Origin: an uncultured Pedobacter sp.
Lineage (GTDB): Bacteria; Bacteroidota; Bacteroidia; Sphingobacteriales; Sphingobacteriaceae
DNA length: 64,000 nucleotides
Direction: 5' to 3'
Assembly (NCBI RefSeq): GCF_913776295.1
Contig: NZ_CAJYOJ010000043.1
Location: 62,001-126,000 of the forward strand
Of this stretch, positions 1 through 64,000 are shown piece after piece. The notes beneath the pieces were generated by a model. It was not told where the DNA came from. It searched no databases and saw only the letters and a program-made list of their open reading frames with translations. Every line of letters starts with the position of its first letter. Within the stretch, counting starts at the first letter, position 1. Both the position numbers and the translations under genes were made by a program.

Positions 1-1
1 T

Positions 2-427
2 GCCGTAGCCAACATGGCCCCAAATTTATGGAACGGTCTGATCGCCGATGTTCCTTTTGTTGATGTTGTTAATACCATGTTGGATGAAAGCATTCCGCTT
101 ACCACAAATGAATTTGACGAATGGGGCAATCCGAAACAAAAAGCAGCTTACGACTATATGAAAAGCTATTCTCCTTATGAGAATATCGAGAAAAAAGCTT
201 ACCCGAATATGTTAGTTACTACAGGCTTACATGATAGCCAGGTGCAGTATTTTGAACCTGCAAAATGGGTAGCTAAACTAAGGGCAACGAAAACCGACAA
301 AAATGTTTTGTTGCTCAAAACCAACATGGAATTTGGTCACGGTGGGGCATCGGGCCGGTTTGACTATCTGAAAGATGTGGCATTGCGCTGGGCATTTTTG
401 TTCTCTTTGGAAGGGATAACGAAATAA
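2..427 (+). CDS. ptrB: Oligopeptidase B (S9A prolyl oligopeptidase family), C-terminal part
   Basis: The reading frame is already open at the window edge, so only the last 141 residues are present; the gene starts outside. The family cleaves short peptides, oligopeptidase B after Lys/Arg. Visible are the stretch [10 protein letters not shown] that follows the nucleophile elbow, [12 protein letters not shown], the segment [17 protein letters not shown] carrying the catalytic Asp, and the catalytic His in [10 protein letters not shown] near the C-terminus. The nucleophilic Ser must lie just upstream of base 1. The ATG at 14 is internal and not the true start. The family is certain; the B subtype is judged from the VVNTMLD and GGASGRF wording, which matches oligopeptidase B better than prolyl endopeptidase. 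Confidence 0.85.
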
Positions 428-444
428 TTTTTTCCTTATTTTTT

Positions 445-502
445 GTCATTCTGAGCTTGTCGAAGAATATTCTGATGCTGTTTCGGCAGGCTCAACGTGA
501 CA
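445..502. repeat. REP-like intergenic element 1
   Basis: It opens with GTCATTCTGAGCTTGTCGAA and closes with GGCTCAACGTGACA, the inverted half. The same GTCATnCTGAG...TnAGnATGAC theme recurs at many intergenic places in this window, so this is a dispersed palindromic repeat and not part of a gene. Confidence 0.65.
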
Positions 503-535
503 ATCTATTTTAAACCTTGATATCTTAAAACCAAA

Positions 536-988
536 ATGAACAGCAAACTAAAAACACTTCAGACCATTCATCTTGCATTATGCTCAGGCGTATTACTTTT
601 TGCAGTGGTAACCATATTTCTGAACCGCGAAGTCATGTTTTTTGATGCCGATCCTAAAACCACTGCGCCTTTTAACCCTATATTTCCGGTTATGGGATTA
701 ATCACCCTCTCTGCAAGTATCATGTTTTACCGAAATTTGATTGCTAAAATCGATAAAACAGCCGCTGATGATGTCAAAATCAATATGTATCAGAGTGCAT
801 TTATCATGAGCTCAGCTTTACTGGAAGGCGGAGCACTTTTCAATATTGTTGGCTTCTTTATGACACGTAATTCATTCTTTTTGATATTTGGGGCAGCCAA
901 TTTTATATTTTTGGTATTGAAACGACCAACAAAAAATAAATTGATTTCCACTTTACAATTGCAACATCCAAATTCGGGGTCTTTATAA
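536..988 (+). CDS. Four-helix integral membrane protein of unknown function
   Basis: A 150-residue protein with four evident hydrophobic segments (about residues 10-30, 48-66, 88-108 and 112-127) separated by short charged loops. There is no signal peptide, catalytic motif or cysteine pair. Residues 66-82 form a basic/acidic cytoplasmic-looking loop. I do not recognise the family. It lies between a peptidase gene and an M16 peptidase gene; the 26-bp gap to the latter contains that gene's own promoter, so common transcription is not required. Codon use and composition match the neighbours, which supports a real gene. Confidence 0.7.
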   Translation: MNSKLKTLQTIHLALCSGVLLFAVVTIFLNREVMFFDADPKTTAPFNPIFPVMGLITLSASIMFYRNLIAKIDKTAADDVKINMYQSAFIMSSALLEGGALFNIVGFFMTRNSFFLIFGAANFIFLVLKRPTKNKLISTLQLQHPNSGSL

Positions 989-999
989 GCAATTAGCCT

Positions 1000-1007
1000 T
1001 ATCTTTG
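1000..1007 (+). promoter_or_regulatory. Bacteroidota -7 promoter element (TATCTTTG)
   Basis: An exact match to TAnnTTTG ends seven bases before the M16 peptidase start codon. Transcription normally begins a few bases after this element, so the mRNA would have almost no leader. No good -33 TTTG is seen at the usual spacing. Confidence 0.55.
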
Positions 1008-1014
1008 CCCCTCA

Positions 1015-2247
1015 ATGGAATACAATGTTCACACTTTGCCAAATGGCATTCGCTTATTGCACGTACCTGCAGCCTCGGCCATATCTCACGCATGCATTAT
1101 CGTTAATACAGGATCACGCGACGAACCCGAAGGCAAAGCAGGTTTAGCGCACTTTATTGAGCATTTAATTTTTAAGCGTACCGAAAAACGGAGCACCAAC
1201 CAGATTTTAAATCTTTTAGAAAGTGTTGGGGCAGACTTAAACGCCTACACCACAAAAGAATATACCTGCGTACACGCTTCTTTTTTAAATCCCTATTTAG
1301 ATAGAACCTTAGATCTTTTCAATGACATACTCTTCCATTCTACTTTTCCTGAAGAGGAAATGGACAAAGAGAAAAGTGTCATTCTGGATGAAATTTCCTC
1401 TTATCTTGATCAACCGGAAGAAGCGATTAATGACGACTTTGAAGATATGCTTTTTGCGGGTCATGCCTTAGGCAATAATATTCTGGGCACAGCCGAATCC
1501 GTTCAGCACTTTACCAGAGCGGATGTAATCAACTTCAGAAAGGCCAACTATCGCACAAATGAAATTGTGGTGGCCGTTTTAGGTAACTATACTTTAAATC
1601 ATATCGTGAAAAAAGGAAGCAGATATTTTGCCGATGTAAAAGAGAATAATCCCGAAAAAGAGAGGATTAAACCAACTATCCATCCTCCAAGCCATACCAC
1701 CATTTACAAACCCATTATGCAGGCACATTGTATTTTGGGCACACAGGCATATTCCACACACCAATCGCAAAAAGTGCCTTTAATGCTGTTGAATAATTAC
1801 TTTGGTGGCAACGGAATGAGTTCGGTATTAAATCTGCAGATCAGGGAGAAATACGGGATTGCCTACACCATCGAATCCAATTTTTCGCCTTTAAGCGATA
1901 CCGGTATTTTTTCCATTTATTTCGGAACAGATAAGGAAAAACAAGCTAAAGCACTGTCTTTAATTTTTAAGGAAATCAAAAAGCTCAGAGATCGTCCGTT
2001 AAATGATCTGCAGCTCCAGAAAGCCAAAAACAAGTTTATCGGACAGATTGCTTTGGGTGAAGAGAACAGGATCGGTTTAATTATTTCAATGGCAAAAAGT
2101 TTAATCGATCACAACAAAATAGACTCACTGGAGACCGTTTTTGAGAAAATAAATGCCGTTACAACGAAGCAAATGATTGAAGTTACCCATGAGATTTTAA
2201 ATATTGATCAACTGAGTATCTTTACTTTCTGCCCAATAGCGGAATAA
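1015..2247 (+). CDS. M16 family zinc metallopeptidase
   Basis: A 410-residue insulinase/pitrilysin-type peptidase related to mitochondrial processing peptidase beta. The inverted zinc motif HFIEH is at residues 46-50, and the third ligand is Glu126 in ILDEISSYLD, the canonical 76 residues further on, so the N-terminal domain should be catalytically active. The second half (about 215-410) is the inactive M16 C-terminal domain and includes GGNGMSSVLNLQIREKYGIAY, the segment typical of the substrate-binding half. There is no signal peptide, so it is probably cytoplasmic. Length is standard for a two-domain M16B protein. The start is set by the first ATG just after a TAnnTTTG promoter element. 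Confidence 0.92.
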   Translation: MEYNVHTLPNGIRLLHVPAASAISHACIIVNTGSRDEPEGKAGLAHFIEHLIFKRTEKRSTNQILNLLESVGADLNAYTTKEYTCVHASFLNPYLDRTLDLFNDILFHSTFPEEEMDKEKSVILDEISSYLDQPEEAINDDFEDMLFAGHALGNNILGTAESVQHFTRADVINFRKANYRTNEIVVAVLGNYTLNHIVKKGSRYFADVKENNPEKERIKPTIHPPSHTTIYKPIMQAHCILGTQAYSTHQSQKVPLMLLNNYFGGNGMSSVLNLQIREKYGIAYTIESNFSPLSDTGIFSIYFGTDKEKQAKALSLIFKEIKKLRDRPLNDLQLQKAKNKFIGQIALGEENRIGLIISMAKSLIDHNKIDSLETVFEKINAVTTKQMIEVTHEILNIDQLSIFTFCPIAE

Positions 2248-2271
2248 TTGTTAGTTTTGTAAAAAATTGCT

Positions 2272-2385
2272 GTCATACTGAGGCACGAAGTATCTCATCC
2301 CGATAAGCAGTTACAATAAACACAGTAGCAACTTGTTTGGCCATAACAGCAATGTTAGAGATTCTTCATTGCATTCAGAATGACA
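2272..2385. repeat. REP-like intergenic element 2
   Basis: It opens with GTCATACTGAGGCACGAAGT and closes with GATTCTTCATTGCATTCAGA then ATGAC, the inverted half. It fills most of the gap between the M16 peptidase and def genes. Confidence 0.6.
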
Positions 2386-2438
2386 AACTTGCATACTATT
2401 AATGAGCTCAGACCCAGATCTGAAAAAAATACAATATA

Positions 2439-2999
2439 ATGAAATTACCAATAGTAGCTTACGGCGATCCGGTTTTAAAAAAGGTTTGCACCGATATTGA
2501 TAAAGATTATCCAGAATTAGAAAAATTAATCAGCGATATGTTCGACACCATGTATTATGCCAATGGTGTGGGCCTTGCTGCGCCGCAGATTGGTTTGCCG
2601 ATCCGCTTATTTATTGTAGATACCGGTGAAGATGAAGACGGAGATCCTGGCTATAAAAAAGTATTTATCAATGCCGAAATTTTGGAAGAAACAGGCGAAG
2701 CCTGGAGCTTTAATGAAGGCTGTTTAAGTATCCCCGATATCCGCGAAAACATCATGCGTAAACCCAATGTCAAAATTACCTATTTCGACGAAAACTGGGT
2801 AGAACATACCGATGATGTTGATGGAATGCCCGCACGTGTAATTCAGCACGAATACGATCATATTGAAGGCAAATTGTTTACCGATAAAGTAAGTGTTTTG
2901 CGTAAAACCATGCTTAAAAGTAAATTGGATGCCATCTCGAAAGGAAATATCAAAACAGATTACAAAATGAAATTTCCGAACAAGAGCAAGAAAAGATAG
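2439..2999 (+). CDS. def: Peptide deformylase
   Basis: Removes the N-formyl group from nascent polypeptides at the ribosome exit, using a divalent metal, usually Fe2+. All three family motifs are present: GVGLAAPQIG at residues 43-52, EGCLSIP at 93-99 with metal ligand Cys95, and HEYDH at 137-141 with metal ligands His137 and His141 and catalytic Glu138. The 186-residue length is normal for a type 1B-like bacterial enzyme with a lysine-rich tail (KMKFPNKSKKR). It stands alone between two repeat-filled gaps. No Shine-Dalgarno sequence precedes the ATG. Confidence 0.97.
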   Translation: MKLPIVAYGDPVLKKVCTDIDKDYPELEKLISDMFDTMYYANGVGLAAPQIGLPIRLFIVDTGEDEDGDPGYKKVFINAEILEETGEAWSFNEGCLSIPDIRENIMRKPNVKITYFDENWVEHTDDVDGMPARVIQHEYDHIEGKLFTDKVSVLRKTMLKSKLDAISKGNIKTDYKMKFPNKSKKR

Positions 3000-3066
3000 A
3001 TTTTGAGGGAAAATGGAAACGTTTTCCTTTTTTGTCCCTGCTTTCCCTTATCAATTTCTTTGCATT

Positions 3067-3210
3067 CGTCGTCCTGAACTTGTTTCAGGATCTTTTTTGC
3101 CACGACAATTATTTAAGACGTTAGCCTTGAAAGATTGCTTCGTTCCTCGCAATGACGACCATTTCATTGCGTTTAATCCAATGGTTATCGGATCAAGTAT
3201 GACGATTGTG
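3067..3210. repeat. REP-like intergenic element 3
   Basis: It starts CGTCGTCCTGAACTTGTTTC, contains the inner pair GTCCTGAAC...TTTCAGGATC, and an inverted half CTCGCAATGACGACC ends near 3160. Further element-like sequence (GGTTATCGGATCAAGTATGA) follows to about 3210. It occupies most of the 266-bp gap between def and the convergent minus-strand gene. An 82-codon open frame across it (3013-3261) is translated repeat, not a gene. Confidence 0.6.
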
Positions 3211-3265
3211 CGGAGTAATACACCCAAGACTAAAGACTTCCGACTAAGAACTCTGGACTAAAAAA

Positions 3266-3901
3266 CTAATTCGTCCTGCTCTTATCCCCATCAAAGATCT
3301 GCTGCATCAGCTTGCCCCAGGCGAAAGGATTGAGCAGTGGATTGGTTTGCACCATGTTCTTATTGATCATCCTGTCAAAATTGTAGCGGTAGTTCTGGCT
3401 GCCGATTTCCTGTCCGTCGCGCGGCAGCGTTTGGATCAAACCATCAATTGATGAACGCGAAAGGTTCTTTTTGGCAATGGCCATATCATCATCCGCCAGT
3501 TTCATCGATAAAAACTCACGGGTAAATTCTTCAGTGGTTGCCCAGGGGAAAACACGAACCGAAGGTAAATCGATCACATTGGCTTTCAATTTAACCATGA
3601 TGGTGTATTTGCTATCAGGTGTACTCTGAGGTATTATGGTTGAGAATTTTTTATAACCTATGGCAGTAAATAGTATGGTATCGCCAGGGTTAACAATAAA
3701 AGTAAAATATCCTCTGTAATCGGCACCAACTCTTTTGCTCCTGGCCGAAAGGTTGGTGATGGTAACATAAGGGATTACGTTTGAACTGTCTATATCGGTA
3801 ATAATCCCGGAAAATTGGATCAGTTTATCCTGAGCCGGCTTTTGTTGTGCAGAAGCGGTTAAAGAAAAAATAAGGCAAATCAGAATAACACAATATCTCA
3901 T
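3266..3901 (-). CDS. Secreted carboxypeptidase-like regulatory-domain protein
   Basis: A 211-residue exported protein. Residues 1-18 (MRYCVILICLIFSLTASAQ) are a signal peptide with an AxA-like cleavage site. Residues about 28-100 form a carboxypeptidase regulatory-like beta-sandwich (FSGIITDIDSSNVIPYVTIT, then DYRGYFTFIV and FTAIGYKK), the domain found at the start of many Bacteroidota outer-membrane proteins. The C-terminal half is charged and has no motif I recognise. It is not a TonB receptor because it lacks a plug and barrel. It is downstream of the NifU/Mrp pair on the same strand, 53 bp away, but has its own -7 element. Function unknown. Confidence 0.8.
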   Translation of the reverse strand: MRYCVILICLIFSLTASAQQKPAQDKLIQFSGIITDIDSSNVIPYVTITNLSARSKRVGADYRGYFTFIVNPGDTILFTAIGYKKFSTIIPQSTPDSKYTIMVKLKANVIDLPSVRVFPWATTEEFTREFLSMKLADDDMAIAKKNLSRSSIDGLIQTLPRDGQEIGSQNYRYNFDRMINKNMVQTNPLLNPFAWGKLMQQIFDGDKSRTN

Positions 3902-3906
3902 TAATA

Positions 3907-3914
3907 CAAAAGTA
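3907..3914 (-). promoter_or_regulatory. -7 promoter element (TACTTTTG)
   Basis: An exact TAnnTTTG match on the minus strand, five bases before the start codon of the secreted regulatory-domain protein. It implies a nearly leaderless transcript separate from the upstream NifU gene. Confidence 0.5.
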
Positions 3915-3954
3915 ATTTTATTAATAAAACTTCCTTGTTAAATAGTGTTAAAGC

Positions 3955-4200
3955 TTATTCTTGTTCGGCCATGTTAACAGCAACCACGGAGGTAATCTGA
4001 GGAACAGCTTTCATAATAGCCTGTTCGATACCAGACTTCATCGTCATAAAACTCATCGGGCAGGAACCGCAGTTACCTAAAAGCTTAAGTTTTACTGTTC
4101 CTTCGGCAGTAATTTCTTCAACAGAAACATCACCTCCATCAGCCTTTAAATAAGGCCTGATAGTTTCCAATGCCTGTTCTACTTCTTCTGTTAAATTCAT
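3955..4200 (-). CDS. NifU C-terminal-domain Fe-S scaffold/carrier protein
   Basis: An 81-residue stand-alone NifU (Nfu) domain, which binds an Fe-S cluster between two subunits and passes it to target proteins. The ligating motif CGSC is at residues 44-47 within LLGNCGSCPMSFMTMKSGIE, and the N-terminal helix carries the family's YLKADGGDVSVE. There is no IscU-like or A-type domain, so it is a minimal Nfu carrier. It lies 34 bp behind the Mrp ATPase on the same strand, which suggests joint expression and a shared role in Fe-S maturation. Confidence 0.93.
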   Translation of the reverse strand: MNLTEEVEQALETIRPYLKADGGDVSVEEITAEGTVKLKLLGNCGSCPMSFMTMKSGIEQAIMKAVPQITSVVAVNMAEQE

Positions 4201-4234
4201 TATATATACTTTAATTTATAAAAATAGTAATTTT

Positions 4235-5311
4235 TTAGCAATTCACCACTTGTGCATTGTTAATGGATATCTGCTGGGCAATTTTACTGGCAATATCTCC
4301 AAATACAACATCCAATAGCGGGTTTTGATTTAAGGCTACGGGTTTCCCTTTGTCACCAGCTTCGGCAATACTTTGGATAATAGGAATCTCACCCAAAAAC
4401 GGCACATCAAAGCGTGCTGCAAGTTCGGTACCGCCACCTTTTCCAAAGATATAGTATTTATTGTCTGGCAATTCGGCAGGCGTAAAATACGACATGTTCT
4501 CTATAACACCCAAAATCGGGATATTCATTCCCGGCATTCTGAACATCGCCAAACCTTTGTGCGTATCAGCCAGTGCAACCTGTTGCGGTGTAGTAACCAC
4601 AACCGCTCCCGAAATGGGGAAACTTTGCGTAATGGTAATATGAATATCGCCCGTTCCCGGTGGAAGATCCACAATCAGGTAATCCAGTTCTCCCCAGCTG
4701 GTATCGTTAAACAACTGTTTTACGGCATTCGATGCCATCGGCCCACGCCAGGGTACAGGTTGGCCGGGATCTGCAAAAAAACCTAAAGACAATAATTTAA
4801 TGCCATACTTTTCGATCGGTAAAATTTTGGTCTTTCCATCAGCTGTCTCTTCAGCACCCGGTTTCGCATCGACAAGATCAAACATGGTTGGTACCGACGG
4901 ACCGTAAATATCAGCATCAATAAGACCAACTTTAGCACCATCTTTAGCCAATACAACCGCCAGATTGCTCGCTACTGTAGATTTACCAACTCCTCCTTTG
5001 CCAGATGAAACCAAAATAATGTTTTTGATGTTATCTAACGATGATGAATTGCTGGGCTGAGTAACCCTCGACGTTACATTGATCATTACCTCTGCTGTGG
5101 CCGACACAAAATGCTTGATGGCATTGGTACAGGCATTTTTCAGCATTTCCTTCATCGGACATGCCGGGGTGGTAAGCTCTAATGTAAAATTGACCTGGTT
5201 ATCTGTTATCTGTAAATCTTTAATCATGTTTAAAGTCACCAGGTCTTTCTTAAGATCGGGATCTTCAACATTTTTAAGCGCATCTAAAACTTGTTGCGGG
5301 CTAATCTGCAT
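4235..5311 (-). CDS. mrp: Mrp/ApbC-type Fe-S cluster carrier ATPase
   Basis: A 358-residue P-loop ATPase of the Mrp/NBP35 group that holds and delivers Fe-S clusters in the cytoplasm. Residues about 5-85 are a MIP18/DUF59 domain (ALKNVEDPDLKKDLVTLNMI, with Cys51 and Cys61). The deviant Walker A GKGGVGKS is at 104-111, followed by LIDADIYGPSVPTMF and DYLIVDLPPGTGD. The CxxC that usually bridges the cluster is absent: where many homologues read CPxC the protein has YFTPAELPDNKYYIFG. I believe that is common in Bacteroidota but cannot check. It is transcribed with the downstream NifU gene and away from the divergent glycosyltransferase gene. Confidence 0.93.
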   Translation of the reverse strand: MQISPQQVLDALKNVEDPDLKKDLVTLNMIKDLQITDNQVNFTLELTTPACPMKEMLKNACTNAIKHFVSATAEVMINVTSRVTQPSNSSSLDNIKNIILVSSGKGGVGKSTVASNLAVVLAKDGAKVGLIDADIYGPSVPTMFDLVDAKPGAEETADGKTKILPIEKYGIKLLSLGFFADPGQPVPWRGPMASNAVKQLFNDTSWGELDYLIVDLPPGTGDIHITITQSFPISGAVVVTTPQQVALADTHKGLAMFRMPGMNIPILGVIENMSYFTPAELPDNKYYIFGKGGGTELAARFDVPFLGEIPIIQSIAEAGDKGKPVALNQNPLLDVVFGDIASKIAQQISINNAQVVNC

Positions 5312-5442
5312 GGTATTAATTTAAATTCAAAATTAACAAAACATAGCCACAAATACTTTTATTTAGGCTTTTTAACTGTAATTTTAACACGAAATAAACA
5401 TTTAATTGTTACGTTTAAGCAATTAACCATTTTAACGACCAT

Positions 5443-7608
5443 ATGCAAATACCAAAAATTAAGATCCCCAAAAAATATTTAAAAATCGGTGCCTGGTTTT
5501 TCGGTGTATTTTTTGTTGTTTGTATTGCTTTTGGTGCCGTAGCCTACAGCAAAAGGGAAGCGCTTCTTAAAAAGATGGTGGCCAAAGCAATCGCCAAGGC
5601 CGATAAGGATTACAATTTGGAAGTTAAAATCGGATCAGCAGATTTTGCCGGGTTCAGCACCGTTAAAATGACTCATATTTCTGTTGTTCCTAAGGAACGT
5701 GATACCCTTTCAAACATTAATGAATTGAGTGTTAGTGTTAAACTGTTGCCTTTAATATTTGGTAATGTAAAACTTTCGGAAATAAAACTTAAAGAAGGAT
5801 ATGTAAGTGTCGTGCTAAAAGATTCGACCACCAATATTGATTTTATCTTAAAACGGAAGAAAAAAGACAGCATTCAGACCAATCAAAAAGCAAACTTATC
5901 AGAGATCGCCAGCAACATTCTAAATCAGGTATTATACAAAATCCCTGATGATATGGATGTGAAGAATATGGTTTTTAAGCTAAATGATCATGATACGGCC
6001 AAACTAAGTTTTGCAACCACTGCCACAATTGACGGAGGAGATCTGAAATCAACCATTGATGTGAACAATAACGAATCTACCTGGCATATTAACGGTTATG
6101 TTGATCCGGGGAGTAAAAAGTTAAACTTTTTAGCCTATGCTGATGGGAAAAAGCTGGAATTGCCTTATCTCAACAATAAATTACACGCCAGGCTTAGTTT
6201 CGATACCTTGCAAACCGAATTAAAAAATGCCAAGTACAGTGGCGATGATTATAAGATATCCGGCTCCTGGTCGGTTAAAAACATGTTGATCAACCAGCCT
6301 CGTATTGCATCAAATGATATTATTGTACAAAGTGCAAAACTGGACGCTGATATCTTAGTCGGCCCGAACTATATTGCCTTGGACAGCACCTCTACAGCCT
6401 ATTTGAAAAATGCAGAGATCCACCCGTTTGTTAAATATACTTTAGGAAAAAATAAAATATATGAATTAAAGCTCAATGCCGAAGAACAGGACGCACAGGC
6501 CGTTTTGGATGCATTTCCACAAGGCTTGTTTGAATCGCTGGAAGGATTGAAAGTACAAGGCAAGGTTAAATACAGCCTTAACTTTTACCTGGATACCAAG
6601 GTACCCGATAGTGTACGCTTCAACTCCACCCTCACACCGGTCAATTTCAAAATTTTACAGTGGGGCAAAACCAACCTGCAAAAAATTAACAATACCTTTG
6701 TTTATACGCCCTATGAATATGGCAAACCGATGCGCGATATTACTATTGGTCCGTCGAATCCGAATTTTACACCCTTATCGGCCATTTCAAAGAATTTTAT
6801 CAATGCTGTTTTAACGGCAGAAGATCCTTCTTTTTTTACCCACAATGGTTTTGTAGAAGAATCGATCCGCAAATCCATTGCTGTAAATTTTAAGGAAAAG
6901 AAATTTAAGCGCGGTGGCAGTACCATCAGCATGCAGCTGGTCAAAAATGTGTATTTAAGCCGGCAGAAAACTCTGGCTCGTAAAGCCGAAGAAATTTTGA
7001 TTGTTTGGCTAATCGAGCATAATCACCTCATCAGTAAACAGCGGATGTTGGAGGTATACTTCAACATTATGGAACTGGGACAAAACATTTATGGAATAGG
7101 GGAAGCTTCAAGATACTATTTTGGAAAACAACCCTCAGATTTAACCATTGGGGAAGGACTATTTCTCGCCAGCATTGTACCTAAACCAAAAGCCTCCATG
7201 TATAAATTTATGGCCGATGGCAGCCTGAAACCTTACATGTTCAATTATTTCAGGTTTATGGGCAATATTATGGCCAGAAAAGGTTTAACCCCTGGCGATA
7301 CCTCAGGTTATGGCTTTTATAATGTTCGCCTCCGGGAAGGGCTACGTCGTTATTTAGCTCCAGACACGGCCGTGGTTGATACCTCTGCGTTTGACGATGA
7401 TGGAGATGGATTACCGGTTGTAATCGTACACGACAAAAATAAAAGCTTCTTCGAACGCCTTTTCGGTGGCAGTTCGAAAAAAGATACGACAACCAACAAA
7501 CAGATGACCGCGCCAACAGATACTACCAAAACCAAAAAGCAATTAAGGCAGGAGCGAAGAGAAGAACGGAGACGCCAGAAGGAAATGGAGAAAAACCAGG
7601 AGCAATAG
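5443..7608 (+). CDS. AsmA-like protein with C-terminal GT51 peptidoglycan glycosyltransferase domain
   Basis: A 721-residue protein anchored by one N-terminal membrane helix (about residues 14-34). Residues about 40-430 resemble an AsmA/DUF-type beta-rich periplasmic region. Residues about 435-610 are a peptidoglycan glycosyltransferase (GT51): EDPSFFTHNG with the catalytic Glu, RGGSTISMQLVKN, and KAEEILIVWLIEHNHLISKQ then YFNIMELGQNIYGIGEASRY. This would polymerise lipid II glycan strands. No transpeptidase domain follows; the tail (about 660-721) is charged, low-complexity and Lys/Arg/Glu-rich. Ordinary monofunctional enzymes are about 230 residues, so the large upstream region is the odd part. 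The exact start among nearby codons is uncertain; the ATG at 5443 puts the helix at the right distance. Confidence 0.88.
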   Translation: MQIPKIKIPKKYLKIGAWFFGVFFVVCIAFGAVAYSKREALLKKMVAKAIAKADKDYNLEVKIGSADFAGFSTVKMTHISVVPKERDTLSNINELSVSVKLLPLIFGNVKLSEIKLKEGYVSVVLKDSTTNIDFILKRKKKDSIQTNQKANLSEIASNILNQVLYKIPDDMDVKNMVFKLNDHDTAKLSFATTATIDGGDLKSTIDVNNNESTWHINGYVDPGSKKLNFLAYADGKKLELPYLNNKLHARLSFDTLQTELKNAKYSGDDYKISGSWSVKNMLINQPRIASNDIIVQSAKLDADILVGPNYIALDSTSTAYLKNAEIHPFVKYTLGKNKIYELKLNAEEQDAQAVLDAFPQGLFESLEGLKVQGKVKYSLNFYLDTKVPDSVRFNSTLTPVNFKILQWGKTNLQKINNTFVYTPYEYGKPMRDITIGPSNPNFTPLSAISKNFINAVLTAEDPSFFTHNGFVEESIRKSIAVNFKEKKFKRGGSTISMQLVKNVYLSRQKTLARKAEEILIVWLIEHNHLISKQRMLEVYFNIMELGQNIYGIGEASRYYFGKQPSDLTIGEGLFLASIVPKPKASMYKFMADGSLKPYMFNYFRFMGNIMARKGLTPGDTSGYGFYNVRLREGLRRYLAPDTAVVDTSAFDDDGDGLPVVIVHDKNKSFFERLFGGSSKKDTTTNKQMTAPTDTTKTKKQLRQERREERRRQKEMEKNQEQ

Positions 7609-7830
7609 TAGCCCGTTTTCAGTTTGAAATTGGCGGTCTTCAGTTCTTAGTTTGTAATTAGCGGTTTACAGTTTTTGGTTAACTTAACAATTAAACCTAA
7701 ATCAATTTTTAATTGGCAGTTTACCGTGCCTGGTTAACATGCCGATTAAAGTAATCCACTGCCTCAACAATAAAATAACGACTAATAATAGCATTACAAC
7801 TTTCCAACGTTTAAACTATTTAACATTAAA
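7609..7830. other. Intergenic region without a recognisable gene
   Basis: It holds loosely repeated text (variants of GCGGTTTACAGTTTTTGGTT and GGCAGTTTACCGTGCCTGGT) that looks like decayed short direct repeats. No open frame, RNA or clear terminator is seen. Confidence 0.5.
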
Positions 7831-8373
7831 ATGCACAAAATAAAAGTAGAGGATAAAGAGTTCGAGATTTTTTTAGAAAATGATACCTTAAACAAAAGGG
7901 TCCGTTTATTGGGTATCCAAATGAATGTAGATTATGAGGATAAATGCCCCTTATTTATAGGCGTGCTAAATGGTAGCTTCCTGTTTATGGCTGATCTGAT
8001 CAAAGAAATCCATGTACCTTGCGAGGTTGCTTTTATGCGTGTAGCTTCTTACGAGGGAACAGCAAGTTCGGGAAATGTAAAAGAACTGATCGGCTTGCCT
8101 GACAATCTGGAAGGTCGGGATATTGTTATTGTGGAAGATATTGTTGATACAGGTTTAACCCTAACGCATATTTTGAAAACGATCAAAGAAAAAAATCCAG
8201 CTTCAGTTAAAGTAGCTTCTCTTTTACTCAAACCCAGTGCTTTAAAACATGAAATTAAAGCATTAGAATACGTTGGCTTTGAAATACCTAATGAGTTTGT
8301 GGTAGGTTATGGCCTGGATTATAATGGACTTGGCAGAAACCTAACTGATATTTACAGAGCAACAGGCACATAA
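7831..8373 (+). CDS. hpt: Hypoxanthine phosphoribosyltransferase
   Basis: Purine salvage enzyme that makes IMP (and usually GMP) from hypoxanthine or guanine and PRPP in the cytoplasm. The PRPP-binding loop VEDIVDTGLTL is at residues 101-111, the early strand IGVLNGSFLF at 43-52 carries the PPi loop, and VGYGLDYNGLGRNL near the C-terminus is the family's metal/base-binding segment. The 180-residue length is typical. It lies 55 bp upstream of the phosphatidylserine decarboxylase gene on the same strand and may share its transcript, although the two functions are unrelated. Confidence 0.94.
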   Translation: MHKIKVEDKEFEIFLENDTLNKRVRLLGIQMNVDYEDKCPLFIGVLNGSFLFMADLIKEIHVPCEVAFMRVASYEGTASSGNVKELIGLPDNLEGRDIVIVEDIVDTGLTLTHILKTIKEKNPASVKVASLLLKPSALKHEIKALEYVGFEIPNEFVVGYGLDYNGLGRNLTDIYRATGT

Positions 8374-8428
8374 TTTTTAGATTGGATTAATTTATTTTTC
8401 GCACCTTTGCCCAATAATTTCTACAACA

Positions 8429-9088
8429 ATGACCATACATAAAGAAGGCTACACCACTATTGCCTTAAGCATCTTGTTTATCTTTGTAATCAATGCCATA
8501 GTTGATTATAAATACCATGACATTACCTGGTTGCGCTGGTTCATCTATATCTTTTCGGCGGCATTATTCATTATTGTACTGCAGTTTTTCCGAAACCCGA
8601 GCCGCAGTTTTTCTTCAGGAGATAACCTGGTAATCTGTCCGGCAGATGGTAAAGTTGTGGTAATCGAAGAAACCGAAGAGGGTGAATATTTTAAAGATAA
8701 ACGTTTACAGGTTTCGATTTTCATGTCGCCTGTTAATGTGCACATAAACCGTAACCCTATTTCAGGCGTAGTGAAATTCTTCAAATACCATCCGGGAAAA
8801 TACCTTGCTGCCTGGAATCCAAAATCTTCTACCGAAAATGAGCGTACGACCACCGTTGTTGAACATAAAAATGGTACGCCCGTATTGTTCCGTCAAATTG
8901 CAGGTGCTTTGGCCCGCAGAATTGTATGGTACGTTAAAGAAGGCGATCAGGTGGTACAAACCGAGCAATTCGGCTTTATCAAATTCGGATCGAGGGTAGA
9001 TATATTTCTTCCGTTAGGCACCAAAGTTAACGTAGAACTTAACCAGGTTGTAAAAGGAGGGATCACTACCCTGGCGACTTTAAGTTAA
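8429..9088 (+). CDS. psd: Phosphatidylserine decarboxylase proenzyme
   Basis: Makes phosphatidylethanolamine from phosphatidylserine at the inner membrane. This is the short (219-residue) form found in Bacteroidota. Two membrane segments lie at about residues 9-25 and 35-53; CPADGKVVVIEE (70-81) and MSPVNVHINRNPISG (99-113) are family motifs. The self-cleavage site that produces the pyruvoyl cofactor is Gly187-Ser188 in FIKFGSRVDIFLP, replacing the LGST of E. coli. A strong hairpin terminator follows 20 bp after the stop. Confidence 0.93.
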   Translation: MTIHKEGYTTIALSILFIFVINAIVDYKYHDITWLRWFIYIFSAALFIIVLQFFRNPSRSFSSGDNLVICPADGKVVVIEETEEGEYFKDKRLQVSIFMSPVNVHINRNPISGVVKFFKYHPGKYLAAWNPKSSTENERTTTVVEHKNGTPVLFRQIAGALARRIVWYVKEGDQVVQTEQFGFIKFGSRVDIFLPLGTKVNVELNQVVKGGITTLATLS

Positions 9089-9108
9089 GCATATATAATC
9101 TAAGAAGA

Positions 9109-9142
9109 AGCCGGTTTAGTTAACGCTAAATCGGCTTTTTTG
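9109..9142 (+). terminator. Rho-independent terminator after psd
   Basis: AGCCGGTTTAG pairs with CTAAATCGGCT (11 bp with one G-T pair) around a six-base loop and is followed by six Ts. Confidence 0.85.
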
Positions 9143-9415
9143 TTATTACACGATGTGCTATGAGGACACAGATCACGGCAGCTTAAAGGGATTTTTAACA
9201 CTAAAGAATCCACCCAAACCTGATAGCAACGGAAAGCCCAGATCCTGATTTTTCATCCGGAGAGGACTTGTAGTAGATAGCAGGAACAAACTTTAATCAT
9301 TGTCACAGGCTTTGCTTTCCTAAAAAGCAACTTTTTCCTAATCTATTACGCCTTTCGAGTGGTAATTTCTTTAATCCATGCAGCGGTTTATGGAAATACA
9401 ACCATGGGACCAGAA

Positions 9416-10591
9416 CTAATCGGTAGCATCATTACCTACTTCTTCCTTAACGCCAGAAGCCGATGGCTTGTCGCTGATTAAACGTTGTGTCGGATAAGCA
9501 AAGTCTGATTTATTCCGAACCACGATATCCATAATTTCGAGGTTGATTTCCTGCCTGATTTTAAGGAATTCGGCATAATTAAGCACGGTTACAAAATAGT
9601 TAACTTCTACATTAAGGCTTGAATCGCCAAAGCTTTTAAAAGAGGCATTTCCATCATCACTGGTTCCTTCATGGCTGTTGATATAATCCTGAATTTCGGA
9701 AATAATTTTTCTCAGTGAATCTGAACTCGTTTCGTATGTAAGTCCGATTACAAATGATACTTTACGTGAATTTCGCAAGGAAAGGTTCTCCAAAACCCCG
9801 TCAATCATCCCCCTGTTAGGTAGGGTGGCCATGGTTTTTTCTGAAGTTCTGATCCTGGTACTTCTAAAACCAACCTTTTCTACAGTGCCTTCTACGCCGT
9901 CAACCTTTACCAGATCGCCAACCACAAAGGGCTTATCCAAAAAGATGGTAAATGAACCTATTAAGTTCTCTAAACTCTCTTTTGCAGCTAAAGCAATGGC
10001 AATACCACCAATGCCCAATCCTGTAATCAGTGTTAACACATTAACTTCGAAAACAAAACCCAACAGGGTGAAAAACCCGATAAAAATTACAGTCGTTTTA
10101 AGTAATTCTTTTAAAAAAGGGACCAATTGATCGTCTGCCTTATTCTCCGTAAGCGATGCCTTAAATAACAAAACGTGTGTAATGAAATCAATTATCCTCA
10201 GTATAATCCAAAAAAACGAAAGGATAATTCCAAACAAAAATATTCGGTCTATACAGTCGCCAATCGTAACGGGTATAGATTCTTTAACCTTACCAATTAA
10301 CTTGCTGTAATGGAATACAGTCACCTCTAAAGGATGTTTCAATTGGTTGATCGAGAGGTAAAGTGTGGATAATAGAATAAAAACTTCAATGGGCTTTACC
10401 AGTAGGGCCACAAAAGCATCATCATGTGATTGGTTAGAAAAGTTCCTGAAAAGCTTAAAAAGCAACTTGCTTAACAGCTTAGAGACGATATTTTTGAAAA
10501 CCAGGCCAAAAAGAAGTATTCCTCCGAAAAGGAAATAAGCCTTTATGGTATTGCCCCAAAAAACCTGATCGAAAAAAGCAGCTTTTAACAT
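9416..10591 (-). CDS. MscS-family mechanosensitive ion channel
   Basis: A 391-residue small-conductance mechanosensitive channel, which releases solutes during hypo-osmotic shock. Several membrane helices occupy about residues 15-35, 70-90, 108-135 and 155-200; the pore-lining region is LITGLGIGGIAIALAAKESLENLIGS, followed by the MscS beta domain (GDLVKVDGVEGTVEKVGFRS and ATLPNRGMI) and the alpha/beta C-terminal vestibule. Its start is the first ATG, four bases after a TAnnTTTG element. The 273-bp gap on its 3' side (9143-9415) shows no gene or RNA that I can recognise. Confidence 0.92.
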   Translation of the reverse strand: MLKAAFFDQVFWGNTIKAYFLFGGILLFGLVFKNIVSKLLSKLLFKLFRNFSNQSHDDAFVALLVKPIEVFILLSTLYLSINQLKHPLEVTVFHYSKLIGKVKESIPVTIGDCIDRIFLFGIILSFFWIILRIIDFITHVLLFKASLTENKADDQLVPFLKELLKTTVIFIGFFTLLGFVFEVNVLTLITGLGIGGIAIALAAKESLENLIGSFTIFLDKPFVVGDLVKVDGVEGTVEKVGFRSTRIRTSEKTMATLPNRGMIDGVLENLSLRNSRKVSFVIGLTYETSSDSLRKIISEIQDYINSHEGTSDDGNASFKSFGDSSLNVEVNYFVTVLNYAEFLKIRQEINLEIMDIVVRNKSDFAYPTQRLISDKPSASGVKEEVGNDATD

Positions 10592-10595
10592 TTGA

Positions 10596-10603
10596 CAAAG
10601 ATA
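10596..10603 (-). promoter_or_regulatory. -7 promoter element (TATCTTTG)
   Basis: An exact TAnnTTTG match four bases before the MscS start codon on the minus strand, implying a leaderless or nearly leaderless transcript. Confidence 0.55.
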
Positions 10604-10607
10604 TAAA

Positions 10608-10640
10608 CAAAAAAACCTCCACGAAATTAATCGTGAAGGC
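10608..10640 (-). terminator. Terminator after rplS
   Basis: Read on the minus strand, CCTTCACGA pairs with TCGTGGAGG (one G-T pair) and is followed by seven Ts. It separates rplS from the MscS gene downstream. Confidence 0.85.
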
Positions 10641-10661
10641 TATATCTTATAATAAAGAATA

Positions 10662-11009
10662 TTATTTTCTCAAAGATTTGATACGAGCAGCTTTACCGGT
10701 TAAAGCACGTAAATAGAACAATTTCGCTCTACGAACTTTACCATAGCTATTCACTTCAACTTTCTCGATGTTTGGAGAACTAAAAGGGAAAATACGTTCT
10801 ACACCAACGCCATTGCTCATTTTACGAACAGTAAAAGTTTCGTTAGCACCTGCACTGTTACGTTGTATTACAACACCTTGGTAAATTTGAACACGTTCTT
10901 TATTACCTTCGCGAATTTTATAGTGTACGCTCACTGTATCGCCAGACTTGAACGCAGGAAAATCTTTTTTCGCGATGGCCTGCTCTTCAACAAATTTTAC
11001 TAAATCCAT
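10662..11009 (-). CDS. rplS: Large ribosomal subunit protein bL19
   Basis: A 115-residue L19 that sits at the 30S-50S interface. Recognised by [20 protein letters not shown], the stretch [20 protein letters not shown], the signature [20 protein letters not shown] and the basic end [20 protein letters not shown]. Length matches the family. It is the last gene of the rpsP-rimM-trmD-rplS cluster, 138 bp behind trmD, and is followed by a strong terminator. Confidence 0.98.
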
Positions 11010-11147
11010 GATTTTAAGCTATTAAATCGATATTTCATCCCGTGAAAATCGGATTGCAATATTAGGGATTATTTTCGATAAAAAAAAACCTATTTTAATT
11101 TTTTCCACATTCTTAATGAATTCCACATTCGATTGCGCTAATTGCTT

Positions 11148-11822
11148 CTATTCCAAAAGATCAGGACGACGGGTTTTGGTCCGTTCCAAAGCCTTTTCAT
11201 GCCTCCATTCGTTTACCTTTGCCTCGTGGCCGCTCAATAAAACATCGGGCACTTTATGTCCACGCCAATCTGCAGGGCGGGTATAAACCGGTGCATCCAA
11301 TAGCTCGCCCTGAAAACTGTCAGATAGGGCTGAAGTCTCATCATTTAAAACGCCGGGGATTAAACGCACCACTGCATCTACCACAATGGCCGCAGGTAGC
11401 TCTCCTCCACTTAAAACATAATCGCCTACAGATATCTCTCTTGTTACAAAAATATCACGTATCCGCTGATCTATGCCTTTGTAGTGGCCACACAAAATAA
11501 TAATGTTCTTTTTAATTGATAGCTCATTGGCCATACTCTGGTTTAACGTTACCCCATCCGGACTCATGAATATAACCTCATCATATTCCCTTTCTGCCTG
11601 AAGTTTTTCGATACAGGCTGCAAAAGGTTCGATGCTCATTACCATACCACTACCACCGCCGTATTGGTAATCATCTACACTTTTTTGCTTGTTAGTGGCA
11701 TAATCTCTCAGGTTATGCACTACAATTTCGGCAATGCCCTTTTTTTGTGCACGATGCAAAATAGAATGGGCAAAAGGGCTTTCTAACAAAGCGGGTAACA
11801 CGGTAATAATATCGAAACGCAT
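11148..11822 (-). CDS. trmD: tRNA (guanine-37-N1)-methyltransferase
   Basis: Methylates G37 next to the anticodon, preventing +1 frameshifting. A 224-residue SPOUT protein: [20 protein letters not shown] at the start, [14 protein letters not shown] near residues 57-70, and the trefoil-knot cofactor site [14 protein letters not shown] then [15 protein letters not shown]. Length is slightly shorter than the E. coli enzyme (about 255), as usual in Bacteroidota. Although it belongs to the classical rpsP cluster, a TAnnTTTG element lies only four bases before its ATG, so it probably has its own promoter. Confidence 0.97.
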
Positions 11823-11826
11823 TTGG

Positions 11827-11834
11827 CAAAGGTA
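11827..11834 (-). promoter_or_regulatory. -7 promoter element (TACCTTTG) for trmD
   Basis: An exact TAnnTTTG match ending four bases before the trmD ATG. It would uncouple trmD-rplS from rpsP-rimM and give a leaderless mRNA. Confidence 0.55.
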
Positions 11835-11948
11835 AGGCTTTTGACCGTCAAATTTAAAAATCAGACTTCGATCAAATACCTTTGTATTTCTCCCGGCAAA
11901 TCAACCAACTAATATTTAGCCCTACATTTACAACAATTAAGGCAAATA

Positions 11949-12407
11949 TTATCCTTTTTTAATCTTATCTACTTTTCGCCATAATTCCTGCCATTCGTAA
12001 GTTTCTTTTCCATCAACCTGTTTTGCACCACCCATTATGCCAAGGTACCTGTTACCGTCAGGCCAATCAAAAAACTTAAATTTCAAACTGGAGACCGTAT
12101 TGTTTAACGGCGCACTGATAGAATAACTAACACGCTCTTTTATAAAACTTTCATTTTCTACTTCAATTGTAGCGGTTTGCCACACCACCGTTCCTTGTTC
12201 AGTTATTTTTAACTGTAGGCAGTTGCCCGTGGCATCAAATATCTTTAGGGTTGACAAAAATGGAAGCTTTGGAGCATTAGCCTGCCCAGATGGCTTTACA
12301 AACTCCCATGCCCCAACAAAATCAGATAATAACGTGGCTTTCTCCTGCGCAATAATACAATTGCAGATGAAGAAAAAAAGAGCAGAAATAAAAAAGACTT
12401 TCCTCAT
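11949..12407 (-). CDS. Small secreted protein, lipocalin-like (DUF4488-type)
   Basis: A 152-residue exported protein with a signal peptide at residues 1-20 (ending NCIIAQ). The mature part is predicted beta-rich with the pattern LLSDFVGAWEFVKPSG, then GTVVWQTATIEVENESF and YEWQELWRKVD, which resembles the DUF4488/lipocalin-like proteins of Bacteroidota; that family call is from memory. Function unknown. It is inserted between rimM and trmD, where most bacteria have nothing, with 208 bp upstream and 126 bp downstream, so it is likely transcribed on its own. Confidence 0.75.
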   Translation of the reverse strand: MRKVFFISALFFFICNCIIAQEKATLLSDFVGAWEFVKPSGQANAPKLPFLSTLKIFDATGNCLQLKITEQGTVVWQTATIEVENESFIKERVSYSISAPLNNTVSSLKFKFFDWPDGNRYLGIMGGAKQVDGKETYEWQELWRKVDKIKKG

Positions 12408-12615
12408 ATCGGTTTTAAGATTTTACTGTAGCGCTAAATTAAAGGTTTGCTGGCTTCTAAGGATAATTTTTGTTGCACAGGCTCGAAATGAAGCCGCCAT
12501 TACCAGTAGCGCAGTAGCTTTAGATCGTTTCTTAAACATAAAAGAATTAATTAGATACAGCCAATATAAAGATTTAGATGTACATCACATTAATTATTTT
12601 ATGATACCGGGCAAT

Positions 12616-13143
12616 TTATTTTTCCAGATACACGTCCAGCAAACCTTCAGGCAAACTGAGGGTGAGAATTTTTTCATCCTCATCGTATTCTACTATAAAA
12701 TCTTCATTTAACGGAAACAGGACTTCCGTTTCTTTGTACATCACCGTAGCCACAAACTGCTGTGGATATTCATTCACTTCCAGAATTTCGCCCAGTTCGC
12801 CCAAAGTTTCATCTATGGCCAGATACCCTTTGAAATCGGTATAAAAAAATTCTCCTTCTTCGCGTTCGGGCATTTGCGAAAGGGGCAGGTACAATTTCTT
12901 TTTTAATAGTGGCTGTACTTTGTCGATATGATCCGCATCATCAAAGTTAAAGTAGCCTGTTTTATTAGACTGTAGCTTTGCAGAAGCTACAAAATAGGGA
13001 ACCAGTTTGCCATTCATATCGGCAAATACCACATCAAATTCAAGTTCTTCGTATTCATCAAATTCAAAAAATACCTGAACTTCTCCTTTTAAACCCCTCG
13101 TTTTGGTTACATAACCTATATAAAATGCTTCTTCGTGTTTCAT
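12616..13143 (-). CDS. rimM: Ribosome maturation factor RimM
   Basis: A 175-residue 16S rRNA processing factor that binds uS19 in the 30S head. The N-terminal barrel shows YIGYVTKTRGLKGEVQVFFE and the C-terminal PRC-barrel shows LGELGEILEVNEYPQQFVAT and VLFPLNEDFIVEYDEDEKIL, ending in LPEGLLDVYLE. It lies directly downstream of rpsP as in many bacteria, separated by a hairpin at 13209-13241 that may attenuate read-through. Confidence 0.95.
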   Translation of the reverse strand: MKHEEAFYIGYVTKTRGLKGEVQVFFEFDEYEELEFDVVFADMNGKLVPYFVASAKLQSNKTGYFNFDDADHIDKVQPLLKKKLYLPLSQMPEREEGEFFYTDFKGYLAIDETLGELGEILEVNEYPQQFVATVMYKETEVLFPLNEDFIVEYDEDEKILTLSLPEGLLDVYLEK

Positions 13144-13208
13144 ACTTACCCTAAATCCCCTGAAAGGGATTTATTAATACCCCCCTTTAGGGGCAAGGGG
13201 TATTAATA

Positions 13209-13241
13209 AAAATAGCGTTCCGGAGATCGGAACGCTATTTT
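13209..13241. terminator. Strong bidirectional hairpin between rpsP and rimM
   Basis: AAAATAGCGTTCCG pairs perfectly with CGGAACGCTATTTT around GAGAT, giving a 14-bp stem whose AT-rich ends act as a T-tract in either direction. It lies between rpsP and rimM, so it could lower rimM expression relative to the ribosomal protein. Confidence 0.7.
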
Positions 13242-13262
13242 ATCAGACAAAATAATTAAAAA

Positions 13263-13808
13263 CTATTCTGCGCCTTCTTCTTTAGGAGCTTCTTCAGTTG
13301 CTTCAGCCTCAACAGCCGGAGCTTCTTCTTCAACAACTTCCTCTGCAACTGGTGCATTTTTAGCTGCGATAGCCGCTGCTCTATCTTCTTTCTTTTTAGC
13401 TTCTGCTGCTAACGCTGCTTTACGCGCATCTGCTTTAGAATTAGCTAAGCCTTCTGCTTTACCAGAAATTTTACCTGCTTTAGCATCTAACCAAGCAGCA
13501 AATTTTTCATCTGCCTGTTCCTGGGTTAAAGCGCCTTTTTTAACACCACCTTCTAAGTGTTTTTTGTATAAAACACCTTTGTAAGAAAGGATAGCACGAG
13601 CAGTATCAGTAGGTTGTGCACCACTGTTAACCCAGGCCAAAGTTTTTTCGAAGTTAATTTCGATGGTAGCAGGATTGGTATTTGGGTTGTAAGAACCTAA
13701 ACGCTCAATAAATTTACCATCACGTGGAGAGCGCGAATCTGCTACCACAACGTGGAAAAAAGGTTTTCCTTTTTTACCAAATCTTTGCAATCTGATTTTA
13801 GTTGCCAT
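13263..13808 (-). CDS. rpsP: Small ribosomal subunit protein bS16 with long acidic/alanine tail
   Basis: The first 80 residues or so are a complete S16 ([20 protein letters not shown], then [20 protein letters not shown] and [17 protein letters not shown]). The 181-residue length is about twice that of E. coli S16: residues about 100-181 are a Lys/Ala-rich helix followed by a Glu/Ala-rich tail ([20 protein letters not shown]). Such tails are common in Bacteroidota S16. It is the first gene of the ribosome cluster, with a clear TAnnTTTG promoter about 57 bp upstream of the ATG. Confidence 0.97.
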
Positions 13809-13864
13809 TTTCTATTGTATTTATGTATTCAACATAGTTCCCGGAGCTTCATGCTGCGGGGCTG

Positions 13865-13872
13865 CAAAGATA
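13865..13872 (-). promoter_or_regulatory. -7 promoter element (TATCTTTG) for rpsP
   Basis: An exact TAnnTTTG match on the minus strand. Transcription from here would give a leader of roughly 50 nt before the rpsP ATG. Confidence 0.6.
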
Positions 13873-13951
13873 ACTAAAATACTGGAAATTAAAAACATAG
13901 TTTAATTTCTTTGTTTTCAGGATATTTACGCCTAAATATCTGCTGATACAA

Positions 13952-14473
13952 ATGAAACGAATTGCAATTGATATGGACGAGGTGATCGCCGATGCCGTAG
14001 GAAAATTTATAAAACTTTATAACCGGGATTTTAACGTTCCTTTAGACTTGAAAATTGATGCTGGAAATGAAATCTATCACCATGTTCCGGAAGATGTGAA
14101 TCAAAAATGGTTCGAGTATATCAATGAACCTGGTTTTTTTCGAGATCTTGATGTGATACCGGATAGCCAGCGCGTAATCCAGGCTTTACAGGAGAAATAC
14201 GATGTTTATATTGTTTCTGCGGCAATGGAGTTCCGTAACTCATTGGTTGATAAATACGATTGGCTGGCCGAACATTTCCCTTTTATTGATTGGCAACACA
14301 TCATGTTCTGCGGAAATAAAATTGTGAATGTTGATATTATCATAGATGACCGCATTAAAAATTTTATAAATTTTAGTGGCAGACCATTATTATACACCTC
14401 TCCCCACAATTTGCTGGTTACAGAATACGAACGCGTAAATAACTGGGAAGAAATAGCAAATCTACTGCTATAA
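13952..14473 (+). CDS. 5'(3')-deoxyribonucleotidase-like HAD phosphatase (NT5C family)
   Basis: A 173-residue HAD-superfamily protein. Motif I is DMDEVIAD at residues 7-14 (nucleophile and acid/base Asp), motif II is YIVSAAMEF in the middle, and the late acidic motif is VDIIIDDRIKNFINF near residue 130. The pattern matches the NT5C/5'-nucleotidase, deoxy (pyrimidine) family, which dephosphorylates deoxynucleoside monophosphates and so limits dNTP pools. The true substrate is not evident from sequence. It reads divergently from rpsP and stands alone. Confidence 0.85.
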   Translation: MKRIAIDMDEVIADAVGKFIKLYNRDFNVPLDLKIDAGNEIYHHVPEDVNQKWFEYINEPGFFRDLDVIPDSQRVIQALQEKYDVYIVSAAMEFRNSLVDKYDWLAEHFPFIDWQHIMFCGNKIVNVDIIIDDRIKNFINFSGRPLLYTSPHNLLVTEYERVNNWEEIANLLL

Positions 14474-14666
14474 TTTGTGTTTAGGCAGTTGTTGTAAATC
14501 ACAGTAGGGAAGTCTAATAATTAAGATCATTTATGGAACTTCCCATCCTGGTACACTTTGGCCATAATATGATCTGGCCCTCAGCTTTCTAATCATCAAC
14601 CTTTACATTTTGGGAAAATGTAACATTTTTTAAAAAATTTGCTCTAATTATAAAAAAACTAAAACT

Positions 14667-14990
14667 ATGTTAGTAACCACAACGCCAACAGTTGAGGGCA
14701 GAAAAATTATCAAATATATCGGTTTGGTAACCGGAGAAACCATTATTGGCGCAAATATTTTCAAAGATTTATTTGCAGGAATAACAGATATTGTAGGAGG
14801 CAGATCAAGTTCTTACGAACGTGTTTTGAGAGAGGGGAAAGATACTGCAGTTAACGAAATGCAACAATATGCCGCAGCGCTTGGTGCAAATGCCATTGTT
14901 GGTGTCGACTTAGATTACGAAACCGTAGGTAGTGGCGGAAGCATGCTCATGGTAAGTGCCAATGGCACTGCGGTGATTTTGGCAGACTAA
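14667..14990 (+). CDS. YbjQ/UPF0145 family protein
   Basis: A 107-residue protein of the YbjQ family (DUF74), small pentameric-looking domains of unknown function sometimes described as heavy-metal binding. Recognised by [20 protein letters not shown], then [40 protein letters not shown] and a hydrophobic end TAVIL. It is complete in length and monocistronic, closed by a terminator 38 bp downstream. No cysteine or histidine cluster is visible, so the metal-binding label is not supported here. Confidence 0.88.
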
Positions 14991-15028
14991 GAAATTTGCT
15001 TATCGCGAAAACTAAGCAAAAAACAAGA

Positions 15029-15062
15029 AAGTCTTTCCGGTGCGGGAAAGACTTTTCTTTTA
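15029..15062 (+). terminator. Terminator after the YbjQ-like gene
   Basis: AAGTCTTTCC pairs with GGAAAGACTT around a six-base loop, followed by TTCTTTT. The opposing pfkA gene ends 15 bp further, so it may serve both directions. Confidence 0.75.
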
Positions 15063-15076
15063 TAATTTACTTTTGT

Positions 15077-16060
15077 TTAGAATGAAAGAATATCTATTAG
15101 CTTCAGCCATTTAGAACTTACTTTCTCTGCATTAATATGTTTGATTGCGTGATCAAAAGGCGTGAAAACGATTTCGCGGTTAATCTGACCCACCATTACG
15201 CCACTCTCGCCCTGAATTAAACCTTCAACCGCAACTACACCCAAGCGGCTGGCCAGCACACGATCCATACAGGTTGGCTTGCCCCCGCGTTGAATATGTC
15301 CCAAAACCGAAACTTTGGTATCATAGTGGGGATATTTTTCCTGCAAAATTTCGCCAACCTTAAATGCGCCACCGGTATCATCGCCTTCGGCAACAATAAT
15401 AATTTTCGACGCTTTATCTTTACGGCTATGCTCCAGCTTGTGCAAAATATCATCCGCGTTCATGTTCGCTTCGGGAATCATGATGGCTTCAGCGCCAACG
15501 CCGATACCACTTCTTAAAGCGATTAAGCCAGAGTCGCGGCCCATTACCTCTACAATAAATAACCTGTCATGTGATTCTGCCGTATCTCTGATCCTATCTA
15601 CCGCATCAACAACGGTATTGATAGCAGAGTCATATCCAATAGTGAAATCGGTACCCACCAAATCATTATCAATAGTACCGGGCAGGCCAACAATAGGGAA
15701 ATCGTATTCTCTGGAAAAAACATTGGCTCCGGTAAACGTTCCATCTCCACCGATTACCACCAGGGCATCAATTTCATTGGCTTTGAGATTTTCATATGCT
15801 TTTTGCCTGCCTTCTTTTGTTTTAAATGCTTCACTACGAGCTGTTTTCAAAATGGTTCCGCCACGCTGAATAATATTGGCTACAGATTTACGGTCCATTG
15901 GAATAAAATCGTTGTTGATTAGCCCTTCATATCCACGGATGAATCCCGTTACTTCGATATCATAATAAATAGAGCCTCTAACTACAGCTCTAATTGCAGC
16001 GTTCATGCCTGGCGAATCTCCACCAGAGGTTAAAACGCCAATATTCTTAATCTTATTCAT
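15077..16060 (-). CDS. pfkA: ATP-dependent 6-phosphofructokinase
   Basis: Phosphorylates fructose 6-phosphate to the 1,6-bisphosphate in glycolysis. The 327-residue chain starts MNKIKNIGVLTSGGDSPGMN with the ATP-binding loop, and includes VVIGGDGTFTGANVF, the active-site LPGTIDNDLVGTDFTIGYDS with catalytic Asp, and the effector/substrate segment VLGHIQRGGKPTCMDR. An upstream in-frame codon at 16093 would add 11 residues that overlap the dsbD gene; the ATG at 16060 fits the family start and leaves a 4-bp gap to the dsbD stop. The two genes are probably co-transcribed. Confidence 0.97.
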   Translation of the reverse strand: MNKIKNIGVLTSGGDSPGMNAAIRAVVRGSIYYDIEVTGFIRGYEGLINNDFIPMDRKSVANIIQRGGTILKTARSEAFKTKEGRQKAYENLKANEIDALVVIGGDGTFTGANVFSREYDFPIVGLPGTIDNDLVGTDFTIGYDSAINTVVDAVDRIRDTAESHDRLFIVEVMGRDSGLIALRSGIGVGAEAIMIPEANMNADDILHKLEHSRKDKASKIIIVAEGDDTGGAFKVGEILQEKYPHYDTKVSVLGHIQRGGKPTCMDRVLASRLGVVAVEGLIQGESGVMVGQINREIVFTPFDHAIKHINAEKVSSKWLKLIDILSF

Positions 16061-16064
16061 TTGT

Positions 16065-17747
16065 TTATTTCTTGGCAAATCCTGATAATCCATTATCCAG
16101 ATACTGCAAATATTTATCTATATCAAATTCTACCCCGATAGGAGGTGAAACTAATTCTTTTTCATCAGTACCCAAAAGTACATAATATGGTTGCGAAATG
16201 GTATTAAATTTCTCCGCCTGCAAATGTTTGAATTTTTTACCAACGGTATTCACTTTTGTGCCTAAAATTTTAGACTCAAACTGTTCTGCTTCTGGCAAAC
16301 TGGTTTTATCATCTGTGTAAAGTGACACCACAACATAATCTTCTTTTAATTTCTTAAGCACTCTTGGATCAGACCAAACCCTGGCTTCCATTTCGCGGCA
16401 ATTTACGCAACCATGTCCGGTGAAATCGAGAAATAACGGTTTTTTTACTTCCTTGGCATAAGCCAAGGCCTCCTCATAATCAAAAAAACCATCAATATTG
16501 TGTGGAATATGCAGGAAGTCAGCATATTTACGTTTAGCGTGGCTGGTTGCTGCAGTCTGGTTAGATCCGCCGACATTGTCTTGTCCGATTACAAAATCCT
16601 GAGTAGAAAGCGGAGGTACCAGTGCACTTACGGCTTTTAAAGGGGCTCCCCACAAGCCTGGAATAAGATAAATAGCAAAAACGAAGGTTGCTGTAGCAAT
16701 AAATAACCTGGGTACCGAAACATAAGGAAGGTCGCTGTCATGAGAGAACTTAATTTTTCCTAATAAGTAAACACCCAAAATTAAGGCGAGTACAATCCAG
16801 ATTGCCAGGAATATCTCACGGTCTAATATGCCCCAGTGGTAGGCCAAATCCGCTGTTGAAAGGAATTTCAGAGATAAACCCAATTCTAAAAACCCTAAAA
16901 AAACTTTAATTGAGTTTAACCAGCCGCCTGATTTCGGCAGCCCCGTCATTAAACTTGGGAAAATAGCGAACATGGTAAAAATTAATGCCAGGGATAGCGA
17001 AAAGCCAAACATCACCACAACAGGTGTAAGCAGATCTGTATTAATGGCCACCAGAGAGGTACCAATTAAAGGACCTGTACAGGAAAAGGAAACAACCGCT
17101 AATGTTGCTGCCATAAAAAAGATTCCGCTTAAACCTTTGGCATCCGATTTTGCATCAAGCTTATTTACAAACGAGCTTGGCAGGGTAATTTCAAAAGCGC
17201 CTAAAAATGATATGCCGAAAACAATCAATATCAGAAAGATAAAAATATTAAAAAAACCATCGGTTGATATTTCATTTAATGCACTGGCGCCCCAGATCAG
17301 GGTGATAATCACACCCAATCCTACATAAATTACGATAATTGATAAACCATAAATAATGGCACTTCTGATTCCTTTTGCCCTGCTTTCGGCCCTTTTGGTA
17401 AAAAAACCAACAGTAAGCGGAACCATAGGAAAAATACATGGAAGGAAAAAGGCAGCGATACCGGCTAAGAGGCCTAAACCAAAAGTTACCCAAAGCGATT
17501 GTTTTGGAACAACTTTACCAGCTACCGTAGCTTTTTCTATTTTAAGCGTATCGTTTTTAAGGGTATCTTTTTCCACTTTAGCCTGTTTATTGGCAGCACT
17601 ATCTTGTGCCGAACCTACCTCGGTAAAAACGATATCGTCTGGAGTGGCTGTTGCTGTGGTATCTTGTGTTACCTGGGCGTAACTCTTAACGGCTGGCCAT
17701 GCAATAAACATTGCAGCCATTAATAACAATAATAAAACCTTTTTCAT
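16065..17747 (-). CDS. dsbD: DsbD-type thiol:disulfide interchange protein (beta and gamma domains)
   Basis: A 560-residue protein that carries electrons from cytoplasmic thioredoxin across the inner membrane to keep periplasmic thiols reduced. Residues 1-24 are a signal peptide. Membrane helices occupy about 85-390, with the redox cysteines in FFLPCIFPMVPLTVGF (Cys104) and VVSFSCTGPLIGTS. A periplasmic thioredoxin domain ends the protein, with active site GHGCVNCREMEARVW (Cys-Val-Asn-Cys). The N-terminal alpha domain of classical DsbD is missing; a separate gene upstream (17885-18334) encodes a protein that fits that role. Confidence 0.93.
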   Translation of the reverse strand: MKKVLLLLLMAAMFIAWPAVKSYAQVTQDTTATATPDDIVFTEVGSAQDSAANKQAKVEKDTLKNDTLKIEKATVAGKVVPKQSLWVTFGLGLLAGIAAFFLPCIFPMVPLTVGFFTKRAESRAKGIRSAIIYGLSIIVIYVGLGVIITLIWGASALNEISTDGFFNIFIFLILIVFGISFLGAFEITLPSSFVNKLDAKSDAKGLSGIFFMAATLAVVSFSCTGPLIGTSLVAINTDLLTPVVVMFGFSLSLALIFTMFAIFPSLMTGLPKSGGWLNSIKVFLGFLELGLSLKFLSTADLAYHWGILDREIFLAIWIVLALILGVYLLGKIKFSHDSDLPYVSVPRLFIATATFVFAIYLIPGLWGAPLKAVSALVPPLSTQDFVIGQDNVGGSNQTAATSHAKRKYADFLHIPHNIDGFFDYEEALAYAKEVKKPLFLDFTGHGCVNCREMEARVWSDPRVLKKLKEDYVVVSLYTDDKTSLPEAEQFESKILGTKVNTVGKKFKHLQAEKFNTISQPYYVLLGTDEKELVSPPIGVEFDIDKYLQYLDNGLSGFAKK

Positions 17748-17839
17748 TTGTGTGTATTTTAAAACCGTGAAATTAAGAATAATTTAGAAACGATTTTTGT
17801 TTAAACTACAACACCTGGCAGATTTTACTTTAAAAAGAA

Positions 17840-17863
17840 ACAGTCCCAAAAATTCGGGACTGT
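17840..17863 (-). terminator. Terminator between the DsbD-alpha-like gene and dsbD
   Basis: ACAGTCCC pairs with GGGACTGT (8 bp) around AAAAATTC, and on the minus strand is followed by a T-rich run. It suggests dsbD can be transcribed separately. Confidence 0.65.
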
Positions 17864-17884
17864 CTGTAAATATTTTGATGTCAA

Positions 17885-18334
17885 TTATTTAACCGGGACA
17901 CTAAACTCTACTTCTTCCGGCGGAAGGCATTGTTTATCATTACAAACCATAAACTCTACCACACCTTTAACTACAGTTGTTGCCTTGTTCAGCTTAATTT
18001 TTTGCTGAAATATCACTGATTTTTCAAAGTAGCTTACATTCATTTTAAATGTACTTTCATATTTCACGATAGCTTTTGGCTCGATTGTTTTCCCTACAAG
18101 ACTAAAATCTTTAGATGGAGCAAAAGTAAAAGTGGTTTTTACAGGTCCTCCGTCTTTTACATTTTGAGAATAAATGTGCCATCTATCGTCAATTGTAGCC
18201 TTTAAATAAATTATAGCTTCGGTTTTACTAACTTTCTTTGCAGAGTATGCCCAGGTTACCGGTTTTTCGATCTGAGCAAATGCACCAGCAATGGTAAAAA
18301 GTACCATTGAAAGGATCAGGGTGATTTTTTTCAT
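17885..18334 (-). CDS. DsbD alpha-domain-like periplasmic protein
   Basis: A 149-residue exported protein with a signal peptide (MKKITLILSMVLFTIAGAFA). The mature part has the immunoglobulin-like fold signature of the DsbD N-terminal (alpha) domain: WAYSAKKVSKTEAIIYLKAT, then DDRWHIYSQNVKDGGPVKTT, and near the end the cysteine pair CNDKQCLPPEEVEFSV, equivalent to the Cys pair that hands electrons from DsbD to periplasmic partners. It would complete the alpha-less DsbD encoded just downstream. The longer in-frame start at 18364 would overlap birA; the ATG at 18334 begins exactly at the signal peptide. Confidence 0.88.
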   Translation of the reverse strand: MKKITLILSMVLFTIAGAFAQIEKPVTWAYSAKKVSKTEAIIYLKATIDDRWHIYSQNVKDGGPVKTTFTFAPSKDFSLVGKTIEPKAIVKYESTFKMNVSYFEKSVIFQQKIKLNKATTVVKGVVEFMVCNDKQCLPPEEVEFSVPVK

Positions 18335-18341
18335 TTGTGTT

Positions 18342-19118
18342 TTATTTTGTGTGTATAAATTCAATTTCTTTAAAGTTAAAAATTTTTAACCCATTTTTTG
18401 TATTAACTTTTAACCTGCCGTTATCTTCAACTCCCTCAATTGCTCCTTCAAAAATCTCTCCGTTGTGCCTATATAACGCTTTAACCTGGTAATTGTACAG
18501 CTTTGCAAGGTAATCATTTTGTAAAATACTGTATTTTCCTGCCCTCAAAATTAAGTAGTATTTTTCCATAAACATGAATATTTTCTGCATAATATCCATT
18601 AAAGGCACCTCTTTTTGTAAAATTTGAACGAGGGAAGTGGCTCGGTCACTGATGTTTTCTGAAAATTCCAATTGATTCACATTTAAGCCGATGCCAATTA
18701 CCGATGACTTAAAAACACTACCTGTCAGTGTATTTTCAATTAATATGCCGCCCAGCTTCTTATCAAGGTAATAGATATCGTTAGGCCATTTTACCATTAT
18801 CCCCTCCGGTATAAAACAAGATAAAGTGTCGCTAACGGCTAAGCTAACCGCCATATTTAAAGAAAACTGCCTGTCGAGCGGCAAAAAAGAAGGCTTCAAA
18901 TATATACTTGTACTAATATTTTTTCCTTCTTGTGTTTGCCACACACTTTCTTGCTGCCCTCTTCCGGCAAATTGATGGTCTGCCATAATTACAGTCCCTT
19001 CAGCTAATGGCTCGGATTTTGACACCAGATTTTTCAAAAAGTTATTAGTAGAATCAACTTCTTTTAATTTGATTAAATTTTGACCAACAAATAGTGTTGA
19101 AAAAGTGTTATTTTGCAA
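18342..19118 (-). CDS. birA: Biotin-[acetyl-CoA carboxylase] ligase
   Basis: Attaches biotin to the carboxyl carrier protein of acetyl-CoA carboxylase. The 258-residue chain has no N-terminal HTH, so it is a ligase only and not a repressor. Motifs: the early helix KEVDSTNNFLKNL, the biotinyl-AMP loop HQFAGRGQQESVW, VKWPNDIYYLDKKLGGILIE, and VIGIGLNVNQ. The start codon is TTG; the next in-frame ATG is 44 codons in, inside the conserved domain, so the TTG is required. It is transcribed divergently from rsfS, 44 bp away, and ends 7 bp before the DsbD-alpha-like gene. Confidence 0.93.
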   Translation of the reverse strand: MQNNTFSTLFVGQNLIKLKEVDSTNNFLKNLVSKSEPLAEGTVIMADHQFAGRGQQESVWQTQEGKNISTSIYLKPSFLPLDRQFSLNMAVSLAVSDTLSCFIPEGIMVKWPNDIYYLDKKLGGILIENTLTGSVFKSSVIGIGLNVNQLEFSENISDRATSLVQILQKEVPLMDIMQKIFMFMEKYYLILRAGKYSILQNDYLAKLYNYQVKALYRHNGEIFEGAIEGVEDNGRLKVNTKNGLKIFNFKEIEFIHTK

Positions 19119-19162
19119 GTGTTGAATTTATAATATTGTAATTCCAAAATTAAAGCATTTTA

Positions 19163-19537
19163 ATGGTAAAAAAGAAAATAGTAGCCCTTTCTACATACCT
19201 TTCTGAATTGGCCGTTCACGGCATACAAGAGAAAAAAGGAGAAGATATTGTGCGGTTAGATCTTAGAAATATTCATACTTCAGTAGCTGATTACTTTATT
19301 ATAGCGAGTGCCAACTCTGCTACCCAGGTAAAAGCTATTGCCGATAGTGTAGAAAAAGAAATATGTAAGGCCACTCAGGCCGACCCGAGACATAAGGAAG
19401 GTTTCGAATCAGCAGATTGGATCATTCTTGATTATTTCGATGTGGTTGTGCACATCTTTAAAACTGAAAAGCGCCACTTTTATGGCATTGAAGAACTTTG
19501 GGGGGATGCAGAAAGCACAAATTTTCAAAGCGCATAA
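19163..19537 (+). CDS. rsfS: Ribosomal silencing factor RsfS
   Basis: A 124-residue RsfS/Iojap protein that binds uL14 and blocks subunit joining in starved cells. Recognised by GEDIVRLDLRNIHTSVADYF, ASANSATQVKAIADSVEKEI and the strongly conserved SADWIILDYFDVVVHIFKTE followed by FYGIEELWGDA. Length is typical. It lies 28 bp upstream of ftsH on the same strand, an order common in Bacteroidota, so the two are probably one transcript. Confidence 0.96.
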   Translation: MVKKKIVALSTYLSELAVHGIQEKKGEDIVRLDLRNIHTSVADYFIIASANSATQVKAIADSVEKEICKATQADPRHKEGFESADWIILDYFDVVVHIFKTEKRHFYGIEELWGDAESTNFQSA

Positions 19538-19565
19538 CCTAATAGAACCATTTTGACAAAAAAAA

Positions 19566-21584
19566 ATGAACGACAATCAAAATAATAACGAAAGACAGGG
19601 AAGAAGAGTTCCAAACATTCCTAAAAAACCACAAAAAGGATCAAAATTTAATATTTTCTGGGTATATGCAGCCATTATTATAGCCATTATTGCTGCACAG
19701 TTTTTATTTACCAGCGATGGGGGTAAGGAGGTAACCTATCAAACATTTGAACAACAGATGTTGCTGAAAGGTGACGTACAGAAGGTAGTTGCTTATAAAT
19801 CCGACGATTTGGTTCGTGTAGAAGTTTATATTAAAAAAGATAGTTTAGATAAAAAGAAACTATACGATGCATACAAGAGCAAAAGTACTTTTAACGTAAA
19901 CAATGCCGCAAGTCCTGTTGTATTTTTCAATGCCGGAACAATGGATGGACTGGATAAACAACTTGCCGATTCGCAAAAAGACCTTCCAGCTAACCAACCA
20001 AGGATATTGGCAGAAAAAACCAGCCGCAGCAATCCGTTGGCAAGCTGGTTCTTAAGCATCATTTTACCTGTACTGCTTTTAATCGGTTTCTGGATTTTTA
20101 TGATGCGCAGGATGGGTGGTGGTGCCGGCGGTGGCGGCCAGATTTTCAGTATAGGAAAATCTAAAGCGACGCTGTTTGACAAAGAAAGCCAGGTAAACAT
20201 CACTTTTAACGATGTTGCAGGTTTAGAAGAGGCTAAAACAGAGGTAATGGAAATTGTAGATTTCCTTAAAAACCCTAAAAAGTATACTGATCTGGGTGGA
20301 AAAATACCTAAAGGAGCTTTATTGGTAGGTTCGCCAGGTACAGGAAAAACCTTATTGGCCAAAGCCGTTGCTGGCGAGGCTCAGGTTCCTTTCTTTTCGC
20401 TATCAGGTTCTGATTTTGTAGAAATGTTTGTTGGAGTTGGTGCATCCCGTGTGCGCGACTTATTTAAACAGGCAAAAGATAAATCTCCTTGTATCATCTT
20501 TATTGATGAGATTGATGCTATCGGCCGTGCCCGTGGTAAAAATGGCGTAATGGGTGGGAATGATGAACGTGAAAACACCTTAAACCAGCTTTTGGTTGAA
20601 ATGGATGGTTTTGGCACCAATACACATGTGATCATTCTTGCTGCTACGAACCGTGCTGATGTTTTAGATAAAGCATTATTAAGAGCTGGAAGGTTCGACA
20701 GACAGATTTACGTTGATTTACCGGACGTTATAGAACGTAAGCAGATTTTTGAAGTACACATTGCTCCACTTAAAAAATCAGAAGAGCTTGATACCGAATT
20801 TTTAGCTAAACAAACGCCAGGATTCTCTGGTGCAGATATTGCAAACGTTTGTAACGAAGCGGCATTAATTGCAGCGCGTAAAAACAAATCATCTGTTGAT
20901 AAGCAAGATTTCTTAGATGCTGTAGACAGAATTGTAGGTGGTTTAGAAAAGAAAAATAAAATCATCACACCTGCAGAAAAACGTGCCATTGCGATTCACG
21001 AGGCTGGTCACGCTACTGTAAGCTGGTTGTTGGAACACGCTGCGCCTTTGGTTAAGGTTACCATTGTGCCACGTGGACAAAGCTTAGGGGCAGCCTGGTA
21101 CCTGCCGGAAGAGCGTTTAATTGTTCGCCCTCACCAAATGCTCGACGAAATGTGTGCAACAATGGGGGGTAGAGCGGCTGAAAAAGTAATGTTCGATACC
21201 ATTTCTACCGGTGCACTTAGCGATTTGGAGAAGGTAAATAAACAAGCCAGGGCAATGGTTACCATTTATGGTTTAAATGATAAATTAGGAAATATTACTT
21301 ATTATGATTCATCTGGTCAGAATGAATATAACTTCTCAAAACCATATTCTGAGGACACCGCTTTAACGATTGATAAAGAAATTTCAGCATTAATTGAGGG
21401 TCAATACCAAAGGGCCATTCAATTATTGGAAGAAAATAAGGATAAACTGATCCAGTTAGCCGACATCCTGATCGAAAAAGAAGTTTTATTTAAAGATGAT
21501 TTAGAACTAATTTTTGGTAAGAGATTATTCGAAAATCAAGGTGAAAGTGGAAATCCCGGACACATTAAGCCAGTTGAGGCCTAA
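19566..21584 (+). CDS. ftsH: ATP-dependent zinc metalloprotease FtsH
   Basis: A 672-residue membrane-anchored AAA+ protease for quality control of membrane and regulatory proteins. Membrane helices lie at about residues 29-47 and 160-178 around a periplasmic domain; a Gly-rich linker (MGGGAGGGGQIFS) follows. Walker A is GSPGTGKT at about 256-263 (most homologues have GPPGTGKT), pore motif and second region of homology are intact (ATNRADVLDKALLRAGRFDR), and the zinc site is HEAGH at 477-481. It is followed 25 bp later by a terminator, so the LUD gene behind it is expressed by read-through or separately. Confidence 0.97.
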   Translation: MNDNQNNNERQGRRVPNIPKKPQKGSKFNIFWVYAAIIIAIIAAQFLFTSDGGKEVTYQTFEQQMLLKGDVQKVVAYKSDDLVRVEVYIKKDSLDKKKLYDAYKSKSTFNVNNAASPVVFFNAGTMDGLDKQLADSQKDLPANQPRILAEKTSRSNPLASWFLSIILPVLLLIGFWIFMMRRMGGGAGGGGQIFSIGKSKATLFDKESQVNITFNDVAGLEEAKTEVMEIVDFLKNPKKYTDLGGKIPKGALLVGSPGTGKTLLAKAVAGEAQVPFFSLSGSDFVEMFVGVGASRVRDLFKQAKDKSPCIIFIDEIDAIGRARGKNGVMGGNDERENTLNQLLVEMDGFGTNTHVIILAATNRADVLDKALLRAGRFDRQIYVDLPDVIERKQIFEVHIAPLKKSEELDTEFLAKQTPGFSGADIANVCNEAALIAARKNKSSVDKQDFLDAVDRIVGGLEKKNKIITPAEKRAIAIHEAGHATVSWLLEHAAPLVKVTIVPRGQSLGAAWYLPEERLIVRPHQMLDEMCATMGGRAAEKVMFDTISTGALSDLEKVNKQARAMVTIYGLNDKLGNITYYDSSGQNEYNFSKPYSEDTALTIDKEISALIEGQYQRAIQLLEENKDKLIQLADILIEKEVLFKDDLELIFGKRLFENQGESGNPGHIKPVEA

Positions 21585-21609
21585 ATAAATAAATTCTATT
21601 ATTACATTT

Positions 21610-21646
21610 GCTACCCTGGTCTAATCATTAGGGTAGCTTTTTTTTA
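21610..21646 (+). terminator. Terminator after ftsH
   Basis: GCTACCCT pairs with AGGGTAGC (8 bp) across a 12-base loop and is followed by eight Ts. The next ATG lies immediately after, at 21649. Confidence 0.8.
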
Positions 21647-21648
21647 TA

Positions 21649-22293
21649 ATGAAGGATAATACGACAGCGAAAGAACAAATACTGAAAAAGATAAGGAAGG
21701 CTCTATTAGAAAAGCGCGAAAATCCCTATCCTAATTTAGAAGAAAGTCCATTGTATAAAAAAAATACCGATGAGCTGGAAATATTATTTGCTGAACAGCT
21801 TACGGCTATATCCGGCAATTTTATCTTCTGCGAAGACGGGATCGATTTTTTTGAGAATATGTTGCAGCTGGCCGATAAGTTTAAATGGCGGAAAATATAT
21901 TGCTGGGAACCCGAGCTACAACAGTTTCTAAGCAAATATGAGTTTCCTTTTTACCAAACCGACAAGGATTTTGATCAGGCTGAAGTAGGTATTACCTTAT
22001 GCGAAGCCTTAATTGCCCGAAATGGAAGCGTAATGGTTAGCAACAGCAGTGCCGCTGGCAGGAGATTAAGTATTTTCCCACATCACCATATCGTGATCGC
22101 CAAAACCAGTCAGTTGGTTTTAGATCTTAAAGATGCCTTTCTGTTATTGAAAAACAAATATGGCAACCAGCTTCCATCTATGATCAGTAATATTACAGGT
22201 CCGAGCAGAACAGCAGATATCGAAAAAACACTGGTTTTAGGCGCTCATGGCCCTAAAGAGCTTTTTGTATTCCTGATTGACGATTTCAGTTAA
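21649..22293 (+). CDS. LUD-domain (LutC/YkgG-like) protein
   Basis: A 214-residue single-domain LUD protein. Recognised by GITLCEALIARNGSVMVSNS, then the stretch RRLSIFPHHHIVIAKTSQLV and the C-terminal signature ISNITGPSRTADIEKTLVLG, ending AHGPKELFVFLID. LutC-type proteins act with LutA and LutB in lactate oxidation, but no LutA/LutB gene is nearby, so lactate use is not implied. The first 80 residues (charged helix, then FAEQLTAISGNFIF) are typical of the Bacteroidota version found next to ftsH. Its start lies right behind the ftsH terminator. Confidence 0.85.
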   Translation: MKDNTTAKEQILKKIRKALLEKRENPYPNLEESPLYKKNTDELEILFAEQLTAISGNFIFCEDGIDFFENMLQLADKFKWRKIYCWEPELQQFLSKYEFPFYQTDKDFDQAEVGITLCEALIARNGSVMVSNSSAAGRRLSIFPHHHIVIAKTSQLVLDLKDAFLLLKNKYGNQLPSMISNITGPSRTADIEKTLVLGAHGPKELFVFLIDDFS

Positions 22294-22476
22294 CTATTGC
22301 TGTTTTTATTTTAAAATTTATAAGCAGGTTCGGTTCTTCTGCAGATTACCCAAAAACTATTGATCGCTTTTAACACTTTTGATATCCATCGTAAAAATAG
22401 GTTACAAAGTAAATGTGATGGAAGAAAGCAGGATTATTAAACTTTACGCTTGAAAATAAGCTACGCTGAATTGCAA

Positions 22477-22484
22477 TATATTTG
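22477..22484 (+). promoter_or_regulatory. -7 promoter element (TATATTTG)
   Basis: An exact TAnnTTTG match 63 bp upstream of the FabH-like gene start, within a 254-bp gap otherwise without recognisable features. Confidence 0.45.
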
Positions 22485-22547
22485 CGACTACCGAATATTA
22501 TTGGTATTTTTATACTACATACCGTTTTAGTATGCGGTATTATAATT

Positions 22548-23624
22548 ATGAGCAAGGTAACCAATACAATAATTTCAGGAACCGGTAGTTACATTCCGGA
22601 CAATATCGTTTCCGGCGAGAAGTTTTTAGAATCTACGTTTTTCGAAAATGGTAATCGTATTGATAGAGAAAATGCAGAAATCATTAGTAAATTTTCAGAA
22701 ATTACCGAAATTGTTGAGCGCAGATATGCTTGTCCAGACCAACTAAATAACCACATCGGCGCAAAAGCTGCGGCTAAGGCGATTGAAGATGCCGGAATAG
22801 ATAAAGAAACTCTAGATTACATTATCTTCTGTCATAACTTCGGCGACATTCCTACCGGAAGCAACCGCACCGATGTATTACCTTCATTAGCCGCTAAAGT
22901 GAAACAGCAGCTGGGAATTATAAATCCAGACTGCGTTGCCTATGATATCATTTTTGGTTGCCCCGGATGGGTTCAAGGCGCAATACAGGCCGATTATTAT
23001 ATCAAAAGCGGAGATGCCAAGCGGGTTATGGTTATTGGTGCAGAAACTTTAAGCCGTATTATTGATCCGCATGACCGTGACAGTATGATCTTTTCGGATG
23101 GTGCCGGAGCGGTAATTTTCGAAGCAGAAGAAGCCGCAGAAAAACGAGGGATACTTGCCCATAAAACAGAAACCCATGCCGTGAATTATGGTCATTTATT
23201 AACCATGGGCAAAGGATCTAATCCAGATGAAAACAGTGGAAACTTTTACCTGAAAATGAACGGACGTAAACTCTATGAATTTGCGGTAATTCAGGTGCCA
23301 CAGGTTATTAAAAAAGCCATAGACAAAGCAGGTTTAAGTGTTGACGATATCAGCATCGTATTCGTACATCAGGCCAATGGCAAAATGGATACGGCGATCA
23401 TGAAACGTCTGTTCAAACTTTATGGTAAAGATACCGTGCCGGAAAAATTAGTTCCAATGACCATTTCGTGGTTAGGAAACAGTTCCGTTGCCACGGTACC
23501 AACTTTGTTAGACCTGGTCTTAAAAGGAGAAGTGCAAGGCTATAATGTTAATCCTGGCGATGTAGCGGTATTTGCCTCAGTAGGGGCAGGCATGCACATT
23601 AATGCTTTTATACATCGTTTTTAA
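22548..23624 (+). CDS. 3-oxoacyl-ACP synthase III family protein (FabH-like)
   Basis: A 358-residue thiolase-fold condensing enzyme. The KAS III catalytic triad is complete: Cys138 in DIIFGCPGWVQGAI, His274 in IVFVHQANGKMD and Asn311 in WLGNSSVATVPTLL. It probably starts or extends a fatty acyl or polyketide-type chain using an acyl-CoA primer. It is longer than canonical FabH (about 320) and has no acpP-fabF neighbours, so it may be a specialised paralogue and not the housekeeping enzyme. The upstream in-frame ATG at 22482 would add a hydrophobic 22-residue leader covering the promoter; the ATG at 22548 fits the family. Its stop codon overlaps that of the convergent TPR gene. Confidence 0.9.
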   Translation: MSKVTNTIISGTGSYIPDNIVSGEKFLESTFFENGNRIDRENAEIISKFSEITEIVERRYACPDQLNNHIGAKAAAKAIEDAGIDKETLDYIIFCHNFGDIPTGSNRTDVLPSLAAKVKQQLGIINPDCVAYDIIFGCPGWVQGAIQADYYIKSGDAKRVMVIGAETLSRIIDPHDRDSMIFSDGAGAVIFEAEEAAEKRGILAHKTETHAVNYGHLLTMGKGSNPDENSGNFYLKMNGRKLYEFAVIQVPQVIKKAIDKAGLSVDDISIVFVHQANGKMDTAIMKRLFKLYGKDTVPEKLVPMTISWLGNSSVATVPTLLDLVLKGEVQGYNVNPGDVAVFASVGAGMHINAFIHRF

Positions 23625-25108
23625 TTGGCTAAGCGCTTTAACCCCGCCCTGGCCTGGCTTTCAATACTGCTTTCAAACTCATGATTTTTCATGGCAATAG
23701 CCGTATTGAAAGCCTCTTTCGCTTTCGCTATGTTTTTCCTTCTTTCATAAATCTTGCCCATCTGCACTGCAGCATTTGCAGCAAAATAATATCTCAGGTT
23801 TCTCCCTCTCTCAATCGTTTCCTGATAGGCGGTTAATGCCTGATCATCTTTCCCCAGATCATCATAAATTCTACCTAAACGGTAGCTTAGTTCAGTCCTG
23901 TCTTTGTCGTTAGTATAGTCTGCTGCCTTTTTGTTGTCAATTATTTGCAGGGCCCTGCTTAAATAACCACCATCAAACAATAGCCTGGCTTTTAAGAGAT
24001 CAATGTTTGGTACTACTGCCGATGCTTCTGCCTTGGCCTGCTTATCTTTTTCCATATAAGTATAACCATTGTTAACAGCTTTGCCCGCAAATGCCGTATA
24101 TGCTGCTTTATCTCCTTTAAGAAGCGCGATCCAACCCAAATGAAGGTAAGCATCCTTTACAAAATTTACGCCCTTAGTGGCCTGCAAAAACCGGCTAAAA
24201 TACGTGCCGGCATTGAGATCTAGTTTATTTAAATGCGCAATTCCTTCCAAATAATCAAGATAAGGGAACGGCTGGTAAACACCTCCCTGTGGCCGCCTGG
24301 CCAAAATCGAAATGGCTTCTTCACTATGCCCGTTTTTAATGCACACATAACTCTGCAAATAACTTTTCAACAAACTGGTATCGGCTATCCGATCGGTATA
24401 CTTCATGGTTTTGGCATATGCCTGCGGACTATGGGCCACATCTGTTAAAACATAGGCATAATAAAATACCACTTCTTCGTAAAAAGGTTCATAAGCTGAT
24501 TTTGGTAAGTTATCCGCTAATTTTTCGAACACAGCCAAACCGCTCTGCAGGTTTCCCTTAATGCCGAAGGTTGAAAGTGCCGTTTTCAAAGTGCCATCGG
24601 GAAGGTTTCCCAATACAGCATTGATCAATCCCAAACCTTTTAAGTTCAGGTGAAAATTTGGGAATTTTTTATGGTTATCCTGCAAAAGACTGTTGGCTCT
24701 TTTAACTTCCATAGCTGCATTAAAATACTCTCCAAAGCGTCCGCGTATGAGTGCCCATTGTAAATTGATCTCCGCCTGGGCATAAAGATAGTATGGCGAA
24801 TTTTTATCGTCATCGCTTATTTGGTCCAAACGTTTAGATTTATTTCCTTTCAAACGGTCAAAGTCAGCTTTGCTTTCTGAAGTGAGTACGGTAAAATAAT
24901 CAACATAATTTTCAAGAAGCGGAATAATGGAATTATTGGGGTGCTGTTTCTTCTCTGTTGAGATATAAGCCCGCGCATTGCCCAACTTAAGCTCGAATAT
25001 GCTTTTATAAGCATTTAAGCAGTTATTATTAAAGTCGAAATTTGCAAGTGAAAACAAAGGAGAGAAGAGCAGGAGAGACGTTATAAAAAAACGGAAGCTT
25101 TTATTCAT
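23621..25108 (-). CDS. Exported tetratricopeptide-repeat protein
   Basis: A 495-residue protein with a signal peptide (residues about 1-22, ending FSLA). The rest is helical repeat: an N-terminal region with few clear motifs (about 30-250), then TPR-like units near residues 255-300 and a clear pair near 400-485 (RLGRIYDDLGKDDQALTAYQ and AAVQMGKIYERRKNIAKAKE). No enzyme motif is present; it is likely a periplasmic scaffold or assembly factor. It is monocistronic and its stop overlaps the convergent FabH-like stop by three bases. Confidence 0.85.
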   Translation of the reverse strand: MNKSFRFFITSLLLFSPLFSLANFDFNNNCLNAYKSIFELKLGNARAYISTEKKQHPNNSIIPLLENYVDYFTVLTSESKADFDRLKGNKSKRLDQISDDDKNSPYYLYAQAEINLQWALIRGRFGEYFNAAMEVKRANSLLQDNHKKFPNFHLNLKGLGLINAVLGNLPDGTLKTALSTFGIKGNLQSGLAVFEKLADNLPKSAYEPFYEEVVFYYAYVLTDVAHSPQAYAKTMKYTDRIADTSLLKSYLQSYVCIKNGHSEEAISILARRPQGGVYQPFPYLDYLEGIAHLNKLDLNAGTYFSRFLQATKGVNFVKDAYLHLGWIALLKGDKAAYTAFAGKAVNNGYTYMEKDKQAKAEASAVVPNIDLLKARLLFDGGYLSRALQIIDNKKAADYTNDKDRTELSYRLGRIYDDLGKDDQALTAYQETIERGRNLRYYFAANAAVQMGKIYERRKNIAKAKEAFNTAIAMKNHEFESSIESQARAGLKRLAN

Positions 25109-25229
25109 CAGGGATTCTATTTCGGTTTGGTTCTACGCTGCTACAAGAGCTTCACATTTGAACAAATATACATTAAACGCCAAAATCATACTCTTGTTTT
25201 GAGTAAGTCCAAGAAAACAGGGCTTAAAC

Positions 25230-25258
25230 CAAAAACGTCCCGATTAAATCGGGACGTC
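25230..25258 (-). terminator. Terminator after the zinc-ribbon protein gene
   Basis: ACGTCCCGAT pairs perfectly with ATCGGGACGT around three bases; on the minus strand a TTTTT run follows. Confidence 0.8.
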
Positions 25259-25279
25259 CAAATAGTTTTGTAATTTAGC

Positions 25280-26023
25280 TTAAGCTTCTGCTACTTCGTG
25301 TGTAAGCGCTTCATCAACCAAAATACGACCGCAATGTTCGCAAACGATTATTTTTTTACGCTGACGGATATCTAACTGACGTTGAGGCGGAATCTGGTTA
25401 AAACAACCTGAACATGAATCACGATCAATAGTTACCACAGCTAAACCATTTACGGCATTTTTGCGTAAACGTTTGTATGCAACCAATAAACGCTCTTCGA
25501 TTTGAGGTTCAGCTTTGTCCGCTTTCTTTTGCAAATCCTGCTCCTCTTTTTCAGTTTCGGCAGTAATTACGTCGAGTTCTGCTTTTTTAGCTTCCAAATC
25601 TTTTTTTCTGCCATCTAGCTCGGCTTTAGCAGCTTCATAGATTTCTGTTTTAGAAGCGATTTCGAAACCGTGTTCTTTAATCTTTTTTTCAGAAACCTGA
25701 ATATCTAAACCTTGAATCTCAATTTCTTTGGTTAAAGCATCATATTCACGGTTATTCTTAACTTCTTTTAATTGAGAATCGTATCTTTTGATGGCAGCTT
25801 GCGCATCTTTAATTGTATTTTTACGTGTTACGATCGAATCTTCAAGATCATCAAGCTCTCCTTTGATTTTTGCAATTCTGGTTTCTAATCCTAAAACGTC
25901 ATCCTCAAGATCGGCAACTTCCATTGGTAATTCGCCACGTACTTGACGGATCTTATCAATTTTGGTGTGGATATTTTGTAATTCGTATAAAGCCTTTAGC
26001 TTTTGTTCTACGGTTTGTTCCAT
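25280..26023 (-). CDS. Coiled-coil protein with C-terminal C4 zinc ribbon (COG1579 type)
   Basis: A 247-residue cytoplasmic protein. Residues about 1-185 form a long, highly charged coiled-coil hairpin; residues 200-240 hold a zinc ribbon with two cysteine pairs, CSGCFNQIPPQRQ and CEHCGRIL. Related proteins are annotated as nucleic-acid-binding or DksA-like, but a molecular role has not been established to my knowledge. Its ATG overlaps the stop of the nif3-like gene by one base (TAATG), which implies translational coupling, and a strong terminator ends the pair. Confidence 0.88.
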   Translation of the reverse strand: MEQTVEQKLKALYELQNIHTKIDKIRQVRGELPMEVADLEDDVLGLETRIAKIKGELDDLEDSIVTRKNTIKDAQAAIKRYDSQLKEVKNNREYDALTKEIEIQGLDIQVSEKKIKEHGFEIASKTEIYEAAKAELDGRKKDLEAKKAELDVITAETEKEEQDLQKKADKAEPQIEERLLVAYKRLRKNAVNGLAVVTIDRDSCSGCFNQIPPQRQLDIRQRKKIIVCEHCGRILVDEALTHEVAEA

Positions 26024-27120
26024 TAAAACAAGTAATTTATGGGGTTTGTATTTTGCTCCGTTAAACGGATTGCAAAGTTAGTAAATTTTTTCTGAATAAT
26101 TTCAAGCAATAAATTTGAGGTAAATTGTTCAGTTTCAAAGTGTCCGATGTCGGCAATGATCAATTTTTCATCCGCATCAAAAAACTCGTGATATTTAAAA
26201 TCTGCGGTTATAAATGCATCAGCCCCCGCAGCAATGGCTTCTTTTAACAAAAAGCTTCCCGCCCCCCCGCAAACCGCAACTTTTTTGATCCTTTTACCGG
26301 TAACTTCTGTATGCCTCACTACTTTAGCCTGCATGCTATCTTTTACCAAATGTAGAAAATCGTAAGCATCCATATCGTATTCCAGCCAGCCTATCATACC
26401 CGAGCCTACCAGTTGATGTTTGTTTTCGAGTTTGTAGATATCGTAAGCTACCTCTTCATAGGGATGGTTCTCAAACAGAGCAATCAGAATTTTTCGCTCG
26501 GCCTGTGTAGGGTAGACCATTTCGATCCGAACTTCAGCCTCTCGGTGGCGGATCCCTTTCTCACCCACAAAAGGGTCGGAATCTTCATTTCCTTTAAAAG
26601 TGCCAAAACCATCAGCATTAAAACTACATTCGCTATAGTTGCCAATGTTCCCCGCTCCGGCATAAAATAATGCTGATCTCAACTGCTCGGCCTGGGCCTG
26701 TGGGCAATAAGTAACCAGCTTTTTTAACAGACCTGCTTTTGGAGAAAGCACTTTAGTACCGGTTAAACCCAAACGTTCGCAGATTCTTGCATTTACACCG
26801 GTATGAATACTATCTAAATTGGTATGAATGGCATAAAGTGCAATGTTGTTTTTAATAGCCTTTAATACCACACGTTCCACGTAATTTTTACCGTTAAGCT
26901 TTTTTAGTCCTTTAAAAACGATCGGATGGTGGGTAATAATCAGATTGCATCCTGTAGAAATGGCTTCATCCACAATTTTCTCTACACAATCTAAAGCAAC
27001 CAAAGCAGCGCGCACCTCCATATTCGGATCGCCCACTATTAAGCCAGCATTATCATAATCCTCCTGATAATTAAGTGGCGCAATGCTTTCCAAATAATTG
27101 GTAATTTCAGCTAATTTCAT
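26023..27120 (-). CDS. Nif3-like dinuclear metal centre protein
   Basis: A 365-residue member of the Nif3/YbgI/DUF34 family, toroidal hexamers with a two-metal site. Ligand motifs are at both ends: ITHHPIVFKGLKKLNGK (His64, His65) and DIGHFETEQFTSN near residue 328. Residues about 130-235 are the inserted PII-like (YqfO) domain found in longer homologues (RSALFYAGAGNIGNYSECSF). The biochemical function is not settled; roles in GTP cyclohydrolase-like or metal-handling chemistry have been proposed. It is the first gene of a two-gene operon with the zinc-ribbon coiled-coil protein. Confidence 0.9.
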   Translation of the reverse strand: MKLAEITNYLESIAPLNYQEDYDNAGLIVGDPNMEVRAALVALDCVEKIVDEAISTGCNLIITHHPIVFKGLKKLNGKNYVERVVLKAIKNNIALYAIHTNLDSIHTGVNARICERLGLTGTKVLSPKAGLLKKLVTYCPQAQAEQLRSALFYAGAGNIGNYSECSFNADGFGTFKGNEDSDPFVGEKGIRHREAEVRIEMVYPTQAERKILIALFENHPYEEVAYDIYKLENKHQLVGSGMIGWLEYDMDAYDFLHLVKDSMQAKVVRHTEVTGKRIKKVAVCGGAGSFLLKEAIAAGADAFITADFKYHEFFDADEKLIIADIGHFETEQFTSNLLLEIIQKKFTNFAIRLTEQNTNPINYLF

Positions 27121-27124
27121 TCGA

Positions 27125-27132
27125 TAAATATA
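27125..27132 (-). promoter_or_regulatory. Possible -7 element (TATATTTA) before nif3-like gene
   Basis: One base away from TAnnTTTG and four bases before the ATG on the minus strand, the same spacing as at several exact matches in this window. Confidence 0.35.
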
Positions 27133-27182
27133 GAAATTTCATTGATCGGGTTTTCTTTTTCTGCCAGTCTATTTAACAGAAA

Positions 27183-27213
27183 AAATTCGCATTCAAATTG
27201 GATGCGGATTTTA
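27183..27213 (-). terminator. Possible terminator after the TM2 gene
   Basis: On the minus strand, ATCCGCATCC and GAATGCGAAT form an imperfect stem followed by TTTTTT. Two mismatches make this less certain than others. Confidence 0.4.
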
Positions 27214-27232
27214 ATATTAAGATTTATTTATC

Positions 27233-27619
27233 CTAGAATTTTCCGGCTTGTTGGAATCCACCGCCCATTCTGATCATCTGTAAACTTTCGAAAACCATTT
27301 TCTGGTTGTGTTCAAAAGCAAGTGTTTTGTGGTTTACCACGTCGATGATCGATCCGATAAAGCATAAACCAGCAGTTAAAAGGTATAAAATACCCATGCC
27401 AATCTGGCCAATAATAAACCGCTGTAAACCTGGAACGGCAAACAGCCCGATTAAACAGAAAATCAGCATGTCAGATGGATTCTTTCTTTTACTGCTGTAA
27501 ACCATCAGAAAATTACGCAATTGCTCTTCAGTTAAACCGGTTGTTGCTTGTTGTAAATATGAGTATTCCTCTGGTGTTATACCTGGTAACGACATTAGAG
27601 GTGATTGAAATATATCCAT
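27233..27619 (-). CDS. TM2-domain membrane protein
   Basis: A 128-residue protein. Residues about 50-90 carry two hydrophobic helices joined by a short turn (IFCLIGLFAVPGLQRFIIGQ, then GMGILYLLTAGLCFIGSIID), the TM2 pattern. The N-terminal 45 residues are soluble (TPEEYSYLQQATTGLTEEQL) and the C-terminus is Met/Gly-rich. It lies 4 bp behind the DUF2752 gene. TM2 proteins of Bacteroidota are often paired with DUF2752 proteins; a function is not known. Confidence 0.85.
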   Translation of the reverse strand: MDIFQSPLMSLPGITPEEYSYLQQATTGLTEEQLRNFLMVYSSKRKNPSDMLIFCLIGLFAVPGLQRFIIGQIGMGILYLLTAGLCFIGSIIDVVNHKTLAFEHNQKMVFESLQMIRMGGGFQQAGKF

Positions 27620-27623
27620 GGCT

Positions 27624-27926
27624 TTATGTATTTGTGGTTGAAATTTTAAACTTATTTTTATTTTGTATCAATGTATAAATTCTATAAACGATGATTAAAA
27701 GTGCCGGAAACCCAAACCAATGTTCGGAAAAGCTTTCGGTAAACTCGCCATGTAAAATATGACTGATCGACCTGCCTATACCACAGCCCGGACACCAATC
27801 CTCAAAGCCTAAGTTGGCTAAAGGACAAAGTGTAAAATGATGCTTATGGCTATTCGCTGTCGCCATTAATACTAAAGCTGTTACCCAGAAAAAAAGTTCC
27901 AGTGGAAAGCTTTTAATGTACTTCAT
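27624..27926 (-). CDS. DUF2752 membrane protein
   Basis: About 100 residues with two membrane helices (near residues 7-22 and 70-90) around the family signature CPLANLGFEDWCPGCGIGRS, which holds three cysteines that could bind metal or form a disulphide. The ATG at 27926 is preferred; an in-frame ATG at 27962 would add 12 residues. It is the first gene of a pair with the TM2 gene. Function unknown. Confidence 0.85.
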   Translation of the reverse strand: MKYIKSFPLELFFWVTALVLMATANSHKHHFTLCPLANLGFEDWCPGCGIGRSISHILHGEFTESFSEHWFGFPALLIIVYRIYTLIQNKNKFKISTTNT

Positions 27927-28143
27927 TGTTTCACTTTTTATATAATTTAGAGGTTTTAACACCCCCTTTGTTACATCAATTTGCCCTTAATCGACGAAAG
28001 GGGGATATATTTCGACCAAATGCATGATATCATCTAACAATAACCGATCATTTTTAATTTATCTGATTTATATAGCCAGCCCCAGTCAAAAATAGTTAAA
28101 AAAACCTTTACACGAATTGCGGGTTAATATTAAAAGATAAGCT

Positions 28144-28151
28144 TATTTTTG
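28144..28151 (+). promoter_or_regulatory. -7 promoter element (TATTTTTG) for mfd
   Basis: An exact TAnnTTTG match ending four bases before the TTG start codon of mfd. The transcript would begin at or inside the start codon region, so leaderless translation is implied if both calls are right. Confidence 0.5.
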
Positions 28152-28155
28152 TGCC

Positions 28156-31100
28156 TTGAACATTCGCGATTTAATAAACAGATACAAAACAGACGACAGG
28201 GTTACCCAATTTACCCAAACGTTGAACAGCAGCAAAAACCCAAAGATACAATTAAAGGGATTGGTGGGTTCGGCTGATGCTATTGTTGCACTTTCTTCTT
28301 ACTTCCTGTTACACAAACCCATACTGTTTGTTTTGCCAGACAGGGAAGAGGCTGCTTATTTTCAATCAGACCTCGAAAGTGTATTGGATAAGCAGGTTTT
28401 GTTATTTCCTTCCTCTTACCGCAAATCTTTTGATTTTACCCAGGTAGATACTGCCAATGTCTTAGCCCGTGCAGAGGTATTGAACGAGCTGAACCATAAT
28501 TCGGAATATGGCAAGATTGTGGTTTCTTATCCTGAAGCGATTGCAGAAAAGGTGATCGATCGCTCGGCACTTGAAAAAAACACTTTAGAAATTAGTTTGG
28601 GTGCTAAACTGGGCATTGATTTTATCAATGAATTTCTAATTGACTACGATTTCGACAGGAGAGATTTTGTTTACGAACCCGGACAATTTTCCATCCGTGG
28701 CGGGATTGTAGATATCTTTTCGTTCTCATCCGATCTTCCCTATCGCATTGAGTTTTTTGGCGATGAGGTGGAAAGTATCAGAAGTTTTGAAATTGAGAGT
28801 CAGTTATCGGTTGCAGATGTTAAATCGCTAACCATTGTTCCAAATGTCCAGGCAAAGTTTTTAACAGAAAGCAATATCAGCATTCTCGATTACATTGATC
28901 AGGATACGCAACTCTGGTTTAAAGACGTAGAGTTTACCCTCGATATTGTTAAAGCCGGTTTTAAAAAGGCTGTTGAACTCTGGAAAGCTTTGCCGGCAGC
29001 TGATAAAAGTCAAAACCCGGAGTGGATTGATCCTAAGTTTGCATTTACCGACGAAAAATTATTGGGCGATCATCTTCAGGATTTTCCATTGGTAGAATTT
29101 GGTAAACAGTTTTTCTATAAAACCGACCATCGTTTTGAGTTTGAAACTAAACCACAGCCATCGTTTAATAAAGATTTCAACTTACTGATTCATAATCTTA
29201 AAGAAAATGAAAAAGCTGGAATCGTTAACTTTATTTTTACTGATTCGCCAAAGCAGATTGAGCGTTTATATGCCATTTTAGAGGATATTGATAAAACGGC
29301 CAAATTTACGCCTATCAACAGCATGTTGCGCGAAGGTTTTGTTGATCCGCAGATTCAGACAGCATTTTATACTGATCACCAAATTTTCGACCGTTACTAT
29401 AAATACAAACTCAAGAAAGGCTATCAGAAAAGTCAGGCCATTACCCTGAAAGATTTAAGAGAACTAAAATCCGGCGATTATGTTACCCACATCGATCATG
29501 GGATTGGTAAATATGCCGGACTAGAAAAGGTTGAGGTGAATGGCAAAACCCAGGAAATGATCCGTTTGGTTTATGCCGATAATGACCTGCTTTACGTCAA
29601 CATCAACTCGCTAAACCGAATTGCCAAATACAGTGGCAAGGAGAGCGGTGTACCCAAGATGAATAAACTGGGTACCGATGCATGGGACAAGCTAAAAAAA
29701 ACCACTAAAAAAAAAGTTAAAGATATCGCCCGTGATTTGATCAAGCTTTATGCTTTGCGCAAAACACAGGCTGGAACAGCATTTTCTCCGGATAGTTATT
29801 TACAGACTGAATTAGAGGCTTCTTTTATTTATGAAGATACACCTGATCAGCTAAAAGCGACCCAGGACGTGAAAAAGGATATGGAATCGCCACATCCAAT
29901 GGACCGTTTGGTGTGTGGCGATGTAGGCTTTGGAAAAACGGAGATCGCCGTTCGTGCGGCATTTAAAGCCGTAGCAGAGGGCAAACAAGCCGCTGTTTTA
30001 GTGCCTACCACAATTTTGGCTTTACAACATTTTAAAACTTTTTCTTCCCGATTAAAAGATTTCCCGGTTACGGTCGATTATATTAATCGTTTTAAAACCA
30101 ATAAGCAGATTAAAGATACCCTGGCCGAGGCTGCGGCAGGTAAAGTGGATATTTTGATTGGGACACACCGTTTGCTCAGTAAGGATGTTAAGTTTAAAGA
30201 TCTCGGCATCATGATTATTGATGAAGAGCAAAAATTTGGTGTTACTGCTAAAGAAAGACTGAAAGCGATCCGGGTAAATGTGGATACGCTGACGCTAACG
30301 GCTACTCCAATTCCGAGAACATTGCATTTCTCTTTGATGGGGGCCAGAGATTTATCCATTATCAGTACTCCACCGCCAAACCGGCAGCCGGTAAGTACCG
30401 AATTACATGTTTTTAATGATAAACTGATTCAGGAGGCTGTTCAATTTGAATTAGACCGTGGAGGTCAGGTATTTTTTATCCATAACCGGGTAAATGATCT
30501 GATGCAATTGGGTGGCCTAATCCAGAAACTGGTTCCAAAGGCAAGAATTGGAATTGCACACGGCCAGCTGGATGGCGATGCACTGGAAGATGTGATGCTC
30601 GATTTCATTAACGGAGAAAAAGATGTCTTGGTGGCAACGACGATCATAGAGGCAGGTCTAGATATCCCTAATGCCAATACCATCATCATTAATCATGCAC
30701 ATATGTTTGGTTTAAGCGATCTGCATCAAATGCGTGGCCGCGTAGGCCGGAGCAATAAAAAAGCCTTTTGTTATTTACTTTCACCGCCTTTATCCACCTT
30801 AACTTCCGAAGCCAGGAAGCGTTTAAGTGCTATTGAAGAGTTTTCTGATTTGGGCAGCGGTTTTAATGTAGCCATGCGCGATTTAGATATCCGTGGAAGC
30901 GGAAATTTATTGGGTGCCGAGCAAAGTGGTTTTATCGCCGAAATCGGTTTCGAAATGTACCACAAAATATTAGATGAAGCCATTCAGGAACTTAAAGATG
31001 CCGAATTTAAAGGGCTGTTCGAAAATGAACCTGCCCGTCCGTTTGTTGGCTTTACGCAGGTAGATACCGATCTTGAATTGTATATTCCGGATGCCTACAT

Positions 31101-31494
31101 TACCAACATTACTGAGCGTTACAATTTATACACCGAGCTTTCTAAACTCGAAAATGAAGCTGAACTTGCCATTTTCGAAAAACATCTGGCCGACCGTTTC
31201 GGGCCGGTACCACCACAGGTGAAAACTATGCTCAGCGTGGTACGGTTACAATGGTTAGGCAAGAAATTGGGTTTTGAAAAAATCAGTTTTAAGAAAAACA
31301 GTTTACGCGGATATTTCCTAAGCGATAAACAATCGGCTTATTTCGACTCCAACACTTTTACCAAAATTTTAACTTTTGCACAGAACCATCCTCGGATGTG
31401 CAATTTAAAAGAAGTAAAGAATACGCTCAGAATTGCTTTCGATAATGTAAAAACTGTTGAAGAAGCCATTGAAACGCTGGAACTGATTGACTAA
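28156..31494 (+). CDS. mfd: Transcription-repair coupling factor
   Basis: A 1112-residue SF2 translocase that removes stalled RNA polymerase from DNA lesions and recruits UvrA. In order: UvrB-like N-terminal domains (about 1-400, with GQFSIRGGIVDIFSF), the CarD-like RNA polymerase interaction domain (about 430-510, LKSGDYVTHIDHGIGKYAGL), the helicase core with Walker A GDVGFGKTEIA near 588-598 and DEEQKFGV near 688, motif VI-like QMRGRVGRSNKKAF, and the C-terminal TRCF domain. The start is TTG; the first downstream ATG lies far inside the conserved region. The length is standard. A duplicated palindrome follows the stop. Confidence 0.97.
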   Translation: MNIRDLINRYKTDDRVTQFTQTLNSSKNPKIQLKGLVGSADAIVALSSYFLLHKPILFVLPDREEAAYFQSDLESVLDKQVLLFPSSYRKSFDFTQVDTANVLARAEVLNELNHNSEYGKIVVSYPEAIAEKVIDRSALEKNTLEISLGAKLGIDFINEFLIDYDFDRRDFVYEPGQFSIRGGIVDIFSFSSDLPYRIEFFGDEVESIRSFEIESQLSVADVKSLTIVPNVQAKFLTESNISILDYIDQDTQLWFKDVEFTLDIVKAGFKKAVELWKALPAADKSQNPEWIDPKFAFTDEKLLGDHLQDFPLVEFGKQFFYKTDHRFEFETKPQPSFNKDFNLLIHNLKENEKAGIVNFIFTDSPKQIERLYAILEDIDKTAKFTPINSMLREGFVDPQIQTAFYTDHQIFDRYYKYKLKKGYQKSQAITLKDLRELKSGDYVTHIDHGIGKYAGLEKVEVNGKTQEMIRLVYADNDLLYVNINSLNRIAKYSGKESGVPKMNKLGTDAWDKLKKTTKKKVKDIARDLIKLYALRKTQAGTAFSPDSYLQTELEASFIYEDTPDQLKATQDVKKDMESPHPMDRLVCGDVGFGKTEIAVRAAFKAVAEGKQAAVLVPTTILALQHFKTFSSRLKDFPVTVDYINRFKTNKQIKDTLAEAAAGKVDILIGTHRLLSKDVKFKDLGIMIIDEEQKFGVTAKERLKAIRVNVDTLTLTATPIPRTLHFSLMGARDLSIISTPPPNRQPVSTELHVFNDKLIQEAVQFELDRGGQVFFIHNRVNDLMQLGGLIQKLVPKARIGIAHGQLDGDALEDVMLDFINGEKDVLVATTIIEAGLDIPNANTIIINHAHMFGLSDLHQMRGRVGRSNKKAFCYLLSPPLSTLTSEARKRLSAIEEFSDLGSGFNVAMRDLDIRGSGNLLGAEQSGFIAEIGFEMYHKILDEAIQELKDAEFKGLFENEPARPFVGFTQVDTDLELYIPDAYITNITERYNLYTELSKLENEAELAIFEKHLADRFGPVPPQVKTMLSVVRLQWLGKKLGFEKISFKKNSLRGYFLSDKQSAYFDSNTFTKILTFAQNHPRMCNLKEVKNTLRIAFDNVKTVEEAIETLELID

Positions 31495-31496
31495 AA

Positions 31497-31569
31497 ACGT
31501 TAATTGAGTCAGTCTATTGACTGAATTAACGTTAATTGAGTCAGTCTATTGACTGAATTAACGTTTTTT
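31497..31569 (+). repeat. Tandemly duplicated 32-bp palindromic unit acting as mfd terminator
   Basis: A 32-bp unit beginning ACGTTAATTGAGTCAGTCTA occurs twice head to tail (31497-31528 and 31529-31560) and a third copy is begun (ACGTT at 31561). Each unit can fold into CGTTAATT/AATTAACG plus CAGTC/GACTG with a TATT loop. A run of six Ts at 31564-31569 makes the last copy a plausible terminator for mfd. The two copies look identical, so the duplication is recent or maintained. Confidence 0.8.
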
Positions 31570-31572
31570 AGT

Positions 31573-31580
31573 TATATTTG
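31573..31580 (+). promoter_or_regulatory. -7 promoter element (TATATTTG)
   Basis: An exact TAnnTTTG match seven bases before the ATG of the ATPase gene and immediately after the mfd terminator repeats. Confidence 0.55.
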
Positions 31581-31587
31581 GACTTAC

Positions 31588-32724
31588 ATGAAAAGCCAAA
31601 TTGCCAGATCTTTAAAACCTGTTATCCTCCATAAAATTGGGAAAAATAAGGTTATCTTAATTTTTGGAACCAGGAGGGTAGGTAAAACCTGGTTGATAGA
31701 AAGCATTATCAAAGATGCTAACGTCAGCCATCTTTCCTTAAACGGCGAAGATCAGGATGTACTATTATTACTTTCAACCCGAACAGCGGCCAATTATAAA
31801 AGGGTTTTGGGTGACGCCAAACTGCTCATTATCGATGAAGCCCAGGTGATACCTGAAATCGGAAAAATATTGAAGTTCCTGATCGATACTTTTAAAGACC
31901 TCACCATTATTGCAAGCGGTTCATCTACTTTCGACTTGTCGAACCAAACAGGAGAGCCCTTAACCGGAAGAAGTTTAACCTATCACCTCTATCCCATAGC
32001 ACAGGTTGAACTGGATAAACAGGAAAATGCTTTACAAACTGCCCAAAACCTGGAAGAAAGATTAATTTTTGGGTCTTATCCTGAATTATTCCACCTGAAT
32101 TCATTGGCTGAAAAAGCACAATATTTAACAGAGTTGGTTAAATCATATCTGTTAAAAGATATTTTGATGTATGAGAACATTCAAAATAGTGCTAAACTCC
32201 TCGAATTATTAAAACTGATTGCTTACCAGGTTGGATCGGAAGTTTCGATTGATGAAATTTCCCGTACTTTGGGTATCAGCAAAAATACGGTAGACCGTTA
32301 TCTTGATCTACTCTCAAAGGTTTTTATCATCTATAAAGTTGGTGGTTACAGTAATAATTTACGGAAAGAGGTTACAAAATCATCCAAATGGTATTTTTAC
32401 GACAACGGTATCCGGAATGCAATTGTAAATGATTTCAGACTGCTGGCATTGCGTAATGATGAGGGTATTTTATGGGAAAATTACTGTTTTAGCGAACGCA
32501 TCAAAAAAATGGGGTATGAACAGCAAAATGCCAGTTATTACTTTTGGAGAACTTATGATCAGCAGGAAATAGATCTTATTGAAGTTAATAACGGAGAAAT
32601 TTTAGCTGCTGATTTTAAATGGGGAAACCAAAAGAAGAAGATTCCGGTTTTTTTTGCCAAAAACTATCCTCAAGCCAGCTTCTCTGTAATTAACAAAGAA
32701 AATTATTTAGATTTTATATTATAG
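31588..32724 (+). CDS. AAA ATPase with C-terminal DUF4143 domain
   Basis: A 378-residue protein. Walker A GTRRVGKT is at residues 27-34, Walker B in LLIIDEAQVI, and a sensor-like IASGSSTFDL follows. From about residue 185 comes a winged-helix and DUF4143 region (IDEISRTLGISKNTVDRYLD and YFYDNGIRNAIVNDFRLLA), ending with a nuclease-like fold fragment (YYFWRTYDQQEIDLIEVNNG). Proteins of this layout are common and widely spread in bacteria, with no assigned role. An in-frame ATG at 31549 lies inside the palindromic repeat and is rejected. The TAG stop is followed directly by the next gene's ATG. Confidence 0.88.
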   Translation: MKSQIARSLKPVILHKIGKNKVILIFGTRRVGKTWLIESIIKDANVSHLSLNGEDQDVLLLLSTRTAANYKRVLGDAKLLIIDEAQVIPEIGKILKFLIDTFKDLTIIASGSSTFDLSNQTGEPLTGRSLTYHLYPIAQVELDKQENALQTAQNLEERLIFGSYPELFHLNSLAEKAQYLTELVKSYLLKDILMYENIQNSAKLLELLKLIAYQVGSEVSIDEISRTLGISKNTVDRYLDLLSKVFIIYKVGGYSNNLRKEVTKSSKWYFYDNGIRNAIVNDFRLLALRNDEGILWENYCFSERIKKMGYEQQNASYYFWRTYDQQEIDLIEVNNGEILAADFKWGNQKKKIPVFFAKNYPQASFSVINKENYLDFIL

Positions 32725-32943
32725 ATGTTTGATCCCTCCCTGTTACTCGATTTAGTGAAAATGCAGATGCCTTACGGAAAGTATAAGGGATCCCTGATCT
32801 GTAACCTGCCGGAAAGTTATTTACTTTGGTATAAAGATAAAGGCTTCCCGAAAGGAAAACTGGGCGATTTAATGGCTACGATGTTCGAAATAAGGGTGAA
32901 TGGTTTGGAGTATTTATTGACGCCGTTGAAGAATCAGCGTTGA
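32725..32943 (+). CDS. DUF3820 family protein
   Basis: A 72-residue protein with the compact DUF3820 pattern: MPYGKYKGSLICNLPESYLL, then WYKDKGFPKGKLGDLMATMF. The family has been called putative quorum-sensing regulatory protein, a label with little support. It begins on the base after the stop of the ATPase gene, so translation is probably coupled, but the ATPase family is not known to need it. Followed by a repeat-filled gap. Confidence 0.85.
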   Translation: MFDPSLLLDLVKMQMPYGKYKGSLICNLPESYLLWYKDKGFPKGKLGDLMATMFEIRVNGLEYLLTPLKNQR

Positions 32944-32974
32944 CGGATCGCTAATGAAGATGACCTCTAAACAA

Positions 32975-33100
32975 CATCATTTTGAGCGAACCCGATGGTT
33001 ATCGGGTGCAACGAATCCGAGAACCACGTAAGTGCTCAGCGAAGCTAATCTATATAGAAAGATTTCTCCATTGCGCTGCGCTCCAGTCGAATTGACGATT
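32975..33100. repeat. REP-like intergenic element 4
   Basis: CATCATTTTGAGCGAACCCG opens the element and CTCCAGTCGAATTGACGATT closes it. An inner hairpin CCCGATGGTTATCGGG is present. It separates the convergent DUF3820 and FrnE-like genes. Confidence 0.55.
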
Positions 33101-33159
33101 TTCTATTAATTTTCGGTGAAAAAATCCGGGGCAGTCAGCGCAATCTACAGGGAATTAAT

Positions 33160-33876
33160 CTATATCTCACAACCATTCTCATCACAAACCGCATCATTAT
33201 TTTTATTTAATGAAGTAATTGCAGTTTTAGGCTGAGCGGCTTTCCACTCGGTAAAACTTTGGGTAAGTGCATCGGTAAAAGCCTGAACAGGCTGGGCACC
33301 TGAAACACCATATTTACGGTCCATTACAAAATAAGGAACGCCTCTGATACCTAAATTCTGGCTTTCATAAATATCATAACGAACAGCCTCAGCAAACTCA
33401 TCGCTATTTAAAACGGCCACAGCTTCAGCCTTATCCAGTCCGATTTCTACAGCAAGATCAACTAAAACAGCTGTTTCGCCAATATTTTTACTATTTACAA
33501 AATGAGCTTCAAATAGTTTTTCTTCAGCTAAATCCTGAAGATTATGTTTTGCTGCCAAATGGATCAGACGATGCGCATTAAATGTATTGGCTGGTATGTT
33601 GGTATCAAAATTAATGCTCAAACCGGCATTTGCAGCCATATCAACCACCTGTTTGGTCATTTGTTTGGCCTGCTCGATGGGCATTCCCTTACTTCTTGAT
33701 AAATAATCGTACACCGTTTCATTATTGGTATTATGATACTCCGGATTGAGCTGAAAACTCTTCCAATCTATTTCGATTTCATTTTTGAAAGGCAATTTTT
33801 CAATTGCCTGCTCAAAATGTCTTTTCCCAATATAGCAAAACGGACACATTACATCCGACCAGATTTCTACTTTCAT
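33160..33876 (-). CDS. DsbA-family oxidoreductase (FrnE-like)
   Basis: A 238-residue thioredoxin-fold protein of the FrnE type, cytoplasmic (no signal peptide). It opens MKVEIWSDVMCPFCYIGKRH, with the CPFC active site at about residues 11-14, and later has ANTFNAHRLIHLAAK and the cis-Pro region NLGIRGVPYFVMDRKYGVSG. Members probably act as disulphide isomerases or in redox defence. The ORF could begin one codon earlier at a GTG, but the ATG at 33876 is four bases after a TAnnTTTG element. The C-terminus holds two further cysteines (AVCDENGCEI). Confidence 0.9.
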   Translation of the reverse strand: MKVEIWSDVMCPFCYIGKRHFEQAIEKLPFKNEIEIDWKSFQLNPEYHNTNNETVYDYLSRSKGMPIEQAKQMTKQVVDMAANAGLSINFDTNIPANTFNAHRLIHLAAKHNLQDLAEEKLFEAHFVNSKNIGETAVLVDLAVEIGLDKAEAVAVLNSDEFAEAVRYDIYESQNLGIRGVPYFVMDRKYGVSGAQPVQAFTDALTQSFTEWKAAQPKTAITSLNKNNDAVCDENGCEI

Positions 33877-33880
33877 CACA

Positions 33881-33888
33881 CAAAATTA
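33881..33888 (-). promoter_or_regulatory. -7 promoter element (TAATTTTG)
   Basis: An exact TAnnTTTG match on the minus strand, four bases before the FrnE-like ATG at 33876; again leaderless by spacing. Confidence 0.5.
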
Positions 33889-33921
33889 AGCGGATTATAA
33901 TTGGCTATAGTAAGGCGAAAG

Positions 33922-33956
33922 TAAAAAGCCACTATCGTTTGGGATAGTAGCTTTTA
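33922..33956 (-). terminator. Terminator after the M14 peptidase gene
   Basis: On the minus strand AAAAGCTACTATC pairs with GATAGTGGCTTTTT (one G-T pair) around a six-base loop, and the T-run completes the signal. Confidence 0.8.
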
Positions 33957-33959
33957 AAA

Positions 33960-36656
33960 TTATTTATATAACTGATTAAATATCAGCTTAAAAGTGCCAT
34001 GCGTTTGTGCCCTAAAGGTAATTTCGGGACCGAAAGCAAGCAATTTACCTTTCCCAACCCTGGCTTCGAAAGCGGTTATCCCATCTTGCAGGTAAGCCTG
34101 CCCCCAGGCCCAGCCGCTACGCAAAGGAGTGGCATTTTCAAACCACATCAAAGGTTTGATTTTACCTGAAGCAATGGCATCGCCACTGAGTTTAAAAACA
34201 GGGCTGTTATCAAAATATATGTCTGCTTCTTTTTCCATCCCCCAATTCGTTGGCAAAGTAGTATCTATACGAACATTTAATACACTTCCGGGAATATAAT
34301 ATTTTTCGGCAGGCAATTTCTTTTCTTCACCATTTATAATTTCGACCATCGCATTTCTTACGGGAAGATTTAAGTGATAAGCCAGGTTCGTACTGCTACC
34401 AATGGTTACAATATTGCCCCCTGCTTCTAAAAATTTCTTTAATTCAGGAATAGATTTGTCTATGTTAATCCGGCCTAAACGGTTTCTGAATTCCTGTGGA
34501 ACATCTTCTGCCCTTGGTCCGAAAGATCTGTTTCCAAAGCCTCCACCCTGAACAGAAGGTATAGCTCCACCCACAAAAACGATCACATCATATTTGGATT
34601 TTAAATTGCCGGCATCAATATCCTCCGGATAAATTACCGTGGCATTATAGTGGTACTGTTCCATTAAAAAACGTACCCAACCGGATGCCATGGAGCCTCC
34701 ATAAGTATCCCAGAGGGCAACTCTTGCCGGTGAGACTTTAACCTTGTTCTTAGGTGCTGCTGCACTTTTTATTTTGACATTGGCTTTTCCCAATATTGAT
34801 TTTCCTGCTGAGGAAACATAGAAATCACCGTTTTCTACCGAACGGTAAACTTCAATTTTGTTTTTCAATAAATCGTTAACCACTGTATAAGAATCGTTTT
34901 GTGCAGCACTTAACACATAACCTGATCCATTTGGCAATTTATGCTTAGGTTTTAATAAGTTGCCATAAGGATTTTTCTCAAAAGGCCCCGAAAAATCATC
35001 CAGAATACGGTCGAATTTTACATCCATTAAATAAGCTAAAGTCCATCCGGCGGCATCATACGGCGGAATGGGTGCACCACCTTCATATTTAAAATCATTT
35101 GGATGATCCTGTGGCTCGAACATATCCAACACATGTGGACGGAAAGCCTGATCGGTTTTAACCACATAACTTCCGGCAGGATAAGTTTTACCGGCAACCG
35201 TAAATGAAGCCGTGGCCTTTTGTACCAAAATACCCGTTCTGATCAGTGCATTTAAAAATTTAATTGCGGTGTTAAAATCAGGCTGATCTGCCGAAAGAAT
35301 ATAACCCCGTGGATCACGGTTCGCAGGAGCTTTCATCACGGTATCAAAAGCTTTTATGCTCATCTGGCGTCGGGATCCAAAATCTGCATCACCTCCAGAA
35401 ATTACTGCGCCCTTTTCGCCTTTTGCAGCACTGTTAATGGCTTCAATTTTCTTTGGAGAGAAAGACCACGTGTCTTTTTTACCTCTTTCAATTGAATTTC
35501 TACCCATCTGATAAATATTGTACAGTAACTCATCGTGGTAACGCGTTGCGTAATCCAAAACGGCATAGTTTAACGATACGGAATAATCGATCGAGTTCTT
35601 AAAATACCATTTTCTTGGGGTGATGGGGTTTGGCGAATCGCCACTCGGCAGTAAACGCGATGGAACCAATGGAATTTCGGATGGAGTAGGATTGCCGATA
35701 ATTTCGGTCAGCAGTCCAATCATATTATGAAAATAGGTGGTCGTCCTCAATCCTCCGTTGTACCAGGTAGAATAAACAGATCCGCCACGTTGGGTATAGC
35801 CGGGCTTATTTTCTACGTTCATCCTGTTATGCATCGCCGCGCCTACCGCATCCAAACTGGTTAAAATGGTTGGGTCGAATACATAATTAAAAGGATCCCG
35901 ATAGGGTGGACCTGCTACAACTGTTCCCGCCGGACCAGCCTGATGATGGTTATACATAATCTGCGGGATCCACTCTATAAAAAGCTGACGGCCGATATTC
36001 TGCGTTTCTTTAAGATTTAGCATAAAGAAATCGCGATTATTATCATGCCCTGCATACTTCTCGTAAAGCACAGGCAATCCTGATGTTGTTCTTTTCTTAG
36101 GATCTTTATTCCTCATGTACCAATTGCTGATCAACTCCTGTCCGTCAGGATTGGCATGGGTAAATAAGATGATTACATGATCCAGGATACGTAAAGTTTC
36201 TGGATCGTTTCTGGAGGCAAATTCATAAATCGTCTGGATCAGCTGATGGGTACCAACCACCTCATTTGCATGCAGGCCACCATCTATCCACACTACTGCT
36301 TTACCTTCCTGTGCCAATGTTTTTGCCTGTTCGGGAGTAATTTCGGCATGGGCCAGCTGTTGTGAAATTTCTTTATAACGGTCTAATTTCTTCAGGTTTT
36401 CCGGCGAAGAAACAATCAGCATATATTGACTTCTACCTTCTTCGGTTTTACCGATATCCACTAGTTTAATCCGGTTAGAACTTGCAGCCAGTTTTTTAAA
36501 ATAGTCTGCTGTTTGGGTGTAATTGGCTAACTGATAATCGTCTCCGATATCAAAACCGAAATGAGATTTTGGCGTGGGTACCTCCTGCGCCGGCAATGCA
36601 TAGCTGTTTACCATTAAAAAAGCAATGCAAAGCCCTTTAAAGTAGTTTTTGATCAT
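33960..36656 (-). CDS. Secreted M14 family zinc carboxypeptidase-like peptidase
   Basis: An 898-residue exported protein. The signal peptide is residues about 1-24 (ending ALPAQE). The catalytic domain (about 40-380) has the zinc motif GGLHANEVVG (His129, Glu132) and the later NHHQAG supplying the third ligand, with DNNRDFFMLN between. The C-terminal half (about 470-890) includes a glutamine-amidotransferase-like fold (YDVIVFVGGAIPSV and GGNIVTIGSSTNLA). Such M14 proteins of Bacteroidota are probably periplasmic or surface peptide hydrolases. The in-frame ATG at 36707 would place 17 residues before the signal peptide, so 36656 is preferred. Confidence 0.9.
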   Translation of the reverse strand: MIKNYFKGLCIAFLMVNSYALPAQEVPTPKSHFGFDIGDDYQLANYTQTADYFKKLAASSNRIKLVDIGKTEEGRSQYMLIVSSPENLKKLDRYKEISQQLAHAEITPEQAKTLAQEGKAVVWIDGGLHANEVVGTHQLIQTIYEFASRNDPETLRILDHVIILFTHANPDGQELISNWYMRNKDPKKRTTSGLPVLYEKYAGHDNNRDFFMLNLKETQNIGRQLFIEWIPQIMYNHHQAGPAGTVVAGPPYRDPFNYVFDPTILTSLDAVGAAMHNRMNVENKPGYTQRGGSVYSTWYNGGLRTTTYFHNMIGLLTEIIGNPTPSEIPLVPSRLLPSGDSPNPITPRKWYFKNSIDYSVSLNYAVLDYATRYHDELLYNIYQMGRNSIERGKKDTWSFSPKKIEAINSAAKGEKGAVISGGDADFGSRRQMSIKAFDTVMKAPANRDPRGYILSADQPDFNTAIKFLNALIRTGILVQKATASFTVAGKTYPAGSYVVKTDQAFRPHVLDMFEPQDHPNDFKYEGGAPIPPYDAAGWTLAYLMDVKFDRILDDFSGPFEKNPYGNLLKPKHKLPNGSGYVLSAAQNDSYTVVNDLLKNKIEVYRSVENGDFYVSSAGKSILGKANVKIKSAAAPKNKVKVSPARVALWDTYGGSMASGWVRFLMEQYHYNATVIYPEDIDAGNLKSKYDVIVFVGGAIPSVQGGGFGNRSFGPRAEDVPQEFRNRLGRINIDKSIPELKKFLEAGGNIVTIGSSTNLAYHLNLPVRNAMVEIINGEEKKLPAEKYYIPGSVLNVRIDTTLPTNWGMEKEADIYFDNSPVFKLSGDAIASGKIKPLMWFENATPLRSGWAWGQAYLQDGITAFEARVGKGKLLAFGPEITFRAQTHGTFKLIFNQLYK

Positions 36657-36929
36657 AAATAAGGATTTAAGTTTGGGTAGCCAAATATAATAGAGAATGG
36701 GCATCATAAACCGCTTGCTGTAAATTTGTTACAAGTGATAATATGTTCTGAGCATAATATGTTAAACATCGCAAAAAACCATACTGTCTGCATATATCCA
36801 TGGCTAAAAAAATTAAATACCATGAATTGAAAGCAGTCGAAATCCACTGCTTAAGAAAATACCTTAATCTTTAAATCCTAATCCATACATTTGTGCTGAT
36901 GTAAGTTCTTAACTTTATTTTTCATCAAC
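36657..36929. other. Intergenic region upstream of the metE riboswitch
   Basis: AT-rich spacer between the divergent M14 peptidase and metE transcription units. It should contain both promoters, but I cannot place an exact -7 element here. No open frame of note. Confidence 0.5.
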
Positions 36930-37115
36930 CGATACAGGTTCCCGGAATTACATCCGGGATTAATAGGGAATCGTGTGCAAATCACGAGCTGTCGCGCAAC
37001 TGTAAATTCTGTTTTTTAGCAAAAAGACAACGGTCTTATCATTTATGCCACTGTGCCTTTAACAGCATGGGAAGGCGATAGGATCGGGAATAAGTCAGGA
37101 GACCTGCCTATATTG
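36930..37115 (+). promoter_or_regulatory. Cobalamin (B12) riboswitch upstream of metE
   Basis: The conserved blocks of the cobalamin aptamer appear in order: ATACAGGTTCCCGGAATTAC, then ATCCGGGATTAATAGGGAAT, the core CGAGCTGTCGCGCAACTGTA, then TTATGCCACTGTGCC, GGGAAGGCG and the B12 box AAGTCAGGAGACCTGCC. It lies about 210 bp before metE, the B12-independent methionine synthase, so adenosyl- or methylcobalamin should switch metE off. The following 200 bp is the expression platform; I do not see an obvious T-tailed terminator in it, so control may be at translation. Confidence 0.93.
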
Positions 37116-37322
37116 AATTGACGGTGCTTTCGCGTTATAAAGTAATTGGTCAGGTCTGATTGTACACCATAAAAATCAAAATTTTATAGGCTTGCTTTAA
37201 GCTTCTTGCTGATAAGTGGGCAGGCTGTGCTTTAACCTTTCCTTTAATTTTTAATAAAAGAGTATTATAAAATATTGCTTTGGGAGCTTTTAAACGATTT
37301 ATTTACTTAATCTTTAAGAGAG

Positions 37323-39656
37323 ATGCTAACGCAAAATCTAGGCTATCCGCGAATAGGTAGTCAAAGGGAATTAAAGAAAATCTGCGAAAATTATTGGGCA
37401 GATAAAACTGGGTACAAAAATGTACTGCAGGTGGGCAAAAACATTCGCCACGAAAATTGGAAACTTCAAAAAGAAACCGGTATTGATGTGATTCCATCAA
37501 ACGATTTTTCTTTTTATGATCATGTCCTCGATCATTCCTTAACCTTTGGGGCGATACCCAAAAGATACAACGAGGTGATACTGAAAAAAGGAAATGAGGA
37601 ACTTGATCTTTATTTCGCCATGGCCAGGGGCTACCAAAAAGAAGGACTGGACGTGGTCGCAATGGAAATGACCAAATGGTTCGATACCAATTACCACTAC
37701 ATTGTGCCCGAATTTTACAAAAACCAACCTTTTAAACTTTTCTCTACCAAAATTATCGATGAGTTTTATGAGGCAAAGCAATTAGGAATTGATACTAAAC
37801 CTGTACTAATTGGTCCGGTTTCCTATCTTTTGTTGGGTAAGGAAAAAGAAGCCGGTTTCGAAAAAATAGACCTGATTAAAAACCTCCTTCCGGTTTATAT
37901 AGAGATTTTATCTCGCTTAGACGCGCTGGATGTAAAGTATGTCCAGTTTGATGAGCCATTTTTAACTTTGGATCTTACTGATAAAGATAAAAAAGCTTAT
38001 GAATATGCCTACAAAGAAATCAGGAAAGCTTTTCCAAGGTTAAAAATTGTTTTAGCTACTTATTTTGAAGGACTAGGCAATAACCTGGCGTTAACGACCT
38101 CCTTACCTGTAAATGTTTTACATATCGACCTGGTACGCGCAGAAGATCAGTTAAATGATGTTTTAGCTTCTTTGAAGGAAGAAACCATCCTTTCATTAGG
38201 CTTAGTAGATGGAAGAAACATCTGGAAAAATGATTTCGAGAAATCTCTTTCGATCATCAATCAGGTTTTAGAAAGAAGAGGCCATGATAAAGTGTGGATT
38301 GCTCCATCCTGTTCATTGATTCATTCGCCGGTTGATCTGGATAATGAAACCGACGAAAACAATTTATCGGCAGAAATTAAACAATGGCTGGCCTATGCAA
38401 AGCAAAAAATTGCAGAACTAGCCACCTTAAAAAAACTGATCACCAACGAAAGCCCTGCATCTACCCTGCAAAAATTCGAAGAAAACAAAATTGCAGTTGC
38501 CAACCGTAAAGTTTCTAAAATCATCCATAATCCTGCAATTAAACAAAGGGTTTTGACCTTAAAAGAACAGGATGCAGAACGTTTGAACCCATTTTCGAGC
38601 AGAAAAATCAAGCAACAGAAACTTAATCTGCCCATTTATGCCACTACCACCATCGGATCGTTTCCCCAAACCACAGAGGTAAGAAGCTGGAGGGCAAAAC
38701 TGAAAAATGGCATGTTCACTGTTGAGGAATATGATGATCTCATTGCAAAAGAAACTGAAAAAGCAGTAAAATGGCAGGAAGAAATCGATCTGGATGTTTT
38801 GGTTCACGGTGAGTTTGAACGCAATGATATGGTTGAATATTTTGGTGAGCAATTAGACGGTTTTGCTTTCTCAAAAAATGGCTGGGTACAGAGTTATGGA
38901 TCACGCTGTGTAAAACCACCAATTATTTTTGGTGATGTTTCGCGCCCGAAACCCATGACGGTAAAGTGGACAGCCTACGCGCAGTCGCTTACCTCGAAAT
39001 ATATGAAAGGCATGTTGACAGGTCCGGTAACCATTTTACAGTGGTCGTTCGTAAGAAATGACCAGCCACGATCAGAAACTTGTACACAGATTGCCCTGGC
39101 TATCCGCGACGAGGTATGCGACCTGGAAAATGCAGGGATTAAAATCATTCAGATTGATGAGCCAGCCATTAGAGAAGGTCTGCCTTTGCGTAAGGCTGAT
39201 TGGCAAGGCTACCTGAACTGGGCAGTAAAAGCCTTTAAAATTTCCGCGAGTGGCGTGAAAGATGATACACAGATCCACACCCATATGTGCTATTCGGAAT
39301 TTAACGATATCATCCAAAACATTGCCGATATGGACGCAGATGTAATCACCATCGAAACCTCACGTTCGCAGATGGAATTATTAGATGCATTTGCCGATTT
39401 TAAATATCCAAATGAGATTGGGCCGGGCGTTTATGATATTCACTCTCCGAGGGTTCCAAAACGTGAAGAAATGGTTCAGTTACTCAACAAAGCTAAAGCA
39501 GTTATTCCTTCGAAACAGTTGTGGGTAAACCCGGATTGTGGCTTAAAAACCCGGGGATGGGAAGAAACCAAAAAAGCACTGATAGAAATGGTTGAAGCCG
39601 CGAAGGAGATGCGCAAAACTGAAGAAGTTCTTCCGGAAGATGTTCAGGTGAATTAG
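37323..39656 (+). CDS. metE: Cobalamin-independent methionine synthase
   Basis: Transfers methyl from 5-methyltetrahydropteroyl-triglutamate to homocysteine in the cytoplasm. A full-length 777-residue protein with two (beta-alpha)8 barrels: the N-terminal barrel opens LGYPRIGSQRELKKICENYW, the C-terminal barrel has TTTIGSFPQTTEVRSWRAKL, HGEFERNDMVEYFGE, IHTHMCYSEFNDII (zinc His and Cys), TIETSRSQMELL (Glu ligand) and WVNPDCGLKTRGWEE (zinc Cys). Its long leader holds a cobalamin riboswitch, implying that the organism also has or expects a B12-dependent synthase (metH), not in this window. A strong terminator follows. Confidence 0.98.
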   Translation: MLTQNLGYPRIGSQRELKKICENYWADKTGYKNVLQVGKNIRHENWKLQKETGIDVIPSNDFSFYDHVLDHSLTFGAIPKRYNEVILKKGNEELDLYFAMARGYQKEGLDVVAMEMTKWFDTNYHYIVPEFYKNQPFKLFSTKIIDEFYEAKQLGIDTKPVLIGPVSYLLLGKEKEAGFEKIDLIKNLLPVYIEILSRLDALDVKYVQFDEPFLTLDLTDKDKKAYEYAYKEIRKAFPRLKIVLATYFEGLGNNLALTTSLPVNVLHIDLVRAEDQLNDVLASLKEETILSLGLVDGRNIWKNDFEKSLSIINQVLERRGHDKVWIAPSCSLIHSPVDLDNETDENNLSAEIKQWLAYAKQKIAELATLKKLITNESPASTLQKFEENKIAVANRKVSKIIHNPAIKQRVLTLKEQDAERLNPFSSRKIKQQKLNLPIYATTTIGSFPQTTEVRSWRAKLKNGMFTVEEYDDLIAKETEKAVKWQEEIDLDVLVHGEFERNDMVEYFGEQLDGFAFSKNGWVQSYGSRCVKPPIIFGDVSRPKPMTVKWTAYAQSLTSKYMKGMLTGPVTILQWSFVRNDQPRSETCTQIALAIRDEVCDLENAGIKIIQIDEPAIREGLPLRKADWQGYLNWAVKAFKISASGVKDDTQIHTHMCYSEFNDIIQNIADMDADVITIETSRSQMELLDAFADFKYPNEIGPGVYDIHSPRVPKREEMVQLLNKAKAVIPSKQLWVNPDCGLKTRGWEETKKALIEMVEAAKEMRKTEEVLPEDVQVN

Positions 39657-39670
39657 TCTTATTTACTCAT

Positions 39671-39748
39671 TGTCAGTCTGAGCCTGTCGAAGACCCTTAA
39701 CCTTCAATAACTGAAGTAAACTGTATTGCGAAATGCTCAGGATGACAT
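39671..39748. repeat. REP-like intergenic element 5
   Basis: TGTCAGTCTGAGCCTGTCGA at the start and AAATGCTCAGGATGACATTT at the end form the inverted halves. It lies between metE and its terminator. Confidence 0.6.
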
Positions 39749-39767
39749 TTTTTCATCCTGATCTCAA

Positions 39768-39808
39768 CTTTGACAACTTTCTGATCGGAAAGTTGTCAAA
39801 GATTTTTA
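39768..39808 (+). terminator. Terminator downstream of metE
   Basis: CTTTGACAACTTTC pairs perfectly over 14 bp with GAAAGTTGTCAAAG around TGATCG, then ATTTTT. Confidence 0.88.
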
Positions 39809-39815
39809 CTCACCC

Positions 39816-39823
39816 TATATTTA
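39816..39823 (+). promoter_or_regulatory. Possible -7 element (TATATTTA) before thioesterase gene
   Basis: One base off TAnnTTTG and four bases before the ATG at 39828, directly after the metE terminator. Confidence 0.35.
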
Positions 39824-39827
39824 CCCC

Positions 39828-40214
39828 ATGACCTTAGCAGAAAGAATAGAAAACTCAAAAACCAGTATCTTTAAAGCCGTTTTCCCCAATACAACCAATC
39901 ATTATGATACGCTTTTTGGCGGCACAGCGATGCATTTGATGGACGAAGTTGCTTTTATTACCGCAACCCGCTTTAGCCGCCAGATTATGGTGACGGTAAG
40001 CAGTGACAGGATCGATTTTAAAAAACCGATTCCTGCAGGTACCATTGTAGAGCTTATTGGCAAGGTAAACCACGTGGGTAATACCAGCTTAAAAGTTAAC
40101 GTGGAAATTTATATTGAGCAGATGTATGCCGAAGGAAGAGAACTGGCCGTACATGGCGACTTTACTTTTGTTGCCATCGATGAAAACAAAAAGCCCGTTC
40201 AGGTAATCAAATAA
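39828..40214 (+). CDS. Acyl-CoA thioesterase (YciA-like hotdog fold)
   Basis: A 128-residue single hotdog domain that hydrolyses acyl-CoA thioesters. The signature is VFPNTTNHYDTLFGGTAMHL with the catalytic Asn/Asp segment MDEVAFITATRFSR, followed by DRIDFKKPIPAGTIVELIGK and VNHVGNTSLKVNVEIYIEQ. Chain-length preference cannot be read from the sequence. It has its own promoter-like element and is probably monocistronic or read together with the methyltransferase 61 bp downstream. Confidence 0.92.
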   Translation: MTLAERIENSKTSIFKAVFPNTTNHYDTLFGGTAMHLMDEVAFITATRFSRQIMVTVSSDRIDFKKPIPAGTIVELIGKVNHVGNTSLKVNVEIYIEQMYAEGRELAVHGDFTFVAIDENKKPVQVIK

Positions 40215-40264
40215 TCTTATAAAATTTTGCTAAAGTGATATAAAAAAGATCAGGTTTATATCTT

Positions 40265-40272
40265 TAGATTTG
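40265..40272 (+). promoter_or_regulatory. TAGATTTG, possible -7 element
   Basis: An exact TAnnTTTG match, but its last three bases are the TTG of an alternative start for the methyltransferase and it ends only three bases before the ATG at 40276, so it may be coincidental. Confidence 0.3.
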
Positions 40273-40275
40273 AAC

Positions 40276-40938
40276 ATGGAGCATTCGGAAGAAGAGTTAA
40301 AAAATATTACGAGCCAATTGGGCTGTCCTGAAGGCGAACATGGTATTAAAACAGGGGAGATGATGCATGCGAGCAACATCGGAATGACTACTTCTGCAAT
40401 TGATGCATTAGATCTCCAAAACAATCAAACTGTTTTAGAAATCGGCCATGGCAACGGCGGGCACATCGCTCAACTCTTATCACAAGCCGAAAACCTCAAC
40501 TATTTTGGTGCCGATATTTCCGCTACCATTATTGCCGAGGCTGAAAAGATTAATCAGGATTTAATTCCAGAAGGAAAAGTTCATTTTAAACTAACAGATG
40601 GAATTACATTGCCCTTTGATGAAAATCGGTTCGATAAAATTTTTACCGTCAATACGATATACTTTTGGAAAAATCCAGGCGAATATCTCGCCGAAATTAA
40701 AAGGACCTTAAAACTTAACGGCAATTTGGTAATCTGTTTTGCCGACAAAACCTTTATGCAAAATCTTCCTTTTACGAACTATGGTTTTAAACTTTACGAC
40801 GGAGAAGAGGTAAAAGAACTATTAAAAAACTCAGGATTTACAGTTGAAAATATTCGAAGTAAAACCGAACAGATCAAAAGCAAAACAGGCGAACAGGTAG
40901 AACGGAAATTTCATGTTGTGGTTGCTTCCATTAAATAA
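40276..40938 (+). CDS. Class I SAM-dependent methyltransferase
   Basis: A 220-residue Rossmann-fold methyltransferase. The AdoMet-binding motif I is TVLEIGHGNGGHIAQLL (GxGxG) near residues 57-73, then YFGADISATIIAEAEKIN with the acidic ribose ligand, and motif IV-like LPFDENRFDKIFTVNTIYFW. It most resembles UbiE/Methyltransf_11 proteins; the substrate is unknown. A TTG two codons upstream at 40270 is an alternative start; the ATG is preferred. Confidence 0.88.
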   Translation: MEHSEEELKNITSQLGCPEGEHGIKTGEMMHASNIGMTTSAIDALDLQNNQTVLEIGHGNGGHIAQLLSQAENLNYFGADISATIIAEAEKINQDLIPEGKVHFKLTDGITLPFDENRFDKIFTVNTIYFWKNPGEYLAEIKRTLKLNGNLVICFADKTFMQNLPFTNYGFKLYDGEEVKELLKNSGFTVENIRSKTEQIKSKTGEQVERKFHVVVASIK

Positions 40939-40950
40939 ACCAATAGAAAG

Positions 40951-40980
40951 TCATCGTCCTCGTTTGCAACGAGGATGATA
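40951..40980. terminator. Hairpin between convergent genes
   Basis: ATCGTCCTCGTT pairs with AACGAGGATGAT (one G-T pair) around three bases, between the methyltransferase gene and the convergent cdsA. No long T-run, but AT-rich flanks; it may terminate both or be a mobile REP-like palindrome. Confidence 0.5.
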
Positions 40981-40989
40981 GATAAATAT

Positions 40990-41799
40990 TTAATACAAAA
41001 TCAGATATAAATAGGCATAAACCACAGGAGCGGCCAGTAACAATCCATCAAAACGATCTAATAAACCACCATGCCCTGGTAGTAAACCTCCACTGTCTTT
41101 AGTATCCAAACTGCGTTTGAGCATCGATTCTACCAGGTCGCCCAGCGTACCAAAGCTTGCAATTAATATGGCCATGCCAACCCAAACCCATGCCGGGCTT
41201 TCAGTAAATAAAAAAGATAAACCAAATGCGACCAATATACTGGTGAACATCCCTCCGAAAAAACCTTCCCAGCTTTTCTTTGGTGAATGACGTTCGAACA
41301 ATTTTCGCTTACCGTATTTTACGCCAAAAAGATAGGCACCGGTATCATTCGCCCAGAGCATTAACAGAAATGCCAGCGGTAAATGAAAATTATATTCATT
41401 CCAGTTTTTTAAAAAGCCGAGGGCGTGGAAAAAACAGAACGGAATGGTTACATAAACAAAGCCAACAAATGTATAGGAGATATTGGCAAAAGGTATTTTG
41501 TTTTTTTTATACAACTCGGTAATAAAAACCGAGAAAATTAGCGGGATACAAAGCAACAGATACTTGACATCATATTCCAAGTAATGTAAGCCTGCAGCCA
41601 TTAGAAAGATTAAAAACCCTGCCACCAGACCAATATTCCGATGCGGCCTGATGCCGGCATTTTTAATCAGCTTATAAAATTCGAATAAGGATAAAACACT
41701 CAGAATAAGATAGAAAATTGTAAATGCATAACTCCCCAAAAAGATAGAGCCAAGCATGACGATGGTAAAAAAGAAAGCGGTTATTGCCCTGGTTTTCAT
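40990..41799 (-). CDS. cdsA: Phosphatidate cytidylyltransferase
   Basis: Makes CDP-diacylglycerol for phospholipid synthesis at the inner membrane. A 269-residue polytopic protein with about seven helices. The C-terminal signature is KDSGGLLPGHGGLLDRFDGL, preceded by ANDTGAYLFGVKYGKRKLF and SPKKSWEGFFGGMF, both conserved in CdsA. It is the last gene of a probable operon with the CPBP protease and DUF2007 genes (44-bp gap). Phosphatidylserine decarboxylase (psd), which acts later in the same pathway, is elsewhere in the window. Confidence 0.96.
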   Translation of the reverse strand: MKTRAITAFFFTIVMLGSIFLGSYAFTIFYLILSVLSLFEFYKLIKNAGIRPHRNIGLVAGFLIFLMAAGLHYLEYDVKYLLLCIPLIFSVFITELYKKNKIPFANISYTFVGFVYVTIPFCFFHALGFLKNWNEYNFHLPLAFLLMLWANDTGAYLFGVKYGKRKLFERHSPKKSWEGFFGGMFTSILVAFGLSFLFTESPAWVWVGMAILIASFGTLGDLVESMLKRSLDTKDSGGLLPGHGGLLDRFDGLLLAAPVVYAYLYLILY

Positions 41800-41842
41800 T
41801 TAAGGTAAGAGGTAAAAGGTGTAAGGTTTAAGGTCATGATCA

Positions 41843-42049
41843 CTATTCAATTTCGTTCTCAACGATGTATTCTATGGCTTTATTGAAATCTAACTTACTC
41901 ACCAAAACATTTATTTCGCCAATATTATATGCAGAGAGTTGTTTGTTGATCGTTACTGCCGGGATACCAGCTTCTGTTAACCCCTGCTTTAACACTTCTG
42001 CCGCAAAGGCATTGCTGGTGGTGTATACTTTAACCCAATTTTCGCTCAC
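41843..42049 (-). CDS. DUF2007 family small protein
   Basis: A 68-residue protein with the DUF2007 pattern, VKVYTTSNAFAAEVLKQGLT then AGIPAVTINKQLSAYNIGEI and a hydrophobic strand NVLVSKLDFNKA. Sometimes labelled putative signal-transducing protein by its resemblance to PII-like folds; no function is known. Its start lies 20 bp inside the end of the CPBP protease gene, so translation is coupled. Confidence 0.87.
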   Translation of the reverse strand: MSENWVKVYTTSNAFAAEVLKQGLTEAGIPAVTINKQLSAYNIGEINVLVSKLDFNKAIEYIVENEIE

Positions 42050-42956
42050 TTGATGCGCTATCTTTAAAAAATTTAAACAAAGCTATGGTAATTATTGCAC
42101 TAATTAAATAGCCATACCAAGGAAAACCGATCGGTTCATCAGCTTTATCAAGTGGCATATGGTGTTTTTGCATATAAAAAGCCGCACAAACCGCGTAGGC
42201 ATTATTCAAAAAGTGCGCAAACATAGCATACCAGATACTGCCACTAAAGTAATACAGATAGCCAAAACCGGCTCCCAGTAACAACCTAGGTACAAAACCA
42301 TAAAATTGGACATGGATGGTACTAAAAATGATGGCCGAAAGCCAGATCGCCAGGTGCGGATTTCCAAAGGCGCGTGCCAATGAACGCTGTACACCACCTC
42401 TGAACATCAACTCTTCACCAATGGCAGGTAAAATTGCAATCATGACCAGATTGACCACAAAATCGAAATTGCTGCGTACCGTGATCAGTTGAATGGTCAT
42501 TTTTGCTGCCAGTTCTTCTTTTTCCTTCATCCACGCCTCAATTCCTTTCAAAAAGTTGGGCAAAGCCATTTTTTGATTCCAGATTACTGTCCACTCCATA
42601 AACGGCATACTCACGATCATAATCACGACCACCAGCAAAAGCAGTGAAATCTTGGGTTGTTTAAAGTTATAAAACCTTGTTATTTTTATTCTTTCTGTTA
42701 AAGCGAGGGCAAGTGATGGTAAAATAAATGTACCTATTGAACTTAAGATCTGTATAACCTTAAAACCAGAAACATACCTGGCATTACCTGATAAGAGTAG
42801 GTCAAAATTACTCACTAAACCCATTCCATACATGGCCATACAGATTACGAGTCCGATGATACCGAATACAAAGGCCCCCGCAACTGCGTAAAATAAAAGT
42901 AAAAGTAATTGCAAGAAAGGATTGATTTCCTCGTGTTTAGGTGTTACAAAATTCAT
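42030..42956 (-). CDS. CPBP-family intramembrane glutamic endopeptidase
   Basis: A 308-residue membrane protein with about eight helices. The three Abi/CPBP motifs are intact: EELMFRGGVQRSL (EExxxR), AIIFSTIHVQFYGF (FxxxH) and MFAHFLNNAYA (HxxxN), so it should be an active intramembrane protease. Related bacterial members process membrane-bound peptides or bacteriocin-immunity factors; the substrate here is unknown. It is the first gene of the CPBP-DUF2007-cdsA group and is divergent from dusB, whose promoter lies in the 43-bp gap. Confidence 0.9.
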   Translation of the reverse strand: MNFVTPKHEEINPFLQLLLLLFYAVAGAFVFGIIGLVICMAMYGMGLVSNFDLLLSGNARYVSGFKVIQILSSIGTFILPSLALALTERIKITRFYNFKQPKISLLLLVVVIMIVSMPFMEWTVIWNQKMALPNFLKGIEAWMKEKEELAAKMTIQLITVRSNFDFVVNLVMIAILPAIGEELMFRGGVQRSLARAFGNPHLAIWLSAIIFSTIHVQFYGFVPRLLLGAGFGYLYYFSGSIWYAMFAHFLNNAYAVCAAFYMQKHHMPLDKADEPIGFPWYGYLISAIITIALFKFFKDSASSERKLG

Positions 42957-42962
42957 TATTTG

Positions 42963-42970
42963 TACCTTTG
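42963..42970 (+). promoter_or_regulatory. -7 promoter element (TACCTTTG) for dusB
   Basis: An exact TAnnTTTG match 29 bp upstream of the dusB ATG, giving a leader of about 20 nt. Confidence 0.55.
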
Positions 42971-42999
42971 TATGTTTTATTAATCGTTGAAGATAGAAA

Positions 43000-44007
43000 A
43001 TGTCTGTAAAGATAGGAAATATAGATTTAGGTGAGTTCCCGTTATTACTGGCTCCAATGGAGGATGTAAGTGATCCACCGTTCCGTTACGTATGTAAGAA
43101 AAACGGGGCAGACATGATGTATACCGAATTTATTTCTTCGGAAGGCTTGATCCGCGATGCCGCAAAAAGTTTGCAAAAACTTGATATTTTCGAATATGAA
43201 AGACCGATCGGCATCCAGATTTTTGGTGGTGATATCGAACACATGCGCGAAGCTTCAGCAATTGCTTCTGCTGCAGGCCCTGATCTGGTTGATATTAATT
43301 ACGGATGTCCGGTAAAAAATGTGGTTTGCAAAGGTGCAGGTTCTAGTTTGCTTCAGGATATCGATAAAATGGTAAAAATGACTGATGCTGTTGTTAAAGC
43401 TTCGCATTTGCCTGTTACCGTAAAAACCCGCCTGGGCTGGGATGATCATACTAAAAATGTTTATGAAGTTGCCGAGCGACTTCAGGATGTAGGGATCCAG
43501 GCATTGACCATTCATGGCAGAACAAGGGCACAATTATACAAAGGAGAGGCAGATTGGAGTTTAATCCGTGAAATTAAACGTAATCCCCGCATAAAAATCC
43601 CAATTTTTGGCAATGGTGATGTAGATAGCCCTGAAAAAGCAGCCAATTGGCGTATGGAATACGAGGTAGATGGTATCATGATCGGCCGTGCTGCAATTGG
43701 TTATCCATGGATTTTTCGAGAAGTAAAACATTTCTTCAAAACTGGAAAACACTTAGCCGGACCAACCATAGACGAAAGAATTGAAGTTTGCCGTACACAT
43801 TTAGATAAATCACTGGAATGGAAAGGTCCTAAAACCGGTATTTTCGAAATGCGCCGGCATTATGCCAACTATTTCAAAGGTCTGCCAGATTTTAAACCGT
43901 ATCGGATGCGATTAGTTGCTGAATCAGAAATCAACAACATTTATAGCATTTTAGAAGAAGTGGCAGAAAAATTTGCCAACTATGACGCCACCAGTGTACT
44001 GGCTTGA
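43000..44007 (+). CDS. dusB: tRNA-dihydrouridine synthase (DusB type)
   Basis: Reduces specific uridines in tRNA D-loops using FMN and NADPH. A 335-residue TIM-barrel enzyme with LLAPMEDVSDPPFRYVCKKN at the N-terminus, the catalytic segment DINYGCPVKNVVCKGAGSSL with the proton-donating Cys, VKTRLGWDD, ALTIHGRTRAQLYKGEADWS and FGNGDVDSPEKA. The HGRTR and QLYKGxADW wording favours DusB. Followed 34 bp later by apaG on the same strand. Confidence 0.95.
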   Translation: MSVKIGNIDLGEFPLLLAPMEDVSDPPFRYVCKKNGADMMYTEFISSEGLIRDAAKSLQKLDIFEYERPIGIQIFGGDIEHMREASAIASAAGPDLVDINYGCPVKNVVCKGAGSSLLQDIDKMVKMTDAVVKASHLPVTVKTRLGWDDHTKNVYEVAERLQDVGIQALTIHGRTRAQLYKGEADWSLIREIKRNPRIKIPIFGNGDVDSPEKAANWRMEYEVDGIMIGRAAIGYPWIFREVKHFFKTGKHLAGPTIDERIEVCRTHLDKSLEWKGPKTGIFEMRRHYANYFKGLPDFKPYRMRLVAESEINNIYSILEEVAEKFANYDATSVLA

Positions 44008-44041
44008 TTTTTGAAAGTTTTTTCTTAAATTCGTTATTATC

Positions 44042-44428
44042 ATGGTTACAGCAATTACAGACGGTGTTAAGGTTTCAGTAGAAACGGTGTACCAGCCAGA
44101 ATATTCAAATCCGGCGAACGAACATTATATGTTTGCCTATCGTGTGGAAATTTCCAATCTTTCTGATTACGCTGTCCAATTGATGCGCCGCCAATGGTTG
44201 ATATTCGATTCGAACAGCAGCAAAAGAGAGGTAGAGGGTGAGGGTGTGGTTGGTTTACAGCCAATAATACAACCGGGAGAAACACATGTATATGTTTCGG
44301 GTTGTAACCTCAAAACCGATATGGGTAGCATGAAAGGTACCTATTTGATGAGACGTGATATGGATGGTTCAGAATTCGATGTTGATATTCCTGAGTTTCA
44401 ATTAATAGCCCCTTATAAATTAAATTAA
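44042..44428 (+). CDS. apaG: ApaG protein
   Basis: A 128-residue ApaG (FN3-like beta sandwich), recognised by TDGVKVSVETVYQPEYSNPA, then FAYRVEISNLSDYAVQLMRR and the signature RQWLIFDSNSSKREVEGEGV with VVGLQPIIQPGETHVYVSGC. Proteins of this family are linked to Co/Mg homeostasis and diadenosine-tetraphosphate metabolism by genetic context in enterobacteria, and the biochemical role is unclear. Here it follows dusB and has no apaH neighbour. Confidence 0.93.
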   Translation: MVTAITDGVKVSVETVYQPEYSNPANEHYMFAYRVEISNLSDYAVQLMRRQWLIFDSNSSKREVEGEGVVGLQPIIQPGETHVYVSGCNLKTDMGSMKGTYLMRRDMDGSEFDVDIPEFQLIAPYKLN

Positions 44429-44498
44429 TCTTTCCTTATTTTTCATCTTAATCGTAGTAGAAGCGCAAAACCAATATTCAGTTTTTAGAAAAGCAATT

Positions 44499-44940
44499 TC
44501 AGTTTTTTATTTTAAGTGTTAGTCCTGCTTTTGTTTCAAGTCCTCGCAGCGCTGCGGGCTTTTCACGCCAATCAGGTTTAAATTGCAGTGTTTCTGCCAA
44601 TTTTAAAGGTTGAACAGCGTGGCGTGTAAGCTCTTCTAATCTGATCCCAAATAGTACAACATACCATTTAACACATATTAAGCGGACGATTGTAGCTGGA
44701 TGCCGATATTTTCATTATTAGAAGCATATACGGGGACCGAAATTTTCCTCCTGTCATCAAACTGCCTTCCAAACAGATATTTTAAATAAGTCCATGAATT
44801 TGTTTCAGGGTCTATCTTGTTGGAAAAGATGATATGAATTCGGGGCAGCTATCGGATCAGCTGATGATCCGGTAATAACCAGAAACGGCCAGGATGATTT
44901 TCCCGGCCGCGTTGTATTTCATAATGGATATTCTCTAATC
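44499..44940 (-). pseudogene. Decayed gene of unknown family
   Basis: The roughly 500-bp gap between apaG and the YugP-like gene is not empty: the minus strand keeps protein-like text in two frames. From about 44940 it reads ENIHYEIQRGRENHPGRFWL, then a stop at 44849-44851, then IHIIFSNKIDPETNSWTYLK and FGRQFDDRRKISVPVYASNN to a stop at 44678-44680. A second frame continues KWYVVLFGIRLEELTRHAVQ and LAETLQFKPDWREKPAALRG to a stop at 44499-44501. That is one internal stop plus one frameshift, as expected of a relic about 145 codons long. I do not recognise the family. Its 5' part would overlap the end of the zinc peptidase gene, so it is truncated. Confidence 0.5.
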
Positions 44941-45651
44941 CCTGCTTCGTCCAAAAAGCATCGATGCATAATATAATAAATTGGCTAATGCACCCACAGC
45001 CGCAACCACGTAAGTCATGGCTGCCCACCAAAGCGCATCTTTAGCCTGCGCATTTTCTTCCTGTGTTTGCATCACTCCATTGTTGTTTTTTAGCCAGGCC
45101 AATGCACGGTTACTGGCATCAAATTCTACTGGTAGGGTAATGATACTAAATATGGTTACCAGTGCTAAACCCACTACACCAATCGCCAAAACAATAGGGT
45201 TTCCGGTAAAACCTATTAACAAAACACCAATTAATAAAACCCATTGCAAAAGATTAGATGATATGCTCACCACAGGAACCATGCTGCTTCTTAACTGTAA
45301 CCAGTGATATGATTTTGCCTGTTGCACCGCATGGCCACACTCATGAGCCGCTACTGCCGCCGCCGCTACGCTTCGGCTGTAGTATACATCTGTACTCAAA
45401 TTCACGGTTTTATCGGATGGATTGTAATGATCTGTTAATTGTCCTTCGGTACTCATCACCTTCACATCGTATATTCCATTATCATGCAGCATTCTTTCTG
45501 CTACCTCTTTGCCCGATAAACCAGAGCTTAATTGCATTTCGGCATACTTGGAAAACTTGTTTCTAAACCGCCATTGTACAAACATGCTCAGCAATAATAC
45601 CGGGATGATTAATATTAAATAAACTCCCATTTTCTTTTGTATGTTTTTCAT
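44935..45651 (-). CDS. YugP-like neutral zinc metallopeptidase
   Basis: A 238-residue membrane protein of the COG2738 (YugP) family. Helices lie at about residues 10-28, 118-140, 143-165 and 205-230. The zincin motif HECGH (residues 103-107) sits in AAVAAHECGHAVQQAKSYHW, and an upstream cytoplasmic or periplasmic part includes DHYNPSDKTVNLSTDVYYSR. Substrate unknown. It sits between two gene relics, but is itself intact and full length. Confidence 0.9.
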   Translation of the reverse strand: MKNIQKKMGVYLILIIPVLLLSMFVQWRFRNKFSKYAEMQLSSGLSGKEVAERMLHDNGIYDVKVMSTEGQLTDHYNPSDKTVNLSTDVYYSRSVAAAAVAAHECGHAVQQAKSYHWLQLRSSMVPVVSISSNLLQWVLLIGVLLIGFTGNPIVLAIGVVGLALVTIFSIITLPVEFDASNRALAWLKNNNGVMQTQEENAQAKDALWWAAMTYVVAAVGALANLLYYASMLFGRSRD

Positions 45652-45713
45652 TTAGCCTATATCAAAAAGCGTTCCCATATTATTTAAAGTTTAAAAAACA
45701 GTACATTTATACG

Positions 45714-46742
45714 ATGCCAACCAAACACTCATACTAGGAAAAAGAATTATCTTTTTTAATTATGATGCGATTTTGATTAGCAGCGGAATAATAGGGTTAA
45801 ACGCTACTATCCACCTTAAAAAAACAGCTTCTTCCTTAAAGCCAGTCATACTCGAAAAGGTTTTTTACCTACAGGCGTAGGTACAAAAAATGCAGGTTTT
45901 GCTTGTTTTGGAAGCATTTCTGAACTCATTGAACAAGAGGAAATGACCGGTAGCGATTCCCTTACAATACTTATCGAAAAACGGTGGAAAGGTCTGCTCA
46001 AACTACGCTAATTGCTGAGCGATAATACCATTGATTATCAATGCCTCGGAGGATATGAACTATTTAAAAAAGAAGACAGTTTTTCAACCGAACAGGGTGT
46101 ATCCAAAATTGAACATTTTAACTTTTTGGTTAATGACATTGCCGGATTCAATGCTTTTTGTTTAAACAATAAAAAAATCAGTCTCTTTGGTTTCGATAGT
46201 GTAGATTGTTTTAGTCAGAAATCAATATGAGGCCCAGATTGATAGTGGTAAAATGATGTATGCTTTAATTCAGTATGCACAACAAGTCGGCATAGGCATT
46301 TTTAACAATTGCAATGTAGACCAGATTAAAGAAGAATCAAAAGGTTTTCGCCTGATTACCCAAAATGGAAATTTTTTATGTAAAAGATTGATGGTTACTA
46401 CAAATGCCTTTATTAAAGATTTATATCCTGATGTGGATATCAATCCCGGACGCGGTCAGGTTTTGATAACCAAACCCATCAAAAATTTGAAGATAAAGGG
46501 CACTTTCCATTACGATAAAGGTTACGCTTGAGCAGCTACTAAAAGAAGTCATCTTACCAACCGCTAAATATGAAATTGATTATCGTTGGAGTGGGATTAT
46601 GGCCTTTGGTAAAACACTTGAACCACTTATTGAAGAAATCCGTCCGAATGTATTTTGTGCAACCAGGTGCAACGGTATGGGAGTTGCTATTGGTTCGCAA
46701 ATCGAAGAAGATGTGGCGAAACTTATATTAAAAAAATTATAA
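45714..46742 (+). pseudogene. FAD-dependent oxidoreductase (DAO family), frameshifted
   Basis: About 1 kb encodes pieces of one FAD-dependent amine/amino-acid oxidase-like protein in changing frames. The FAD-binding start is FFNYDAILISSGIIGLNATI (the usual GxGxxG has become SSGIIG), then a frameshift near 45862, FLPTGVGTKNAGFACFGSIS, a break near 46008, DYQCLGGYELFKKEDSFSTE, another near 46210, MMYALIQYAQQVGIGIFNNC, GRGQVLITKPIKNLKIKGTF, a break near 46530, and DYRWSGIMAFGKTLEPLIEE followed by NGMGVAIGSQIEEDVAKLIL. At least four disruptions make it non-functional. Two short open frames (46012-46230 and 46253-46531) are fragments of it. It ends beside the Doc toxin gene. Confidence 0.88.
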
Positions 46743-47171
46743 CAAGCCTTTTGCATAAATAACCTTAAGTTTAATTTCCTCACTAAAATCATCTTCATAA
46801 ATAATGGAGGTAATAATTTCTTGTAATAGAACTTTGTTTATTCTATTGTCAGCTACGTCTACAGCTACATTTTCCATTTCCTTAATGAATTTTTGAACTT
46901 TCAGACCACAATCATTAATAATAAGAAAATATGCAGATAAAGCAATTGATGCCCTTTTATTACCATCATTAAAACTATGGTTCTTATTAATAGAGAAAAA
47001 AAGATGAGTAATTTTATCTTCAATTCTTGGGTAATAAAAGTCATTCTTTATATGTTCCAATGTACTTTCTAAAAGACCTATATTTAAAATTCCTAAAATA
47101 CCACCTGAATTATTAATAATTTCATCGTGAACTAAAATTGCATGATGTGTATCAAAGTATGAGAATGACAT
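46737..47171 (-). CDS. Doc-type (death-on-curing, Fic fold) toxin
   Basis: A 144-residue Fic/Doc-fold protein. The active-site loop is HSFNDGNKR at residues 65-73 within SINKNHSFNDGNKRASIALS, matching the Doc variant, whose known members inactivate translation factor EF-Tu by phosphorylation and not by AMPylation. The N-terminus HHAILVHDEIINNSGG and the helix GLLESTLEHIK also fit Doc. Whether this copy kills cells is unknown. Its ATG overlaps the stop of the upstream regulator gene by one base, and its 3' end overlaps the convergent pseudogene by six bases. Composition is markedly AT-richer than flanking genes, hinting at transfer. Confidence 0.85.
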   Translation of the reverse strand: MSFSYFDTHHAILVHDEIINNSGGILGILNIGLLESTLEHIKNDFYYPRIEDKITHLFFSINKNHSFNDGNKRASIALSAYFLIINDCGLKVQKFIKEMENVAVDVADNRINKVLLQEIITSIIYEDDFSEEIKLKVIYAKGLL

Positions 47172-48181
47172 TATCTATCTTTAAGTCTTTTAAAAACATC
47201 CAATAACTCTGGATTATCAATAATTCTATTTAATAAATCTTTACTCTTATTGTCTAAAAAACGTTCATAATCATTTAAACCTAATGAAGATATATAAGGA
47301 ATTAATCTTTTATGGGTAATGTTCCTTAGGCCATAGTCTCTACTCGCCATTTTATTTCGAGCATCTTCAATCTGCGGTATCCAAAATCTTTGCTGAGAGA
47401 ACTTGACAATTAATTCATCTAATTCTATCGGCTTTAATTTTCTATTGAGTTTTTCATATGTTCTTTTCATTTCATCTGCAATTCCTATCTCAAATGAAGC
47501 TATTAGTTTTAATACTTCAGAATACATAGTATCTCTAGGATTTTCCTTTTCTTCTAATTGCAAAATTTGTCTATATTCTTTGGCATCCTCTTTAAAAATC
47601 ACTTTATAAATTGAATCTGTATATACAGCATATTTGTAATTCCCCATTTCCAAAAAATTGCTTAATGCAGTTGTAAATTCTTTTCTATAAGCTGGCTCTC
47701 TAGAAATAGCAACTAAAAACTCTTCGTCTCTCTGATTTATATACTTAGTAGACCCACCAAGTTTATCATTTAAAGTATCTATAACTATATCTAATATTGT
47801 GCTTCTTAATGCTTTAGCTTTTTCACTTTCAGTCAATAGCATCCCTAAATTGAGAAAAGCTCTAAAATTGAAAACAGCCAATTGAGGAGCCTTCGCCCCC
47901 TCTTGTAGCATCCATTTAAATTGATCTTTAAATTCTTTAAGTGCTTTTCCTTTTAGATTTATATATCCATTATGTTTTAATTCATTTTCATTTTGTGAAA
48001 GGTATCTATCTATAGTTGAATTATCTATGCCATAAAATTCTGCTACTTGTTGCCGTGTAAATCTATATTCACCTTCGAACATCATACCTATGATCCCTAA
48101 ATAATTTTTTATATTTTCTATGGCATTTTGATTATTAAGAATATTTTGCCTATCAATTGCTGATACTGTTAAATCTTTCAT
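47171..48181 (-). CDS. HTH DNA-binding protein, putative antitoxin/regulator partner of Doc
   Basis: A 336-residue protein. Residues about 25-75 contain a helix-turn-helix-like region (FTRQQVAEFYGIDNSTIDRY, then LSQNENELKHNGYINLKGKA), followed by RAFLNLGMLLTESEKAKALR and STILDIVIDTLNDKLGGSTK, which resemble RhuM/KilA-N-related proteins often seen with Fic/Doc toxins. The C-terminal 130 residues are helical and unassigned. Known Doc antitoxins (Phd) are about 75 residues, so this partner is very large. Translation is coupled to the toxin (TAATG). The AT-rich composition matches the toxin gene and not the flanks. The antitoxin role is inferred only from position. Confidence 0.7.
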   Translation of the reverse strand: MKDLTVSAIDRQNILNNQNAIENIKNYLGIIGMMFEGEYRFTRQQVAEFYGIDNSTIDRYLSQNENELKHNGYINLKGKALKEFKDQFKWMLQEGAKAPQLAVFNFRAFLNLGMLLTESEKAKALRSTILDIVIDTLNDKLGGSTKYINQRDEEFLVAISREPAYRKEFTTALSNFLEMGNYKYAVYTDSIYKVIFKEDAKEYRQILQLEEKENPRDTMYSEVLKLIASFEIGIADEMKRTYEKLNRKLKPIELDELIVKFSQQRFWIPQIEDARNKMASRDYGLRNITHKRLIPYISSLGLNDYERFLDNKSKDLLNRIIDNPELLDVFKRLKDR

Positions 48182-48211
48182 TTTTACAAAAATTGTTGAA
48201 AACTTTTAAAT

Positions 48212-48235
48212 GTTCCCCTTATGAATAAGGTAAAC
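48212..48235. promoter_or_regulatory. Possible operator palindrome upstream of the Doc module
   Basis: CCTTAT and ATAAGG face each other around GA at 48217-48230, with partial outer symmetry (GTT...AAC). It lies about 35 bp before the start of the HTH gene, where an autoregulatory site would be expected. Confidence 0.35.
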
Positions 48236-48337
48236 ATAACATAAGTAATTGATTTAATGAGTTTTATGATGTGTTAAAATATTTTTAAATAATATTAACA
48301 TTTATTTAATTACTAAACAAATATAGTTTTTATTGTC

Positions 48338-49177
48338 TTACTTAAACACCACCGTTTTATTTCCGCTAACAAAAACCCGGTCTTCAAAAATGAGTTCTAA
48401 TGCTTCCAATAAAACTTTTTTCTCTATTTCCTTACCGGCACGTACCATTTCTTTCACGCCAAAGTTATGGTCCACATGGTTGGTATGTTGGGTAATAATA
48501 GGCCCTTCATCTAAATTATCGGTAACAAAATGTGCGGTAGCCCCAATAATTTTTACCCCACGCTCAAAAGCCTGGCGATAAGGGTTAGCACCTATAAAAG
48601 CTGGTAAGAAAGAATGATGGATGTTAATGATTTTACCAGCATAATCCTTCACAAAATCAGCTGAAAGAATGCGCATAAACTTGGCTAATACCAGGTAATC
48701 TACTTCGAATTGATTAATGATGTTTTTTACTTCATCCTCGAATACACTCTTATCTTTATTGTTATGATCGACGTAAAAATAAGGAATACCTAGTTTCTCG
48801 GTAAAATCCCTCAAACTTTCATAATTACCAATAACACATTGAACATTTGCCCCTAAAGTTTTAAAATGGTTTTTAATCAGTATTTCTGCCAAACAATGAT
48901 ACTCTTTCGTGACCAGGACAGCAACCTGCTTTTCCTGTTTGGTAATTAAATTTACCTTTGCCGCGTTTGGTAAGTTCTCTAACAGTTTATCCTTTAATTT
49001 TTCTGAATATTCAACGTTTCCGGTACAGGCAATCCTGGTAAAAAATGCTCTATTAGCTTCATCTACAAACTCGCGCATGGCAACAATATTCAAATGATGT
49101 GCAGCCAGCACGCGGGTAATATGGGTAACTAAACCAACTTGATCGGGACAAGAAATAAGGACGGTTAAAGCGTTCAT
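48338..49177 (-). CDS. purU: Formyltetrahydrofolate deformylase
   Basis: Hydrolyses 10-formyl-tetrahydrofolate to formate and tetrahydrofolate, balancing one-carbon pools. The 279-residue chain has an N-terminal ACT domain (LISCPDQVGLVTHITRVLAA) and a C-terminal formyltransferase domain with DHNNKDKSVFEDEVKNIINQ, then NIHHSFLPAFIGANPYRQAF and GATAHFVTDNLDEGPIITQ containing the catalytic His and Asp. An in-frame codon at 49198 would add seven residues; the ATG at 49177 matches the family start. Confidence 0.95.
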   Translation of the reverse strand: MNALTVLISCPDQVGLVTHITRVLAAHHLNIVAMREFVDEANRAFFTRIACTGNVEYSEKLKDKLLENLPNAAKVNLITKQEKQVAVLVTKEYHCLAEILIKNHFKTLGANVQCVIGNYESLRDFTEKLGIPYFYVDHNNKDKSVFEDEVKNIINQFEVDYLVLAKFMRILSADFVKDYAGKIINIHHSFLPAFIGANPYRQAFERGVKIIGATAHFVTDNLDEGPIITQHTNHVDHNFGVKEMVRAGKEIEKKVLLEALELIFEDRVFVSGNKTVVFK

Positions 49178-49295
49178 TTTTAAAATACTAATATCCAATT
49201 ATAACTAATTTTTACGGTTTTATCTGGCTCAAACTGACTAATTTTTTTTGGTATATCTATTTTAAATCTTCACTTTTACTAAAATTTTTATCATT

Positions 49296-50666
49296 ATGGA
49301 AAACATCGGCATTGCTTTACTAATTGTTATTTTAATCGTTCTGTTTATTTTATTGCTAAAGAAACCTAAAGCTCAGCCTTCTATCATTTCTTTAGAAGAT
49401 TTTGAACGTATAAAAAGTGAAAATGAGCTTTTAAAAATCAGTCTAGCCAAAGCCGAAGAACGCGTTTCTAATTTATCTGCTGAAAAAGAACACATTACTA
49501 TTTTACTTAAAGAAGAACAACAACGCTTAATTGATGAATTACAGGCTGAGCGCGACCGGCTTGCTGATGCCAACCGTGAGCTGGAAAGTACGAGGTCATT
49601 TTACCTGGCTGAAAAAGAAAAATTGGCAGAACAAAAATTAAGTTATGAGCAGTCTCAACAAAAGTTGAACAAAGATTTCGAACTCATTGCCAATAAGATT
49701 CTCGAAGAAAAATCCACTAAATTTATAGAGCAGAACCGTACCAACCTGGATATCATTCTCAATCCGCTGAAAGAAAATATTAAGGCTTTTGAAGATAAAG
49801 TAGAAAAGGTTTACAAAGCAGAGTCAGATGAAAGAAATATACTAAAAGGGGTCATTTCAGAATTACAGATTCAAAGTAAACTTATTCAGGAAGATGCCCA
49901 TAATTTAACCAGGGCTTTAAAAGGCGACAATAAAAAACAGGGGAACTGGGGAGAAATCATCTTGGAAAAGGTTTTGGAGCGATCCGGTTTAGTTCGAGGT
50001 CAGGAATATCGTATCCAGGCCTCTCATACTTCAGCTGAGGGTAGCCGTTACCAGCCAGATGTGGTAATAGATCTGCCTGATGATAAACACCTCATTGTTG
50101 ATGCTAAGGTAAGTTTAGTTGCTTACGAGCGTTCTGTATCTGCAGATACAGATGAAGAGCGTGAAAGCTATGTAAAGCAACACCTGGCCTCAATTAAGAA
50201 CCACATCCAGGAACTGTCATCAAAAAACTATCATGATTTATATAAAATCAATTCTCCTGATTTTGTTTTATTATTTGTACCCATTGAATCTTCTTTTAGT
50301 ATCGCCATACAAAAAGATGCCGAACTCTTCAATTTTGCATGGGACAGGAGAGTCGTAATCGTAAGTCCGTCTACTCTGTTAGCTACTTTGCGCACCATAG
50401 CCAGTATATGGAAACAGGAACGCCAAAACCGCAACGTGATGGAAATTGCCCGTTTAAGTGGCAGCATGTACGACAAGTTTGTAGGTTTTATAGCTGATAT
50501 GGAGAATATTGGAAAACATATTAAAAATGGACAGGATGCTTATGATAAAGCCATTAACAAATTATCAGCCGGCGCGGGAAATTTAACAAACACTTCAGAA
50601 AAGATAAAAAAATTGGGTGCTAAAACAACCAAGCAAATTGACTTGAAATATTTGGATATGGAATAA
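49296..50666 (+). CDS. rmuC: DNA recombination protein RmuC
   Basis: A 456-residue RmuC, which limits inverted-repeat recombination and carries a PD-(D/E)XK-like nuclease core. One N-terminal membrane helix (about residues 5-22), then a long coiled coil (about 30-190), then the core with NKKQGNWGEIILEKVLERSG, the region LIVDAKVSLVAYERSVSADT and VPIESSFSIAIQKDAELF, and a closing helix. All family blocks are present. It is monocistronic and followed by a perfect 9-bp hairpin. Confidence 0.93.
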   Translation: MENIGIALLIVILIVLFILLLKKPKAQPSIISLEDFERIKSENELLKISLAKAEERVSNLSAEKEHITILLKEEQQRLIDELQAERDRLADANRELESTRSFYLAEKEKLAEQKLSYEQSQQKLNKDFELIANKILEEKSTKFIEQNRTNLDIILNPLKENIKAFEDKVEKVYKAESDERNILKGVISELQIQSKLIQEDAHNLTRALKGDNKKQGNWGEIILEKVLERSGLVRGQEYRIQASHTSAEGSRYQPDVVIDLPDDKHLIVDAKVSLVAYERSVSADTDEERESYVKQHLASIKNHIQELSSKNYHDLYKINSPDFVLLFVPIESSFSIAIQKDAELFNFAWDRRVVIVSPSTLLATLRTIASIWKQERQNRNVMEIARLSGSMYDKFVGFIADMENIGKHIKNGQDAYDKAINKLSAGAGNLTNTSEKIKKLGAKTTKQIDLKYLDME

Positions 50667-50674
50667 GTTAATTT

Positions 50675-50695
50675 CGGTTGGTGAGACACCAACCG
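50675..50695. other. Perfect 9-bp hairpin after rmuC
   Basis: CGGTTGGTG and CACCAACCG pair exactly around AGA. There is no T-run on either side, so it may be a weak terminator or an mRNA 3'-end stabiliser. Confidence 0.5.
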
Positions 50696-50737
50696 ATAGA
50701 AAAATGCAATTTATGGCTAGATACCTCTTAAAAAAAT

Positions 50738-50850
50738 CGTCATTTCGAACGAAGTGCAACGAGTCGAGAAATCTGCACAAACAGACCTCTACCCACCTGA
50801 ACGGGCAGGCATAGGCGCGCATTTCGCTACACTACAGTCGAGACGACGAT
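50738..50850. repeat. REP-like intergenic element 6
   Basis: CGTCATTTCGAACGAAGTGC and CTACAGTCGAGACGACGATC form the ends; an inner GCACGAGTCGAG-like motif is present. It separates rmuC from thiL. Confidence 0.55.
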
Positions 50851-50867
50851 CGATTTTTTATAAAAAT

Positions 50868-51908
50868 CTATTTCTTAAAAGCATTCCAGCCCTGAGCTTT
50901 AAGCTCGTGTACATTATTTGACTTGGAAACCATTTTACAACCTGAATTTTTATCCGTTACATGACCGATTACCGTGATATCTACGTCATGTTTGAGTTTT
51001 TTATAATCATCCTGGCTAATGGTAAACAGCAACTCATAATCTTCGCCACCACTTAGTGCACAAACCGTTGGATCAATTCCCAGTTCACGTGCGGTTTCAT
51101 AAGTCATCGGATCCAAAGGAATTTTCTCCTCGTAAATGGTCATTCCTTTATCTGATTGTTCGGCCAGATGCAAAATCTCTGAGGCCAGGCCATCCGAAAC
51201 ATCGATCATAGAAGTGGGTTTAATATCCATTTCTTCCAATAATGCTACAATATCCATCCTGGCTTCCGGTTTCAATTGCCGTTCGATGATATAATCTTTA
51301 CCTTCTAAGTCTGGTTGGATCTGTGGATTTTCCAGATAGATCAATTTCTCCCTTTCCAAAATCTGCAGACCTAAATAAGCGCCGCCCAAATCGCCGGAAA
51401 CGCATAACAAATCATGCTCCTGCGCACCATTTCTGTACACCACTTTATCAGCATCAGCATAACCAATACTGGTAATACTGATCACCAAACCTTGCTTACT
51501 TGATGAAGTATCACCCCCGATTAAATCGATATTGTATTTATTACAGGCCAGTTCAATGCCTTTATAAATTTCTTCCACCGCTTCTAACGGAAATTTGCTC
51601 GACAAACCCAGTGAAACGGTAATCTGACTTGCCTTTCCGTTCATGGCATAAATATCACTCAGGTTTACTTGTACAGCTTTGTAACCCAGGTGCATTAACG
51701 GCACATAAGCCAGATCAAAGTGGATTCCTTCCAATAACAAATCGGTTGAAATTAAAGTCTGTTTGCCTTTGGCATCCAGCACTGCAGCATCATCGCCCAC
51801 ACCTTTTACCGAATAGTCATTTTTAACTTTAAAATTAGTCGTCAGGTGTTTAATTAACCCAAATTCACCTAATTCGCTGATATCTGTACGTTCTTTATTT
51901 TCAAACAT
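50868..51908 (-). CDS. thiL: Thiamine-monophosphate kinase
   Basis: Phosphorylates thiamine monophosphate to the pyrophosphate, the active cofactor. The 346-residue AIR-synthase-fold protein shows GVGDDAAVLDAKGKQTLIST with the Mg-ATP aspartates, YKAVQVNLSDIYAMNGKASQ, IDLIGGDTSSSKQGLVISIT, MIDVSDGLASEILHLAEQSD and LSGGEDYELLFTI. Other thiamine genes are not in the window. It reads towards rmuC and away from the symporter gene. Confidence 0.94.
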   Translation of the reverse strand: MFENKERTDISELGEFGLIKHLTTNFKVKNDYSVKGVGDDAAVLDAKGKQTLISTDLLLEGIHFDLAYVPLMHLGYKAVQVNLSDIYAMNGKASQITVSLGLSSKFPLEAVEEIYKGIELACNKYNIDLIGGDTSSSKQGLVISITSIGYADADKVVYRNGAQEHDLLCVSGDLGGAYLGLQILEREKLIYLENPQIQPDLEGKDYIIERQLKPEARMDIVALLEEMDIKPTSMIDVSDGLASEILHLAEQSDKGMTIYEEKIPLDPMTYETARELGIDPTVCALSGGEDYELLFTISQDDYKKLKHDVDITVIGHVTDKNSGCKMVSKSNNVHELKAQGWNAFKK

Positions 51909-51956
51909 AAGTTATATTTAGAGGCAAAGCCTTATTTTATTTTTAAAAATTTAACT

Positions 51957-52042
51957 GTCATGTCATGCTGAGTGCAGCGAAGAATCTTTGTCTGAAAGCA
52001 ATGGCTTCATAGCAGCAGATCCTTCCTTCGTCAGGATGACAG
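51957..52042. repeat. REP-like intergenic element 7 overlapping the end of the symporter gene
   Basis: TCATGTCATGCTGAGTGCAG starts it and CTTCGTCAGGATGACAGATT ends it. The inverted half runs into the symporter gene and provides its last codons and stop at 52031-52033. Confidence 0.6.
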
Positions 52043-53269
52043 ATTCTCCTTCTTCATCCAGTTTTTCCCTTCGGTAAACCTGGCAATTAACATGGCTGCT
52101 ACATTATCACCCGTGGCATTTAACAAAGTAGCCATGGGATCGACCAAAGTGCCAATGATCATCGCTGGCGGTAAGGCTTCCGGCGGCAACTGGTAAGCCG
52201 AAATCATCAATAATTCGCCTATATAACCGCCATTTGGTATCCCACCTTCAACAATACTGACTAACACAGTAATGCCAAGTGCCAAAATAATCGTATCCAC
52301 ATGCGCCAAATCTTTACCAAATATGGCAAAAACAACGGCAATTTTTATAATGGAACTGATGCTTGATCCATCTTTATGCAAAGTTGATCCCAAAGGAATC
52401 GTTACATTGGTAATATATGGCGATACGCCCATTCTAGTGGTTCCTTCCAGATTAGCAGGAATGGTAGCAATGCTGCTACAGGTTCCGATAGCCGTTAAAG
52501 AAGGTACAATATTGTTTTTCCAAAATAATTTTATCGCCTTAAATCCACCCGCAAGAAAAGCGTAAAGAGTGAAAAAAACAATAAAATAAAACGCACCAAC
52601 CCCATAATACAAACCAAGAGCTTTCGCATAGGTTCCAAAAAGCTGAGGGCCGAATACCCCAACCTGGTAAGCAAAATAAGCACCTAAACCAACGGGACCT
52701 AATTTCATAATCAAAATGATGAGTTTTTTCATCACTTCGTTCCCTGAAACAAGGAATTTTTTAAATCCTTCCCCTTCTTTTTCGGCATACAAGGTTGAAA
52801 AACCAACCAATACAGAAAAAATAATTAGCGCCAGCATATTTTTTCTGCTTCCGATTTCAAAAAACTCACCAACGGTTAAAAGTTGGGTCATCTGTTCGCC
52901 AAACGACTGCATTGATTCAGGTTCAGCTGGCAAGGTAGCACTTCCCAATTGCTGATGGATAGGAAAAATCCATGTAGCAATCAGGGTTAAAACCGCGGAA
53001 ATAAGTATGGTGGAAAGGAATACCAAAACTATAATGGTTAATAATTTTCCTAATTTTTTTGTCCTATCTATATTTGCAATAGCGGAAGAAACCGCAAAAA
53101 ATACCAATGGAATAACCGCTGTAAACAACAGGTTTAAAAATATATCTCCTAATGGTTTAATACTTTCAACACTCTTCCCAAAAATTAAGCCCACAATGCT
53201 TCCGGCAGTGATACCCGCCAAAAGCCATAGTAAGCCTGAATAATTTTTTAGGATGTTGTTTTTTTGCAT
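52031..53269 (-). CDS. Dicarboxylate/amino acid:cation symporter (DAACS family)
   Basis: A 412-residue transporter with about eight helices and two re-entrant loops, related to GltP/DctA. Family sequence includes FLNLLFTAVIPLVFFAVSSA, the serine-rich loop GTCSSIATIPANLEGTTRMG (HP1), NVTIPLGSTLHKDGSSISSI in place of the usual NMDG, and GTLVDPMATLLNATGDNVAA. Substrate (glutamate, aspartate, succinate or other) cannot be told from sequence. In-frame ATG codons at 53281 and 53269 are both possible; the latter fits the helix start better. The last residues (NLSS) and stop come from a REP-like element, so the C-terminus is unusual. Confidence 0.92.
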   Translation of the reverse strand: MQKNNILKNYSGLLWLLAGITAGSIVGLIFGKSVESIKPLGDIFLNLLFTAVIPLVFFAVSSAIANIDRTKKLGKLLTIIVLVFLSTILISAVLTLIATWIFPIHQQLGSATLPAEPESMQSFGEQMTQLLTVGEFFEIGSRKNMLALIIFSVLVGFSTLYAEKEGEGFKKFLVSGNEVMKKLIILIMKLGPVGLGAYFAYQVGVFGPQLFGTYAKALGLYYGVGAFYFIVFFTLYAFLAGGFKAIKLFWKNNIVPSLTAIGTCSSIATIPANLEGTTRMGVSPYITNVTIPLGSTLHKDGSSISSIIKIAVVFAIFGKDLAHVDTIILALGITVLVSIVEGGIPNGGYIGELLMISAYQLPPEALPPAMIIGTLVDPMATLLNATGDNVAAMLIARFTEGKNWMKKENLSS

Positions 53270-53321
53270 AAATAATTTCAATAAACCTATCGGGTTTTAA
53301 AATCTGATAGGTTTGTTAGAT

Positions 53322-54320
53322 TTACAATCCCAATTCTACTGAAATATCCAGCATCCTCTGTATCGGTTTACGCGCCTGTTCTATAATATGCTCAGGAACA
53401 GTTACTTCAGGCAGACCATTTTTAATACATAAATATAGTTTTTCTAAAGTATTTCTTTTCATGTAGGGGCAATCGTTACAGGCACAGCTGTTGTTCGGCG
53501 GTGCCGGAATAAATGTTTTTGTCGGATTTGCCTTTTCCATCTGGTGGATAATTCCACTTTCGGTAGCCACAATAAATTCTGTAGCCGGGTTGGTGATGGT
53601 ATATTTTAAAAGTCCGGTAGTAGAACCAATATAATCAGCCATTTTCAAAACCACTTCTTCACATTCCGGGTGCGCAATAAATTTGGCATTCGGATGGCGT
53701 TCCTTCAGTTTTGTTATTTTTTCCTGCGAAAAAATTTCGTGTACCATGCAGGCACCATTCCATAATACCAGATCGCGCCCCGTTTTCTTCGCTACGTAGG
53801 CTCCTAAGTTCCGATCTGGTCCAAATATTATTTTTTGGTCTTTAGGTAAACTTTCTACAATCTGTACTGCATTGGTACTTGTACAGACAATATCACTTAA
53901 AGCTTTTAATTCAGCTGTACAGTTTACGTAAGTGATGACCAGATGATCCGGATATTTCTCTTTAAACTTTCTGAATAAATGTGGTGGGCAACTATCTGCT
54001 AATGAGCAACCAGCTTTTACATCTGGCAACAATACTGTTTTGTTAGGAGATAGAATTTTTGCTGTTTCAGCCATAAAGTGTACACCGGCAAACACGATTA
54101 CATCAGCATCTGTTTTTGCAGCTTCCTGTGATAAGCCTAAACTGTCTCCAATATAATCAGCAATATCCTGTATGTCAGGCTCTTGGTAATAATGTGCAAG
54201 GATTATGGCATTCTTTTCTTTTTTGAGTTTCTCAATCTCTGCAAAAAGATCGAGTGTAGGATCAATTTCTTCTTCTGCGAAACCCTTTTTATTGATTTCT
54301 TCTAAGACATCTATGTTCAT
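53322..54320 (-). CDS. nadA: Quinolinate synthase
   Basis: Condenses iminoaspartate with dihydroxyacetone phosphate to quinolinate for NAD, using a 4Fe-4S cluster. The 332-residue protein shows [58 protein letters not shown] and [16 protein letters not shown], supplying the three cluster cysteines. The earlier in-frame start at 54359 adds 13 residues not seen in the family; the ATG at 54320 is preferred. It is divergent from nadB, whose product supplies iminoaspartate. Confidence 0.95.
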
Positions 54321-54772
54321 TTTAAAATTTTCCTTTTTTGAATTTTTGACGTTGGTCAAAGATAAAGCTTTCCACGTCTCAATAATTAATAAGTTATTTT
54401 AAATAAATAATTCTTGTTTGTTTATTAGTGTGTTAATAGTGTTGGCAATTTTAGAAATTTCTTTCGTATAGATAAGTTATTAATTGTTTACTAACATTTA
54501 GATTACATTTATCTAATATTATAGATTTGATTTTCAGCGCTATCTAAAATTCGTTCAAATTTTATCAATACTGGAATGTTAATTGTTTATAAGTGGGAAA
54601 AAAGTTAATTACTTGTATAAAGATGCTTAAAAATTGCGCAAAAGATTGTGGCAAATTGTGTTTTTAGAGTAGCTTTAAACATTCAAATTTATTTGTTAGG
54701 ATAATTTAGACACAAGGCTAACATTTATCAACTAGTTGTTAACATCGTGGATAAAGTAAATGTTTTTTATTA
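54321..54772. promoter_or_regulatory. Shared upstream region of nadA and nadB
   Basis: A 452-bp very AT-rich gap between divergent NAD genes. It holds a perfect 10-bp palindrome CAACTAGTTG at 54729-54738, GTTAAC just beside it, and TTATCCACG (one base off a DnaA box) on the minus strand near 54748. A shared regulator site is plausible but I cannot identify one. Confidence 0.4.
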
Positions 54773-56359
54773 ATGAAGAAAGTAGATTTTCTGGTAATTG
54801 GTTCAGGTATAGCGGGTTTGAGTTTTGCACTTAAGGCAGCTAAGTTTGGTAAGGTTTTAATTGTAACCAAATCGAACGAAGATGAATCAAATACAAAATA
54901 CGCTCAGGGCGGTGTTGCAGTTGTAGTAGATAAGGGTGATTCTTTTGAGAAACATATCGAAGATACGTTAATTGCCGGAGACGGATTATGTGATCAAAAA
55001 ATTGTGGAAATCGTTGTAAAAGAGGGCCCTCAGCGTATTCAGGAGATCATTGATTATGGTATAAATTTCGATAAGGACAATGCTGGTTTTTACGATTTGG
55101 CTAAAGAGGGCGGGCACTCGGAACACCGCGTTTTGCACTATAAAGATATTACCGGGTACGAGATTGAACGGGTGTTGTTAAATGAAATTCACAAGAATAA
55201 CAACATAGAGATATTAACACATTACTTCGCACTGGAGTTAATTACCCAGCACCACCTGGGTGAGTTTGTGGATAAACGTACTGAAGATATTAACTGTTAT
55301 GGGATATATGCCTTTAACACAGAGCTTAACGATGTGGAAAAGATTGTGGCAAATGTGACTGTAATGGCTTCGGGTGGTGCCGGACATGTATATTCAGCCA
55401 CCACAAACCCGGTTATTGCCACAGGCGACGGCATGGCCATGGTTTATCGTGCAAAAGGAAAAGTAAGGAATATGGAGTTCATTCAATTCCATCCAACTGC
55501 CTTGTATCATCCGGGAGAGTACCCGTCTTTCCTAATATCGGAAGCGGTGAGGGGTTTTGGTGGTGTTTTAAGGCGTAAGAATGGGGAAGAATTTATGCAG
55601 GAGTATGATGAGCGTAAATCACTGGCACCACGAGATATCGTAGCGCGTGCAGTAGACAATGAAATGAAAAAATCGGGAGACGATTTTGTTTATCTTGATA
55701 TCACCATGCGAAAGAAAGCAGATATATTAAAACACTTTCCTAATATATATGCTAAATGTTTATCAATAGGCATTGATATGACGAAAGATTATATACCGGT
55801 TACACCTGCCTCTCATTACATGTGTGGGGGTATCCTGGTTGATGAATATGGTCGTTCATCCATTAAAAATTTATATGCTTGTGGTGAGTGTTCTTCAACT
55901 GGCTTACATGGTGCTAATCGTTTGGCTTCTAATTCGTTACTGGAGGCTACAGTATTTGCTCACCGAATCTATCAGGACGCTGTAGAAAATTTTAAAAGTA
56001 ATATTATTCCCGATCATATTCCTGAATGGGATTCGCAAGGGGTTACTCAAAGTAACGAGGATGTACTGGTAACACATAACCTCAGAGAGTTACAAAAGAT
56101 TATGGGCGATTATGTAGGTATTGTACGTTCTGATTTCCGTTTGGAAAGGGCACATCGTCGCTTGTTTTTAATTCACCAGGAAACGGAAGAATTCTATAAA
56201 AAGAATAAAGTTTCAGTGAAACTCTGTGAGTTGAGAAATGTCATTCAAACGGCTTATCTGGTGATAAAATCTGCCATGCAAAGAAAGGAGAGCAGGGGGT
56301 TACATTATACCACAGATTATCCGGAGCATGCTAATGAACTGGTAGATACTGTTTTTTAG
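54773..56359 (+). CDS. nadB: L-aspartate oxidase
   Basis: Oxidises aspartate to iminoaspartate with FAD, the first step of de novo NAD synthesis. A 528-residue flavoprotein of the succinate dehydrogenase group: VIGSGIAGLSFALKAAKFGK at the N-terminus, TKYAQGGVAVVVDKGDSFEK, EGGHSEHRVLHYKD, FIQFHPTALYHPGEYPSFLI and HGANRLASNSLLEATVFAHR. The length is normal. NadA is encoded divergently upstream; nadC is not in the window. Confidence 0.96.
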   Translation: MKKVDFLVIGSGIAGLSFALKAAKFGKVLIVTKSNEDESNTKYAQGGVAVVVDKGDSFEKHIEDTLIAGDGLCDQKIVEIVVKEGPQRIQEIIDYGINFDKDNAGFYDLAKEGGHSEHRVLHYKDITGYEIERVLLNEIHKNNNIEILTHYFALELITQHHLGEFVDKRTEDINCYGIYAFNTELNDVEKIVANVTVMASGGAGHVYSATTNPVIATGDGMAMVYRAKGKVRNMEFIQFHPTALYHPGEYPSFLISEAVRGFGGVLRRKNGEEFMQEYDERKSLAPRDIVARAVDNEMKKSGDDFVYLDITMRKKADILKHFPNIYAKCLSIGIDMTKDYIPVTPASHYMCGGILVDEYGRSSIKNLYACGECSSTGLHGANRLASNSLLEATVFAHRIYQDAVENFKSNIIPDHIPEWDSQGVTQSNEDVLVTHNLRELQKIMGDYVGIVRSDFRLERAHRRLFLIHQETEEFYKKNKVSVKLCELRNVIQTAYLVIKSAMQRKESRGLHYTTDYPEHANELVDTVF

Positions 56360-56372
56360 AAGATATCTTTAT

Positions 56373-56465
56373 ACTGATCCGATTGCTATCGGATTTAGTT
56401 CAGCATCTGACAAACTATATAAATAATCCTTTAAAGACCCTGAAATAGATTCAGGTTGACGTAAA
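56373..56465. repeat. REP-like intergenic element 8
   Basis: Contains ATCCGATTGCTATCGGAT (7-bp stem) and the half GACCCTGAAATAGATTCAGG then TTGAC. It lies between nadB and the hexapeptide protein gene and may double as a terminator. Confidence 0.5.
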
Positions 56466-56474
56466 ATAGATATT

Positions 56475-56987
56475 ATGCCTTTAATACTGCCCGTAAAAGA
56501 TAAATACCCTGAAATAGGAAAAGATAATTTCATTGCAGAGAATGCCACGATTGTGGGTGATGTGGTAATAGGAGATAAATGTTCCGTATGGTTTAGTGCC
56601 GTGATCAGAGGCGATGTAAATGCCATTACGATCGGAAATGAATCAAACATTCAGGATGGTGCAGTAATTCATGCTACTTATTTAAAAGCTTCCACACATA
56701 TTGGAAATAGGGTATCTGTTGGGCATAATGCTATTGTACATGGCTGTAACGTTCGGGATCATGTTTTGATCGGTATGGGTGCCATTGTAATGGATCATGC
56801 GGTGATAGAAGAGTATTGTATAATAGCTGCCGGATCTGTTGTACTGGAAAATACGATTTGCGAAACCGGTTATTTATATGCGGGTACACCTGCAAAAAAA
56901 ATAAAGCCCCTTACCGAAGAGCAAAGGGCCTTACTGAATAAACTACCAGATAATTATATCATGTATTCGGGGTGGTTTACAACCTAA
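56475..56987 (+). CDS. Gamma carbonic anhydrase-like hexapeptide-repeat protein
   Basis: A 170-residue left-handed beta-helix protein, trimeric in relatives. Hexapeptide turns run through residues about 20-140 (FIAENATIVGDVVIGDKCSV, IRGDVNAITIGNESNIQDGA). Metal-site histidines are seen in VIHAT and VSVGHNAIVHGC, so it may be a zinc- or iron-dependent carbonic anhydrase or a PaaY-like thioesterase. Sequence does not settle which. Stands alone between repeat-filled gaps. Confidence 0.88.
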   Translation: MPLILPVKDKYPEIGKDNFIAENATIVGDVVIGDKCSVWFSAVIRGDVNAITIGNESNIQDGAVIHATYLKASTHIGNRVSVGHNAIVHGCNVRDHVLIGMGAIVMDHAVIEEYCIIAAGSVVLENTICETGYLYAGTPAKKIKPLTEEQRALLNKLPDNYIMYSGWFTT

Positions 56988-57018
56988 TTTGTCATTAAAC
57001 TATACGAAATAAACATAG

Positions 57019-57106
57019 TGTCGTCACCCTGATCCGATAAATATCGGATTTATTTCAGGGTCTTTCGTGTCAAGGGATGCTGAAATAAATTCAGCATGAC
57101 GATGGG
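57019..57106. repeat. REP-like intergenic element 9
   Basis: TGTCGTCACCCTGATCCGAT, inner hairpin GATAAATATC, TATTTCAGGGTC, and the closing half TGCTGAAATAAATTCAGCAT then GACG. Similar to the element at 63764. Confidence 0.6.
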
Positions 57107-57127
57107 ATGAAATTGGTGTTAAAATAT

Positions 57128-57203
57128 AGATCTCTCCCCGCCTGTACGGGCAGGCCTGTCCGCACAGGCGGGCGCTCCACTGCGTTTCGGTCGAGACGAC
57201 CGA
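57128..57203. repeat. REP-like intergenic element 10, GC-rich
   Basis: GATCTCTCCCCGCCTGTACG, then CAGGCCTGTCCGCACAGGCG and GGTCGAGACGACCG. The inverted CGCCTGTnCGGGCAGG core can form a strong hairpin. It ends just before the Ig-like lipoprotein stop. Confidence 0.55.
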
Positions 57204-57204
57204 T

Positions 57205-58845
57205 TTATGGTGTTGGGGGTGGTATCACCAACGGATCTTCGCGTTCCCAGTTGGGTTTTAAATCCATTAATGCCTTCAAATACCATACTTTTTCAGGTTG
57301 ATATCCTTCCTTAACATTTCCCGTGTCCCAGATACCATTTTTATTTTCATCGTAAATAACCCTGAGCATATATTTGCCTGCCGGATACTTTGAAAAAATA
57401 ACTTTGGTGTTTTTGCTAACCGGAAAAGATTTTACGACATCTTTTTTTTCATTTAGGAACTGTACCACATATCTTTTTGAAGTATCCGGTACAGTTACAT
57501 TTAATACCAGGGTAGTGTAAGCATCCTGATTTTCGAGCGTAAAACGTTTCGTTATATCTTTATTTTTGGCATTAAATATGGCTGTGAAAGCGCCTGAACC
57601 CAATTTTAAATCGTAGTTTCTTTTGCTCTTCCATGGATACCTGATATAGTATTTCAGAAAATCTGCACTATCTTTCACCACCTCGAAATTAGTTCTTTTT
57701 ACTGAGTCTTCCAGAAGAGTGATTTTAGATGGATCTGCAGCCGTTACCGGAAAGGGAAAAGTAAGGCTTAACTGCTGGAAAGGATTTAATTTGCCACCCG
57801 ATAAGTTATCAGAAATGGTGATCTCACGTGTATAAGTATCTTTTTTACCCCTTGTGAAGTTTAAGGTCTGCAAGAGTTTTCCCTGATCCTCAATGGCCAC
57901 CTTTACTGAATCGAAACCCATATCGTTCAGCCAGATTTTAGCGGTATCATTATTTTTGGTAAAGTGAACATACTTTCCTGCATCTACTGCCGGAGGGTCG
58001 GTAATTGTTATTTTGGGATTCTTAAGCTGCTGATTAAAGATAATTGATATACTACCATCATTGTTCAGTTTTCGGTCCAATACGCGGAATTCTGGTGCCA
58101 GTTCTTTAAATATCTGCAGGTTGATGTTCTCCAGGTTTTTGTCAATCACAATTGGTTCTTTTATAAATCCAACCTCGTCAGAAATCTGTTGGTATATTTT
58201 ATCACCCCCTCCGGCACTTTCTTTAATGGCATAAACTTTATAAGTACCTTTTCTGAGGTTGCTCAGTTTATAGGTGCCTGCACTGTCGGTTGTGGTATAT
58301 ATTGATGGGCGTTTTTTTCCGAAAATTGTATCTCTTTCTAAAGGTAAAATAAATACGGTAACTTCTTTTTCAGGTTCATCACTTAGCGAATTGATTACTT
58401 TACCACTAATGGATAATGAATCGATCTCTGGTCCTGTAGAAAAAACATAAGATAGATTTTTAACAACATTTCCTTCATTTACATCTGCAATGGATTTCCC
58501 GAAATTCAAGGTATAGGTAGTGTTTTTTTCCAGGGAATCCTTGAGAATAATTTCCAGTCTTTTTTGTCTTTTTCTTAACTCCGGAACTTTTTCCTGATCG
58601 GGAGAAATTGAAAATTCTTTAAACTCATCTTTCAAATTAAAATATTCATCAAACTCTATGACGATTTTTTTAGCATTAAAATTTCTCGTTTGGTTTTTTG
58701 GAGTCATGCTTAAAACCTTTGGCGGTTTGGTATCCTTTGGCCCGCCTTGTGGCGTTTGCATACTGGCACAACCAAAAAATAGGAGTAGCGTAACCACAAC
58801 CGTTAAATTTTTAAGCTTAAAATAATGATTTTTTAAATTCGGCAT
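57205..58845 (-). CDS. Ig-like (Big_5) domain lipoprotein
   Basis: A 546-residue exported lipoprotein. The leader (about residues 12-27) ends in LLLFFGCASMQTP, a lipobox with Cys26 as the lipid-bearing residue. Residues about 38-135 form a Big_5-type Ig-like domain (PPKVLSMTPKNQTRNFNAKK, FDEYFNLKDEFKEF). A carboxypeptidase regulatory-like fold follows near 145-215 (SLSISGKVINSLSDEPEKEV), and the C-terminus has a bacterial DUF2141-like segment (KYPAGKYMLRVIYDENKNGI). It is probably at the cell surface or periplasm; function unknown. Confidence 0.87.
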   Translation of the reverse strand: MPNLKNHYFKLKNLTVVVTLLLFFGCASMQTPQGGPKDTKPPKVLSMTPKNQTRNFNAKKIVIEFDEYFNLKDEFKEFSISPDQEKVPELRKRQKRLEIILKDSLEKNTTYTLNFGKSIADVNEGNVVKNLSYVFSTGPEIDSLSISGKVINSLSDEPEKEVTVFILPLERDTIFGKKRPSIYTTTDSAGTYKLSNLRKGTYKVYAIKESAGGGDKIYQQISDEVGFIKEPIVIDKNLENINLQIFKELAPEFRVLDRKLNNDGSISIIFNQQLKNPKITITDPPAVDAGKYVHFTKNNDTAKIWLNDMGFDSVKVAIEDQGKLLQTLNFTRGKKDTYTREITISDNLSGGKLNPFQQLSLTFPFPVTAADPSKITLLEDSVKRTNFEVVKDSADFLKYYIRYPWKSKRNYDLKLGSGAFTAIFNAKNKDITKRFTLENQDAYTTLVLNVTVPDTSKRYVVQFLNEKKDVVKSFPVSKNTKVIFSKYPAGKYMLRVIYDENKNGIWDTGNVKEGYQPEKVWYLKALMDLKPNWEREDPLVIPPPTP

Positions 58846-58966
58846 ATTTTAATCGTTCTGACGGATTTTCATCTATTTTGGAATGTTAATATTAAAAAAG
58901 TTTTTTTCTTTCTTAAATCGCTTTATTTGAGGTTGTTATTTTATAAGTTAAATATTTGATTATCAG

Positions 58967-60829
58967 TTACTTATTAATATACACCATTAAAACAAAGATA
59001 TCCGATGGTGAAACGCCCGAAATTCTTGAAGCCTGACCTAAAGTACGCGGTTTAATCTTAAATAATTTTTCACGCGCCTCTTTTGATATGGATACAATTT
59101 TGTTATAATCAAAATCCGGCCTAATTTCTTTGTCTTCCATTTTCAGCATTTTAGCTACGATTTCATTTTCTTTCTCAAAATAGCTTTCGTACTTAATTTT
59201 AATTTCTGCTTGTTCAATAGTCTCCTGATCTAATGCTTTGGTAGCTTCCGTTAAGGGTTTACTCACTTTAATGATGTCTTGTAAACCAACATGAGGCCTG
59301 CCCACTAAACTGTGGATCTTTACATTTTGATTTAAGGCACTGGAACCTAAACTTTCAAGCATTGGATTTGCATCTGCCATTTCAATTCCCTGGCTTTTGG
59401 TAAATTTTACTAAAGCCTCAGCATCTGCAACTTTCTTATTTACCTTAGCTAAACGTTCATCAGAAATCAGACCAAGCTCATGCCCGATAGGAGAGAGGCG
59501 GATATCCGCATTGTCTTGTCTCAACAATAAACGGTGTTCGGCTCTTGAAGTAAACATGCGGTAAGGTTCTTCTGTTCCCTTCGTTACCAGATCATCGATT
59601 AAAACGCCAATATAACTTTCAGATCTTTTCATGATCAACTCATGTTTTTCTGTTATTTTTTGATGTGCATTGATACCAGCCATGAAACCTTGACAGGCTG
59701 CTTCTTCATAACCTGTCGTTCCATTGATCTGACCTGCTAAAAATAAATTGCTGATTAATTTGGTCTCAAGAGTTAACGATAATTGGGTAGGAGGGAAGAA
59801 ATCGTACTCAATGGCATAACCTGGTCTGAACATTTTGGCCTGTTCGAAACCTGGAATTAATCTTAATGCTTTAAACTGGACATCCTCAGGAAGGGATGTC
59901 GAAAAACCATTGACATAAATTTCGCAGGTATTCCATCCTTCAGGTTCAACAAAAATTTGATGTCTGTCTCGTTCCGCGAATCGGTTAATTTTATCTTCAA
60001 TAGAGGGACAATATCTCGGACCAAGACCTTTGATGCGACCGGTAAACATAGGCGATTTTTCAAAACCTTCCTTTAAGGTTTCATGTACATCGTCATTGGT
60101 ATAAGTAATCCAGCAACAACGTTGATCAGTTGAAACCTCGGTATCTGTGTAGGAAAATTTACCGGGATTTTCATCGCCCCATTGTTCTTCCATTTTAGCA
60201 TAATTAAGACTTCTTCCATCAACCCGGGGTGGGGTACCGGTTTTCATTCTACCTGCTTCCATACCCAAATCTACCAGTTGTTCGGTAATGCCGGTAGATG
60301 CTCGTTCTGCTGTTCTTCCGCCACCAAATTTCTTTTCTCCGATGTGCATCACGCCATTCAAAAAAGTGCCATTGGTTAATACCACTGCTTTACTTTCGAT
60401 CTCAATACCTAATGAGGTTTTTACGCCATATGCAGTATTGCCCTTCACCAATATTCCAATTACGCTATCTTGCCAGATGTCCAGATTTGGTGTTCTTTCC
60501 AATGCTAATCGCCACTCTTCTGCAAAACGCATTCGGTCAATCTGTGCTCTCGGACTCCACATCGCTGGTCCTTTAGATTTGTTGAGCATACGAAATTGTA
60601 TGGTCGATTTATCAGAGATTATTCCTGAATAACCGCCCATTGCATCTACCTCACGAACGATTTGTCCTTTGGCAACACCCCCCATCGCAGGATTACAACT
60701 CATTTGGGCAATCGTACCCATATTCATTGTAATCAATAAAACTGATGATCCTAAATTGGCAGCAGCAGCAGCAGCTTCACAACCGGCATGGCCCGCACCA
60801 ACCACAATCAAATCATATTTTGAAAACAT
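58967..60829 (-). CDS. mnmG: tRNA uridine-5-carboxymethylaminomethyl(34) synthesis enzyme MnmG
   Basis: With MnmE, adds carboxymethylaminomethyl to U34 of several tRNAs. The 620-residue FAD protein shows [60 protein letters not shown] and [20 protein letters not shown], and ends [20 protein letters not shown]. An earlier ATG at 60865 gives MFHVEQLQ, but that text is the translation of a parS palindrome and not coding; the ATG at 60829 gives the family start. MnmE is not in the window. Confidence 0.97.
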
Positions 60830-60848
60830 TTTATTTATATTTTGTAGC

Positions 60849-60864
60849 TGTTCCACGTGGAACA
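60849..60864. other. parS: parS-like palindrome 1 (TGTTCCACGTGGAACA)
   Basis: A perfect 16-bp inverted repeat within two bases of the canonical Spo0J/ParB site TGTTTCACGTGAAACA, differing at the symmetric pair. It lies 20 bp upstream of the mnmG start. ParB-like proteins bind such sites to organise the origin region. Confidence 0.8.
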
Positions 60865-60924
60865 ATTTAATTTTGGTAACTTATTACTAGAGGTTGAAAA
60901 TAGATTTTAGCTAAACCTTTGGAA

Positions 60925-60940
60925 TGTTTCACGTGAAACG
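60925..60940. other. parS: parS-like palindrome 2 (TGTTTCACGTGAAACG)
   Basis: Matches the canonical 16-bp parS at 15 of 16 positions. It is 60 bp from the first copy, in the 123-bp gap between the ABC-F gene and mnmG. Confidence 0.85.
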
Positions 60941-60952
60941 TCATCCTATATT

Positions 60953-62815
60953 TTATTCTGAAAGTTCCAACCAGCGCATGGTATAGTGATCTAACTGTGT
61001 CTGGAGGTTTTCAATTTCTGTGGATATTTCCTGGATTTTAATGTAGTCTGAAGTATCAACACTATTTAAGGTTTGTGTTAAATGCGCTATTTTTTCCTCC
61101 GTTTCTTCTATTCCTTTTTCACTTTCTGCTAACTCCTTCTGCTCTTTGAAACTCAATTTTTTTGTTGGTTTCGCAGTAGCCTGTTCTATAATAGGGGCGG
61201 ATGCTTTTTTAGTTTCTGGCTTATTTTTGGGTTGTTCCAAACTTAAACGATATTCTGAATAATTTCCATTATAGATTTTAACTACGCCTTCTCCTTCCAT
61301 AATAAAAAGTTGATCGCTCATTTTATCGAGTAGATACCTGTCGTGAGAGACTAACATAAGAATGCCTGGAAAATTTTCTAAAAATTCTTCCAATACATTT
61401 AAGGTATCGATGTCTAGGTCATTTGTAGGTTCATCCAAAATCAAAAAGTTAGGATTTTGCATTAACACCTTCATAAGGTTCAAACGCTTTTTTTCACCGC
61501 CACTTAATTTTTCCACCATCCCGTGTTGCTTTTTAGGAGGGAAAAGGAAAAGTGTTAACAGGGCTGACGCGGTAATAACAGAACCATCTGCCATTTTAAT
61601 ATATTCAGCGTCTGATTTTACAATGTCAATTACGCGCTCTTTGGGGTCGAAAGTTAAACCACCTTGTTTGTAATAGCCGAATACCGTTGTTTCACCCGTA
61701 TCAACTTTGCCATCGTCTGGCTTTAAATTGCTGGTGATTATGTTCAAAAGCGTTGATTTACCTGTACCATTTTTTCCGGCTAAACCGATGCGGTCTCCTT
61801 TTTTGAAGGTGTAGCTGAAATCATTAATGATCGGTCTGCCATCAAAACTTTTATTAATGTGTTCCAGTTCTATAATTTTGCCTCCCTGGCGAGACATCTT
61901 CATTTTAAGAGTAACGCTTTGATTATCAGACTTTTTCTTAGTTTTTTCTTCTAAATCATAAAAAGCATCTATCCTGGCTTGAGATTTTGTTGCACGGGCC
62001 TGTGGCATGCGTCTCATCCACTCCAATTCTTTCTTTAATAACTGCTGGTTCTTATGTAAAACAGTAGCGTCTAAAGCTTCCCTTTCAGCTTTCTTTTCTA
62101 AGAAATAAGCATAATTTCCATTATAGTTAAAAATTTTTCCGCTATCCAGTTCCACAATGGTATTGCAAACATTATCTAAAAAATACCTGTCATGTGTAAC
62201 CAATAAAATTGTTTTTTGTCCGGTGGTCAATAATTTCTCTAACCATTCTATTGTATCAATATCCAAATGGTTGGTAGGCTCATCGAGTACCAGAATTTCG
62301 GGATCTTCAATTAAAAGCTTGGCCAAAGCCAAACGTTTTTTTTGTCCGCCGGATAGGGTCGAAATTTTTTGTTGTAAATGAGTAATTCCCATCCGGTTGA
62401 GGATGGTTTTAATTTCATGTTCATATTCCCAGGCATTGTGTTCACTTAATTCTTCGTATAAACGATTAAGAGTTTTTTCGTCCGGATTTGGATTTTCAAT
62501 TAATTCCTCATACTCTTTAATGAGCTGCTGCTGCTTATTTTCAAGTGAAAAAATATGGTCGCTAATTGAAAAACCTTCAGAAAACTGAGGTTCCTGATCC
62601 AGAAAACCAATTTTAACAGCCTTATTTTTTACAATTTTGCCCTCAAGCGGAGGAAATCTTTCAGCCAGTAATTTTAATAGGGTACTCTTACCTGCACCAT
62701 TAATACCAACCAATGCCACGCGTTGCCCCGAGTTGATCCCCAAGGTTAAATTCTTAAATAACCATTCGTCATGATAACCATGCCCTAAGCCTTCTGCCGC
62801 AATTAATGTGCTCAA
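60953..62815 (-). CDS. ABC-F family ATPase (Uup-like)
   Basis: A 620-residue soluble twin ABC protein with no membrane domain, acting on ribosomes or DNA in relatives. Two nucleotide-binding domains have Walker A VGINGAGKSTLLKL (about residues 35-48) and AGKNGTGKSTLLNI (about 340-353), signatures LSGGQKKRLALAK and LSGGEKKRLNLMK, and both Walker B-Glu pairs (LVLDEPTNHLD, LILDEPTNDLD). The C-terminal 80 residues form a coiled coil, as in Uup. The start codon is TTG; no ATG lies nearby in frame before the conserved region. Its 3' end abuts the parS pair. Confidence 0.9.
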   Translation of the reverse strand: MSTLIAAEGLGHGYHDEWLFKNLTLGINSGQRVALVGINGAGKSTLLKLLAERFPPLEGKIVKNKAVKIGFLDQEPQFSEGFSISDHIFSLENKQQQLIKEYEELIENPNPDEKTLNRLYEELSEHNAWEYEHEIKTILNRMGITHLQQKISTLSGGQKKRLALAKLLIEDPEILVLDEPTNHLDIDTIEWLEKLLTTGQKTILLVTHDRYFLDNVCNTIVELDSGKIFNYNGNYAYFLEKKAEREALDATVLHKNQQLLKKELEWMRRMPQARATKSQARIDAFYDLEEKTKKKSDNQSVTLKMKMSRQGGKIIELEHINKSFDGRPIINDFSYTFKKGDRIGLAGKNGTGKSTLLNIITSNLKPDDGKVDTGETTVFGYYKQGGLTFDPKERVIDIVKSDAEYIKMADGSVITASALLTLFLFPPKKQHGMVEKLSGGEKKRLNLMKVLMQNPNFLILDEPTNDLDIDTLNVLEEFLENFPGILMLVSHDRYLLDKMSDQLFIMEGEGVVKIYNGNYSEYRLSLEQPKNKPETKKASAPIIEQATAKPTKKLSFKEQKELAESEKGIEETEEKIAHLTQTLNSVDTSDYIKIQEISTEIENLQTQLDHYTMRWLELSE

Positions 62816-62852
62816 TTTTTTTGTATTTCGGATTTATAAAGAAAAATTAGTG

Positions 62853-62860
62853 CAAAGGTA
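62853..62860 (-). promoter_or_regulatory. -7 promoter element (TACCTTTG) for the ABC-F gene
   Basis: Exact TAnnTTTG match on the minus strand, 37 bases before the TTG start codon. Confidence 0.5.
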
Positions 62861-63232
62861 AGTATAAATTATTTTGGAACGCTAATAGATGTTTCAAAGC
62901 TGTTGTGTATCAGCTAAAAATGGCAGAGGCTTGATGTATTTAGGTTTGTAATAACAGTTAAATGATAGTTATAAAACGAAACAGCGGTCGGACTCGCTCC
63001 ACCGCTGCTTCAATCATTAACTAAAACTAAACTTTATCTTGAATAATAACTGAACGTATGATACGCAGCCATTTATTATTATTAGTTTAGTATGAGACTT
63101 CAAGAATCCGCAAAAGTTGCAGGAAGGTCGACTATATTATACCAGTTGTATATAATTCTCGACGAACGCCAGTATCATTTAGACGAACAGAATAGGCTAG
63201 GGAATAAGTATTTTGTAAATAACATTGAAGCT

Positions 63233-63263
63233 AAAGATTCTTCGCTGCGCTCAGAATGACATT
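63233..63263. repeat. Half REP-like element
   Basis: AAAGATTCTTCGCTGCGCTC then AGAATGACAT matches the closing half of elements 2, 5 and 7; no opening half is seen near it. Confidence 0.5.
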
Positions 63264-63283
63264 TAGGGTGGGAAAATGAGAGG

Positions 63284-63721
63284 CTAAACTAATCCAAATT
63301 CGCTTCTATATTCCAAATATTCATCTTCTTTTTCTGTCATAAGGGTTTTTGCAGCTTTTCCTTTGTCCTTATAACCCAGTAAGTGCAGGGTTCCATGGAT
63401 CATAATGCGGCAAACCTCATCAAATGTTGAAATTTTAAAGGTTTTGGCATTTTCCTTTACACGCTCAATGCTGATGAATATATCACTTATGATCAGTTTT
63501 TCTTCTTCAGAATTATCGAAGGTAATGATATCCGTATAGGTATCGTGATTTAAATATTGTTGATTGATGCCTAACAGATATTCATCACTGCAGAAAATGA
63601 AATTGAGTTCTTGCAATTGATACCCTTCTTTTTCTATAGTAGCTTTAACCCACTTTTTGATTTTTAATTTTTGAGGAAGGTTATAGCTAATGGATTCTGT
63701 AAAAAAAGAAATTGCAGGCAT
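63284..63721 (-). CDS. ybeY: Endoribonuclease YbeY
   Basis: A 145-residue UPF0054 metalloprotein for 16S rRNA 3'-end maturation and ribosome quality control. The signature region is IMIHGTLHLLGYKDKGKAA, where the first two zinc histidines are present; the third ligand position (His in the common HGxLHLxGYDH) is Asp here. I recall Bacteroidota YbeY proteins often showing DK at this place, so it may be normal for the group. The upstream part DIITFDNSEEEKLIISDIFI also matches the family. It is divergent in function but close to mnmG, as often seen in Bacteroidota. Confidence 0.92.
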   Translation of the reverse strand: MPAISFFTESISYNLPQKLKIKKWVKATIEKEGYQLQELNFIFCSDEYLLGINQQYLNHDTYTDIITFDNSEEEKLIISDIFISIERVKENAKTFKISTFDEVCRIMIHGTLHLLGYKDKGKAAKTLMTEKEDEYLEYRSEFGLV

Positions 63722-63763
63722 ACTATAATGTTTATGGCTGCAAATTTAAGAAATATTCCAATA

Positions 63764-63843
63764 GTCGTCATGCTGAACTTGTTTCAGCATCTTTTTAACG
63801 AAAACCCTGAAATAAATCCGATATTTATCGGATCAGGTTGATG
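63764..63843. repeat. REP-like intergenic element 11
   Basis: GTCGTCATGCTGAACTTGTT opens it, TTTCAGCATC pairs with GATGCTGAAA-like text, and AATCCGATATTTATCGGATC forms an inner hairpin before CAGGTTGATG. Related to element 9. Confidence 0.6.
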
Positions 63844-63854
63844 CCCTCTTAGTG

Positions 63855-64000
63855 CTATCGCGCTATATTTAACGATTTTAAATATTCCGCAATCTTAGTT
63901 TTATAATAATAATTTAAACTGGGCGGAAGCTTCTGTAACATATCACTTCCATTCTGTTGTTGCTTTTTAAATTGTTCTAACATTTTTTGATACGATGGCG
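63855..64000 (-). CDS. C-terminal end of an unidentified protein
   Basis: The minus strand is open from the window edge to a TAG at 63855-63857, giving the last 47 residues: PSYQKMLEQFKKQQQNGSDM, then LQKLPPSLNYYYKTKIAEYL and KSLNIAR. It reads as real coding sequence. In some Bacteroidota a long DUF4175 membrane protein precedes ybeY, and the Leu-Pro-Pro plus Tyr-rich ending would suit that, but the fragment is too short to be sure. Confidence 0.55.
   Translation of the reverse strand, partial: PSYQKMLEQFKKQQQNGSDMLQKLPPSLNYYYKTKIAEYLKSLNIAR

Follow-up and report, generated by a model that had tools for sequence, protein, structure and literature searches.

The window, a 64,000-nucleotide stretch of DNA from an uncultured Pedobacter sp., carries an intact open reading frame for a 721-amino-acid protein whose closest named relatives are found in Pedobacter. 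We describe this gene as a fusion of an AsmA-like module to a GT51 peptidoglycan glycosyltransferase. Its parts and the neighbouring genes are given below in coordinates of the window; here and throughout, named loci are the best 80 matches in named genomes.

4235..5311, − strand: Mrp/NUBPL-type P-loop ATPase, divergent; the nearest upstream gene in 67 of the best 80 named loci
5443..7608, + strand: the whole fusion gene, 721 residues plus stop, open from ATG to stop
5470..5550, + strand: N-terminal membrane-anchor helix, residues 10-36, predicted from a model helix and the hydrophobicity of the sequence
5551..6705, + strand: AsmA-like beta-groove module, residues 37-421, with about 16 long strands, predicted from profiles, models and fold matches
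6706..6750, + strand: short junction into GT51, residues 422-436, from sequence and model
6751..7362, + strand: GT51 peptidoglycan glycosyltransferase domain, about residues 437-640 (Pfam match 437-585)
6820..6822, + strand: Glu460, the Glu of the ED..F..H motif, the same in 46 of 46 and 14 of 14 aligned rows
6913..6924, + strand: GGST motif, residues 491-494
6991..6993, + strand: Glu517, the second conserved Glu, the same in 46 of 46 and 14 of 14 aligned rows
7366..7605, + strand: C-terminal tail, residues 642-721, modelled with low confidence at 642-696 and as a charged helix at 698-720
7831..8373, + strand: phosphoribosyltransferase (hpt-like), the next gene in 46 of the best 80 named loci
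8429..9088, + strand: phosphatidylserine decarboxylase (psd), the second gene in 40 of the best 80 named loci

The order of these parts, in which an N-terminal membrane helix is followed by the AsmA-like module, the GT51 domain and the tail, is confirmed, and the AlphaFold2 model of the whole protein, calculated from 46 sequences, has a pLDDT of 80.3. Basic residues precede the membrane helix, and no cleavage site after it is evident by eye. The tail is partly disordered and basic, and a Pfam scan of the 721 residues finds no transpeptidase family. Databases would presumably name such a protein a transglycosylase-domain protein.

Residues 437-585 score 148 bits against the Pfam family Transgly (PF00912; E 2.4e-43, cut-off 27). 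The best NCBIfam match of the protein is the MtgA model TIGR02070, at 142.2 bits, below the cut-off of 182.65. When PDB sequences are searched, the matches are confined to the GT51 part. The predicted structure of this part has a clear GT51 fold: it is paired with 3nb6 by Foldseek (E 1.7e-8) and with 3nb7 by VIA (Z 17.8, 175 residues aligned, 2.8 Å). Invariant in all 46 rows of one alignment (A2) and all 14 rows of another (A1) are E460, D461, F464, R490, G491, S493 and Q498, as well as N502, R513, K514, E517, E537, Y539, N541 and G546. Elsewhere T494 is replaced by G in 1 of the 46 A2 rows and K501 by R in 2, H467 becomes N in 8 A2 rows and 1 of the 14 A1 rows, and G492 becomes A in 9 and 6 rows, respectively; among these changes, G to A, T to G and K to R fall in the A2 columns at the GGST motif. 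A regular expression written for that motif missed 9 of 81 proteins, four of which have the motif with K replaced by R or I by V; the remaining five escaped a second expression too, and A2 includes seven of the nine. We take Glu460 to be the catalytic residue and Glu517 the second Glu, with GGST/GAST, K..N and RK as the motifs of the family, an assignment that follows general knowledge of GT51 enzymes, aided by alignment to Aquifex PBP1A. With its key residues intact, the domain looks active.

Both halves of the protein have been held under constraint. Six pairs were tried for dN/dS, and dS was uncomputable for at least one half in four of them; the two usable pairs (L041 and L051) give 0.026 and 0.037 for the module and 0.006 and 0.010 for GT51, the L041 module, with a dS of 2.8, being near saturation. 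Strong purifying selection acts on module and GT51 alike. In a tree of 25 GT51 domains, from which L014 was omitted owing to motif variation, the 15 fusions cluster together (support 96/98), MtgA stands in a group of its own (99/97), and the two groups lie on a common fork (91/90, under a midpoint root that serves for drawing only). A single origin of the fusion fits these data.

The middle module is less easily named. Residues 37-421 are beta-rich in the AlphaFold2 models, and Pfam returns a sub-threshold DUF748 match at residues 9-160 (E 3.1e-5; 22.6 bits against a cut-off of 50). Of six other family members scanned, five have a weak DUF748 or AsmA match below cut-off and one, L037, has neither; the best scores reached by family members are 30.9 bits for DUF748 in L017 (cut-off 50) and 22.3 bits for AsmA in L038 (cut-off 29.8). 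Among NCBIfam models, the N-terminal part weakly matches those for Leptospira LIC_11026 and GspN (T2SS_GspN_Lepto: E 4.1e-5; 23.2 bits against a cut-off of 50). Because the scores lie below the cut-offs, the fusion is no member of the AsmA, DUF748 or TamB families as Pfam draws them; what fold it has is a separate question.

A profile of the module (A3; residues 37-421, 388 positions, built from 14 diverse members) also matches other open reading frames, which among the matches listed are mostly of 1500-1790, 1030-1060 or 815-860 amino acids, at E values of about 1e-13 to 1e-6. We identified such frames in the fusion's own genome, where the long match is TamB (PF04357, E 4e-66), with A3 aligned at residues 132-236, right after the membrane helix, and the short match is an AsmA-family protein (PF05170, E 8.8e-16), with A3 at residues 72-154, again after the membrane helix. 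HHalign comparison of A3 with seven AsmA proteins gives a probability of 92.9 (E 3.8e-7) over 98 columns. The sequence similarity to AsmA and TamB spans about the first 100 of the module's 385 residues. Run against PDB sequences, the module profile found nothing useful, the best match (E 1.4e-4) covering a 19-residue stretch.

For the remainder of the module the evidence is structural. Modelled alone, residues 34-432 reach a pLDDT of 84.4 and a pTM of 0.73. Only two PDB entries are matched by Foldseek at E ≤ 0.001, LPD-3 (4.6e-5) and TamB 9xdc (4.7e-4), and the third match is TamB 9xdd (1.8e-2); the TM-scores of these top three are low, 0.26 at best. Among the VIA matches listed, the lowest rmsd at Z ≥ 8 belongs to an N-terminal fragment of Vps13 (Z 8.1, 140 residues aligned, 4.4 Å), but the best rows are outer-membrane barrels, at Z 9.1 with an rmsd of 9.0 Å. 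With barrels scoring as high as the lipid-transfer proteins or higher, VIA cannot tell grooves from barrels. We have put aside the outer-membrane barrels as common curved-sheet matches with large rmsd, and we count this as a weakness. Hydrophobic alternation over the 16 strands is 2.32, against 1.39 +/- 0.25 in shuffled sequences (the largest of 3000 shuffles reached 2.41); strand by strand, p falls to about 0.05 or below in only 5 of the 16. The Foldseek matches and the alternation would fit a beta-taco groove with a hydrophobic interior; in VIA, outer-membrane barrels do as well. Taken as a whole the evidence makes the middle module AsmA-like, firmly so over its first hundred residues, where sequence speaks for it, and by predicted fold only over the rest. 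The original prediction, of an active-looking GT51 domain behind an AsmA-like module and with no transpeptidase after it, was borne out, with a module of about 385 residues and conserved key residues; a fold unrelated to AsmA had been named as its refutation, and structure prediction and Foldseek did not refute an AsmA-like fold.

The models also hint at how the two domains meet. In 9 of the 32 GT51 matches listed in VIA, the alignment extends back to model residues 300-355 and starts at target residues 41-80, a part of the GT51 structures that we take to be the membrane helix or its immediate surroundings. We read this as no more than a suggestion that the far end of the predicted groove sits at the membrane-facing side of GT51.

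The fusion's own genome contains seven GT51 loci, the fusion gene included, and its MtgA is 242 amino acids long. A single-sequence search at E ≤ 10 turned up no further copy of residues 1-430 there. One of the genome's frames, L006 (contig C22, 1315-3111, − strand), encodes 599 amino acids, with about 386 residues that have no Pfam match before GT51; its GT51 falls among the fusions in the tree, on a long branch that the tree program places with uncertainty, and L006 is possibly a diverged second fusion of the same kind. Another, L007 (contig C12, 733-2043, + strand; 437 amino acids), opens with about 256 residues that no Pfam family matches, followed by an incomplete GT51 match (24-135 of 178), and is a very long branch in the GT51 tree. 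On contig C45 (L149, 454-7000), a TamB-like frame of 1752 amino acids overlaps at its end the start of a POTRA-bearing frame, much as PMC12045153 describes for TamB2-TamL2. Contig C26 (L150, 4285-7504) has MtgA and an AsmA-family gene side by side in convergent orientation, and so has L151; the pairing is absent at the other five AsmA loci (L152-L156), and we rejected it as general evidence.

Our survey covered genomes of the phylum Bacteroidota and the best 80 matches in named genomes, which are mainly Pedobacter and Mucilaginibacter, and also Parapedobacter, Olivibacter, Spirosoma, Larkinella and others. The fusion protein is matched at E ≤ 1e-10 in 294 of 296 genomes of the phylum; among the matches listed, 34 extend well into the N-terminal part and the others match through the GT51 part. 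In a census of 395 phylum genomes with A3, 42 have the module almost in full (388 positions), in frames of 650-798 amino acids, and four more have a partial match (646-684 amino acids), for a total of 46 of 395; the GT51 motif lies in the same frame at 30 of 30 loci checked among the 42. Within the fusion's own family, 120 of the 121 genomes each have a single match to the module profile at E ≤ 1e-20, in frames of 518-798 amino acids. The single genome without a match is 60% complete, and the match is present in all 111 genomes of good quality, including a 99%-complete genome of 1.7 Mb. A chance fusion is excluded by this conservation. Beyond the family the distribution is patchy, with the module in 3 of 61 relatives of G137 and in 1 of 2 genomes of the family of G005. 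At two loci, L021 (G222) and L022 (G218), the match to the fusion crosses one TAA, and the open frames, of 662 and 694 amino acids, keep the GT51 motif.

The usual picture of a peptidoglycan polymerase is of an enzyme that hugs the membrane and draws lipid II directly out of the bilayer. We propose, with a probability of about 0.4, that in the fusion the groove acts as a stalk on the inner membrane, shielding the tails of lipids, most probably of lipid II, and feeding GT51. Computation supports the domain order, the AsmA-like relationship of the module, the intact GT51 residues, purifying selection on both halves, the single GT51 group and family-wide conservation; the working of the groove is our inference. 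The protein would be an inner-membrane-anchored, monofunctional peptidoglycan polymerase with an AsmA-like repeating beta-groove between helix and enzyme. The groove, of about 16 strands, would form a short stalk, on the order of 8 nm if the strands stack at 4.8 Å, and its hydrophobic inner face would open at the inner membrane and end at GT51. Such a groove could shield polyprenyl tails, most likely those carried by lipid II and by the lipid-linked glycan as it grows, so that the GT51 would be fed while off the membrane, nearer the sacculus. Since the fusion lacks a transpeptidase, partner transpeptidases would presumably cross-link the new strand.

Several properties of AsmA-like proteins bear on this proposal. 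Their architecture has been described as an inner-membrane helix of about 22 amino acids, a chorein-N region and beta-taco domains (PMC8593681). The groove of TamB is reported to bind the tails of lipids, and each of the three lipids included in simulations moved into it from the membrane (PMC12800296); the AsmA-like GspN is reported to be needed for surface transport of lipoproteins (PMC12802150). By analogy with the TamB simulations and the role of GspN, AsmA-like grooves may not be restricted to phospholipids. Counting against the proposal, a GTase without its membrane anchor has been reported to be severely affected (PMC4632607). A further step, in which lipid II and the lipid-linked glycan would travel along the groove to an off-membrane GT51 and strands would be polymerised away from the membrane, AsmA-like grooves then serving polyprenyl lipids as well as phospholipids, seems to us somewhat unlikely.

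The main rival, somewhat less probable, is that the module handles no lipid, and is a spacer or a docking arm on an enzyme that takes lipid II from the membrane as usual; it might set the height of GT51 or recruit it to a partner, be it other wall synthases, TamL/TamB or an outer-membrane lipoprotein. Non-catalytic domains are reported in most class A and B PBPs, some of them for protein contacts (PMC4632607). The segment between the catalytic Glu and GGST, beside the active site, resembles that of MtgA, with a mean KD of -0.40 in 75 fusions and -0.60 in 5 MtgA proteins, and is less hydrophobic than in 3 PBP-type proteins (+0.19); an MtgA-like segment agrees with a spacer or docking arm and is neutral on whether GT51 leaves the membrane. 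The modest strand-by-strand alternation (5 of 16) is likewise what a lipid-free module might show. An arm of this sort, however, would have little need to keep an AsmA kind of fold with an overall alternation above nearly all shuffles, and the purifying selection on the module is stronger than a plain spacer needs.

We consider it unlikely that the groove moves phospholipids and that GT51 ties this transport to glycan synthesis, keeping outer-membrane supply and wall growth in step. AsmA-like proteins have been linked to phospholipid transport (PMC8593681, PMC10900882), and the psd gene, second downstream at 40 of the best 80 named loci, would suit such a coupling. A recount by tblastn among the same 80 loci finds Mrp at 69, hpt at 47 and psd, within 4 kb downstream, at 41; where hpt is the next gene (46 loci), its gap from the fusion gene is -10 to 149 bp. 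But psd is already missing at the Mucilaginibacter and Parapedobacter loci, and among the best 80 it is in no locus labelled Spirosoma, Larkinella, Fibrisoma or Cytophagaceae either; the hpt/psd pair as a whole is missing at those labelled Mucilaginibacter, Spirosoma, Larkinella, Fibrisoma and Cytophagaceae. Among 17 regions from other genomes (20 were fetched, and L164, L175 and L180 were dropped for having no fusion frame under the motif and frame filter), Mrp and hpt are kept only in G002, of the fusion's own family, and the regions from other families mostly have unrelated neighbours. With the link local to part of the lineage, we rejected the conserved neighbourhood as proof of function.

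The second genomic point in favor of phospholipid coupling comes from one distant genome (G005), in which genes for MlaE, an ABC ATPase, MlaD and a TPR protein lie 77 bp after the fusion gene on the same strand (L178, 10135-13739). One further genome of that family was searched and gave no fusion match at E ≤ 1e-20, and as a general association the Mla link was set aside, L178 being a single case. The psd and Mla neighbours are hints of a lipid link, not proof. The build of the protein also speaks against this explanation: the short module leads into an enzyme instead of an outer-membrane contact, and the periplasmic part of PA2708, a protein of 361 amino acids, has been judged likely too short to span the periplasm (PMC10900882). 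Of the original prediction, then, the AsmA-like/GT51 architecture stands, as a real fusion that is a conserved family gene (120 of 121 genomes by module profile) rather than the oddity of one genome; the coupling of glycan synthesis to envelope lipid traffic, with psd patchy and the Mla set found in one genome, is unlikely, and the spacer, its other suggestion, stays fairly probable.

It is very improbable that the GT51 is inactive as a polymerase and acts as a sensor or scaffold, or that the fusion is a relic: the genome does have six other GT51 loci, but the key residues are conserved, dN/dS in the domain is 0.006 and 0.010, and the family keeps one match in 120 of 121 genomes, the 99%-complete 1.7 Mb genome among them.

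We return to a lipid-shielding stalk as the preferred reading, and to how the protein compares with known systems. Among the open-licence papers that our searches listed, none describes an AsmA-like/GT51 fusion. Seven AsmA-like proteins are reported from Flavobacterium johnsoniae in a study whose main text contains neither 'transglycosylase' nor 'glycosyltransferase' (PMC12045153), and one of the seven may be a fusion of this kind. A conserved polymerase with a groove module allows a direct test of whether lipid-linked wall precursors enter AsmA-like grooves, and gives an AsmA-like module a readable enzymatic output; it also allows a physical link between wall growth and outer-membrane lipid supply to be tested in Bacteroidota.

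Like MtgA and other monofunctional GT51 enzymes (TIGR02070, PF00912), the fusion has one membrane helix, a GT51 domain and no transpeptidase, whereas MtgA has no long module between helix and enzyme, where the fusion has about 385 extra residues; the fusion also falls below the TIGR02070 cut-off and forms its own group in the GT51 tree. Class A PBPs carry a transpeptidase after GT51, where the fusion has a tail (642-721) of low model confidence and one helix. With AsmA, TamB, YhdP and YdbH it shares an N-terminal membrane helix followed by a predicted beta-groove, the start of its module, a chorein-N-like region, matching TamB and AsmA by profile; it differs from these proteins in having a module of about 385 residues only, in the enzyme domain at its end and in scores below the Pfam cut-offs. 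LPD-3, Vps13 and Atg2, the bridge-like lipid-transfer proteins that the module appears to resemble at the level of fold, are far larger, and bridge organelle membranes (in part from PMC8593681). GspN of type II secretion is likewise a short inner-membrane AsmA-like module with a special task, although that task is the surface transport of lipoproteins, and no enzyme domain is mentioned for GspN (PMC12802150). Both parts of the fusion are of kinds already known; what appears to be new is their combination, conserved across a family.
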